In this document: positions 1 to 64,000 of the stretch, in pieces
How positions within the stretch are numbered: position 1 is the first letter of the stretch
Layout: each line of letters starts with the position of its first letter
Source of the DNA: Apophysomyces variabilis
Taxonomy: Eukaryota; Mucoromycota; Mucoromycetes; Mucorales; Mucoraceae
Assembly (NCBI GenBank): GCA_002749535.1
Contig: MZZL01000384.1
Coordinates: 255,410-319,409 of the forward strand
DNA length: 64,000 nt
Direction: 5' to 3'
Notes under the pieces: model-generated
Told to the model about the DNA's origin: nothing
Databases searched by the model: none
The model's input: only the letters and a program-made list of their open reading frames with translations
Made by a program: the position numbers and the translations under genes

Positions 1-992
1 ACATCCATACCTTGCATATAAACAGAAACTGTTTCAAGAACACGCGAATCTCCCACGGCATCCTACCTCTCCTCGTTCGCTGCTAACCCCTTCGTCCTAT
101 CACGTCAAAACAGAGTCTCGGTCCGTTTGACATTCTTTCCGATCGTTGGCTAACCCTACCCCACATGATTTACTGTATGTGCGAAAATACAAACGATAGA
201 CGAGTCTTTCTTTTATCGCGCATTATCAAAACTCTAACTTTTGATCGCATCCGGATTAAACATTATTATGTACATGCTTTATCTAACTGGGTATCCTTTA
301 CAGACTAGAAAGGTACGATATCACCTTTCTCCTCCCCTGTCTTTGACACTAATAACAAGAGACCAGTCGCTTTACTCTCCTATTGATGAATTCTCCTCTG
401 ATGTACAGCTCATTTTTTTTTGGGAACGGGATAGGCAACATATTACATTAGAACATAGGTAGAAAGCAAAAAGGAAACAGAAGGAATATCCCTTATTCGT
501 TGGCGAGAGGGGTGGGAAAGGCGCCAATTTTATGTTTTATTTCTTTCTTCGTTCGCATGTTGCAGGCTGCATAGACCTTTAATAGGTTTCCGATCACCAA
601 AGCCATCCATCCTCTAACAAGTCTACACGCTTGAAAAGGCATGTGTGCTAGCACATTATCATATGTTACTGCAAGAAACAAGGCTTGGATTACGGGATCA
701 TGCAGATGGTTGCAGTCCTGTCATACTATACGAGGAAAGGCCATTGTGGCACAGCAAACAAGCCTTACCTTTCTTGCATCCTTCAAAGCTGGATAAATCC
801 TTGGGTTAACATCCCATCCGCAAACGTGACTGACATACAATTGGATTCTTTTTCTTTAATTCTTTGTTTATACTGAATAGAATACATCAAGCTTACTACC
901 GAAATTGAATTGGTTATGTCCAAACATAACCTATGATTACATGTTGTAGCAAAAGGAAGTAGCACTCTGTTGTCATTGTATTGTTCTCTTAA
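1..992. other. Non-coding left flank
   Basis: No gene is supported here. The reading frames present are short, lack recognisable domains and have no splice partners. The stretch lies immediately downstream of the fimbrin stop codon and so holds its 3' UTR and terminator. Nothing repeat-like or RNA-like was seen. Confidence 0.5.
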
Positions 993-3310
993 TTACTGGG
1001 CCATTTGTCGTTCCACAACCATTAAACTGCCCACGAAGGTCAAATTCTATAAAGCAAAAATTCAGACCCTCTATTCCTGTGCCACACACACACAAAACCA
1101 GTTTTTGAATCTTACCATCTTTTGTCTGACTTCAACAATATCTTCAGGCACCAAAAAGATGGTTGCACCTAACTTACGGGCAATGGAAATAGCAAGCTTG
1201 GCATTGTTAAATGCATCCTCCTCTGCAAATACATGTTTAAATCATCTGACAACATTTCATAGGTAGTATTACAAACTTACCAGTGCGACCTGGAGTAACA
1301 AGTGAATAATCCACAATACCGGGCTTAAGGCCGTTCAATACATCAAGGAAGAAAATACCCGTGCTCAAGCTGGGATCACGGAACGATCGCATGCTACTCT
1401 GCTTGCCACTGCGTTTCACAACGTCATTGGCCCAGCGAACCATATCTGCATCCGTCACACTTCGTCCAGCTTTCGTCAAAGACTCCAATGTATGAACGAT
1501 ATTTTCACGCATTAATTGCCAAACGAGCCCAAGTGTCAGTGTCTTCTGACCATCAACTATATCGGAACCTTGAATACCGACAAGAGAGAACTTAAGCTCT
1601 TGACCAAGCTGAACACAGTAATTGCAGTTTTCGATTTGCTTAAATCGTGACAAAGGTTGCTTGCGGCTAACTGCACGCCAATTCACCACACCAGGAATAA
1701 CTTTCTCAAACGCTTGCAAAAGAACCAACCCATCGGCAAGATCTTCAAATAAGTTGTACACACCGGGATCAACATTCAGACTGTTAAGCCAGAGAGTAAA
1801 CACTATATCGCACGTTAGCCGTTTAGCAACATTAACTATTTTTAAAAAATGAAGACAACTTACTTCTTGCTTGGCGCTCGCCCTCAGCATCGAAGGGTTC
1901 AATCTCCGGTGCTTCTTCCTCCGATAGGGGCTCCAGCCCAGGATGTGTGTTAAAGAGATGAGCAACAAACGCCAGGTTCAGTTTGGGGTTGCCAGCAATC
2001 AAAGCAGTTGGCGTCAAGTATTTACGACAGCCAATCTTCTCTGCATTGTCGAGAACCATTTCTGCGCGTCGCATTGGATCGCTCTCTTGTAGGGGAGCAC
2101 GAGAGCATATCTCTGGCTTCAGTTGGCTCAGCAAAATGGTATAGTTTTCACCATCCGCAACATCCTTGCTGAAATTGTTGACTCTAATATCCATCCTAAG
2201 TTAGCTCTTTGCTCTTGTCTCCTCCCCTCTTTTTCTTTTTCTCTTTTAATATACCGTACCTGCGTTCCCATTTGGCTGCCTTGAGGTGATAGTTGAACCA
2301 ACGCAACAAGATCTGGTCGGGAGGCAGCTTGAGCAAATCCTCCAATGTTTCATTGTCTTCCAGTAATCGATACAGTTCGGGGTGCAATTTGATGTCGATC
2401 TTGCTCAGCAAACCTCTCTTAATAATCTGCCAAATCAAGCCAAGAATCAAGTGCTCCCTAGCTTCGATAATATCCTGGGAACCAATGTTCACTACCGAAC
2501 AGCCGATAGCCTTGGCAGAGTTAATCACGATGTTGTTGTTCTCCACCATCTGGAAGTTGTTCATTTTCTTGGACACGTTCAATACACGCTCATCAATAGT
2601 ATCCGGTACCGCGTCATTAATCAGCTTACAAAGCACAAGACCATCTATAGATACCCCGAACAAGTTTAAATAAGACATACTTCGCCACCCTATTCCCTCA
2701 TTTTCCTTTACCTCTGCATTCATCGAACAACTGCATTGTATTTGTGGGAATAGGCAACCGGTGGCCAATATGAGGATCACCTGCCATGACACTGTTGATA
2801 TGGCGGGTGAATTCAGTACGTTCGTCCTCATTGATCGTGTGGGTCACATTAGCATTTGTTCCGTGGACCTTGATCTTATTTTGATGAACATCAAAAGCAC
2901 CTCTGTTTTTGCCTTCTTTCAGTCGAGCTGCGAGCTAGTTAGGTTAAAACCAAAGCATTCAGTATTCTCCGGTTTCATTTTAATAAAACTCAACTCACCT
3001 CAATAAACTCCTCCACATCGATTTTGCTTGTCGCGTTACTGCTGACTTGTTTCAAAGTGGCTCGGATTTCGTCATAGTTTTCGCTGTAACCTGTATCTTT
3101 GCAAGCTTGCTGAATTTCTCGTTGGTCGAGATAACCGTCCCCGTCGATATCGCAGGCACTGAAACGCGTTGGCTTTATTAGTTTGTCTTGGCAAGGTGCA
3201 ACTAACTGTCCTCCTTTTGCTTACCTGAACTGGTCAATAAGCATGTTGATATCATTGACTTGTAATGCAGGGTACTTCTTCTGCAAAGTGAAAGCGTTTA
3301 CGATGGGCAT
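993..3310 (-). CDS. SAC6: Fimbrin/plastin, actin-bundling protein
   Basis: This actin filament cross-linker of patches and cables is split into about eight exons. The start is ATG at 3310-3308 (MPIVNAF...). Exon 1 runs 3310-3225 and exon 2 runs 3158-2999. Exon 2 holds a canonical EF-hand loop ([12 protein letters not shown]), as expected for the regulatory N-terminus. Exon 3 starts at 2934 after a TAACTAG acceptor, the only nearby acceptor that keeps the frame. Downstream exons encode four calponin-homology domains in two tandem pairs. Recognisable blocks are [20 protein letters not shown] (CH1), WFNYHLKAA (CH2), [12 protein letters not shown] with [12 protein letters not shown] (CH3) and VRWANDVV (CH4). 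The last exon ends in ERQMAQ and TAA at 995-993. The domain order and about 620 residues match full-length fimbrin, and no break was seen. It is transcribed divergently from the membrane-protein gene at 3485. Family assignment is firm; a few splice sites are inferred. Confidence 0.93.
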
Positions 3311-3484
3311 GATGAACTATAGTGAAACAAGAAAAAAGAAGAGATGTCGAAGACTCGAGAATGGCGTTGTTCATAAATCCACATCGCCATTCGAATTTCA
3401 ACGTTGCACGAAGCTCGGCTTTCTTAATGAGGAAGTCGTTCCTTTGCTTTTCCCTGTTAATTTTTCGTTTCAGCCATTGCCGTT
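3311..3484. promoter_or_regulatory. 174-bp divergent promoter (fimbrin / MARVEL-like gene)
   Basis: The two start codons face away from each other with only 174 bp between them, so both promoters must overlap here. The 3' half is pyrimidine-rich on the + strand (3440-3480), as is common just upstream of fungal start codons. No clear TATA box was seen. Confidence 0.55.
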
Positions 3485-4512
3485 ATGACAGGCACAAATC
3501 CGTTCGAGGATAACCCTTGGACAGGAAACAGTGATGGTCCGCGATTTGGCAATGCTTATGAAGATGACTCTGGAAAACACGAGACCTATCCAAACATGAC
3601 CATGTCCCCTGAACCAGGAAGTACTTACCAGTCCACCTCAGGACCGCCATTACCGCCAAGAAGTCCTGCGCAGGCAGTCCGAATGCCTTCGCCTTCCGAT
3701 TATAGAACTACGAGGACAACAGCCACATCAACGACCGTATGGAATGAGTCGAACAAGACAGAATATCACCCGCCCGAAGTAACACAGCCTCAAGATGCTT
3801 ATCAGTACTCAGGTACTCGGTTTGGCAACCAGGAATTCAGTACGACAAACGCCTATTCCTCCTCTCCGCATCCAACGCCTTCTCCCAAACCGGAAGCAGC
3901 AGCAGTACAAGCCGCTTTACCTCCTGTATACCAAGGAAACAAGAACCCTTCCAAACTGCGTGTTCTTTTACGCGTGCTGCAATTGATAACAAGTGTCGGA
4001 TCATTAGGCTTTGCAGCAGGCGCGTCTCCAGTAAGAAAGACAGGAGAAAACGAAACCTACTCTAACCATCCAAATGTTCTTTAGTATTCTGGTGTAAATG
4101 TTCCATTGTCAGCGAGCGCATGTTTCTACTTCTTGTTTGCAGTGGTAACGTTATCACGATGATGTAACCTAAGGAAAACAGCGAATTGATTCTTAGCATT
4201 TCTTTGTCTCGGCAGGCCGCTCTTTCGTTTGCTTGGTCATTTTTCCATGTTTTTGTTTATCTTCGCCGTCGCTTATTTTCCGGAAATAAGCTCAACCGAC
4301 CAGTCATGACAGGCATTGATTTATTGTTAGCCATCCTTTGGGGTATTGGTGTGATAGTTGAAGTGGTCAAGTATCGATGCCCGCCTGGGGGATACAACCA
4401 CTGGTGTGATTTCTATAACGTCAGCATATTCTGGGGTTTCCTTGCTTTTGTCCTTTTTGTCGCTGCCGCTGGTTGGGATATTGCTGGCGCTTGCATCAAT
4501 AAGAGAAAATGA
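3485..4512 (+). CDS. MARVEL-like four-transmembrane protein with Pro/Ser/Thr-rich cytosolic N-terminus
   Basis: There are three exons. Exon 1 starts at ATG 3485 and ends before GTAAGA near 4032. A small middle exon of about 60 nt follows the TTTAG acceptor near 4083 and ends at GTG|GTAACG. Exon 3 starts after CGGCAG near 4216 and ends at TGA 4512. The first ~155 residues are hydrophilic and rich in Pro, Ser, Thr and Tyr, including PPLPPRSP-type proline motifs. Four hydrophobic helices follow, starting at LLRVLQLITSVGSLGFAAG, ACFYFLFAVAALSFAW, IDLLLAILWGIGVIVEVV and FWGFLAFVLFVAAAGWDIAG. This layout resembles fungal MARVEL-domain proteins, which sit in plasma-membrane domains or vesicles. The family call rests on topology rather than a decisive motif. 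It ends in a Lys/Arg tail (INKRK). Confidence 0.75.
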
Positions 4513-4853
4513 GACCCTCAATCTATACTCCTTCTATGATTCCCCTCGATTTGTCCCTCCTCTTCTTCGTTTCATTATTGTTTTATTTTCCTTTTTTTTT
4601 TGTTCCTCTGATTGCTCGGTATAGAAAATGAGATAACCTTTATTAGTGCTACTTTGATCGAATAATAACATGGTTCGTGTTATTCAATCATGTTTTACTT
4701 AAAACCACAATAAAGCGGGTTCGACAGACTTTGACAATAAAACTACAGAAGGATGCCTGTGTTGCATAGATATATAATATAAAAGATTATGTACATGTAG
4801 AATGAGAAAAGAGTAGGGCAAAAGATCTAATGATTGAGAAAACAAGAAAGAAA

Positions 4854-5381
4854 TCACAAGCCCATATCCCGGAGATCGTGGATGATTGCTTTTATATGGT
4901 CTTCATTCGCTACCCGTTTTAGTTGATCCATCTTATCCGCAGCTTCGGCTATGCCTTCCAGCTTCTGGCGCCAAGCACAGGTTACCCACGATTCTTCGGC
5001 TGATCGAGTCCTTTTGTGTTTATCTTTCTTGATAGTCGAACGAGTACGTTTCTTTGTAGAGCTCAGTAGTTGCTGTTGTTGACTTATGGTCCTACGCAAC
5101 AACCGGTCTAATGCTCTTGCATGGTCTTTCGGATTTTTGTATATATCAGGTTCTGGACTTAGACCTTGGAGCGAACATGTCAGTTCTTCGGCGAACATGG
5201 TGTCTAAGAACGACGATTCTTGAGGGGATGGAGGTGGGGCGGCAATGGGAGTGAATTCGTCAAGCTCATCAATGCAATCAATAGTATAATCCCCATTTGA
5301 AGTCTTACAAAAAGGATCTAAGGTACTATTGATGCATGCTAGCTCACCAACATCATTCATCGAAGTGGTATCCATAAGCAA
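4854..5381 (-). CDS. Small protein of unknown function, probably nuclear
   Basis: This is an uninterrupted 175-codon frame with ATG at 5381 and TGA at 4856-4854. The product is not recognised. Its N-terminal half is acidic and Pro/Ser-containing (FTPIAAPPPSPQESS). The middle has a short Gln run (QQQQ) followed by a strongly basic stretch, KKRTRSTIKKDKHKRTRS, that looks like a bipartite nuclear localisation signal. The C-terminus is predicted helical and amphipathic (RQKLEGIAEAADKMDQLKRV). The mix of acidic N-terminus, NLS and helical end could suit a transcription cofactor, but that is speculation. It stands between two well-supported genes with its own flanks. The frame could also be one exon of a longer gene, though no convincing splice partner was found. 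Confidence 0.6.
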   Translation of the reverse strand: MLMDTTSMNDVGELACINSTLDPFCKTSNGDYTIDCIDELDEFTPIAAPPPSPQESSFLDTMFAEELTCSLQGLSPEPDIYKNPKDHARALDRLLRRTISQQQQLLSSTKKRTRSTIKKDKHKRTRSAEESWVTCAWRQKLEGIAEAADKMDQLKRVANEDHIKAIIHDLRDMGL

Positions 5382-6094
5382 ACGGACGAAATGAATGGAG
5401 CTTTTTTTTTATTCACCGCCAAGTGGGTGCCTGGGGATTTTTTTTTACAGCAACAAAATTCATTGGCATTTCCTTTTCAAACTAAGAAATATTGAGAACA
5501 CTAGCAAAAAGCTGTAAATTAGACCTGGGAGATCGAGGGATTACTAGGTAATAAAACCTTAAGAAGAGTTCTAGACCTAATGTATTCGATCTCAAATATG
5601 TCGTTAACTACAGTCACTTCGTAGGAACGATCGATTAGTGGATGACTATGGATGTAAAGTATGAACGGGAAACTGAAACGTTTAATTCATTTAAATTATC
5701 TTCTCTTTTACTTATGTTGCTTTGTGGCTCAAATACATGTATTACGTACTTTTAAAGTACTCACTAAACGCTCATCAGGGCGATTGTTGTAATACACCCG
5801 CTAACCAAATCTGAATCGTCCTACTGTCCAAGTTTTCCTTTCAAAGTTTAAACAGACTTGAAAAGAGTTTATCATCTCATATTGAAAGACACGAAAGTGA
5901 TAAGCTATCCTATGTACATCTATAAGCAAAATAAACTTGTGGAGATATGGATGAAGCCGTAATATGTAACTGCTACGGATATTCTGCAAATACTGGGATT
6001 GAAAAGTTGCCATTCTTGATAAACATCGGTGAATGTGCCGATGTTAAGATCATATTCTTTTATCAATCATCGTAAGTCTTTAATCCTGGGTTCG
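5382..6094. other. Intergenic, nothing recognised
   Basis: AT-rich DNA between two leftward genes. It must contain the promoter of the 4854-5381 gene on its left and the 3' region of the RabGAP gene on its right. T-runs at 5402-5411 and 5438-5445 lie just upstream of the 5381 start codon. No coding, RNA or repeat signal was found. Confidence 0.4.
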
Positions 6095-9000
6095 TCATTG
6101 ATCATCCACATCCAAGTGTCCAAGCTCCAACATCAAAGAGTCCACTTCCTGCGTCATATCCTTTTTCTCTTCTTCTATCTTCCCCTCTGCTTGTGTAGAG
6201 GATGCGAATGTTACTTGCGAATTTGAAGGGGACGGTGCTGGGGACGGGGATGCAATGGGTGATAGTTTGGAGCTGGCTAATTTCTTGCCTTCAGCGAACA
6301 GGTTCTCGAATAATTCCCGTCCCAGACTCTTCTGTCGCTCGCTCGTTGACTTGACCAACTTGATACTTCGGGCAAATTTGTGATCAAAAAACATTTCCAG
6401 TGACTCGTTCGTCAGCGCAATCAATCGAAACGATGGAAGTGAAATCTCAATATCCCCCACTAAACATGACTCAAGTTGTCCAACACGTTCTGCAAGACTT
6501 GTACCTTGACCCGTCATGGATAGATCAGCGAGCAAATGTGCTAAACGCGTCTTATCTGGGGGTTTACCCAGGGCGATTTCAGATTGCTCACAGCTCTGGA
6601 CAATAAGACTGGTCACTGCATCCCATGCTACGGATTCCTGCTCTTCTGTCTGTCGGAAAAGCCAGAAAAGCTCTTTGGCCATTGCCACAATATCACCAGA
6701 TTTCAAAAGCCCGTCGGTATCAGTGTCATACATGCTAAAGAATAACCCGATTTGAGCCATGAGATCCTGCAAGACATAAGAAAATGATGCTTAATTCCCA
6801 TAATGAATATATAGGAGTCTCTTACACCACGCAGAATATCGCTTAAGCCGAGAACACTGTCTTGGAAGCTAATGCCTTGGTTCTTATCATGCTGAAAATG
6901 CCGGTATAATCGCTCGATAAAACTGTGACCTAGCGTGCGAGCGATAGCTGCATCAGGAGATTCGTCCGCTGACTTGAGTTTGGCCCATTCAGTCATGCTG
7001 GCCATCATTTTCTGAAATGTGTCATACTTCATAACCGACTCCGCCTTGTCACCCTTTTGCTTAGCATAATACAGAGCGCCAAAGAATTTATCGTACACTA
7101 TAGCAATTTCATCCTTAGAAAAGCTAGCCATATCGTCAAGATGTCGTATAGCCGAGCGTTTCGTAAATGATTCGATGCCTGCCACTACTTTCAGTTGGTT
7201 GCGCCTTCGTAGCTCAATAACCATGTCGTCTGTGACTAGAGAGAATTCTCGATACTATATCGCATTAAGCCTGTACTTCCGGATAGAAGGATGAGACTTA
7301 CAGCTATCAGCATCAATTCGTTGAATTTCTAAATAAAGGCGATCTTAGTACACCGATGACTGACAATAGACCTTCGAACTTACAGTCATGTTTTTTGCTT
7401 TTCCACCTTTGGGTTCCTGTTCAAGGGGGGTATCAAGCGTGGTAAAGAATCTTTTAAGGATATCTAGGAAAGCGCCATCATCCTTGGCTTGTAAAAGCAA
7501 TTCACCATTCAATTTGAGGATTGCTATTGATAAGTAAGCAATTAATAACCTGCTGGTCCAGTATCATGGCAATAGCATACCAAGTCTAACAGCAACATTG
7601 AGTATTTCGTTCGTATTAATGACAGATTATCCTTACCCAATTTGGAACAATATCCGTGGTCCTTCAGCGAACAAGCAATCCAGCACCCTGAATGCGAAAA
7701 GAAGTGGCATAGAATTAACATAGAGACTGAGAAACCATGGGAGACAAGCAACAGAAAGCTGAACATCTGTCTTTTTAAAGTGATTCCACAGGATAGGCAT
7801 CGTCTTTTCCACCAACTGTTCAAATATAATCTGATCTAACAGCGCTCCATACATAGATGTGCTAGATGCCGAAGTTGTACGTCAGAATTTAGTATTTCGA
7901 TTATCAAGACCCACCTATAATAGCCAGGACACATACGATCAACAAGCACATTTAAGATCCAAAACGCCTGCTCTTCGGTTGCATAACTGTAGCAATCATA
8001 ATGAACGGGATATCCCAATAATTTTTTCTGCTTACATTAATATGGCTGAGGTTACGATATTCATTGCTTGGCAGTATCCCAGCTCAGGATTTCGCCATGC
8101 ATATGCTGTAAGAACTCTGCGTAACCGGTCAATACCTTCTGGTGTTTGATAGGCAGCATATTCAGGAAGTGATCTTTGTTCGAGTTAAGTATGATAACCA
8201 GCTCTGCTTTTGTGATCGTAACCACTGTACCTGTTCAGATCTTTTTCAATTTCTTCCGTGGCAAGAGAAGTTTGGCCCGCGTACGTCCGCAAGACCTCAT
8301 GGTACAGCCCTTCGTTGGCAAGCCGAAGATAGATAGCACCTGAACATACTTCCCACATTTCACCTCGTAACTTGTTCGGCAGGCCTACGCGTACGAGCTT
8401 GCCGAATGTAGGAAGTTTCACAATGGTCAAATTCCTACCATTTTCTGTGTACCGTCAGTCCATCTGCTACCACTCCTGGCATATCTTACCTTGATAATAC
8501 TGTCTCCATAACTTCATTTTATGACGGTCTTTACTTCGTCTCGCATCACCAGGATAGCCAAATTGAATACCAAGTCCACCCCTTGGCTCTTCTACATCCA
8601 CTAGCTGATGGACTTCACCTTCAAGAAGACGCTCTGATTCACATGTAGCCAAAAAAGGTTTGAGTCGTTTCATCGTTGGCATTTGTGACTCTAGCATATT
8701 TCTGAGATTATCGCAGAATTGCTCGCAAGCTGTTTTATGCTCCTAAGCAATAAAAAAAACAAACGCAATCAGGGATGTGGAAATGAAGGGGAAGAAAGTT
8801 GCTTACATGAAGTTGGAAGATATGCTCCATTTTATGCCATGTTGTTACGGATAAAGCAGAAGTATATGAGCCGGTGTTGAGACGCTCGACTCTTTTTATG
8901 GTATATAAAGGCAAAACTAGCGAACATGTGGGTTGGTGTTGTTGCGGTTTCGGTAATCTCGACTCTGATTCGAATGCTAAAAAGGTTTGTGACATATAAG

Positions 9001-10459
9001 CGCGTCCTCTGTAATGAGTTTTCTCGTGCTGGTCATAATTTACTGCGCCGACTTTGGTATAATCCACATCAAGAGCATCAACCAGTTCCTCGGTTAAAGG
9101 TAGTCTAAAATGGAAACAGAAGTTCTCATTCCTCTTTTTCGCAGCTAAATCCTGCTTTAAAGGATTGATCAATTGACGAGAATCGGAGGTTTCAGTTGGC
9201 AAAGCACCACTACGTTGAAGGAAAGGAGAAGGTGCTTCGAAGGTAGCATCATTGGATGCGCCGGGAGCATCTGCTCCGGTGTTCTTTAGTAATCGAAGCA
9301 TTGCTTGGCCCGTGAGCTGCACCAACAGGTCATATACCTAACTCATCCCCGCAGCGGCATGAGTACCCTTCCCATTCTTTCTCTTTTTGCATCTGCTATT
9401 CCCGGATATTACCTCATCGCGACGGAACATATTCGTGAAAAGATGCTACTAGTGTTGATTGTGTTATTAATATGACCACATCTCACAGTTGCTTCGCCCG
9501 TTTTACCTCTTTCTTGTCTTTGGTGGTAACTTTCAAATTGTCCACGAACATTCCCCTCTTTGACCTCTCCTTCGTGAGATCTTGTACATCTTTCAATTCC
9601 AATAGAGCCTTCATTTCCATTCCCAGCAAGAACGAATAAAATCCCAGATAGTTTTCGCTGACATACATCCACCCCTGGCGTCCGTTATACGCACAAGAAT
9701 AATCTTGAAATCATGTTAGACCGCACGAATAATAGGGCAGATGCAAAGCGATAAGACTCACAGCTCACTAATCGTTCAGAAGATGGAACATCAAATATCT
9801 GACGGAAGGTTCGGGAGGCGTTCCTTACGTTTTCATCGGACGAAAGTTCGTCTGTACCGTTGCCTATCCATCTCCTCGGTTCAGTCAACTCCATTATCGC
9901 TACAAGCTATTTACCAATAGTACTGACGATCATGCTCATCTTTTCCGCCATCCACTGTTCCTTATCAAATGGATCATCGATCATATCCAGTTCAGGGATC
10001 ATGTTTCGTTGGATCCATGCCCATGCAGATCCAATTTTTTGTTCTGTTTCTGCTACGGCTACTTGCAGACATATGGCATTTGTTTCACGTTGGAAAAGAA
10101 TACGGTAAGGAGGCTGCTTTGTGTCGAAACTTTTTTTTTGGTTTTGTAAAAAAGAAGTGAGTATAGAAAACATTTCACAGTGTCATACGTACACATTCGC
10201 AATGGTGCTTAACAGACTCTTAAAAATGGGATTTCCCGGCGCATGGTATTCTTGTAGTAGGAAATTGTCGTGTTGTTGAGTGGTTGTCCAGAATGGAGTC
10301 AATGTAATGTCTGTTGGCGTTGGTAAGGTAAACACCTAGAGCCAACAGGTTGCTTAGTCCAACAGACTATACTGGGGCTCTGTCGAATAGAGAACAAACG
10401 AGAGGACGTAGCCTTACATTGCTCGGCACACCAGCACGGGAAGACTCAAAACTTGCCAT
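6095..10459 (-). CDS. MDR1: Rab GTPase-activating protein with GRAM, TBC and EF-hand domains (Mdr1/Gyp2, TBC1D8/9 type)
   Basis: This multi-exon gene starts at ATG 10459-10457 ([14 protein letters not shown], then GTAAGG) and stops at TGA 6097-6095. Domains in order: an N-terminal GRAM-like part ([20 protein letters not shown] around 10100), a second GRAM-like part ([12 protein letters not shown] near 9640), a linker with a third PH/GRAM-like stretch ([19 protein letters not shown] near 9000), then the TBC domain. The TBC domain begins [16 protein letters not shown]. It carries both catalytic fingers: IEKDLNR (IxxDxxR, arginine finger, spliced across an intron near 8230) and GYCQAMN (YxQ, glutamine finger, near 8060). 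Near the C-terminus is a canonical EF-hand loop, [12 protein letters not shown] (about 6710-6740), as in TBC1D8/9. The Ser/Pro-rich tail ends DVDDQ. Family knowledge says such proteins inactivate Rab GTPases in vesicle traffic. Its promoter lies in the short interval separating it from the broken Fanzor gene. Small exon borders are approximate. Confidence 0.9.
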
Positions 10460-10847
10460 AGTATAATTGTCTTCTGCCAAGTTTCATTCCACAGGATACT
10501 AGTTTCCACTGCGGTCCACCAAAAAAATCGGGTGCATTCATGTGGTCCCAGTTCCCCGGCAAAAACTCCATGAGGACTGCGGAGATAGCCGCTGATATGG
10601 TGCTGTCAAAATTATAGTAATGCAAATATGCCTTCCTCAACTAACTAGCAGAAACCTTTACAACATAGTTTATGTCAAACAATGAAGATGAAGTTCAATT
10701 ATTCAATTGTGAATAACACATGTCAGTTTAGGTTACGCGTTCTACATTCTTTTAGATATTACTACAAGTCTCTTCGGCTCGTTCCACTGCGTCCGATAGA
10801 TCATAATCGCTTAGTAACACTGGCAAAGTCATGTGGATCTCACTCAC
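10460..10847. other. Short spacer: RabGAP promoter and possible Fanzor 3' end / omega-RNA zone
   Basis: Only 388 bp separate the Fanzor stop from the RabGAP start codon. In this family the guide RNA is typically made from the 3' end of the gene and the element end just beyond it, so any omega-RNA would map here on the minus strand. The same bases must serve as the RabGAP promoter. No terminal inverted repeat or target-site duplication could be fixed by eye. A 64-codon minus frame at 10446-10640 covers the same bases but has no coding support. Confidence 0.35.
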
Positions 10848-13800
10848 CTATGCGAACTGAGTCACTTGCATGTCTTGCTTGGGGTTCGTCCCGGCAATTG
10901 GTTTCTTTTTTTGAAAAGGTGATGGTCGGTTATTGTTATTGAGAGCCATATGCTCTGCAACACGTCTAATATTTCTGCTGGCGTTACAATCGCAATTCCA
11001 AACCGTTTTGCATTGTTCGCAGTGCACGACGGCATGCAACGACTGACCCAGCGATCCTTTTTACGTTACTCAGTTTCTCTGCTCCATAGCCAGAACAAAT
11101 TATGGACGTTTTGAACTCGTCAACGTCTACGACCTTGCATCGTCCTCTGGCTTTATTCTCTTTAATCTTTCTTCTAATGATGTTGGAAGTTCCTGCTCGT
11201 GTGCCTTTCAGTCGGATGCGGCGTAGCCTTTGATCATTTATTTCTACTATCATAGTCAATCTTTTAAATTATCTGTTGACTTTTACCTCGCAAATGTATT
11301 CGGCAGCCTTCGACAACTAGTTCTCTTCAATTTTCCAGGGAAGAGTCCAAACGACGACGACTTGTCCATGTCAGCGACAAAGCATCTATTTTTTCATTTT
11401 AACTCTTACCTCGGTTCAGTATCCGAAATTTCCGTTCGCTTAACAGTTCCTGCCTTGGCCTTGTTTTGTCGTTTCCGGCGTTTCTTCTTTTGCTTACGAT
11501 GTGTTCTCTGATTTCTGGTGTTTTTTGTAGGATATTTGCTGCCACCGGATATTAAACGTTCCGCAAACTCGTCACTAGCGTGTTGGCCACCAATATGTCT
11601 TCAATGAGCGGTACATAAAGTTAATGATGCACGTAGAATGACGATTTTAAGGTTACCGCCAAAACGGAGGCTTGCATACCTCTTAGCGTAGTATTGGTGT
11701 AAAGTCAACATATGCAACAATAAAAAGCGAGCATAACGATCGAACTGAGATATACTGGCCGTCTTCGCGCTAGGCATATCTTTTTCGATTTGCTGGATCT
11801 TAGGCTTTTGTTTTTCATATGGTCAATGATAGTTTTGCTTGCGTTGTAATGGGCGAGGTGATAAAATTCTTTCTTCGATGATAATATGATCTCATGGCTA
11901 TATTTTTCATGACCATTGCTGGCAACATACGCATCCGTTATCCCAGGATCTACGCCTCTCAAGTCAAAGCCATGCAGATTCCCCTGAAAGTCCTTCATAG
12001 TTTTTGCCGACTTATCTTCAGTCAAATGTTGCCTTTTCCTGGAGAACGTAAACGCCGCTGTGTAACCGTCTGTTGCGAGTGACCGAAACATTTTTTGGTT
12101 TGATTTCTCCATTTCATCCAATGATCGTATTTCTTTTGTCTTTGTGAAATCAAACGATTCCCAAAACATTTCGTCTTTGTTTGCTCTTTGGCTAACTCCA
12201 ACCAACGATGCTAATGTTTGGTGATCTATTTGGATATATCGCCAGGTAGTTGCCGTTCGTGGCATGATTGTAAATAGACGTTCGCTGGAACCTTGGATTT
12301 TTGGCATAAAAGCCCCTCTGACCAATTTTCTAGCAGTTTTTGCCAAAAGCTTCTGTATATAAACATAGTCTACTGAAGAAATATCGTCTTTGAACATTGA
12401 TCGTATCTCTTTCTCGAATAAGTTTGGCGCATTAAGAGATGTTTGCTTAGCGCAAAGAATTATACATATGACACCGTTGTCGTTTGCTTTTTCAAGCTAT
12501 ATCCCATTTTTAACATGATGAATTCCCCCCTTTTTGTTTAGGTAAATCTTCGGCTAGACTACAAATAGCTTTTCGGGTCCTCCCTACAAAGAGTGAATTT
12601 TTTTCGTCTTGAAAGATTCTTGAAACTCTCTAATTTTTCTGAAAATTTGGGAAATAACCATCCTCGAGAAGGGATCGGCATCGGTTTGCGGACTGGTGTA
12701 TCACCTAAAGGCTCGAGGTCCTCGAGGATTTCGTACAGAGGCCGCGTATAGACATGAGGTTTAGCCGCCAGCTCGGTTGACGTGGTAGGAATATTTTTAG
12801 GACAAATATTGACATTCTGCAAGACCGTATTGATTGCGGTCTTGAATTTGTCCCTTGGCACAACTGAGTACGGATAATGCGGTTGTCCCTTTGCCCCAAT
12901 GTCATAGGCAAACTTGGCCAGTTTCTTTATACCTTCCGTTGTGATATCTATCTTGAGCTTTTCCTGCGTTTGCACAAAGTGCGTTAACCTAAAACATTGA
13001 CAGGTGTTCTACTTACCAGCTCAATTTGGAGACAGTATTTGATATACTTCTCCATACGTTGACTATAATTTTCGACTACATGATTGGAAACCGCGACTGC
13101 CATTTGAGCACATGTAGACGCGAAACAGTGCATTATATCACTGGATATGTCAACTAACGGTTTATCCTCTTGGCCTGTCCTTAATTTCGCATATTCCTTG
13201 TAGACAGTGTGCAAGTCTGCGAGAAATTCTGGTTGCTGTAGTATTTGCCTTGAGGTGATGTTTCTTCCAAAAATCATTTGTCCGCATGCATATAAAAAGT
13301 CCTGCTGAAAGCACAGATGCGGAATAGGCTTGCTGTTGGATAATCGCCAAAGGACAAAGCGTGAAGAAAGTAGCTCAGTTTCTTGCGTCAAAGCTAACCA
13401 CATTTCATGCGTGAGAGTTCAGCACAACAAAAAGAGAATACTAACTTTTTATAGATGTCTGCAAGTCTCTTATTCTAAGCAATATGTTTTCGCTGCACAC
13501 CGCAGCCAAACTGATCTTTCTCGTGTACTGTAGGGGCGACTCCCCTAATCGTTCTTTGGCATCTTCCGATTTGGATGCGATATGGCTTGGACACAGGCTG
13601 CTTTAACGGCGAGAATGTGATCGCATTGTCCTTGGCGACGAAATTTTACAGGTTTTGCGGTATTTGTTGGGATCGGTTATATAGACTTTATAGGATTCTT
13701 CGATCTTTGCCGCTTTTTTTCGCCTCGCCTCGACTCCTTCTCCTCATCGGTCTTCTTTCTTTTCTTTCGGACAGGTGAAGCTGTAGTTGGTTCGCAGACT

Positions 13801-14041
13801 GTCTTCAGCCACTTCACGGTACTCTCTGACACTTGAGGAAGATCCACTTGGCAAGAGTGTCTAATACAATATCTTAAAATAGTGAATCGCTAGTAAAAGC
13901 GATACCTCCGTTATCGTCTTCATCAGTTGATGACACTTCTGTTTTCTAACGTCTGCCATTGCCATTAATATGACGTTCTTGTACAATACATTTCGTCATA
14001 TCTGTACTTTTCATTGTTGATTTGCGCTTTTTAGGTGGCAT
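10848..14041 (-). pseudogene. Fanzor (TnpB-like RNA-guided endonuclease family), degenerate
   Basis: Successive frames on the minus strand together outline one Fanzor-type protein. It starts at ATG 14041-14039 with MPPKKRKS, a classic nuclear localisation signal, followed by a Lys/Arg-rich segment (PVRKKRKK near 13770). The helical N-terminal lobe lies at 13403-12984 (VENYSQRMEKYIKYCLQIEL) and 12975-12559. The core at 12397-11705 carries SLATDGYTAAFTF and RuvC-I in GVDPGITDA, with Asp at 11950-11948. In another frame, MPSAKTASISQFDRYARF follows (about 11800-11740). RuvC-II is VVDVDEFKTS, with Glu at 11118-11116. The zinc ribbon reads CSGYG...CEQC, so one Cys is Tyr. RuvC-III is WNCDCNASRNI, with Asp at 10991-10989, and the stop is TAG at 10850-10848. 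Frame changes near 13010, 12400-12560, 11790 and 11030 have no usable introns, and stops interrupt other joins. All three acidic positions survive, but the gene cannot be read through as it stands. Fanzors are eukaryotic relatives of transposon TnpB nucleases guided by an omega-RNA; activity here is unlikely. Confidence 0.85.
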
Positions 14042-15791
14042 CTCCTTGAAACTCGGAAGGAAAAAGAAGAAGCTTAAAGAAGAAAAGCGTAAAAGAAGAT
14101 TGGAATAAAAGAAGGAAAACGATCAAACGTATATGACAGAATAACTTTGTGATAAATGACTGAATCATTATGATGAAGACCGTAATAAATTGATATGGGT
14201 ATCTCTTCCGTTACCAAGGGAAACCATCTGAAGCTCCTCTGACCATGATCAATGCCGATGGATGACTCGCCGTTAAATATTCTCAAAAAAGATTTGATGT
14301 GTGGATCATTTAACGCACAATTACACTACTCGTAATTGTTCTCCTTATGTATTATATAATTGCTTAGGTAGCTATGTTTACCTTTGAGTCTGGTTCGTTC
14401 TTTTGACAACAGTGGTCAACGAAATCTCCATGTCCAGTATGTAGTGATTGCTTGTATTAAGATATTCATATTTCACAGGTTCATGTTATCTTGATTAACG
14501 AAGGAATAAGCATTCAGATGTGCATTGATCGCAGCGACGCAGTTATACATATCCATGGCGAAATGGATGGCTTATGCGTTGGAAGCGCTACCAAGCAACG
14601 TGGCAGAATAGTAAGACAACATTTATTGGCTCACCGAGAATGGTTAGTGCCTAAGCAAGTTAGATAATGTATTATGAAAAAGAAGCAAAAAAATGCGAAG
14701 TAAGTGTCTTTCAAGCAAAGTCAAAATGGCGATAATTCCTCAAAGGACATTTCGCAGTTTGACTATTTCCCAAGAAATCGAGACGAGGTTACCCAGCAAA
14801 CACATCCCAATAGTATAGCAACGACTATTCAGATTAATGCCTGTTTTTCGGCCTCCTCACTGATTGTTAGGTATCCGTAGAAACAAAATAGCTTTCTCTC
14901 ACATGCTGCAGTGGTGGAAAAAGCGGATCGTGCAGGATCAAAGTTTCCTGTCACGGCTTTTACGAATAAAGACACCGTTGTCTAAGGATGGACACCCTTG
15001 GCCTGGCTCGCTTCGCAGCGCACCCGCCTTCTCCCTCCCACACCCCATCATCCCACCGCACACCCATTTATTTGGTGTCAGGTATAGGTTCATTAGACAC
15101 ATATTGCAGCAACGGTGGAAGTAATCTTTGAAGCTGCTTACACAGCTTCTCCTGGCTAAGTACGAAAAGCTATTCTCAGTGCTTGAAGAGGCAATTGTGT
15201 CAGAGGATGATATGGAAACGATTGTTGAAAACCTATTCCAAGTGCATGAAGAGGCTATTGGCCGGCTGTTATTGTTATTTGTGAAGCTGTATACAATATT
15301 CTCAGGATAGTACGGACAGAAACAACTCATAATATATAAATACGCCTTGAAGTAGAGAGGAGGGCAAGAGCTCTCTTTTTGTAACCATGAGATGATTCTT
15401 TTTTAAGTGTGGTGACTATGTTTTTGATTGTAAAACGTTGCAATGATCACTCATCTTTCTGTTTTGGTTTATTGAGTAACAGTGATTTTCCCTTTTCCTG
15501 TATTGATGGATGAGGGTAATGCAGCCCAGTTTTGTTTTTTTTTGTAGAAAACAGTGGCTTCCCTAATATATTCGCTAATTTTCAAATATGGAAATGGGTT
15601 TGAAAAGGCAATCGGAATGAAAGTTTTCTGCGAATGAGGTAGCAACGATATCTGAAAAGTTTGCCTTGAATGGAAATTTGTGGTCCTTCAAGACCTTTTA
15701 TGTGGGGCCCAACGCCAAAACGACATTTCTTTAGTATAATGTTGTGATGTGATGTGAGTTGTGATTGTGATGATATAATGTGATAAATTCA
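14042..15791. other. Intergenic, possible left arm of the Fanzor-carrying element; no supported gene
   Basis: This lies upstream of the Fanzor start and downstream of the acyl-CoA ligase stop. One + strand frame at 15128-15310 (60 codons) would form an amphipathic helix, but its start context, neighbours and length do not support a gene. A more GC-rich patch lies at 14990-15060. Beyond about 15350 the DNA is AT-rich 3' flank, with short ttgtgatgtgatgtga-like repetition at 15740-15780. Confidence 0.35.
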
Positions 15792-18035
15792 TTAATTGAT
15801 ACGCTTTTCATATCCTTTCCACAAGTCCTTCCTCAAGATGAATTTCTGAATTTTGCCTGTAAAAAGGGTGAATAACCAATGTTTTGTTTCTACAAAAAAT
15901 GTCTTACCGGTACTATGTAAGTTTTATGCGACATTTACAACCCGCTACAGTTAGTATTTCATTATCATCAAAATGACACTGCACTTGCCTTGTTTTAGGA
16001 AGCTCGTTGATAAACAGGACTTTGGAAGGACACTATTTAGCAGTAAAATAAGAGAAAAAGAATATGTCTTCCTTGAATTGTAAACACGTACTTTGTATCC
16101 TGCAAGTTTCTTTCGGCAATGAGCAATCACCGCTTCTGCCGTTAACGAGCGTCCATTCCTCAAGACAATAAAGGCATAGGGTCGCTCACCCCATTTATCA
16201 TCAGGGCCTCCCACAATTGCACTACGTTTTCGTAGATGAACCAAGTCTCTTATCAAAATCGCTTTTCCTTTTTCCACTCTTATCCTAATACAAACCATTC
16301 TGAAACCTCCTCTAGCTGGACAATCACACCTTCCACTTCAATAGAACTGATATTCTCACCACCGGAAACAATCACGTCCTTGCTGCGGTCGACAATCTCA
16401 ATGGCTCCATCCGGATGGCGGACAGCGAGATCACCCGACCAAAACACTCCGGCACGGAAAGCCTTTTTGGTTTCTTCCGGGTCCTTATAATATCCCATCA
16501 TGGTCTGGTTTCCCGTAAAGCAGATCTCACCGATGGTTTTGCCATTAGGAACCACATCCTTCGCCGTCTCACGGTCTAGCACGCGAAGTTCGTCATTCAC
16601 AATCATACCAAATCCTTGTCGTGCCAACAGCCTCACTTGCTCCTCTTCCGGTAAGTCCAGCAACAGAGTAGGGTTATAGGTCATGGCCGCAGGTCCATAG
16701 GTTTCCGTCAGACCGTAGATATGAACCGGATGAATGTTCAATTTCCTCAACCGTGACATGGTTGTGCTTGATAATGCAGACCCTACATAAAAAAAAACCT
16801 CTTAGGATAAGCATTTGGAAACAAACAAGCAAGCACACGCACACAGAAACATCTATGTCCATGTATCTCGATTGTAAATGTATATCTTAACGATGAATGA
16901 AAGTTTCTTTCTCACCTCCAACCATGACACGAATAGGATGATCTAAACGGGTGGCATCCTTATGATTACAAATTTCATTTTGAACAGTAGGTGCACCACA
17001 GTAATGTGTCACCCCAGCTTCTTTAAGTAGCTTCCAGATGTAGGTATAATCCATCTTATTAAGCATGACTTGTGTACCTAAACCGTTCACCCTTCTTGTA
17101 AGTTCCAGCTGTGTTTCTCCGTTTCTCCTGTTTACTTACCTCCTACAGCAACGACAGCCCATGGAAAACACCACCCTATTATTCCCTTACACATGAGAGG
17201 ATGTAGAAAGATTGTTTTACTTACCGTTGCAGTGGAATAAAGGAGACGTCCATAGAAATACACTGTCCACAGAAAGACCATGATGTATGGATACGCCAAG
17301 GGCTGTGAGATAGGACCCACGGTAACTATTCACGACGCCTTTAGGCCTTCCAGTGGACCCAGAGGTATAGTTGATGGAGATGGTATCGTTTTCATTGGCA
17401 TCCAGTGCCAAATCGGTCCATGGGATTGTCGCTTTGCAGCCTTCCAATAAGCGATCGTAATGATCGTCTTGCTCGGCATCCGAAATGTGGATCAATTTTA
17501 AGGATACTTTCACTGCTGGCGTAAGAAGATGTAACAGTTCATCCTGGACCAAGACAACGGACGCACCGGAATGTGTAAGGATGTATTCGATTTCTGCTGC
17601 AGCCAGACGCGTATTTAATGGTACCATCACAGCACCAGCAGCGGGTACGGCATAGTGGGCTTCTACCACAGATGGAATATTCTGACAAAGAATGGCCACC
17701 CTGTCCCCTCGTCGAACACCATAGTCCAGTAGCAATACGTTTGCCAATCTTCTACAACGTTCTGCAAATTCTTGATAGGTATACGACTTTTGCCGATGGA
17801 TGATAGCAGTTTTATGAGCATACACCAACGCACTACGAAGCAGGAAACGCACAGGATTGAGAGCGGTGAAGTTTGGAGGTTCATTCGAACGCCTAGCGAT
17901 GCGTACTGAGACAGAGCGTTATTATTGATCCTATAGAAGAAGAAGAAAGAAATGATTCTTACGTGATTCGAAGGAACTTCCACCTTGTATATGTTGTGAG
18001 ATTCGCTGCAGGCGCTGATGTGCTGCACTAGACAT
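15792..18035 (-). CDS. Acyl-CoA synthetase / AMP-dependent ligase (plant AAE- and ACN1-like class)
   Basis: This enzyme would activate a short- or medium-chain carboxylic acid to its CoA thioester through an acyl-adenylate. It starts at ATG 18035 (MSSAAHQRLQRISQH), with an intron from C|GTAAGA to CTCAG|TACGC. The P-loop motif YTSGSTGRPKG lies near residue 190. The segment FLWTSPLFHCNGWCFPW is typical of the AAE/ACN1 branch. Later motifs are YGLTETYGP, GEICFTGNQTMMGYYKDPE, SGDLAV, DRSKDVIVSGGENIS and, in the last exon, GKIQKFILRKDLW, whose TGK/K region is the C-terminal catalytic lysine hinge. It ends KRIN, TAA at 15794-15792. The C-terminus is not an SKL-type peroxisomal signal, although relatives are often peroxisomal. 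About seven introns were inferred; two near the C-terminus are less certain. A CACGTG box lies 131 bp upstream. The preferred acid cannot be told from sequence. Confidence 0.88.
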
Positions 18036-18475
18036 GAAAGAGAGATAAAGAAACAAAACAGAGGCAGGGGAGTATTAAAATAGCATGGCGTTAATGCTTA
18101 GTCGTATGTGGGAAGGTTGCACCGGTCCCTTTACCGAACTTTGTGTTTCGCTTTTCTATTTCCGCCACGTGTGACGCCTTGTCATATTTCCTTTCTGTCC
18201 TTCAAAGATCGCTGTTCTCACGCTATAACAGAAACAGACCCATCGTTCTGCGGGGTTTGTAAATTCATTGGCTGCAATTAAAGTTAAAGCATATATGTAC
18301 ATGCTACTTCTTCAATTGTGTATTTGTAGAGGGATACAGAAAGAAGAAAAAGAGATATAGAACATGATAGATGAAGCGCTTCAACTTAACTTCAGTTTTA
18401 TTGTGTTGTCGTACTGATGTAGATTGGAAGAAGAAGAAAAAAAAAGGGTATGCAGATACAGAATGGATCATTGTT
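18036..18475. other. Intergenic between acyl-CoA ligase start and flavocytochrome b2 stop
   Basis: The right part (18300-18475) is purine-rich on the + strand, meaning T-rich on the transcribed minus strand, and would be the 3' UTR of the flavocytochrome gene. The left part is the ligase promoter. No other feature was seen. Confidence 0.4.
18166..18171. promoter_or_regulatory. CACGTG E-box/G-box upstream of the acyl-CoA ligase
   Basis: A perfect CACGTG palindrome (in the context gccacgtgtga) sits about 131 bp upstream of the ligase start codon. This hexamer is the usual core site of fungal bHLH regulators. With one hexamer and no expression data, function is only suggested. Confidence 0.25.
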
Positions 18476-20161
18476 TTATAATTTGGATAAAAGACCTCTT
18501 GGGACCATCTTTTCATAAGCACCACTAGACAGATTGTCGCTAGGTGTAGCCACAAAATGATCCTTCAGATTACGGATGTCCACCATATCGCGTGTGATAT
18601 CACTAATAGTAGGCGCTCCCATCAACCGCATACACATCTCTAACTCTTGCTGGAGTAACTGAACCAATCGTGTCACGCCCTCATCTCCATAGGTTGACAT
18701 AGCAAACTAAAAGAAACGAACCGAGTCTATCAGAGAAAAAAAGCTCATTTTCGTTGTATAGATACTTACTAAGGCCGGTCGTCCAATGCCCACTCCCTTG
18801 GCGCCCAAGGCAATGGCTTTGAAGATATCCGAACCACGACGGATACCGCCATCCAGATATACTTCGAAATTTTTATCGAGGTTTTCCAAGCGAAGCGCGT
18901 CCATGACATCTGGTAAGATCTCGATAGATGATGGTGCAAAATCAAGCTGTCTGCCACCATGATTGGAAAGAACAATGCCTTGGCATCCGAGACGAGCGGC
19001 CTTGACCGCATCTTCAGGTGTTTGAACACCCTTTAGAATGATTGGCATCTTAGTGATACTCTTGAACCATGGTAAATCATCCCAGCTGAGGGAGGGATCA
19101 ATAAAGGTACTAATATAGCGAGCAGCTCCCTCTTTGCGCGAGACACCGTCGTCTTCCATTTCGTCAGGTGCAGCATCCTGGTATTTGACTCGCATGTCTT
19201 TCTCACGTCGACCAAGTTGGGGTGCATCTACGGTAATGAACAGTCCCTTGATGCCCCGTTTCTCGGCATGACGGACAAACTTTTCGGTGATCTTTCTGTC
19301 TGCATTCACGTACAGCTGGACCCATTGGTCCTGGTTAGGCTGGGCCGCGTCACGGATCTCGTCAAAGGAGCAAGAGGCCAAGGTGGGGATCATCTGGATA
19401 ATGTTTGTTTTTGCAGCTGCTCGTGTCAGCACAAGCTCGCCTTCAGGATGACCCAGCTTTCCCAGAGCTGTACCGGTAATGTAGAGTGGCATGGACACCT
19501 TCGTACCAAGCATTTGCGTCTGCATGTCAATATTCTTGACGTTGACCATGACGCGAGGTCGCAACCAAATGCGATGGAAAGCGTTGTGATTCTCACGCAT
19601 GGAAATCTCGTCGTCAGCACCTGAAGAATAATAAGCCCAAGCTTCTGGTCGAAGCACGCTCTTGGCCACAGCTGCAGGAGATTAATGATTAGTGACCAAA
19701 TGGCAGCATGATCAGTACCAACGCATTTCTCTTACATTCGAAATCGAAAGTGTTGTACATTTCGTCCAAGCGGGGCATATTTTCCCTAGCCAAACGTATT
19801 TTCTTTTCTTGTTCTGTTTCGACCTTGGCTACCTTGGCTAAGGCGGCTTGATCGATTTGTCCTTTGCAGACATCGGGTGACAGGTACCGATCAATGATAT
19901 CGGGTGGATGAATGGGGTCAAACGCGTCTGTTGCATCTTGTCCTGCATACTTGAGAAGGATACGTTGTCCTCCTGGATGTTCTGGTAGGAATTTTGTCAA
20001 ATCGTATACTTTTCCATGAATGATCAGCCATAGATCATCTGTAGTTTATGTGCGAAAGAGAAAACCATCGGTGGTGAGAACAACCACGCTTAACAAGCTT
20101 CTCGTTGTGTTTCACCTTTGCTGTTATGCTGAGACACCTCTTCAGGAGAAAGGACCTTCAT
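18476..20161 (-). CDS. CYB2: L-lactate dehydrogenase (cytochrome), flavocytochrome b2
   Basis: It oxidises L-lactate (or a related 2-hydroxy acid) using FMN and passes electrons through a haem b5-like domain to cytochrome c. The start chosen is ATG 20161 ([16 protein letters not shown]), directly before the cytochrome b5 core. After an intron the b5 domain continues ([29 protein letters not shown] gives a haem ligand His). The FMN domain follows: [56 protein letters not shown], the substrate/FMN segment [11 protein letters not shown], and [10 protein letters not shown] with the catalytic His and Arg. [13 protein letters not shown] and GIGRP bind phosphate. The last exon ends GLLSKL, TAA 18478-18476. 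Yeast Cyb2 has an N-terminal mitochondrial targeting extension; the start chosen here has none, so location is open. Four exons are seen and no damage. Confidence 0.9.
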
Positions 20162-21191
20162 TTTCTTATTACGGATATAGTAGAATATACACAAAAAGAA
20201 GAGAGAGAGATAGAAAAAAAATGGATACGACTTAAAAACAGTGAAAGATTGCATAAAGTTTACGCTTGTTCCATCTCCTCCCCGCAACGTCGGATTGTTA
20301 TAACCAATAAGAACCAATAGCGGAGAATAACGAACCATGATAGGTGCAAACTCAAGATTGATAACAGCCTGTATGGAAAGACTTTTACCATAAGACGTTA
20401 GGTTATCCTCCATCCCACCGGGAAAAATTGCTATAGGCTAATGGTCTTCCCGCGCTCCAATAACCCAAACACTTACAGTGGGAAAACCGCTGCCTAATGT
20501 CTATAGTTACACCGTACCCCGGTCATCCCCGGGCAACCGGATCTGTGAACAAACCTTGATAATCTCTGGATATAGACACAGAAGACATCTTGCAACGTTG
20601 ACAATGGCTTGATAAATGGGTACTGGACCAATTCTAAATGACTCTGGTCGTTTTATTTGGCATGACCATGGGTCATGAGAAAAATGGGTTTCACATACGC
20701 AAAAAGTAGCCAGCCAGCACATTGATCCCAAACAAGCAATTGCCCTATCTGCACAGGTATAAAAACCAACGGTTACGGGCAGCAAGAAATATCCATAGAC
20801 TACTACTATTCAGAGACAAAGATATCGCCACAGTAAGCTGTAGAAGATCGCTTTTATTCTCGTTTTCAAACTTACGCGAACACAACGTAGACGAACAATG
20901 TCCAGTGCTAAAAAAAATTACAACTTCTATTTAGCCATTGACTGCCATTGCTGTCTACCGATCTGCAAATTTTCTATGAGAGAAAAGAATCATGATTTGC
21001 TCCGTAAAGCGGACGCCGCAAGCCAAGGAGCATTCTTTTGGTCAATCATCTTCTACCATGCGGTGGATACCTAATTAGTTGCTCATGGCTTGTAGCATAC
21101 AAGACGGTCCATCGCCAAGCAATACCGATAATGCCAGAATTCTTGACATAGAACAAACAGTTTCTTGCGAACATCTTCCGCAGGTCTGCTA
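20162..21191. other. Intergenic; flavocytochrome b2 promoter and 3' flank of next gene
   Basis: The first 120 bp are strongly pyrimidine-rich on the minus strand, fitting a promoter or 5' UTR of the flavocytochrome gene. The rest contains short frames without domains. No repeats or RNA genes were recognised. Confidence 0.35.
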
Positions 21192-22127
21192 TTATTCCGT
21201 CAAGAGGGTACGGTCTTCGTCTGGGTATAACGATGATGCGCCATCCGGTTCCTCTAGATTGTTAAACCAACATTGCACCAGCAAAACCAGATATTCCCCA
21301 ATCTGCTCCACAGTTGCGTCCTAAAGTAAGATCAATCAGACGAGGCATCCCCCGGTTAAATATGAAAAATTGATATTACACTAGTCGAAATGTGGGAGGC
21401 ATTAAGTGATTTACGCAAGGATTGCATCCGTTGTTGGATGAAGACATCGGAAAAACGAGTGGATACCATAATGACCTAAGTTTGTCCAAGCATATGCATT
21501 GGGGTTAGAGTACTTATCTCTTTATGATTCTTCATGCTACTACCAACTTACCAGACATAAATCGTCCTTTTGTCGCACGCCATCCACTAGGTAATCGCCC
21601 ATGGCTGTCCAAATACACACTTTGCAAGTACTGAGACCAAGGATCACAAATGGATTGTCTTCAGTTAAGCTGCCAGAGTCATTCTCATCATCGTCATCAA
21701 TATTTATGCTACGTTTATCATCGTCAAACTCTTCATCATCATCGTCCTCAGCAGTAGGCATCTCATTCACGATAGCCATTAACGATTCCAGGACGCCAAT
21801 AAGCATGGTGACACAATCCAAGGCAGCAACAGGAGATATAAAGGGAACAATATCTTTTTCTTCTGAATACTCGTCAGAAAGCGCTTTCCGTGAGAAAAGA
21901 TATACGGAAGGTAACGAGAAAATGCTTTTGGTTAATAAAGATGAGTCTGACCGACTTTCGCTTATTCGTTGTGTTGGCGTGCTGCTGTGCGTGTCCGTAG
22001 ACAACGATGCCTGAGGCGATGGACCAATGGCTGTCTTACTCGAGAGATTGCTGGAAGAAGAAACTGGAGATCCCATAGGACCACTAGGAACCGCTGCCCA
22101 TGATGCTGCTCGTCGATGATGGCGCAT
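21192..22127 (-). CDS. Unknown protein with acidic central tract
   Basis: Three exons can be joined in frame. The first is long, ATG 22127 to CTG|GTAAGT near 21552. The second encodes STRFSDVFIQQRMQSLRKS (about 21470-21370) and ends AGT|GTAATA. The third is DATVEQIGEYLVLLVQCWFN... and stops TAA 21194-21192. The N-terminus is basic and Ser-rich. The centre has a helical segment (CVTMLIGVLESLMAIVNEM) followed by a highly acidic block (EDDDDEEFDDDK...DDDDEND). The C-terminal half is compact (PFVILGLSTCKVCIWTAMGDYLVDGV). The family was not recognised. A short exon upstream (around 22250, encoding NAMLYKFAEALCYLKL) looks protein-like but did not join in phase to the ATG region, so the true 5' end may lie further right. 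Confidence 0.6.
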
Positions 22128-23046
22128 TAAGGAGGACTAACAAAGCAGACTTTGTTCGCACCAGTAACCCGCAACAGGCACATTACCAACGACATACCTC
22201 GGAGCTTCAAATAGCAAAGAGCTTCCGCAAATTTGTATAGCATAGCATTCAACCTTCGTAGAAATACACGATCTCTTCATACCTTCTGTCGTTGCAGTGT
22301 ATGTTGATTCCCGTGTTTTGCCCTGTCTTTTGATTACAGCGCTCCTTAGGACCTGAAAACTGTCGACTACTTATGGGAACGACAAAGAAAGATACCGAGG
22401 CCTTATGCTTTGTCACTTCCTCTGCAATATGGAACTACAACACCAATTAAGGGTTCAGTTGACATGGAAAGGGCATAACTGGTTTTAAGCAATGGAGACA
22501 TTAAGGACATAGATAAAGCCAATCCATTGCAAGTCGTAACAACTGTTTGGCGCATAACCTTTTGGTTTGGTGTTTCTACAATGTCCCCGGATATTCTGTA
22601 AATCGCATTTTAGATTTTTACAGCATTGATTTGAAGAAAGAGGTAGTCAGAAGGATACCGAAAAGCTATTTTTTCAGTAATGAACAGGTTTCTCTGTTAA
22701 AGTGATATTGTGTATGCGTATTTACTAGGTGCAAGGAATGATTCACCTAGATATATTCACCCCCATATTAAAGCAAACTAGTGTTAAGACCTTTTAGCCC
22801 TTTTTGATTGTTGCACTTTCCTGCTGTCCTTGATCGTCACGCACCATAAATAGTTTTTCAAGTTTAATGGATATTTTCACACAGTAACAGAACATCTTCA
22901 ATGACGAAAGTCTTCGTTTAGGAGAAGGATACCATCCAGGTAGCAGTGCTTGAAAAAAAAGAAAATAAAAAGGTCAACTAGCAATGAGTAAGACAATAAA
23001 GCTGCAATGATGTAATTTTTAATGAATTCTATGCATTAAACCACAT
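22128..23046. other. Intergenic, possibly with an unplaced upstream exon
   Basis: Around 22200-22260 the minus strand can encode NAMLYKFAEALCYLKLR followed by a GTATGT donor, possibly a 5' exon of the 21192-22127 gene. The remainder is AT-rich with no recognised feature. The right end is the 3' flank of the mucin-like gene. Confidence 0.3.
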
Positions 23047-24632
23047 TTATTCCTTTGAGTGGGGTACATGTCGTTCTTGTTGGAGATGGTAATAACCAGC
23101 AGGGTCTGGCTGAGCATAGCCTGTATACTGATCCTGCGCGTAATAGCCTTCTGCTTGATAACTATGAGGATCCGGATAACCATGCTCAGGCATTGCTTGG
23201 TAGGCTTGTGGGTCCTGGTGCTGATATATATATGGATCTTGTAACCCTGGCTGATAGCTTGCTTGATAATGCGTTGGTTGTTGGTACATTTGGGGATCTG
23301 CTGGATACATGAGAGGCTCTGGTGGAGCGCCTGCATAATGGGGATCCGTCACAGCGTTTGTGGCCGCTGGTGCAATGCCTGCTGCGGTTTGATAAAGGGC
23401 GTAGTTAGAAGGATGGGGCGATAGTTCCCGGTGATACTGAGTAGGTGATGTGGACGCCGTATAATGAGGTTGTTGCGATAGTTGTGGAGAAGGATAAACG
23501 TCTTCGTTCGTAGGGGCAACCACTCCACGAACCTTGACAGCTGACATACTAGGTGATGTAGATGAATGTATGGTATTTGAGTCCGCGGGAGGAGGAGGTG
23601 TTGCATAAAACAGGTGTTCACCTTGCTGATCACTAGCACCGTACAAAGTACTCTCTCGGCGTTTCTTACGCCTCAGGAAAATAAACGCCATAAAGGCTAA
23701 AAGCAAATAAAACAATAGAATAGAACATGTGTTATTCCAGTCATGGTTATGTCTCGGGCGCTGACATTCATTTCTACAAGATAAAGCGCCTCGCTTTACT
23801 GCACTTTAGTTTGGTTGTCTTACCTATAGTGGCCACAAAGGCAACCGCGCCAATTGCACCACCTATGATAGCCGGTTTCTTTGAGTTTGTGGATGCCCCT
23901 GACTCTTCAGCAGCAGTATCATCACCAATTGTGGTTGGATAAACCGAATATGAAATAGTTGTATACGTGTAAACCCGATCCCCTGAAGAAGTTACAGTTA
24001 CGATTGTCTTTCCAGAAGAGGTCATGACCGTCTTGGATGGCTTCGTATCCGTTGTGGGTGAGGCAGACGCTGCATCTTGTGCATGTTCGTCATTCGCGGA
24101 GCTGGAAGAATTGGAACCTGCCTTCTTCGGTCTATCAGGATGGTCCGCTGTTCCAGTTGGCTTTGGTGAACTAGGTCCCGATGACGGATTCTGTTCAGGC
24201 GTAGGAGCAGAGTTCGTCGTTGTCTAAGCAAAAGCATGTATAATTAGATCGATATTGACAACCGACATATGAACGTTATTGTTTCACGATCATTATGTTG
24301 TTTTGCATCTATTGTAATTTTTTAAGACTCACAGGAGGATGATCTGTCGAGTTATTTGTATCTGGGGTATTGGCAGACTGCGTTGGAGAGTTAACAGAGG
24401 GGGCCGGTGATGGAGTTGCTCCAGATGCTGGAGGTGAAGCTGAAGATGGAGGTCCAGGTGCAGCTGAAGATGAAGCTGGAGCTGGAGCAGCTGGTGGAGC
24501 TGGTGGAGATGCAGATGAAGGCGCACTAGACGAGTAAGAGGATGAAGAGGGTGCGTTTGGTTTGGACTTATCGTCCGTAGGATGTAATGGGATAGGCAAT
24601 ATATCAGACATGACTGGTTCCAATGATACCAT
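23047..24632 (-). CDS. Mucin-like single-pass membrane protein with Tyr/Gln/Pro-rich cytosolic tail
   Basis: There are three exons: ATG 24632 to CCT|GTGAGT (about 24333), a second exon from ACAACGACGAAC (about 24225) to ATAG|GTAAGA (about 23825), and a third ending at TAA 23049-23047. The first ~190 residues are almost entirely Ser, Pro, Ala and Thr, typical of an O-glycosylated stalk. A short ordered part (SGKTIVTVTSSGDRVYTYTT) precedes one transmembrane helix reconstituted across the intron (PAIIGGAIGAVAFVATI joined to AFMAFIFL), then the stop-transfer RRKKRR. The cytosolic tail has repeated Tyr-Gln-Pro segments (PQMYQQPTHYQ, HQDPQAYQ). This layout recalls cell-wall stress sensors of the Mid2/Wsc kind, but there is no WSC domain. 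No signal peptide is visible at the chosen start; a short upstream exon may be missing. Confidence 0.72.
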
Positions 24633-24902
24633 TCAAGTCGAAGATGTATTGAAAAGAAAACCAAAGCTTTTTCTGCAAGTTATCCAGCGACAACACGCTG
24701 TCTCGAGACTAAAATAGTGCATCCTAAATCCCCTTTTCTCCCTGTCGATTCCTCTGTATCACATACGTTCACCCTTGACAAGCCCCTCTTTTCTTTTTAA
24801 TCAATATATCTCCTTTCAATTCCAACATTTCCCTATAGAGTATAACAACTCTTTATTGGTTTTGCCTTAAACTGCATATTCTTCACATTTCATGCTTTAT
24901 GT

Positions 24903-26087
24903 TCATTTTGCAATGGCTGCAGATGCCTTTCCCGTCTCGCTCTGTTCGTCTGCTGGCTTGGCGCCCTCCACAGGTTTCGCAGCGTTATCTGTGCTATTCA
25001 TGCCTAACAAGCTTTCAACGTTGTATTTCTTTAATTTGCCAAAATCTTTTACAACAGACATCATGCAAATAGTCTGCATTAATTGCTTGATTAGCATGGT
25101 CAAACCCTTACGGTTATTTCATTGAAACCTACCTGACATATCTCAACAATGATCGTTAGTTCTGGATTATCCAGATCTACTGAATGGTTGGGCCCAACAA
25201 TACCAGCTAATGTCTGGATCACCGTCATCCGATCGATCTTAGTACAATTTCGTACCCTCGCCACGACGGCAAACTAGGTGGATCTGCCATTTAAAATCGG
25301 CAATCATTGTCTTCCCTTGTTCTTACCCTTCGCGGGATAATTGAACCATCTTCACTAGGTGTATTAAACTGAGGAGCTATGACTCGTTGCGCTACTCGTT
25401 CAATATCTGGCAAATGAGATGGGCATGTGATCTCAACAGGTAAAAGGCGAGAGGTGTAGCGAGTCTTCTTCAACTGTTTCGTCATAATATCTGTAAGAAT
25501 ATGGTGTACAAAAGATACTGGTGCAACGGGAGCGTTTGTCTTAATGAAAAGCACTAGAAGAATGTATCCAACGTTTCCTACTTAACCCATTGCTTCTTTC
25601 TTTATCGTTTTTCTTTAGCTTCTTACCACAGTCGGTATTTGTTGGAATATTAGCAAATCTCTTTTTTGTCTTTGCTTCCTTAAGCGCCTCTACTTCCTTT
25701 GCTATGGATGTTTCCAAATCGTCAATTGATTCTTCCTCCTCTTCCTCGTTTCCTTTTTTTTCTGATGGATACAATTCGTCCGCATACTTGAAAACACAGA
25801 ATCAGACATCGATTAGCAGCAAAACGTATCAACACGATACCTCGTTGAACACGTCCATGATTTCTTTCACTGCTTGTCCTTCTCTACCACGAGCACATGT
25901 TACCATGATCCCGGACATGTCTGGTTGAATCATAAATGAACTTTTATTTCCAGCTCGTTCCTGAGGAGTACAGTATTAAAATCTCGGTTGCAAGCCTGAA
26001 TTTGTGGTGAACCTTTGCGCAATGATATGTCTTTGTCCGTTTCTTCTTGCCATCGGACTTGCCCGTGTAGGATCGCTTGTTCTGCAT
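24903..26087 (-). CDS. TAN1: tRNA acetyltransferase adaptor TAN1 (THUMP-domain protein)
   Basis: It partners the acetyltransferase that makes N4-acetylcytidine in tRNA, supplying tRNA binding through its THUMP domain (family knowledge). Start ATG 26087 gives MQNKRSYTGKSDGKKKRTK, a basic N-terminus normal for the family. Then come SGIMVTCARGREGQAVKEIMDVFNE, the acidic linker ESIDDLETSIAKEVEALKEAK, VLFIKTNAPVAPVSFVHHIL, the Arg-rich block TRYTSRLLPVE and the THUMP core ending VDLDNPELTIIVEI. A final exon, QTICMMSVVKDFGKLKKYN, leads to an Ala/Lys-rich tail and TGA 24905-24903. At least five exons are joined. All expected blocks are present in order with no defects. Confidence 0.9.
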
Positions 26088-27875
26088 GGTACTAGTATTT
26101 CGGCATCGTCCTTTCCCTACAAACAATTTTTTTTGACGTGTGCGGCGTTCTAAACTGAAGAGTCACGACGGCCACGCTTGATCAGTTCTATCCCTTGAAT
26201 GACAGGTTGGCAATAGTAAGAATGCTTTCGCACGCATTGTGGGATAAACACAAAGTACCCAGACAATGGTAAGGTGATAAATTTAATACGTTTGAATTGG
26301 AAGTGGCGTAGCCTAAGATGCTATAGCGCTCCTCTTTTTGGGTACATCCCGAAACTCCTTATATTAAACCTGAAGAGATCACCCATGGTTTAGCAAAGGC
26401 TATCAAGACAATATACAGCACGATGTATACAGAACCATAATATACACCGGCTCGTAACGGTGGAACAAATATAGCATTCCACAATAACTACTGATCTGCT
26501 CGAAGCATGACGCAGCACTATGCGCTAGTCCTTTTTTTTTGCTCAAAAATCTGCCGCGACTCAGTACGGGTTATACAGCTGATTAATATGTGTCATTAGC
26601 TCTAGTCAGTATGCTTTTCTGTAATCGTAAATATCCTTAGATAGAGATCATTTGGTGCTAAAAAATTTATAAACTATTTGCAAGTATGCCTCAGCTTCCT
26701 AAAGAAACCTAACATGGCTGTTGAAAAGAGAAAGTTCTATCGAATAGCTTTGCCTTGTATCGCCATCCTAACCAGTTTTCAGGCGGCGAAAGTTGCTGCG
26801 TGTCAATGGTCAGTAGGTAACTCAGTCATCAGAGTTTGTCCCTGGTACAGGCAATGAGGACAAGGCAACTCCATCCAACAGCATAGTATCCAACACCCTT
26901 AAATTCTTCCTATATAGTTGGGAATCGACAAGGCTTACAATCTAACTGCATTTAGCTTAGAAACGAATAAAAAAGGGACCTTGCTGCCTTAGCCGCAACA
27001 TGGGGCGTGGGGTCGTGTGTGGGGTGGGCTTTGTTACTGGTTACCGAGATCTGCTGTTTAATAACTTTATGGCCTGATTTGAACGATTCTAGATAAACAA
27101 ATCTCAAGGTTGACAAGAGTATTGATCCCGTTAGTGTTTATTGGATATTGCGGTTAGAAAACGCTACGGAGCCTTCGGCGTCAGCCTACCCCAAATTCAA
27201 CCACGTTCTGGACTTCTGGAAAGATAGAGTTAACCAGGGATATCGCTTGTTCCGCGCTTTCCGCTGTTCTCGTCCTCTTTCTTTTCCCCCCCAAAAAAGT
27301 AGGTGCGAATAGCGATAAGAATACTCAGATTATTTAAGTGCTCTTTGATCTGTTGAGATACGATCAAAACCCAAACACCGGTAAATTGCATGCGTGCACC
27401 CTGACGATTTGTGTATTTGGCAATGAGCAAAATTCGATCAGCGGTGCACTTAAACCATTTCACAGAACACAGTTATCACGATCAATCTTTTGTTTAACAA
27501 GGTTATAATGTTTTTTAGGGTTTGGTGTCACAGGATAACGATGAAATGTTTGCTCCCTTGTCTGGGTCCGAACGGTTCCTCATCATCACAATAGACGAAT
27601 GCCATAATTTCTAAAGGAGGCGAAGAAATAAAGGCATGGTTACCAAGTGGAACAGCGCTATTGAGAAGGGCTTTTTACCCTTATACCATTGCTGTTATTT
27701 TAAGAGTATGACAAGCGACTTTTTTAAGGGTGGTTTTCCTTTCTGAGGCCAAACCCAGCAGCGGATCGTTTTAATACAAAAAAACAAAATGATACAAGAC
27801 AACAAAAGATATCTAATGTGTTAAGAGGATAAAGGATGGGTAGTAGGATGAATGCATAAGTGTAGCTTTTGATTC
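26088..27875. other. 1.8-kb intergenic stretch without supported genes
   Basis: This separates the TAN1 start from the carrier stop. One minus-strand frame at 27230-27463 (77 codons) resembles no known domain. There is no inverted repeat, RNA gene or transposase motif that could be recognised. The left end carries the TAN1 promoter. Confidence 0.35.
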
Positions 27876-29114
27876 TTATTTCTGGGGTGTGACGATCTGG
27901 GTAACTTCTCCCTCCTTGACCTTTTCAGTAAAGATATCGAGCCATGACTTGACCTTTTCATAGACCATGAATGTGACAGCCTGACCAGGCGCAACTCTCA
28001 ATACTCTTGGGGTCAAGCCCTTATAGAATGCCCTGACACCTTCCTTGGTGTAGATCTCAGTGGTGACTACCTTGAAACGTTCCCAGCCGCTTCCGGTAGC
28101 ACTTGATTTCTGGATACGGGTCTTGATAGTATCAATAGGAGCGTTCGAAAGCGGACCCATGGCACCAGAGATACCACCAAGGACAAGATGCTGATAGGAT
28201 GGAAGCTCTTCCAAGTTCTGAAGCTTCTTGAGGTACTTCTTTCCTTCTTGGTAAGCTGTGAAATTGGCAGCCTGATTGGTGGCTAAATAAACAAAAAGCA
28301 AAATGATACAATTATCAGCCAAACCATGTTCCTTTTTTTTTTTCTTTTGCTTCGCGCAACCGATCCGTTTATACATTACCTTGCCTCAAAGCTGTCAAAG
28401 TGACACCCTTATACAGTGCGCGAATACCCTCTTCTCTCACAATGGTGTAAGCGGCATGAGGGGCGTTGCGATACTTAGGAATATCCATGGGATCAGCCAT
28501 CGAGTGGCGTTGAGCCTAATAAGGCACCGACTTTTAAGTCAAACGGTTGATGGTATCTTTTTTTCTGCCATACCTGAAGACGAATTTTGATCAAGTCCAT
28601 AGGAGAGACGACCATGACAGCTTCAGTTGTTCCGGCAGCGAGACCAGCTGCAGACGAGAATAAGATTTCAAACGAACGACAAATGAAGCTGCATTATCGA
28701 AACTTACCAAAGAAGATGGATGTGGTGCTGACCTTTCCCGTTTCGTCGGCCAACCAGGACTTGTACAATTCGAAAGAACTGAAGCGAATAGCCATTTTAG
28801 GAACGATACCAGCAACGACAGCACCAAGACCTTTGTACAAGGCCCAGAACGATTCGTTCTTGACGATGTTTACACCGACACCGAAGAAGCCTAGACGTTT
28901 ACCCTATAGAAAACATGTCAGTACAAGATGAAGGGGCAGTAACCATGGTGTTTCTACGTACGGAGGCGTTTCGAAGGACCTTTTTGGATAGCTGCATTCT
29001 GACTTTGATAGTATCCAAGGGATGACAACTGCATGCTTCCATGAAACCAGCTGCACCACCAGCGACAAGGTGGGTCACGAGAGGAGTCTTTGTGTTGTTG
29101 TTGTTTTTGCTCAT
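27876..29114 (-). CDS. SFC1: Mitochondrial succinate/fumarate carrier
   Basis: An inner-membrane antiporter that brings cytosolic succinate into mitochondria in exchange for fumarate, linking the glyoxylate cycle to gluconeogenesis (family knowledge). Start ATG 29114 (MSKNNNNTKTPLV) precedes the first carrier repeat. All three mitochondrial-carrier signatures are visible: CHPLDTIKVRMQ, SPMDLIKIRLQ and NAPIDTIKTRIQ. Strong Sfc1-specific blocks include GLGAVVAGIVPKMAIRFSS, ATNQAANFTAYQ and PRVLRVAPGQAVTF. About five exons; stop TAA 27878-27876. The ORF is intact with usual family length (about 310 residues). It is divergent from the Sel1-repeat gene at 30002. Confidence 0.93.
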
Positions 29115-30001
29115 GATGGAAAAAAAAGTTCTTAACGGGAAGGAAGAAAAGGGGAAAAACGTCTGCAAAGGCAAGACATGAATTGTTTTTATATGCAAAG
29201 TGGAGTGTGGAGGTTGAAAAAATTGGGTTTATGGTTTTGGTGCGCTTTTTGTAATTTTCATGTGTCTAAAATTGTTGGGGGGTGCAGACCAGGCATTGCT
29301 TGTCATGCTCCACTTAGAGGTTAAGGTTCCATTTTCCCTTTCTGCTTAGGTGATCGCTTGTCTCTTGATTAAATCTCCGCTATCTGTATACCCAATCAGA
29401 TGCCATTTCATTCTCAAATGCGGGGAAGAAGGAAATGTTCGGAAGAAAAATCAATTAGACATCACATGCTTCATCTCTTACTCACAACTGAGATCGCTAC
29501 ACGAGTCATCGTATAAATGATTAGTCGAACCCCGGACACACCCGCCTCTCATTCCCCTTTCCCTCCACACCGTAACTGTTATGCTGGCGGAGATATCTTT
29601 AACACAAACCAATCGTCATCCTCAACTATCTAACTCATCCTCTCTCCATTACCCCCGTGGGAAAAGACTCACTAAACGGTCTAAAGGAAAGAAATAAAAA
29701 AATTTATTCTCTCATCTATCCAAGAAAAACATTCCAGTTGAAATAGAGCATAAAATGGGTCTTATCGTTATCTCAGTCCTAATCTCTCCTTCCCCCACTT
29801 TCACGTCCCATTGAAACGCTACGTTACTTAAAACAATATCTCACTAAATCCTATCCTCTAAATACATGCGACATTGGACACACAATGGATTGGCAACAAA
29901 CGCCCCTTTGTACAATCGATTTTTGCTTGTCGGAAAATTCATAGAAATTCAGGTTGACAGCAAGACGAATTTCCTTCTCCCTTCTTCCTTGTTTTTCCTG
30001 A
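29115..30001. promoter_or_regulatory. Divergent intergenic region between SFC1 and the Sel1 gene
   Basis: 887 bp between opposed start codons hold both promoters. The right half (29520-29990) is C/T-rich on the + strand, a common feature before fungal starts. A CCAATCA sequence lies at about 29392-29398. No other feature. Confidence 0.4.
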
Positions 30002-31417
30002 ATGAGCCCTGATCCTGTACAATGCCATACTTCGTCATTGGACCTAGCACTTGGTCATGAATATCGTGAACGTAATGAAATACAAGCAACTCAATGGTAT
30101 TTCGATGAATTCTCGGGTCTCTATCGCCAGCACGCTCCTGCTGAACAATCACAATCACCACAACCGCCCTCTTCTCCTCCGACAACCTCTTCTGCAATAG
30201 CACATTCTACGCAGCAATCTAACTTGCCAAAATCATACCAATGGCCAATTCCAGAGACATTAGAACAAGTTTATGCCTTAAGAAAACAAGCCCGTGCCAC
30301 AAACGAACCCCATGCCCAGCTCGAGTTCTGCTTTGCTGTTATGGAAGGAGCATGGCGATTACGCGAAAAGAGTGGCGCCACTGTTGGGGCAGAGGGTGGT
30401 GGCGGTGGCACACCATCTCAGGAAGGATCAATCCAACGAAAGAAAAAGCGCAAATATGCCAATTTGACATTGTATCAAATCATGGCGATCGAAGCCCAAC
30501 GTACTCTCAAGAGCTTAGCCACTGTCAGCCCATCCATGGGAAAAAGTGGTTACAGTGAAGCTCAGTTTGTCCTTGCCAATTGCTATGGCATCGGTGCTTT
30601 AGGGCTCCGAGCCGATCCGGAACGTGCCTTTTTATGGTATCTGCAAGCTTCCAAGCAGAACCATCCTGAAGCAACGTATCGTACAGCTGTATGTTACGAG
30701 CTTGGTATCGGGACACGCGTCGACCAGGCAAGGGCAAGGACATTTTACCGCAAAGCAGCCCACCTGTCACACAATCTTAGTATGTACAAATTGGGGATTA
30801 TCCTGATCCGTGGCAGCTGTGGTCAAAAACGAAACTTGAGAGAAGGTCTGAGCTGGTTGCAGCGTGCTGCTGCCGATGCGGTTCATTCTAGAAATCCGCA
30901 GGCCCTTTACGCTCTTGGGATGATTCATCTCAGCAACGACCAAGGTCTCCAAACCAGCTTGATCGCTGATCCGCAATATGGTATTGAACTCTTGCATCAA
31001 GGGGCACAGCTCGGCCATCCTGCTTGCCAAGTCAAATTAGGTGAACTGTATGAGATAGGCGCTGATGTGGATCTCGACGATCCCGTCTCCATCTCTTGGT
31101 ACATAGCAGCTTGCCAGGCTAAAAATGCGGAAGCGGCACTAGGCCTATCCGGTTGGTATCTCTCTGGCTCACCTGATCATCTTGAACAATCCGACACCAA
31201 TGCTTATGCGTGGGCACGCAAAGCAGCCAAATTTGCTACAAGTCGGCTGTCTATCGCAAGAGCCTATTATTTCCTTGGAATCTTCGTCGAACATGGTATA
31301 GGAACAAAACCTTCAGTCACGGAAGCCATGCGATGCTATCAAAAAGCAGCCGCTTATGGTCATGCAGGGGCGCACAAACAATTGAAGGAACTTGCAAAAA
31401 GGCAATCTTCCCAATAG
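30002..31417 (+). CDS. Sel1-repeat protein, Skt5/Chs4-like (chitin synthase activator family)
   Basis: A single-exon, 471-residue protein. Residues ~1-110 are polar and Pro/Ser/Gln-rich. From ~residue 160 there is a tandem array of Sel1-like (TPR-related) repeats: SEAQFVLANCYGIGALGLR, PEATYRTAVCYELGIG, LSMYKLGIILIRG, PQALYALGMIHLSN, PACQVKLGELYEIGADV, AEAALGLSGWYLSGS and AYYFLGIFVEHGIG. Each ends in the A-x-x-W/Y-Y-x-K-A-A pattern. This array with polar N-terminus fits the fungal Skt5/Chs4 group, which recruits and activates chitin synthase at growing walls. No C-terminal CaaX prenylation box is present (it ends KRQSSQ), so it may be a shorter paralogue. Confidence 0.85.
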   Translation: MSPDPVQCHTSSLDLALGHEYRERNEIQATQWYFDEFSGLYRQHAPAEQSQSPQPPSSPPTTSSAIAHSTQQSNLPKSYQWPIPETLEQVYALRKQARATNEPHAQLEFCFAVMEGAWRLREKSGATVGAEGGGGGTPSQEGSIQRKKKRKYANLTLYQIMAIEAQRTLKSLATVSPSMGKSGYSEAQFVLANCYGIGALGLRADPERAFLWYLQASKQNHPEATYRTAVCYELGIGTRVDQARARTFYRKAAHLSHNLSMYKLGIILIRGSCGQKRNLREGLSWLQRAAADAVHSRNPQALYALGMIHLSNDQGLQTSLIADPQYGIELLHQGAQLGHPACQVKLGELYEIGADVDLDDPVSISWYIAACQAKNAEAALGLSGWYLSGSPDHLEQSDTNAYAWARKAAKFATSRLSIARAYYFLGIFVEHGIGTKPSVTEAMRCYQKAAAYGHAGAHKQLKELAKRQSSQ

Positions 31418-32360
31418 AGTTTCATATAATAATTATTACACTTGGTTAGAACACCGCTGCAGATCATGCAGATGTTTTCCACGATGAACATTGGCGCTGT
31501 AAAAATACTGCTTAACAAGTAGACCAGTCTTCTGCCTCACGGGATAATGGCGCAGGTGTAAATATATTTACGTTCCTATGAGATACCTTCTTGCCTTTAG
31601 AATACCAAAAGGGGGACGATGTGGAACGAACTGCGGCTTTTTCTTTTGCTTCAGTTAGAAGGTTCGTGCTTTACTGAATCATTTCCATCTTAAACACCCA
31701 GCCAATCATAAATAAAGCGCAAATGAATTGTGCCAATGGCTTCGTTTGGAAAGACTTATAGTAGCTTCCCATAGGCTGGCCCCAGTCACTGAACATTTGC
31801 ATGAACTTTGAGATTCCAGGTCAGTATCCTGCAGTCATAGGTTGCACATCGAAACATTTGTTTCGTATGCTTACTTGGACCGCATTGGTTGAAATCACGG
31901 CCCGTTTCCTGGTAAGCGAGCCAAAACTGGCGGCCTGCAGAACGAATAAGTTTATTTGTTTCTGTTTAAGAGAGACTATTGTGACGGAATATTCGTCCAT
32001 TGAGAAGTACCTTCGATGTTTCGTTAAGCCCTGAGCATAGTTTATACATAGAGCTATTGCTATATCACGTCTGTCGTTGCGTAGAACAATGGAAACGACT
32101 GATATGCCTGTGAGTAGTTATTTTACAATATTTGTGTTCCTGGAAAAGAGATACTAGATAACAAATGTTGAGCACGGCATTGTTATATGGAGATGAGCTT
32201 CGTGGCACCTAGATTACTTTAAATGATTATTCCTTGACTGCGGCATGTTAGACAGCGCGGACCGGAGAAAACGAACTGGGTTCGAAAAAAGTCGAGGGAA
32301 TATCTGGGTTAAATGATGGGTGAGCAGTTACATCCTCCTCTTTCTCCAACTCGGCTCACT
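31418..32360. other. Intergenic; RPL3 promoter at right end
   Basis: No gene is supported. A 77-codon + frame at 31801-32034 has no recognisable domain. The last 120 bp before RPL3 become C/T-rich (32325-32355), typical of strongly expressed ribosomal protein genes. Confidence 0.4.
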
Positions 32361-33736
32361 ATGGTACGCATGCATCCATCTGAAGAATCCCTGTACATCC
32401 ATCGACTATCGCTCCATGGCTAACCAATCTTTTCTTCATTTCATTATCTTGCTCACAGTCTCACAGAAAATACGAGGGTAAGCATCGAACGCGCAATCGT
32501 GACTGGAATCTCTTGCTGATCTTTGATTCTGTCATTAGCTCCCCGTCATGGTCACTTGGGTTTCTCTCCCCGCAAGAGAACCAGATCCCACCGTGGCAGA
32601 GTTAAGGCTTTCCCCAAGGACGATCCTAAGAAGCCCGTCCATATGACCGCCTTCATGGGTTACAAGGCCGGTATGACCCACATTGTCCGTGACTTGGAGC
32701 GTCCTGGTTCCAGTAAGTGTTTTGCTGACAGTACAAAGTCCTGTTTAACTGACGCACTTTACGAACAGAGATGCACAAGAAGGAGATCGTCGAGGCTGTC
32801 ACTGTCATCGAAGCTCCTCCCATGGTTGTCATCGGTGTCGTTGGTTACATCGAGACTCCCCGTGGTCTTCGTTCCTTGACCACCGTCTGGGCTGAGCACT
32901 TGTCCGATGAGGCCAAGCGTCGCTTCTACAAGAACTGGTACCGTTCCAAGAAGAAGGCTTTCACTAAGTACGCCAAGAAGTACGCTGAAGGTGCTAAGGA
33001 TGTCAACCGTGAACTTGAGCGCATCAAGAAGTACTGTTCCGTTGTCCGTGTCATTGCCCACACTCAGATCAGCAAGGCCAAGCTCGGTCAGAAGAAGGCT
33101 CACATCATGGAAGTTCAATTGAACGGTGGTTCCGTCGCTCAAAAGGTTGACTGGGCTCGTGAGCACTTTGAAAAGGAGGTTACTGTTGGCTCCATCTTCG
33201 AGCAGGATGAGATGATTGACATCATCGGTACCACCAAGGGTCACGGTTTCGAAGGTGTTACCCACCGTTGGGGTACCAAGAAGCTTCCTCGCAAGACTCA
33301 CCGTGGTCTCCGCAAGGTTGCTTGTATTGGTGCCTGGCATCCTTCCCGTGTCATGTACTCGGTTCCCCGCGCTGGTCAGCGTGGTTACCACCGCCGTACT
33401 GAGATCAACAAGAAGATCTACCGCATTGCTAACGGTGCTGACAAGAAGTCTGCTGCCACTGAGTTCGACATCACCGACAAGACCATCACCCCCATGGGCG
33501 GTTTCCCTCACTACGGTATTGTCAACGAGGACTTCGTCATGATCAAGGGTTGCTGCGCTGGTGCCAAGAAGAGAGTCTTGACCCTCCGTAAGTCCTTGAC
33601 CGTTCACACCAAGCGCTCCGCTTTGGAGAAGGTTTCCCTCAAGTTCATCGACACCTCTTCCAAGTTCGGTCACGGTCGCTTCCAGACTGCTGCCGAAAAG
33701 CACCAGTTCATGGGTACCCTCAAGAAGGATCTTTAA
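32361..33736 (+). CDS. RPL3: 60S ribosomal protein L3 (uL3)
   Basis: Four exons join in frame: 32361-32363 (the ATG alone), 32459-32477, 32539-32712 and 32769-33736, total 1,164 nt = 387 residues plus TAA, the usual length for fungal L3. The protein begins [16 protein letters not shown] and contains the invariant core [28 protein letters not shown] (here [15 protein letters not shown]), [15 protein letters not shown] and the conserved [16 protein letters not shown] region next to the peptidyl transferase centre. Codon use is strongly biased to C-ending codons, unlike neighbouring genes, as expected for high expression. The start codon standing alone in exon 1 is a notable gene structure. Confidence 0.97.
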
Positions 33737-35257
33737 ATACGTTGAATTGCTACTATAATAAAAAACATGACAGCTGCCTTGTTTTTGTGAGCCAAATATA
33801 TCTCTTGATGTGTAGGACAATAATGGAGATGAACAAGCTGTATAAATTCACAATAGTTACTGTGTGATAAAGTCTTGCATTCAGTAGCAATAATGAAAAT
33901 GGAACGATTAACTACAGTTCCGCAGGGCTTAGATAAGATCTGATTTTGAACAACACTTAATCAAGCGCTCATCATATATCTTGCTTTAATCATACACTCA
34001 AGCAAGTCTACTGGCATTGTCAATGGCATACTTTGATATCCAAAGATTCCGATTGGGTTTTTGTCATCTAATGGAAAACCAGATGTTAATTTGAAAGACG
34101 AAACCGGGATAATGTAGAACAGTGCAATTATATGCCCCTATTCCTTTTCACTGGATTCATGCAGTAAAACATACGGCTATTTTCCTTGATAGATAGATCA
34201 CCTATTTCCATTTGCATAACCAATGTTAATCATGAATCTGAGTATAAACTTGCCTATACGCAAAATTGAGAATGGGATTCCTCAATAGATGATTCTGCCA
34301 TGACTGTATTTCCTGAAGGTCTTCTTTTCTTCAGGGAATACATCCCGGACAGCTTTTATGCAAGCAGTGATTGATAAAGACCGCTTTTATTCGCCGTATC
34401 TGATGTCGCCCATTTTTGGCAGATCAATGGCATGGTCGCTTTGTACCTTTACTGGTTACACAGACAGCCTAGGCCAGAAATGGAGGGTGAGCTGGAAAGA
34501 AGGCAGAAAACGTATTTCCGAAAGATGCGCAGAATATTTCGACGACATGATTGCTGAGCGCGATGACAGCCTCGATAAGATGGTTCGCAAAAACCTTATA
34601 GATCAGTCGCATGCGATTGATAAAAGTTCCTACCATAGATTGAGCTTGCCGATCAATGTAATAGGCTGACTATAATAAAAATATGTATAAGAACAATTAC
34701 AATTTGCAGTTCCGTAATGTTTAATATACACATGTATAAGGACTATTTTTTACGTTGACAACCGTTTGCAATAAAAAAAAGTTCAAGGAGGGAAGACAAC
34801 AGAAAGAAACTTATCATTGAATATGAAATATCTATTTGTAGAAAAGTATTAATCAGTGTCTCATGAAACTAGCAGAACTTATTATGAATATTGACAACCA
34901 GACAAACAGGACAAAAACTGAGGATTGAAAATCCTAGCATGCAATCTTAGCAGGGTTCGCTCGACATAACCTCAATATGATGTCGGACGGCTTCATTCAT
35001 TATCACTCGTGCAGTCACAAAAATGGGCATTGTGACACCGCTTGGAATTTTCGGGAGATGCCGAAGCTGTTTCTTTGTCATGGTTGATCGCTCTCATGAG
35101 ATTGGTCATGCTTTGGCAACAAAACATGATATTGAGAAGGACCGTTTAAAATCATTATTATTTCAGGCAACCATACTGGTTGGCAATATCACCTCAGAGA
35201 AGCAAGGTGCTGGAATGAAGCTGTCAAAAATACAAAAAAGAATAGGAAGTTGACTCC
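33737..35257. other. Intergenic with one orphan frame
   Basis: A + strand frame at 34358-34669 encodes 103 residues with no recognised family. It might be a small gene but lacks support. Another frame at 35023-35253 reads SHEIGHAL, which mimics a HExxH zinc motif, but the surrounding sequence is not a protease. The rest is AT-rich. Confidence 0.35.
34358..34669 (+). CDS. Hypothetical small protein (weak support)
   Basis: An open frame of 103 codons from ATG 34358 to TGA 34669. The protein mixes aromatic and charged residues evenly, with a helical, charged second half (ERCAEYFDDMIAERDDSLDKMVRKN) that looks more protein-like than neighbouring frames. The product is not recognised and no splice partner was found. 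It could equally be chance or an eroded fragment of a larger gene. Confidence 0.25.
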   Translation: MQAVIDKDRFYSPYLMSPIFGRSMAWSLCTFTGYTDSLGQKWRVSWKEGRKRISERCAEYFDDMIAERDDSLDKMVRKNLIDQSHAIDKSSYHRLSLPINVIG

Positions 35258-38200
35258 ATGTCTCCAGATATTTCTTTAGAAGAACAATTGACTTCACGTC
35301 TGCAACAACTCAGAGTAGCCAAAAATGCGGAAGAAACTGTTGAATTGCCACAACATCAGACTAGTCAGGAAGCGTTTGTTGATGCTTGTTTGAACATGCT
35401 CATTACCATACAAAATGCCTTACTCTCCGTCATTATGACCGGCGGTAAGTTAGTCTTGTTCTCCTAGAATCCAAGCTGATTGGGGAGTTATCTTTCATTT
35501 CTATTCCTCAGAGAACCAAGCTGTATCAGACAAAGATATCCTCGGAGTAAGAGATCTGCGCTTAATACACACCATGTTGCAAGTTATTGTATCCTGGGGT
35601 CTTTATCCATGTTTTCTACCGGGAGTGGGCGTGCCTCTTTCGAAACGCGTAAAATCCGGTTATACCAATCACGGTAAAAATTCTCTTTTCCCTTTTTAGC
35701 GCCATCATCCTTTCCGAATGTTATACTTAGTGCAATCCGATGATAGAGCTGCTTACTCGTGTCGATGACGAGAATGACAAACTTGCTCGAGATCATTTAT
35801 CTTTCTCAGATAATACACGCCGACTAATATACTATACAATCCAATTGACAGACCTTCTATTGAAAAGTCATCAAGTCTCAGCTGCAAAAGGCTATACTAC
35901 AGCGGCATCGATTATCATGGCACGGCATTTGCCAGATTTATTTGCTGCCTTATTACAACTGGCTTACGCTCCTATTACCGGAGCAAAATCAGTAGCCAGC
36001 GCAACTGGATTAATGCCGATGAGTCCAGCGGATATGGGAAGATCCGTAGCGTCGCAATCTGTACCTACTGGGACTTCTAGGGAGGAACGTGAAAAATGTG
36101 CACGTCTCTTCATGTGGCTGTTTGAGAGGTATGTGTATAGGAAATACTTGTTGTTTATTAGTAGGGTGTAATCCAATTGAATAGATCCGATACTTATCGT
36201 ACCATGGAAGCACTGTTGCTTCTCCTAGGTACTTCGCCATTGCATCCCGTGCCACAATGGCTAAGGAATATTTGCGGTCGTTTCTTGTCGCGGATACTTT
36301 TAAGACCAAACGGCGTAGCTATTGTTCTTGAGTTCACGATTGGTGGTGTGGATCAAGGTAGTTGCAATTGTTATGGATGCCATTCCCCCATCATATTAAA
36401 TGTTTTGCATAGTACAACTACCTCAGCTGGAGAAGGTAGCCAAGCTGATTTTATCTGTTCCACAGCAAATGCCATCGGTAGAAGTATGCTGAAATCAAAC
36501 TATACATTACAAGAAGTAACCAGATTCTTTTCAGAGTTACTACGGTTTAATTGCTCCTCAGCTTCTCATTTTGCTGAAGGAGGAAGTGCACAGCAAACAA
36601 CAATCACCTAAGAGTCAGGCAGTGACTTTTCTTATTGGCCGAATGATTACCAAACACACCAGCTTAGCTAAAGAGTATATTGTGGATCAGATCGTCGGGC
36701 CGCTATTAAAGCACTGGAATCAGGAGGAATATGCAACAGAAGACAAGGCTGGCTCCGGAATGGATCCACAAGCAATGACTGAAGAAGACGTGTACACTAT
36801 GTTACATACTCTACACAACGTTATGGTCGGTGGCGAGCCGTCACCTATCGTGATCCAGACATTTCTAGCTTCCTCTATCCCTCCACTGTACCATTTGTAC
36901 GAATATACCGTTCAATCGAAATCAGGGCTTCGGGAGACGGTACTAGATTTGCTCATGACTTACTTTCGGATCATGACACCAAAAGAAGTGATTGATGATC
37001 TTAAAAAGATACTATTTGATAAAAGGGATTTCAGTGGTGCAAGGGTAGCCTATTTTGCACCAGGCGCCACGGGAGGCGTTTCCGTACGGTTACGAAGGTA
37101 AGGCCGTTGGTATTTCGTGATTAGGGTTGCTGAGCTGAATTAGAGAGCCGCAAGTGATTGCTGGCAATCAATTGCCTGTCGACACCCAACTAGTGATTGA
37201 ATTTCTTCGAGCTGTGGATAATGCTGACTTGTGTGGCGATTTCTTCATCTTCCTTTTGAACGAATATTCTTCCTCACAAACCATATCTCGCTATGTAGAC
37301 CCAAAGATGTAGGTTTGATCTGTAAGCCTGATAGAAAGATGACTTACGTGGTAACGTCAAGTATGTTGATAACGCTTCATCTTATTATGGGCATGTTGGA
37401 TACACAAGGACCTGAGATATTGAAGAAGCCTACACAAGTGATCGCATTTGCGAATAATATAGTGGCCGAATATGCGGATCGCATGAACAAACGAAAAAAA
37501 AAGAACGAAAAGCGAGAGGACGTGAAGTTTTCCGATTTGGCAAGCATTGTATCTGAGGATGATCGGGAGGTCAATGATAATGCATACGATGAGACATTTT
37601 CTGCGGAGGATGACTTTGAAGCTTTGGTACTGGCAACGAGTCTTTTGCGAGCGGTGATGCATGGTAAGTTTAGTAGACTATGAAAATGAGTTTTGTTCAA
37701 GAAGATATTAAGGCACAAAGCAGAGAACGAAAATTTAGACCATCAAGCTACTCAGCTGTTTGAATCTGTTTTGGGACCTTTGAAGCAATTGGAATCACAT
37801 CCATTGCAGCCAGTTCAAGAATCTGTGCATGAAATTATATTGGCAATTACTTCTTATTTATCTTCGCAACGATTATCAGGGAAAAAGGACAAGGCTGGAT
37901 CAAAGGAAGAAGCTTCTAAAGCCAGATATCGCGACGCCATGAAGAATTTACAGGACGATTTGTTGCCCGTTCGTGCTCATGGCATAGGGATTTTAAAAGA
38001 AATGGTACTTGAAAAAGACCCATTGGTTTCATCGGGAGAAGGTCTGAACACCGTACTGGACTTACTTATACATCTCGTACAAGATGAAGATAGGTGAGAG
38101 TGCATAACTGGAGCTACGTTGGATACACATCATTTAATACCTATCCAGCTTTATTTATCTCAACGCTATTAAAGGTCTTTCAGCACTGACTGATGTTCAT

Positions 38201-38887
38201 GGAAACTTGATTATCATAAAACTAGGCGATATATACAGCGATGAAAACGAGAAACTAGATAACCGACTACGCATAGGCGAAGCGCTATTACAAACGGTCC
38301 AGCGATGTGGGGATGCGTTAAGTAAATATGGTAAGGCAAAAGTAAAGGCGGCCAAAACTGATTGACTGATTTTCGTTGTCCATACAGTAAATGCGCTTAT
38401 CAAGCCACTAGAAACAGTCCTTGCGCGGCGAACAATCAACAAACATCTTCGTGTATCTGCTCTATCTATTATGAGCATGGCATGTCAAACATGCCCCGTA
38501 GCACTTACAGGATTACTTGAAGAGCTGACAACCTGGGTATTGAATATATTAGAGTTTGAGAAAGCGCCTGAAATACGAAGAGGTATGCGTTGGATTCATT
38601 GCTCTCATGTACGGTTTGCGTAACGTGGATGTTCCCTGCTTTTCGCTCTAGCCGCGACTGTATTGATCTTATCCCTATTCCGTGGAATGGCTTCCGAGAC
38701 TTTGTATGATTTTCCTGTGACTAATTTACGACGAGCCTACCGTACATTACGCTACATTGAGGATACTGACCCAGACGAACTGACAAGGTATCAGGCCAGA
38801 GTAGCGTTGAGCGACTTGGACATGATCATGCGGAACGAAATATTTCAAAAGCAGGAATCTTTTTTTAAAAATAGCAGTAGCACATAA
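35258..38887 (+). CDS. RTP1: RNA polymerase II assembly/import factor RTP1 (TANGO6 family)
   Basis: A large HEAT/ARM-type protein in about ten exons. Start ATG 35258 (MSPDISLEEQLTSRLQQLRV) and stop TAA 38885-38887. Family-defining parts are visible: VIVSWGLYPCFLPGVGVPLSKR (conserved RTP1 region), the helical repeats around LFMWLFERSDTYRTMEALLLLLG, and the C-terminal RTP1_C domains, LQDDLLPVRAHGIGILKEMV, NAIKGLSALTDVHGN, HLRVSALSIMSMACQTCP and RTLRYIEDTDPDELTRYQAR. In yeast Rtp1 helps assemble and import RNA polymerases; the animal homologue TANGO6 is linked to Golgi organisation. One junction (about 35675-35735) has no clean in-phase splice pair by eye and needs transcript data. Otherwise the gene looks complete. 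Confidence 0.88.
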
Positions 38888-41800
38888 TACCAAAAGTTTT
38901 AACCAAAAACATAATTCAGCAAACATAAATTCGGATTTCCTGTTGGCGTAAGATATTTAGAGACGGGCGTATGTAACCTATAAATGAACGCATTCTTAGT
39001 AGGATGGGTATGATGTAATATTATTTCAGGCGATTCCGACGGAATTACCATGACAAGGAATTGCAGTTACTTTCAGTGATGACTTTGCATACATACAAAT
39101 AACGCTATTTATGGCACTGGCCATCAGTAATGTAGGAGCAACTGTACCATTTCTGCCGTTCTGCATAGATCTGACTTGAACAAAAAACGGCCAACTGCAT
39201 ATTTTGATGTTTTACAAACATAAAGAAATCAGAAGAGACGTTCAGCTGCGTCTTTACTATCCTAGACGACCGATGGTTATCCCAAACAATTGCTATATTT
39301 GGGAAGCGATGAAAAGTTTAGGAGAAGTGCTGTTGTGTTTTGAAACTCGAACAAAATGCGTTGATATGGCAGTTTAGTGTTTAGAGGCTTTAATGTAACG
39401 CTTGCCCAAATACACTTGCATCGGCTAAGGATCGGCGTATCATTCCTTTCACCGTTCGTTTAAGAAAGAAATTAGATGTCGTGCAAGTTTTCCATTCATC
39501 ATCAGACCCGTTATCTCTGACATTCTATCAGTGAAAAAGCTAATCTAAAATTGAGTTGTTGTGCGCGTCTTGTTAATTATTTCTGATGTAACAATGCTTA
39601 GCTCCTGAGATTTGTATCACCAGCAAATCGTTTTCTTTTTCTATCGTGAGCGGGAGGGTGGCCCCTCACTTGCTTGGAAAGGCTCTGTGTATTTTTTCCC
39701 TTTTTGTTTCTTCTTTTTATGGAGCAGAGTGCGCAGATGGCGCGAACAATTGCTCTATCAAATCTGCGGGGGATGGTTCGTCCGTATTTCTATAACAAGG
39801 TGCGATTGGTCTACAGGGCTGAAGAACGTTGATCGAAGCAAAGGACTTAGTATAAGTGGAGAATAGTTGACTGGAAATGTTAGGTTACTTACGAGTGATC
39901 TAATGGATTGTGACCTTCGTATAGCTTTTTGATGTGTACCAGCGGAGAAGTTTGTTTGTGGGTATGGTTCATGAAGAAGTTGTTGTTCGGATAGGACGGA
40001 GGGCAGCTTGAATTGTTTGTTCTTTAGTGGAGGACTGGGAATAAAAAGGTGGGATCAGCTGTGTACATAAACGGATGACACGCACGTTTGAAAATGTATT
40101 CCGCCTGCGGATATTTGATTCATGCGTATTGCGAGCTGCGCGGTTTCGTGAACAGGTTTTATTGCCCTTGGTGAGCCGACACGTGAATTATCTATCCAAT
40201 TTTCTTTTTACCTTGAGTGTGGAGTTGAACTTGGACTGATGCAGCAGAAAGCGCTCTATCGTACATCCTGACCCGGCATACTCCGACAGATTAATCGTCA
40301 AGCTCCCAATAGAAACTACGTCTTTGCCACCACCCTGTTCCTGGAACACTTCGAGTTTCAGCTCGCAAGATCCTAGGAGATGCTGTTTGCTGACAACTAG
40401 TTGTGTTACGGTATTAACGGGATGGTTCCAACGAACGCAATGGTCCTTTATCGGTATCCTATTTATTTTACAAGAAGTTTACTTCGTTTTTGTTTCTCTG
40501 ACCAACTCATTATTACCTCGCTGTCGAGCCGTTACTATGGCAATGTTTTAATTTCCAAGTAACAAAGAAAAGACCGCTAAGGAGTGGAACGTTAACAAGA
40601 TCGCGTATGGTTAGGTCAATCGCAAAGTCCACCTTGCGGTGTTTGGAGACAAAGAGATTGGTCAACGGCATTTCGCATAGAAATGAGGAAAAGACAAAGA
40701 GTATGAAGAAAAAAATGGACAGTGAGCCTTTAAAAGAGGAGAGAGGAAGAGAGACGAAAAAAGAAAGCAAAGCTGAGCCAAACTATATTCAATAAAGTCA
40801 ACTGACATTGGCCGAGGTAACCATTATGAAAGAAAAGGTGCGACAGTTATGCTTCGCTAGTGAAAACTATCTGGTTCCAAGATGACAACACCTCTTTATT
40901 AATATGGGTTTATTATTGCTTTATTAGTATGTTTATGGATGCAACTTATTGTCTTTGCGCTCCAAGCTTTATTTAGTGACATATGTTATCGAAGCTTACA
41001 TCGTCCCGGATTATTGCCATTCTCGGAAGCGGCAAAACGATTGTTTCAACTTCCGCAGAGATACACATCGCTCAGCGAGCACTTGCGCACTTTCCGTAAC
41101 TCCATATCGTAAACAGCAATCATTCGTTCTAATGACTTACTAATACCCATCCAATATAAAACTTTCTCATTATTGCAGAAGTGACTGAAGGTCGACTATT
41201 GTTCCACGGCAGATGTTCGGTTAAAGGTTCGCTCTGAACTAAAAGCGATATGGACAGCAAAGGCTATCTCGTGAAAATCCCTGACAATCTCTGTAGTATT
41301 CGTGCCTTTGTCTCACAGTCAACGACGGGGCTTCTGACAATTGGTGACTCCATCATGAGCACTTGGTGGCACTTGTCTGTATTACAAATGGATGCCACAG
41401 ACTGACTTTACTGACAACGATCCTGTCTTAAATGGTAATATTATACTGTTTATTGAAATTTCTTTACGCTACTCTAAACAAATTTTGCGTCCATGCAAGG
41501 ATCAAGTTTGCGCTAAAATGAATATAAATAAGCGTCATTAGTAAGTGGATTATGGGGAAACGTATTTTGCTTATCTCAACTTGGTCCTCCGGTGGACACA
41601 AAATTCATTCGAGCAGCGTAAAAATATGTTCATGGTTAGTAAATGGAAGGATAGCTTGACATCTTTTTTACTTACCCCCGAAGGGTGTTCCCGTGGGGAC
41701 GGGGACCTACGCCGCACCTTGGCCAGGTGGGTCGTGGTGGAAGAAAAAATTTGATGGCGCAGAATTGGCCATGTTATATGTAGCACTGCAGAGGACTTGA

Positions 41801-43039
41801 GGCGATACTGCGTATGGCGGGCCTTGTAGTGAGGCACAACAAAGAATAAATTTAATTCTGTATGTACATACATTAAAAAGTACTTATTTTATAAAAGTAG
41901 GAGCACTGAAAAGCCAGTGACGGTTCGGAACAGAGGTCGTGCAGGCTAAATAGATAAACAACAAATATAGGTACGTTGATATATGGTATAATAGCATTTT
42001 TTTTACCGAAAGAAGATAAAAAACCATAAAAGCGAGAAAAAAGAAGGACTATGTCGATAGAAACTCAAAGATTACGAAGAGGATAGATCAGAGAGAGGAA
42101 AGAAAAGAAAATTTCGGATGCGGTGTTTGAAAGAGAGGATAACTGAAAAAAAAATAGAGGTTTTCCTTTAAATACTGTTTTCGTTGGATCTAGCTATATT
42201 ATAATAGGAAACAATTAACGGGATTAGACTATAGTTTGTAACAAAGACTCTCATGCATCTGACAATGAGCTAAAAACTAGAAGCAGGCCAGAATATCAAA
42301 AGAGAGGAAACTAATAGAACAGTTACTGAACTAACAACAACCTGACCTCTGCTTTTTAAGATAGGACGTTACCAGAAGATATGGATCTCTTCAGGATTAG
42401 AGCAAGAATTTGTCGTCAAGCATTTCGGATCTAAAATAAGACATAAAGTCCCCTTGTTTGTTTATCAATAACAAGTCTAGTATATAATAAGGAAAACAAA
42501 GAATAGAAATGCATTAAAAAATTGTATACCCCATATAACCTTCAGGACTTATCTAAAAGCTTTATACGAGAGAGCGATGGAAAGTGGATCTAATAGATAA
42601 TAAAAATCATCTGAAATAAAGTTGAAATTTTGGACGGCATTATTGCTTCATGTTAAGCATAACTCTTACACACACGATATTGACAAGGAATGGATTCTGT
42701 CAAGGGATAAAAATATTACTTTTCTTTGTCATATACATAGAAGATCAATGGTTACCAAAGGTATAATATATGCATATTATCAATATAACGAGCGTTGATG
42801 GAATATCTTGATAATATGTGCTCCACCAATAATAACGTGCTTCCATTAACAGTGAGTTTCGTTATCTTGGAATACCGACTACTGCACCTTTTTTCTAGTT
42901 CAGAGCTCTGTTTTGGGTGGGGAGTTCACTAGGCACTGCATTGGTTATGTCATTGGAGACAGAACTAGAGTCATTGCTGTTCGTTAATGCAAATACAGGA
43001 ATGTGGTTGGCGTCAAAAAAAGAAAGTAGAAGAAGAAGA
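38888..43039. other. 4.2-kb gene desert
   Basis: The longest gene-free stretch of the window. All frames are short, and none shows a known domain. The section 41900-42850 is very AT-rich and purine-biased on the + strand. A compact GC-rich patch with a hairpin lies at 41683-41750. The right end leads into a transposase relic, so part of this stretch may be old mobile-element DNA. No tRNA or rRNA signature was recognised. Confidence 0.4.
41688..41705. other. GC-rich hairpin in AT-rich DNA
   Basis: TTCCCGT (41688-41694), a GGGG loop, and ACGGGGA (41699-41705) form a seven-pair stem with one G-T wobble. It sits in a locally GC-rich patch (41675-41750) within AT-rich desert DNA. Function is unknown. 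Confidence 0.3.
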
Positions 43040-43517
43040 GGAGAAAAGAATTGGGTCATCAAAATGGATTCACATGGAAACCTTTAAGTGGCACTAGGGA
43101 AAAGGGCGGGCTCTTTGTGTGTTTGTCAAACAATGTTGTGTACGAAATTCTGCCTGCCAAAAAAACTTCGTCTATTAGGCAATCACAAAAGATTCGATCG
43201 ACACGGAATGAACGGTTATTATCTTGTCATGGATAATGCGCCCATCCATACACCAGTCAAAGTTAAGCAGTTGGTCGAAGAAAGAGGATACAAATGTCTC
43301 TATCTTTCTCTCTACTCTCCCTTTCTCAACCCAATAGAAGAGTTTTGGGCCAAAGTGATGGCTGGGGTAAGAAGGGAGTCCTTACGAGTTGACGATAACC
43401 TTGAAGAGCGTATTGGTTCAAGCAGCGCGAAAAGTAAAGCGCTCAGACTGTCAAGAATGGATCAGACACGCTGAGAGCTTTTTACTTAGATGCAAAAATA
43501 GAGAACCACTTCTTTAA
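43040..43517 (+). mobile_element. Tc1/mariner-type DDE transposase relic (C-terminal half)
   Basis: The + strand encodes the end of a DDE-superfamily (Tc1/mariner, IS630-related) transposase. The second catalytic Asp is in GYYLVMDNAPIH (about 43220-43255), and the third acidic residue is in SPFLNPIEEFW (about 43315-43350), with the usual spacing. KCLYLSLYSPFLNPIEEFWAK is diagnostic. Near 43415 the frame shifts: the continuation VQAARKVKRSDCQEWIRHAE runs in another frame to TAA 43515-43517. Upstream of about 43190 the similarity fades and the first catalytic Asp and DNA-binding domain were not found. No terminal inverted repeats were fixed. The relic cannot transpose itself. Confidence 0.8.
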
Positions 43518-44982
43518 ATAAACTCGTCTTACTGTGGTTTGAAACAAACTATCTCAGTGATTATGAACATGGACACGACTTTACGCAAAGAAGGGTAGTC
43601 TGACCGCAAATATTTTCATCCAATCATGCAACAGCATTTTTTGGACTCCTCAAAAACTTCTGAATCCCAGTCCGCAAATAAAAAATAGAAACACGCAGAC
43701 ATATAGGGAAAACACAGTAAATAAGTGCTCTTAACTAACTCGAAATTATATCTTAGTTAACAAAGAAGACGATTCTTATTCTGGACGTCCGTTATACGAC
43801 ACTTATCCGTTGTGTTTAATGGCTCTAAAGATAAAGAGATAATATGTTATCCTGCACGATACATGTAGTTCTTTGTCCTATTCCTTCTGTTCACTAGCCT
43901 ATATGGTTAAGTAATTGTTATACTGATGCATCTGCCTCTTGCTATATTTGATAAGCTTTCCTGCTTCTACTGTATGTTTTCGCATTTATTCTAAACCTTC
44001 GGCGTGAAGCTTAATACTATTCACTTCTTAGTATGCGCGATGGATACGCAGTTCTCTTTGAGCCCGCTATTTATCTATTGGCATCAAAGCTAAGCTGATT
44101 TGGAGTTATTTTTCAGCATTCAGTAACATATAATTATTATGGTGATTTGACCGTGAAAACAATATGTTGATGTAAAAACAAATGCCAGCATATTGCAATT
44201 GCTCAATCCGTCACCGATACATGAGGTAATATAACCCAATCCATTACTAATTACCAAATAAACAGCAGGATCATTTTGCAGTGCGATTTGTGACACAAGT
44301 AGATGCAATAGTCAATTGACAGCCTTGGTATTGAATCCATAGGATAAGAGTAAGGGTTTTTTTTTGGATACAGACAGACCAAAATAATCCATCAATTGGA
44401 AAGCTAATCAGTGATATTTTGCTATGAGAGTGTCTATGTGTGTACAGCATTTGGTTGGCTCGTGCAGAAAGATAAAGCAGACCGTGGCAGAATAGTTTAT
44501 GCTATCAAATAGGGCTCGTCAGATAGTAAACGACGCTTGTCAATGTTACTCTGTTTATAAGCTTACTGCTTGTAAAATTTAGATAATCAATTTCAACTTC
44601 TACTTAATCTTAGTTATACCATATAGCATTTGTCTTGGTCGGAAAGTCAGGTTACGTAGAATATATGACAAAGCATCCTACTGCATGTTCCCCACTGAGA
44701 GAAAGAGCAAAGTTGCACGTGTCCCACCGAACTGCTGCCCCGGACGATCCAACAATATCCGGAATGTTTCATAGCCGTATCACTTGTCGTCATCCAAGCA
44801 ACTGCAGTCACACTCATTCCGAGCCAAACAACGATGAATTGCTGCGAAATGTGGCCGCTGTCAACTTTTGTGTCTTATTCTCTTGCTTCCTTCTGATCAT
44901 ACCTTGTTTTGTCGATCGTTGACTCGTCATTGCAATCGAGAACCAAATTTGAGAGCAATTGCGACACAATCGCCAGACCACG
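43518..44982. other. Intergenic; PRP8 promoter at right end
   Basis: No supported gene. Three short frames exist but have no domains. A CACGTG palindrome lies at 44716-44721, about 262 bp upstream of the PRP8 start. Relic transposon arms may occupy the left part but are not recognisable. Confidence 0.35.
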
Positions 44983-52513
<7,531 letters not shown>

Positions 52514-54006
52514 AACACGAATTCTGGTTTATTTTGGTTTTCTTTCTTTGTTTTATTACCAAATAAAATTAGTAAAAAATAGCTGATAACTGTATTAGAG
52601 TGGATGATAAATCGCTAATAATTGGTCAGTTCCGGACATATATAACTTGTCAGACGGATGCACGAGAAGTCATCCTTAGAATTGCATGAATGAATTTTCC
52701 AGGGCATGACGGGCGGATTTTTGTCGTGGTTACCTACCATTTGCGGTATGAACCCAGATTCTGCAAGCTTTGGCCATAGCCCGTTTCCACTTCCGCTTGC
52801 GAACATATAGCCGGATCAACACCGACGTTCATACTCAAATGTTTTGATCCGCTATCATCCGTGTCCCTTTTTTCTTCTCCGGCTTGCCGCTCTGTACTAT
52901 ATTACCTGAATTGTTATCTTCAGAGTGGCCTTACATGCTCTTATTCTATGCAATTTTTTTTATTCTTGCGCAGTTCTCTGATTCTGATCTTTACTGTGGT
53001 CAGTCAAGCCACAGCGCCGTGTCTGTTAACTTGCCAAAGCATATATTTCACGTACGAGATCAGACCAGATATAGGACGATGAACAACGATTTATGTAACT
53101 AACCATTTCCGCGTCGTCCAGACATATGATCGCTGAGTCAATTGTATCATCCGATTTGTTAATAATAGCGAATTTCTGTTCACATAAAATGGCAGCCTTT
53201 ACCTATGATCCTCCGATGGGATATTTCAGTTGAGAAAATCACGCTTAAATTGAGCTAAAAACTGCAAGAAACTTCTGCTTCTCCAAAAGTTAAAGCCAAG
53301 GTAAGGGTTACCATAGGGTCGCTGTTCCATTTGACACGTCCTACAATGTAATACAAATTTGTTAACGCTTATATGTTTCCTGGATACAGTGTGGCTCACG
53401 CCAACAAAAAATAAAGAAAACAAGGGTTGCCAAGTAGATAATGGGATTTTGTCTATGGAGACCGGCCCATCATCGTCAAATCCTAAATCGGATTCGATGG
53501 CTAATTATGCGTTTGATATGGTCAAAGTTTTTTTTCCTATAGCTTGAGTCTTTGTCAGCATGCTGAGATCTAAAGGTGATTAGAAAGGGAGGGATGGTAG
53601 GTGCACGCGTGCGTAACTCCAAAGTGTGTGGGAATTGAGGCTTGGATGCTGATGAACAAGCGATTAAGTTTCATTTTGTGCGTGTTTGTCAATCATCGGG
53701 GGCCGAAGGATATCGCGCAAATCAGCCAAAAAAGACTAGAGTGCAGCAGTAAAGGGAAAAGTCGACGAAGAGGGATGTCATTGTCGGACGTTCTGATGCA
53801 TAGCAAATCTTCATGTGATTGTCCATTGTTATTATCCTTGTACGCCCTTTTTTCCTAACGCGACGCTCCGACCGGGAGCTAAAAAAAATGAATGGGAATA
53901 AAAAGAGCGCCTCTTCATAAAAAAAATGGCTATTTGACTATTGTATTCTTCCTTTCTCTCTTCTCCTTCCTCTTTTCTATTAAGAAAAAACTTAGTACTA
54001 TTTAGT
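52514..54006. other. Intergenic between PRP8 and long-chain acyl-CoA synthetase
   Basis: No gene is supported; frames up to 85 codons lack domains and splice partners. The final 70 bp (53935-54005) are strongly C/T-rich, typical of a fungal promoter/5' UTR directly before the synthetase ATG. Confidence 0.4.
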
Positions 54007-56503
54007 ATGTCACAGCCTTGTTCAGTTTCTATCGGACCCAAAGTACCTGGTGAAGGTCAAGTACGCCGCTCTGTGTTAGCAGAAGACGAAATCGTCGATA
54101 CACCTGCTCAAGGCGTTCATACCCTTTACGATGTGTTGCAATACAGTGTCAAACGTCGAGCTGATCATCATGGTATGGGATACCGTCGCGTTGAAAAAAT
54201 GGTCGAAGAAGAAAAAGAAATTATCAAAGTTGTCGATGGTGTTGAACACAAGCAAAAGAAGACATGGAAGTATTTCCAACTCTCTCCCTACAGTTACTAT
54301 ACCTACACCGAGATGTCCACCATCGCACACGAAATTGGCGCCGGCCTTATTCACTTGGGACTTAAACCACACTCTAAAATCGAGATCTTTGCGCCCACAA
54401 AGTATGTGAAAGAAAAAAAAAAAGATTTGATGTATTCTCTGGGAAAACGTGAAAAAGGGAAACGGTGTAATAAGATGAGGCTGTCAACTAACGCTTTCTT
54501 TTTTTTTTTTTTTTTTTTTTTTTTCAGGGATATGAAGTGTTGTGATTATGANGATGGATTGTTGCATTCCATGAACGAGACGGCTGTTGAAGCAATCTAT
54601 ACCAGTGCCGAGCTCTTGCCGACCGTGGCAAACGTTCTTCCTCAATGCACTGTCACACCCATCGTGATCTACACGGGTGAGGCTACGGAAACTGCGTTGG
54701 CTGCAGTGCGTGAGGTGGCCAATAACCATGTCTACTCCGTGGATCATCTGAGAACCCTTGGCCGTGATCATCCCAAATCGGCCACCAAGCCTGGACGCGA
54801 TGACATGTGCTGTATCATGTATACTTCTGGTAGCACGGGCAATCCCAAGGGTGTCGTCTTGAAACACTCCAATCTGGTCGGAGCAAGTAAGTTCCATTTT
54901 TTTTCTTCTTTTCTCACTCGGACTCGTTTGTTGCACGAGGTTATTCGGAAATGGAAAAACAGATGCGACTAACCACATAACTTTTTTTTTTCAAATTCCC
55001 TTTTTCTTCTCCAGTTGCCGGTGTGGATACACTTCTTGGCCATGTTATCAAAGATGATGATACTATCATGGCTTACCTTCCCCTTGCTCACGTCCTTGAG
55101 TTCTTGGTTGAAAATGTCTGTTTATTCTGGGGTGTCACGCTTGGTTACGGTTCGCCCCGTACATTGACAGATGCGTCGGTTCGCAATTGCCAGGGTGATA
55201 TCAAGGAATTCCGACCTTCGATTCTTACCGGTGTCCCTGCTGTATGGGAATCTATCCGTAAAGGTGTCCTCAGCAATGTGCAAAAGACAAGCGCCGCAGC
55301 CCAAGCGGTGTTCAACCGGGCTTTTAACACAAAGGCTTGGCTGATGGATCGCGGCCTGCCTACGGGTTGGTTGGATGTCACGGTGTTTAATAAGATCAAG
55401 GAGCAGGTGGGTGGCCGACTTCGATTCGGTTTATCGGGAGGTGCTCCTCTTGCTCGCGAAACACAGCAATTCCTTTCCGTGACATTATGTCCCATTCTAG
55501 GTGGATACGGCATGACCGAATCGGGTGAGTGACTTTTTTCGTGCAGGAAAAAGAAAAGAAATGGACATGACGTGAGGTGGTTTTCACTAAATTCATCCAT
55601 ATGCATTCTCCTATTGCTTTCCAAATCCTGTCGTTTGATTCCTCTGTAACTTAGTTGGGTAAGCACGAAGACCATTGAGGCATTCAACAACGTGTCCATA
55701 TGCGCTAAACCTTGCATTAAATTTAGTATGTGTGCTATCATGACGCCTGAACAATTTTCGATCGGACCTGTGGGCGGCCCGGTGCCTTGCTGTGAGATCA
55801 AATTAGTGGATGTCCCCGAAGCCAATTATCTTTCGACCAACGAACCTAAGCCTCAGGGAGAAATTTGGGTTCGTGGCTCTTCTATTGCCAGTGGTTACTG
55901 GAAACGTGATGACCTTACCAAGGAGACGATCACGGAAGACGGTTGGTTGCGTACCGGTGATGTTGGTGAATGGAATGAAGACGGCACCCTGTCGGTGATC
56001 GATCGTATTAAGAACCTGGTCAAGTTGAGCCATGGTGAGTATATCGCATTGGAGAAACTGGAGTCGGTCTACAAGACGGCCTTGGGTGTTGCCAACGTTT
56101 GTGTCTATGGTGATTCTCTTCGCCCCCGACCCGTTGCTCTTGTTGTTCCCGTGGAGGGCAAGTTACGCAAGATGGCACAAGAGCTCGGATTGAACTCGGA
56201 GGGCGCCCTGGAAGAACTTTGTGCCAACGAGGCCATTCGCAAAGAATATCTGAACCAATTGCTGGCCCAGGCCAAATCGGCGCAATTGAAGCCGGCCGAG
56301 ATTGTGTGCGACGTCCACTTGTGTGAAGAGGATTGGACATCGGAAAATGTAAGATGAAAAAAGTTGCATTTCCATATGTATGTGATGTATAGATGCAGCT
56401 TTCTAATCTGTCAATTACTATCTAGGGCATGCTGACAGCTGCACAGAAACTGAAGCGACATGATATCAACAAGAAATACAAAGAACAGCTTGACAAGATG
56501 TAA
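54007..56503 (+). CDS. Long-chain acyl-CoA synthetase (FAA/ACSL family), with a damaged exon 2
   Basis: It activates long-chain fatty acids to acyl-CoA. Start ATG 54007 (MSQPCSVSIGPKVPGEGQVRR), stop TAA 56501-56503 (...EQLDKM). Family motifs: YTSGSTGNPKGVVLKHSN (AMP/P-loop), the linker SGGAPLARETQQFLS, GGYGMTES, GSSIASGYWKRDDLT, DGWLRTGDVGEW, the fatty-acyl signature region DRIKNLVKLSHGEYIALE, and GMLTAAQKLKR, with the C-terminal catalytic Lys. Exon 1 ends at 54401. Exon 2 follows a T run of about 25 and opens at 54528 with GATATGAAGTGTTGTGAT, which does not encode the expected stretch (W-M...A-H-G...AYDTLG); about 30 residues before GLLHSMNET are missing. An N at 54552 sits there. Assembly or read error is the likely cause, so the model is otherwise good. 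Later introns: 54886-55013, about 55525-55727 and about 56348-56426. Confidence 0.85.
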
Positions 56504-56659
56504 GGAACTCCTTGGTTTCGGAAGGGAGATGCGTTGTATTCTAATTTGTTATGATAGGAATGCTGCTCAAAAGGCCTAAAGGCTTCTCCCTCTTTGTAGA
56601 TAAACCCTGCACCTTTCCTGTCTTTTTTTTTTCTTTTCATTCTCTTTGTCTCGGCCGCA

Positions 56660-56712
56660 TACACACACACGCACACACATATATACACGCATACACACAC
56701 AACCACACATAT
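56660..56712. repeat. CA-type microsatellite
   Basis: An imperfect run of CA dinucleotides interrupted by TA and CG steps. It lies in the 3' flank of the long-chain acyl-CoA synthetase gene. No function is implied. Confidence 0.8.
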
Positions 56713-57835
56713 ATCTGTTTTGCTTCGCGCTCTCTGTCTCTCTATCTCTCTGGCGGTCGGAATAGTTTGATTCTGTTACAAGAAAAAAGAACAAGATACA
56801 TAACATCCTATTGATTGGTTTGTTGCGTACACTTTGTTTCCCTCTCTTTTTTTTTTTTTTTTTTTAATTTGCCATCGTTTTTTCACATTCTAAAGTCATG
56901 GGATAAATCGTATTTGACCTATCAGGTGTCAAACTCAGTACAGTTCCAGTTTTCACATCCGAGCTTTTTTTTTCATGCGTAGTCTGTGCAGGATCATTGT
57001 AAACAAGTTATCGATTGGTCATTAGCCAGGTAAAGAAAATCGAATGATCCAGGGCAATTCAAAATACTCCTTTTATGGTACATACGAGATGAGAAGGGGT
57101 GGGAAATGATGAATGTGTATTAGACCAATGGATCGTCATGACAATAGCAAAAAAAAACAAGGACCAACGTCGATCTACGGAACCGAGCGCGGGAAAGTAA
57201 GACAAGGTGCCTCATTTTGACAAGGCTGAAACGATTAAAAAATGTGGCAGAGAAAGGAAACCAAGGAAGATGGTATAAGGGGGGGTGAGAGAGTGAGAGA
57301 GTGAGAGAAGGGAAATTCGTCATCCTGCTTGCTTCACAGATTAGAGGTCTCCCGTTCAACCGGAGATCATCATTCTTTTGCTTTTTGTTTCTTTCAGGAG
57401 AAGTGAGGTTTGGGTTTTATAAAGGGAAAGAAAAAACGTCATGCTGCACTAAGACTTGACAGATGCATTTTCATCCCCAAAGGACCACACTTGAACAAGC
57501 GCCAACATTATGCAAGGAGTAGGTCACACCCCCTCTTCTTTTCTTCCCTCTCCTCGCTCTTTGTTATGACATTGTTTATCCAGCCATGCGCACAAACTGC
57601 TGGATCGGCATAATTCAAATCAAAAAAGTTTTTTTTTTGCACACACATACACATGGATACACGTTTGTCATTCTTCGTACAACCAAAGAAGTAGAGATTC
57701 ATTGATTACCATAGTTATCCTAATTTTGCTTATGACGAATCATTCATTTGTTCAATTGTGCCTCTTTCTGGTCTGTGCGTTGCATTCCTTGGGAAAATAA
57801 CAAGATCCTTCCTTTTTTCCCCTTTATCAGGGGTA

Positions 57836-57930
57836 TTGGGGGGGGGTTGGTTTGGACAAGAGAAAAGAAAGAAAGAAAAAAAAGAGGGAGAAAGTGTTAT
57901 TTGGGGGGGAGAGAGAAGGGGGGGAGAGGA
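57836..57930 (+). repeat. G-rich, purine tract with possible G-quadruplex
   Basis: Runs of seven or more G (for example at 57839-57847, 57904-57910 and 57919-57924) separated by short purine spacers. Such runs can fold into G-quadruplexes. The bases around it have no coding support. Confidence 0.5.
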
Positions 57931-59702
57931 GGAGGAGGATGTGTATGTGAATTGAGGGTGCTCTAAAGGTTGACAAAGTTGATCGTTGTCAGGTTTTTGG
58001 GGATGCTCGGTCTAAACGGGTGACCGAGAAGAGCACATGCAGCATTCCATTCGAATCACACCAATAAGAATTCAACAAGCCATCTTATCTCACCTAGTTT
58101 GGATAGGTGACCCGCGGACCCAGTCTTCCAGGATACAGGATTCAAGCCAGAGCCCACATACAGAGCGCGCCCAATCACAAAAAGGTCATATTAAAATAGA
58201 TGCTTCCATAGTATGTAAAAAAGAAAAACTAAGGGTAAAGGATGAATTATATAAATCACCATAATAATAAGAGCAAAACGATCATGTCAATAACAAATGA
58301 TACATAATAGGTGAAAAAAGAAACATCCTTTCTTTGTTTCCATGACGTTTATTTGAATTATATAAAAATGAGAATGAATGATCGGACGAATGGCAAACCT
58401 TCTTTATTTCATTTTTAGTATAGATAGTTTTTTTTGTTAGTATACACACGTACATATATACGTACCTAAGCTTTATTTTATCCCTTTTCGTTTCTCCTTG
58501 CATTTTAAGCCTGTATTTTATTTTATTTTATTTTGTGTCGTTCTTATTTTTTTTAATTAGCAAGTGTTGAACCGTGTATTACACAAAGTATGGGTACCGT
58601 GGGATAAAAAAGGTGATTCACATCGTTATTTGAAGAGTGAAACGTACAAAAACGTGGATCGGAAACGTGTATCTTCTGTTTCTGTTCTACGTTTCACACT
58701 CTATTTGTTTAAGGATTGGTGCCCCACATTTTGACGCCGGCAAAGCGCGGCGATGCGCATGCAGCATCATCATCTACGGAACTTTCACCCCATCCAAAGA
58801 GTGTCAACGACGCACTCTCCGTTTCAAATACCGATACAACCCATTGTTCTTCCCCACCACGTTGTCCCACCTCCCCATCGCGGGCTTTCAATCGCATCCA
58901 TGCCGCATCCTATAAAAAAATAGTTTATGAAGGTAGGTTCCATTCACAACCAACGAATTCAGGGGTAAGCCACCAACTTCCTTTTTTTTTTATTATTATT
59001 CTTTTTCTCTTTCTGTCTTTTTGAACTTGTTTTTCTGATGTACACATGACCAAGGGTGATGTAGAGAGTCAATGAGAGAAACAAAAGAAGTCAAGAAAAA
59101 AAAACACACTGAGAAAAAGAGAGAGAGGGAAGGTATGGGATGGAAAAGTGGGGTATTTGTCTGTATATTTGTATACATTTGTGCATGTATTAGGTTGTTT
59201 ATATGTGTGTCTATATATATGTATACATGCGTGTGTATATATGTTTCCTTTTGTTTTTGTGTCTCTCTATATTCTTCGGATAGTTGGAATGATTGTTTTT
59301 TTTTGGGGCATGTGGAACGCCAGCAAGATGTTGAGACGACCAAAGGGGCTCTTTTTTTTTTGCTATCCAGATGAAGTTCGCTGGTTGGTTCCACGAATGC
59401 AAAAAGGCAAGGGCAAAAGGGGGGGATAAAATAGGTGAAGGATTGGAAGAGGGAAAGGGAAAAGAGAGAAAGACAGAGAGAGAGGGGAGTGAGCGCTTTG
59501 AAGGGTGATTGGAAAAAATGCATAAAATAGATGCATCTCTTTTTTTTTTCTCTCTTTTCTCTCTTTTTTTCTTCTTTAGCTATTTTGTAAAACTTGGCAT
59601 GTAAGCAAGAAAAACAAAACAAAAACAACAAAATAACATTTACCCCTCATTTTTGTACCTTTGTTTAACTTACAATTAACCTTCTTTTCTGTAATAGACA
59701 CA

Positions 59703-61388
59703 ATGACAAACGAGAACGATCCTCTACTCGGGTACCACCATCCGTTCGATCATACTCAGTTCAAATGTACAACAACATCCATGGATGATTTCTTGATGGA
59801 ACGTAAGAAATGTACCTCTTGGACCACAGAATCTATCTATGAAAATGATCAACAATTCAAAGACGAACTTATTCAACGTGCTACTACTCGTTTGCGTCGA
59901 CGATTGCTAGAAGAAGGTCTTTCGGATGTCATGCGCGAGTTGATTCGTCAGCAAAGTCAACTGGAATTTCTCCGTGTGGAAACGGCTGCCACCATTGATG
60001 CCGTAACAAGACTTGAGGATGATTTTCCGACAGAAGCAGACGATGACAGTAGTTCCACAACAGAGTCGCAGCGTGCGTTGGATACGAAAAAACAAAACCT
60101 GCAACTGGATGTCCTGGAACGTCGCCTCCAGACACACAAAGACCAGTTGGGAAAAATTAAGCGGCCTGAAACAGTCCCTGCAAAGACAAACACAGCGGAG
60201 CCTGCGCCTGCAAAGTCTTCATTGACTTCGCTTTCTGCACTTTCCATGTCCCGCTTGTCTTCCTTGTCCCTGATGTCTTCACTTTTTAGTCGATCCTCCT
60301 CATCCAACCAATCCGACTCTTCCAGCACCCTTAGCATGCTTAGCGACACTATGAGTGAACGCTCCGAGTCCAACAATCTCATTAACAACAACAACAACAA
60401 CACCGACTGCGATGTTTCGGTTAATGATCCCGAAGAACAACAGCGTCGTCATCGAAGACGCAGACGGGTCAGATACCATCGTCAGCGTTACCAAGAACGC
60501 GCCAAGACAGGCGAATCTTTGACCGAGCTGGAATGGAAGTCCCAGATCAGCAACAACTGGCAGCAGCAGCAACAGGATGACCAGTTGGTCTACCGTCTGC
60601 AGGACAACGACTGCAAACAGCATCAGCCCAAATCAGCCGATCCGATGATGTCCGCCCCCACGGCTCTGAGCAACCACCTGGAACGACGTAACTATTACCA
60701 TCGCAGGTATGAATCCATGTCCTCGACCGAGACACCCCTCGATGCGATGTCCATGTCCTCTGCAGCATCCACCTCCTCCTCCCTTTCCAACCCACATGGT
60801 CTGCGTGATCTGCCATCCGTAGCACAACGTCTTGGGAATGCTGCTGCTGCTGTTGCATCATCTGCACGCCATCCGTACTCGCCAGCGGCTTTGTCGTCGA
60901 ATCCATCTAGCCCGCCACCTTTTCTCCAGGATAATTTCGGAGAACAGCCCATGTACGGTGACAGTGGATTGGAAACCTGGCTCATGCGACCAGGTTATGA
61001 ACCCAGCCTGACAGAAGAAGAGGAAAGATGGATCACCCCACGACTTCAGACCGCACCAGCCCAACGCAATGTCCTGGAAGAAACACTGAGCTTCCTCGAT
61101 AATCTAAGCGAAGATGGTGACGATGGTGGATTCGGTGAAGATGTTTACTTCCTTTTGCGACACCCTGATCTGTGCTGCCGACCTTTGGAAGAGATCAAAG
61201 ACACTATTGTCCAGTTACGTCAAAAAGAAGATCGCCAGAATCCAGCAACATGGGGTCAATATGGCACCAAATACACTATGGCTCTTGCTTGTACAGGCTG
61301 GAAGTGGTGCAAATTCCTCAGTATTCTTGCCACAGCCGTCACTATTAGCCTTGTGAACGGACCAGACGATCTACGTACACCATGCTAA
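59703..61388 (+). CDS. Unknown Ser/Gln/Asn-rich protein with a C-terminal hydrophobic segment
   Basis: A single long frame; ATG 59703 is chosen because the sequence before it (ctgtaatag|acacaATG) looks like a 5' UTR intron acceptor rather than coding DNA. Product 561 residues, stop TAA 61386-61388. Around residues 45-110 there is a coiled-coil-like region (RATTRLRRRLLEEG, VMRELIRQQSQLEFLRVETA). Then Ser-rich (SLTSLSALSMSRLSSLSLMSS), Asn-repeat and basic (RRHRRRRRVRYHRQR) parts, and later poly-Gln and Ala/Ser stretches. The last 30 residues contain WCKFLSILATAVTISLVNG, which could anchor it in a membrane. Family not recognised; low complexity makes similarity searches hard. Confidence 0.65.
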   Translation: MTNENDPLLGYHHPFDHTQFKCTTTSMDDFLMERKKCTSWTTESIYENDQQFKDELIQRATTRLRRRLLEEGLSDVMRELIRQQSQLEFLRVETAATIDAVTRLEDDFPTEADDDSSSTTESQRALDTKKQNLQLDVLERRLQTHKDQLGKIKRPETVPAKTNTAEPAPAKSSLTSLSALSMSRLSSLSLMSSLFSRSSSSNQSDSSSTLSMLSDTMSERSESNNLINNNNNNTDCDVSVNDPEEQQRRHRRRRRVRYHRQRYQERAKTGESLTELEWKSQISNNWQQQQQDDQLVYRLQDNDCKQHQPKSADPMMSAPTALSNHLERRNYYHRRYESMSSTETPLDAMSMSSAASTSSSLSNPHGLRDLPSVAQRLGNAAAAVASSARHPYSPAALSSNPSSPPPFLQDNFGEQPMYGDSGLETWLMRPGYEPSLTEEEERWITPRLQTAPAQRNVLEETLSFLDNLSEDGDDGGFGEDVYFLLRHPDLCCRPLEEIKDTIVQLRQKEDRQNPATWGQYGTKYTMALACTGWKWCKFLSILATAVTISLVNGPDDLRTPC

Positions 61389-61471
61389 TAGGATTCATCC
61401 TACAAAGTCTTACACCCAACCCCACCTCCTCACTCAACATTGAATCCGATCGTTTCCCCTTTTCCTTCTAT

Positions 61472-62326
61472 TCGTTTATCATCTTCTTTTTCTTTTTTTT
61501 TCTTTAAATTTGTTTTTTCCTTTTCCACGCTTTATGTTGTGTACAAAGAACCACTCAACCTACTCCCAAAACCAAAAAACAAAAATCACCCCAAAAAAAA
61601 CACATCCAAGACGCGCTTCTCTATGCACCCTTTTTCTCTTTTCTCTTCAAAATTCTTTTTGCTTTCTACTAATTAAGAAAATTGTTTAGTTCTGTTGTTA
61701 TTCCTGTATGTTTTTTTTTCTCCCTATTCCGTTTGTATCATGTTTCATTCGTATTGCATTTTGCTTTTTTAATTCGTTTTTGTTGTTCTTTGCTTATTTT
61801 CCTTGCTTTTTCTATTGTATGTAAAAACCCACAATAACTATGCCGGTACAGTTTTATTCTCCAAAAAAAAAAATCCCCCACAAAAAAAAAAGGTCAAACG
61901 CCCAATCATACGAAGTAAAAAATCCTCATTAAAAAGGTATATATATCTACCTTCTATTTTACCGTTCTTTTCTTTTGCTGGTTGTACTGTTTAAACTTTG
62001 CAAAAAAAAAAGTTTTATTACAAACTTTGGTTCTGTATTATATCCAGAAAACAAAATATTTCTTGCTTTTTCTTTTTTCTTTTTTACACACGGAAGTTTT
62101 GGTGAGGGGCGGCTTGAACCCGGGTAATTGCGTCCATCAGTTGGTTAATTGCCTGTTCTTTGTTCTCCTCATATTTCGCTCTAATTTCCGCAATCTTGGC
62201 ATCCGTTTCCTGATCGACTTTGACCAAACTCTGATCCGATTCACCCGAGTGCTAAGGGGAAAAGAGATAAATAAAATGACATCTCTTTGCTCAATCCTTT
62301 TCTTTTCTTTTCTTTTTTTTTTTTTT
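61472..62326. repeat. 855-bp direct repeat, copy 1
   Basis: Identical, at a constant offset of 1,176 bp wherever checked, to 62648-63502, including long homopolymers. It includes a copy of the last V-ATPase G exon on the minus strand at 62251-62084. Identity through homopolymers beside an N gap suggests an assembly duplicate rather than a real tandem repeat. Confidence 0.85.
62084..62251 (-). pseudogene. Duplicated last exon of V-ATPase subunit G (probable assembly copy)
   Basis: Identical to exon 4 of the complete gene (63427-63260): HSGESDQSLVKVDQE to FRV and TAA, preceded by the same TTAG acceptor. There are no upstream exons; the gap of N follows directly. It should not be counted as a second gene. 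Confidence 0.85.
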
Positions 62327-62647
62327 NNNNNNNNNNNNNNNNNNNNNNNNNNNNNNNNNNNNNNNNNNNNNNNNNNNNNNNNNNNNNNNNNNNNNNNNNN
62401 NNNNNNNNNNNNNNNNNNNNNNNNNNNNNNNNNNNNNNNNNNNNNNNNNNNNNNNNNNNNNNNNNNNNNNNNNNNNNNNNNNNNNNNNNNNNNNNNNNNN
62501 NNNNNNNNNNNNNNNNNNNNNNNNNNNNNNNNNNNNNNNNNNNNNNNNNNNNNNNNNNNNNNNNNNNNNNNNNNNNNNNNNNNNNNNNNNNNNNNNNNNN
62601 NNNNNNNNNNNNNNNNNNNNNNNNNNNNNNNNNNNNNNNNNNNNNNN
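62327..62647. other. Assembly gap (321 N)
   Basis: A run of N bounded on the left by the T-tract that closes repeat copy 1 and on the right by the first base of repeat copy 2. The content is unknown and may be nothing at all if the repeat is artefactual. Confidence 0.99.
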
Positions 62648-63502
62648 TCGTTTATCATCTTCTTTTTCTTTTTTTTTCTTTAAATTTGTTTTTTCCTTTT
62701 CCACGCTTTATGTTGTGTACAAAGAACCACTCAACCTACTCCCAAAACCAAAAAACAAAAATCACCCCAAAAAAAACACATCCAAGACGCGCTTCTCTAT
62801 GCACCCTTTTTCTCTTTTCTCTTCAAAATTCTTTTTGCTTTCTACTAATTAAGAAAATTGTTTAGTTCTGTTGTTATTCCTGTATGTTTTTTTTTCTCCC
62901 TATTCCGTTTGTATCATGTTTCATTCGTATTGCATTTTGCTTTTTTAATTCGTTTTTGTTGTTCTTTGCTTATTTTCCTTGCTTTTTCTATTGTATGTAA
63001 AAACCCACAATAACTATGCCGGTACAGTTTTATTCTCCAAAAAAAAAAATCCCCCACAAAAAAAAAAGGTCAAACGCCCAATCATACGAAGTAAAAAATC
63101 CTCATTAAAAAGGTATATATATCTACCTTCTATTTTACCGTTCTTTTCTTTTGCTGGTTGTACTGTTTAAACTTTGCAAAAAAAAAAGTTTTATTACAAA
63201 CTTTGGTTCTGTATTATATCCAGAAAACAAAATATTTCTTGCTTTTTCTTTTTTCTTTTTTACACACGGAAGTTTTGGTGAGGGGCGGCTTGAACCCGGG
63301 TAATTGCGTCCATCAGTTGGTTAATTGCCTGTTCTTTGTTCTCCTCATATTTCGCTCTAATTTCCGCAATCTTGGCATCCGTTTCCTGATCGACTTTGAC
63401 CAAACTCTGATCCGATTCACCCGAGTGCTAAGGGGAAAAGAGATAAATAAAATGACATCTCTTTGCTCAATCCTTTTCTTTTCTTTTCTTTTTTTTTTTT
63501 TT
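62648..63502. repeat. 855-bp direct repeat, copy 2
   Basis: The copy that is continuous with the true V-ATPase G gene: it contains the genuine last exon and the 3' flank. Its start is the base immediately after the N run, so its left border is set by the gap and not by biology. Confidence 0.85.
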
Positions 63503-64000
63503 CGCTATCTAGCCCTTGCTTTGGTTTCCCTTGCTATATCCTTTTTTATATCTTACCTGAGCAACAAAGTTTTGATATTCAGCAGCCTTCTGGGCCTTGA
63601 GATCATCAATATCTTTGGCAGCCTCGGTACGGGCATCCTTTAAACGCTGTACACGATCTAGTCAAATACATTCAAGTTAAGGAAAAGGCTTATTCCAAAG
63701 AGAGAGATAAAGAGAGACGCGCACGCGCGCTATGGAAGTTGGAGTTTTATGATGGTAAAAAACGTACATTGTTTAGCACTTGTGACGATCTTGGCGGCTT
63801 CACGTTCGGCCTCCAAAAGAGTGTTGATACCTTGCGAGCTTGAAGCAGACTATAGACATAGACAGCGAAATAAAAAAAAAAAAGAAAAAGGAAAAAAGAA
63901 AGCGGTTCGCATGTCAGAGGAGCAAGCAAAATGCATAATATGAAAGATGGAGCCATCTCTGTGTGTTGTGGCGGCATCTCTTTTTCTTCTTCTTTACCAT
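63260..64000 (-). CDS. VMA10: V-type proton ATPase subunit G
   Basis: A peripheral-stalk subunit of the vacuolar proton pump. Four exons join in frame: 64000-63998 (ATG alone), 63849-63768, 63657-63557 and 63427-63260, total 354 nt = 117 residues plus TAA, the normal length. The N-terminus SASSSQGINTLLEAEREA and the stalk helix AAKIVTSAKQYRVQRLKDAR are hallmark subunit G sequences, followed by EAAKDIDDLKAQKAAEYQNF and the helical tail ending QNFRV. The ATG occupies exactly the last three bases of the window and is split off by a GTAAAG donor. The complete gene therefore just fits; its promoter is outside. Confidence 0.94.

What the first reader, a model, noticed from the sequence alone, without database searches (positions are those of the whole stretch)
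10848..14041. Fanzor (TnpB-type RNA-guided nuclease) relic with all three RuvC acidic positions kept
Seen: NLS-like start MPPKKRKS, TDGY block, GVDPGITDA (RuvC-I), VVDVDEFKTS (RuvC-II), zinc ribbon and WNCDCNASRNI (RuvC-III), in the right order over 3.2 kb on the minus strand. Established: eukaryotic Fanzors are transposon-encoded TnpB relatives that cut DNA under guide-RNA control. Inference: this copy was recently active in the lineage and has intact relatives elsewhere in the genome.
Basis: partly seen in the sequence, partly recalled or inferred. Interest (0 to 1): 0.85.

Follow-up and report, generated by a model that had tools for sequence, protein, structure and literature searches.

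The report
Decayed Fanzor1 transposon copy
This stretch is a worn-out copy of a jumping gene that once encoded a Fanzor, a relative of CRISPR-type RNA-guided DNA cutters; it has about a dozen sister copies in the same genome and is a new example of a known kind rather than a new kind.

Summary
In detail: window 14041-10848 (minus strand) carries the Fanzor1 marks in order. All 10 sister copies found exceed Pfam's TNB cut-off; the window's own domain, split by a frameshift, does not. This copy is broken: frames interrupted, about 50 nt of the RuvC-II stretch lost, one zinc cysteine now tyrosine. The acidic triad is kept, but 10, 10 and 11 of 11 copies keep its three positions, so this says little about activity. 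'Recently active' is not supported: 11 star-like copies, 93-96% identical, with private changes even over codon positions, point to an older burst and neutral decay. The element is larger than reported (about 15741-10764): fixed right end (11 of 11), variable left end (6 of 12 start inside), no terminal inverted repeats. A younger Fanzor1 family shares the left tip and most of the right terminus ACTTGT|TA; one of its copies shows a 12-bp target duplication at a shortened left end. Closest described case: the unclassified MCi-2 family of Mucor. Guide RNA and transposition mechanism remain inferred.

The parts
10764..15741 (-). Fanzor1 element, window copy (family A), left tip ACATTATACTAAAG to right end GACTTGT
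   Evidence: End points shared with sister copies
14993..15741 (-). Left module, also found at places without family-A sequence in the fetched stretch and, for its first 110-190 nt, in family B
13947..14041 (-). N-terminal frame MPPKKRKS..., stops after 31 codons
   Evidence: by eye; ATG in 9 of 11 copies; MPPRKR start in family B
12984..13418 (-). Open block before a 53-nt GTAAGT...CAG intron candidate
   Evidence: intron not tested by RNA
12559..13008 (-). Open block after the intron candidate
11705..12496 (-). 263-aa frame with TDG (WED) and DPG (RuvC-I)
   Evidence: no Pfam family over cut-off
12065..12073 (-). TDG motif codons
   Evidence: 11 of 11 copies
11930..11956 (-). GVDPGITDA, RuvC-I; catalytic D at 11950-11948
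   Evidence: D in 10 of 11 copies
11104..11133 (-). VVDVDEFKTS with the alternative glutamate at 11118-11116, six residues before the first zinc cysteine
   Evidence: E in 10 of 11 copies; definition in PMC10711439 section 23
11010..11097 (-). Zinc finger; second cysteine (11088-11086) is tyrosine in this copy only; split by a frameshift
10968..11000 (-). WNCDCNASRNI, RuvC-III; catalytic D at 10991-10989
   Evidence: D in 11 of 11 copies
10764..10847 (-). 3' non-coding stretch where a guide RNA would be expected (inferred)
   Evidence: Conserved in sister and older copies; folding not informative

Best explanation
The locus is a decayed copy of a multi-copy, roughly 5-kb Fanzor1 transposable element in a eukaryotic (probably early-diverging fungal) genome. 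Intact, the gene would have encoded a nuclear RNA-guided DNA endonuclease; by analogy with studied Fanzors and TnpBs, a guide RNA from the right end would direct cuts at sites matching the flank and so favour keeping or copying the element (inferred, not shown here). No transposase was recognised in the element and it has no terminal inverted repeats, so machinery from another element probably moved it, joining a fixed right end to targets that start with TA while the left end was often lost. The family evolved under purifying selection, spread in a burst, then decayed neutrally (supported by substitution patterns).
For: Fanzor1 marks in order, TDG 11 of 11, RuvC-I D 10 of 11, alternative E 10 of 11, RuvC-III D 11 of 11. 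TNB over cut-off in 10 of 10 sister copies; TnpB-type models match a sister exon as a fragment, below their full-length cut-offs; 18 PDB matches of TnpB/Cas12/Fanzor type with a genome TNB profile. Eleven near-full copies, 93.1-96.3% identical, one right end. Private changes 102/101/108 by codon position; third-position excess against two older relatives, 113/103/152 and 55/50/79. TA directly follows the right end in 9 of 11 family-A copies and, after two extra bases, in the other two; in 10 of 10 family-B ends.
Against: The window's own TNB halves are below cut-off. The WED/RuvC-I part has no match over threshold in Pfam, PHROGs, NCBIfam or PDB. AlphaFold models are too poor to test the fold (pLDDT 37 and 36). 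A read-through protein search found nothing at E 0.001. No support for a structured guide RNA: z -0.8, 1 of 61 pairs with changes on both sides. Shared, not only private, changes are even over codon positions (28/26/31), so selection inside the burst is not visible. Host not named by any search.
Confidence: 0.85

Rival explanations
1. On the element ends: left-end variability is ordinary later loss (deletions, nested insertions), and the elements move by a conventional mechanism that I failed to recognise.
For: L032 keeps the left tip next to an internal deletion; the L035 copy looks split by an inserted element with inverted ends (by eye); 15 of 16 left/right pairs show no convincing target duplication.
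Against: Right ends show no such loss: 11 of 11 agree. One shortened family-B copy has an exact 12-bp duplication directly at both junctions, so that short end was made at insertion. Left flanks of two shortened copies are single-copy DNA.
Confidence: 0.5
2. On the element ends: copying starts at the right end and may stop early, as in target-primed reverse transcription, giving fixed right ends, shortened left ends and duplications of about 12 bp.
For: Fixed right and variable left ends; a 12-bp duplication at one shortened end; MCi-2 of Mucor is described with fuzzy 5' ends and 11-12 bp duplications.
Against: Only 1 of 16 pairs has a clear duplication, and crossed pairs reached 11 by chance. 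An intron candidate is kept in the copies, which argues against a spliced sense RNA template. No reverse transcriptase seen in the ORFs scanned.
Confidence: 0.2
3. The locus is not a TnpB relative; the motifs are chance or belong to another transposase.
For: Window pieces alone have no Pfam match over cut-off.
Against: 10 of 10 sister copies are over the TNB cut-off; TnpB-type models and PDB entries match; DPG, alternative glutamate and TDG occur together in the right order.
Confidence: 0.02
4. A domesticated host gene derived from Fanzor and still under selection.
For: Kept acidic triad in the window copy.
Against: Broken frames, loss of a zinc cysteine and about 50 nt; private changes even over codon positions; multi-copy.
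Confidence: 0.02

Closest known systems
Fanzor1 family MCi-2 of Mucor circinelloides (Bao and Jurka 2013, PMC3627910; passages seen)
   Same: Fanzor1 gene; shared 3' part with differing 5' regions; fuzzy 5' ends; no recognisable inverted repeats; duplications of 11-12 bp there, one of 12 bp in family B here
   Different: MCi-2 copies are about 99% identical in the 3' part, with ATAATTNNNN(N) duplications and a partial Crypton transposase in one subfamily; here family A is 93-96% identical, no duplication found in family A, and the one in family B is TATACGCAACGG. Sequences not compared (supplement not available).
SpuFz1 of Spizellomyces punctatus and PpFz1 of Parasitella parasitica, solved Fanzor1 nucleases (PMC10432273, PMC11423790; passages seen)
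   Same: Fanzor1; TNB exon profile of this genome matches 8gkh
   Different: Those are active proteins with known guide RNA and TAM; this copy is broken and neither was determined. The RuvC-I half shows no sequence match to them.
Bacterial TnpB (IS200/IS605, IS607)
   Same: TNB and RuvC-III region of a sister exon match the models as a fragment
   Different: DPG and the alternative glutamate are the published Fanzor fingerprint; intron candidate, NLS-like start and eukaryotic gene neighbours
Family B in the same genome (L056, L057, L058, L049)
   Same: TDG, DPG, MPPRKR start, left tip 77-89% identical to the window, right end ..TTGT|TA
   Different: Younger (95-98% over main stretches), interior unrelated at DNA level, RuvC-I stretch 26-28% identical

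Membership tests
Fanzor | DPG in RuvC-I | tested here: met
   P and G 11 of 11, D 10 of 11 copies
Fanzor | Alternative glutamate six residues before the zinc finger | tested here: met
   E-FKTSII-C in the window; E in 10 of 11 copies
Fanzor | C4 zinc finger | tested here: inconclusive
   Family: Cys1 9, Cys2 10, Cys3 10, Cys4 10 of 11 copies; window copy lacks Cys2
Fanzor | TNB (PF07282) over cut-off | tested here: met
   10 of 10 sister copies; not met by the window's split halves, 18.0 and 20.2 against 26.3 bits
Fanzor | RNA-guided DNA cleavage | not testable with these tools
   Needs an experiment
Fanzor | Guide RNA at the element's right end | tested here: inconclusive
   Fold z -0.8; 1 of 61 pairs with both sides changed
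Fanzor1 | TDG in the WED domain | tested here: met
   11 of 11 copies; listed as characteristic in PMC10711439
Fanzor1 | Carried by a transposable element | tested here: met
   11 near-full copies with a common right end and different flanks
Fanzor2 in IS607 elements | Serine recombinase TnpA in the element | tested here: inconclusive
   No Pfam family over cut-off in 13 ORFs of the window element; the element is decayed
MuDR-type Fanzor1 elements (MCi-4, ROr-4, PBl-3) | Terminal inverted repeats with 9-bp duplications | tested here: not met
   No inverted match beyond shuffles in the outer 120 nt of 3 copies; no 9-bp duplication in family A
MCi-2-like elements | Fixed 3' end, fuzzy 5' end, no inverted repeats | tested here: met
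   11 of 11 right ends; 6 of 12 left ends inside
MCi-2-like elements | 11-12 bp duplications ATAATTNNNN(N) | tested here: not met
   None convincing in family A; one of 12 bp in family B with another sequence

The most novel reading that the evidence does not exclude
Several Fanzor1 families of this genome are cargoes of one unrecognised transposition system with a common left tip and a common right terminus (ACTTGT joined to TA). Copying starts at the right, guide-RNA end and may stop anywhere, leaving shortened left ends with duplications of about 12 bp, like target-primed copying but with introns kept.
Probability: 0.12. Interest if true: 0.6.

Novelty: new member of a known kind. Interest (0 to 1): 0.3.

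Why it matters
The window copy is an ordinary relic. The families around it matter a little more: some Fanzor1 elements of Mucor were left unclassified because of fuzzy left ends, and this genome offers an old and a younger Fanzor1 family that share both termini, so how such elements move can be tested by comparing young insertions with empty sites.

Tried and rejected
Pfam with window pieces gave only sub-threshold TNB. PDB searches with RuvC-I pieces found nothing; a profile of four RuvC-I pieces gave one unrelated hit at E 5.3. A read-through protein search scored 6756 candidates, none at E up to 0.001. Two AlphaFold models were too poor (pLDDT 37 and 36), so no fold search was run. Guide-RNA folding was uninformative. 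Inverted or direct terminal repeats were no better than shuffles in 3 copies. One search used wrong right ends and is discarded; replace it. I first took the left module at C27:212111 as solo; it belongs to a family-B element. I first took L035 as shortened; it looks split by an inserted element with inverted ends (by eye), but its detached left part still starts inside the module. Alternative left modules for L031 and L037: rejected, flanks are single-copy. Literature searches (listings) found no paper with both Fanzor and Mucoromycota in the held library; subscription papers are not held.

Full report
What was checked. The window is C68:255410-319409 of an unnamed assembly of 38,696,054 bases in 126 contigs. 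Its other genes are ordinary eukaryotic ones: PRP8, ribosomal protein L3, an AMP-binding enzyme, an FMN-dependent dehydrogenase, a GRAM-domain protein and a calponin-homology protein. That the host is an early-diverging fungus is my inference from genome size and from the Fanzor1 families listed for Mucor, Rhizopus and Phycomyces; no call names it.

The observation. On the minus strand: MPPKKRKS at 14041; open blocks 13418-12984 and 13008-12559, with a 53-nt GTAAGT...CAG intron candidate at their junction; a 263-aa frame 12496-11705 with ATDGYTAAF and GVDPGITDA; VVDVDEFKTSIIC with its glutamate at 11118-11116; and, in a frame split by a frameshift, HCEQC and WNCDCNASRNI. DPG together with a glutamate six residues before the zinc finger is the published Fanzor fingerprint (PMC10711439, section 23 read), and TDG is given there as characteristic of Fanzor1 (passage).

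More than chance. PF07282 matches 73 places in the genome at E up to 0.001, 57 of them marked over the cut-off; only 150 of 164 candidates were scored, so these are lower bounds. All 10 sister copies of the window's element are over it (27.1-52.4 bits). The window's own domain, split by the frameshift, reaches 18.0 and 20.2 bits. One sister exon matches NCBIfam guided_TnpB, IS607_TnpB, IS200_TnpB and Cas12f2 as a fragment, below full-length cut-offs, and a PHROGs transposase family. A profile of eight TNB exons of this genome finds 18 PDB sequences, among them SpuFz1 (8gkh, E 0.0018). The WED/RuvC-I part has no such match; its identity rests on TDG, DPG, order and similarity to other families of the genome.

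State of the copy. The acidic positions are kept in 10, 10 and 11 of 11 copies, so their presence here is weak evidence of activity. The second zinc cysteine is tyrosine in the window only; four other copies lack one or another zinc cysteine. Compared with sister copies the window has 15 length differences between 14060 and 10757, one of about 50 nt in the RuvC-II stretch. Of seven blocks tested apart, each in its best frame, the window is open in five. L030 is open in all seven but lacks the first zinc cysteine; stretches between blocks were not tested. An intact family member was therefore neither shown nor strictly excluded.

Age and selection. Eleven near-full copies (window included) are 93.1-96.3% identical pairwise over 14041-10757, star-like. 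Each differs from the majority base by 2.3-4.0%; C-to-T and G-to-A are the most frequent changes. Private changes over four blocks are 102/101/108 by codon position, shared ones 28/26/31. Against two older relatives the third position is in excess: 113/103/152 and 55/50/79. My reading: purifying selection in the past, then a burst, then neutral decay.

The element. Similarity ends on the right at GACTTGT in 11 of 11 copies (10 letter for letter, one GACATGT), and two older relatives end within about 12 nt of it. On the left, of 12 left ends, five reach the tip at about 15741 (window, L033, L038, L041, L042), one keeps the tip beside an internal deletion (L032), and six start inside (L030, L031, L034, L036, L037 and the L035/L052 pair). 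Left flanks of L031 and L037 are single-copy. Outer 120 nt of three copies show no inverted repeats. No Pfam family reaches its cut-off in 13 ORFs of the window element.

Shared parts. The left module (15741 to about 14993) also occurs at C94:2043278 and C92:1011771 without family-A sequence in the 4.3 kb fetched at each. Its beginning also starts a second Fanzor1 family, B: identity to the window 88.6% over 193 nt (L057), 85.6% over 132 nt (L056), 77.0% over 113 nt (L058). Family B is otherwise unrelated at DNA level apart from short weak pieces, and 26-28% identical in the RuvC-I protein stretch. Its three fetched copies are 95-98% identical over their main stretches and have long open blocks with TDG, DPG and an MPPRKR start. 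Its TNB matches lie just under the cut-off, about 25.3 bits. Ten of 10 right ends read ..TTGT followed by TA, 8 of 10 with ACTTGT. In family A, TA follows directly in 9 of 11 copies and after AG in two. The family-B right end has 29 matches, 15 of them at 87% identity or more; I showed the left tip at four of those places and did not follow other left-tip matches.

Target duplications. Of 16 left/right pairs, one (family B at C27: L049 left, L059 right) has TATACGCAACGG exactly at both junctions, at a shortened left end. L057 has a 7-bp repeat 107 nt from the assumed boundary, within a repeat, and the other 14 have nothing convincing. In 418 own and crossed pairs the next best score was 11, a crossed pair far from a junction; length alone is thus modest evidence, the exact position at both junctions is what counts.

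How it most likely works. Shown: a Fanzor1-type gene, a multi-copy element, decay, fixed right and variable left ends, shared termini with family B. Inferred: RNA-guided cutting, a guide RNA at the right end, movement by another element's enzymes. The guide RNA has no support from folding or covariation. The nearest published case is MCi-2 of Mucor (passage), left unclassified by its authors; I could not compare sequences.

Verdict. A real, correctly recognised Fanzor1 relic, ordinary in itself. The sharing of both termini by two Fanzor1 families of different age is the point worth following.

Noticed in passing
L056, L057, L058, L049 (C95:1355500-1363000, C95:1901000-1908500, C90:93500-100500, C27:210500-214500): Younger Fanzor1 family B sharing left tip and right terminus with the window's family; 29 right-end matches in the genome.
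   Followed up: partly
L053 (C35:24000-30000): Another Fanzor1 family with TDG and DPG; nine places with the same score. A weak, sub-threshold DDE_3 match lies downstream (15.4 against 28.6 bits). A run of N lies in the locus.
   Followed up: partly
L055 (C79:222500-228500): Multi-copy family with several long ORFs and a 279-aa TNB-type ORF with GVDPGIRTTG and VNEYNTSKTC, TNB 24.4 bits; upstream ORFs have no Pfam match.
   Followed up: no
L056, L057, L058, L053: Repeated cysteine/histidine motif such as CPSCFGTDHSRSTSRLC, CSHCNLTTHSRITSRLC, CSTCGGTDHQRRTSKLC in or near Fanzor N-terminal ORFs; may be a zinc-knuckle shared by these elements.
   Followed up: no
L035 and L052 (C87:1158647-1164293): About 5.6 kb between two parts of one family-A copy; the two inner flanks look like reverse complements, so probably an inserted element with long inverted ends.
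   Followed up: partly
15750-15792 and left ends of L038, L041, L042, L057, L058: Left tips are preceded by CT- or CA-rich simple repeats in most full-length copies; part of the element or a target preference, unresolved.
   Followed up: partly
15792-17918: The element lies about 50 nt past the apparent stop codon of an AMP-binding (acyl-CoA synthetase-like) gene on the same strand (stop read by eye; ORFs).
   Followed up: partly
61919-63643: Two ORFs with the same beginning (KILIKKVYISTFYF...) about 1.2 kb apart, with a run of N between: a direct duplication or assembly artefact.
   Followed up: no
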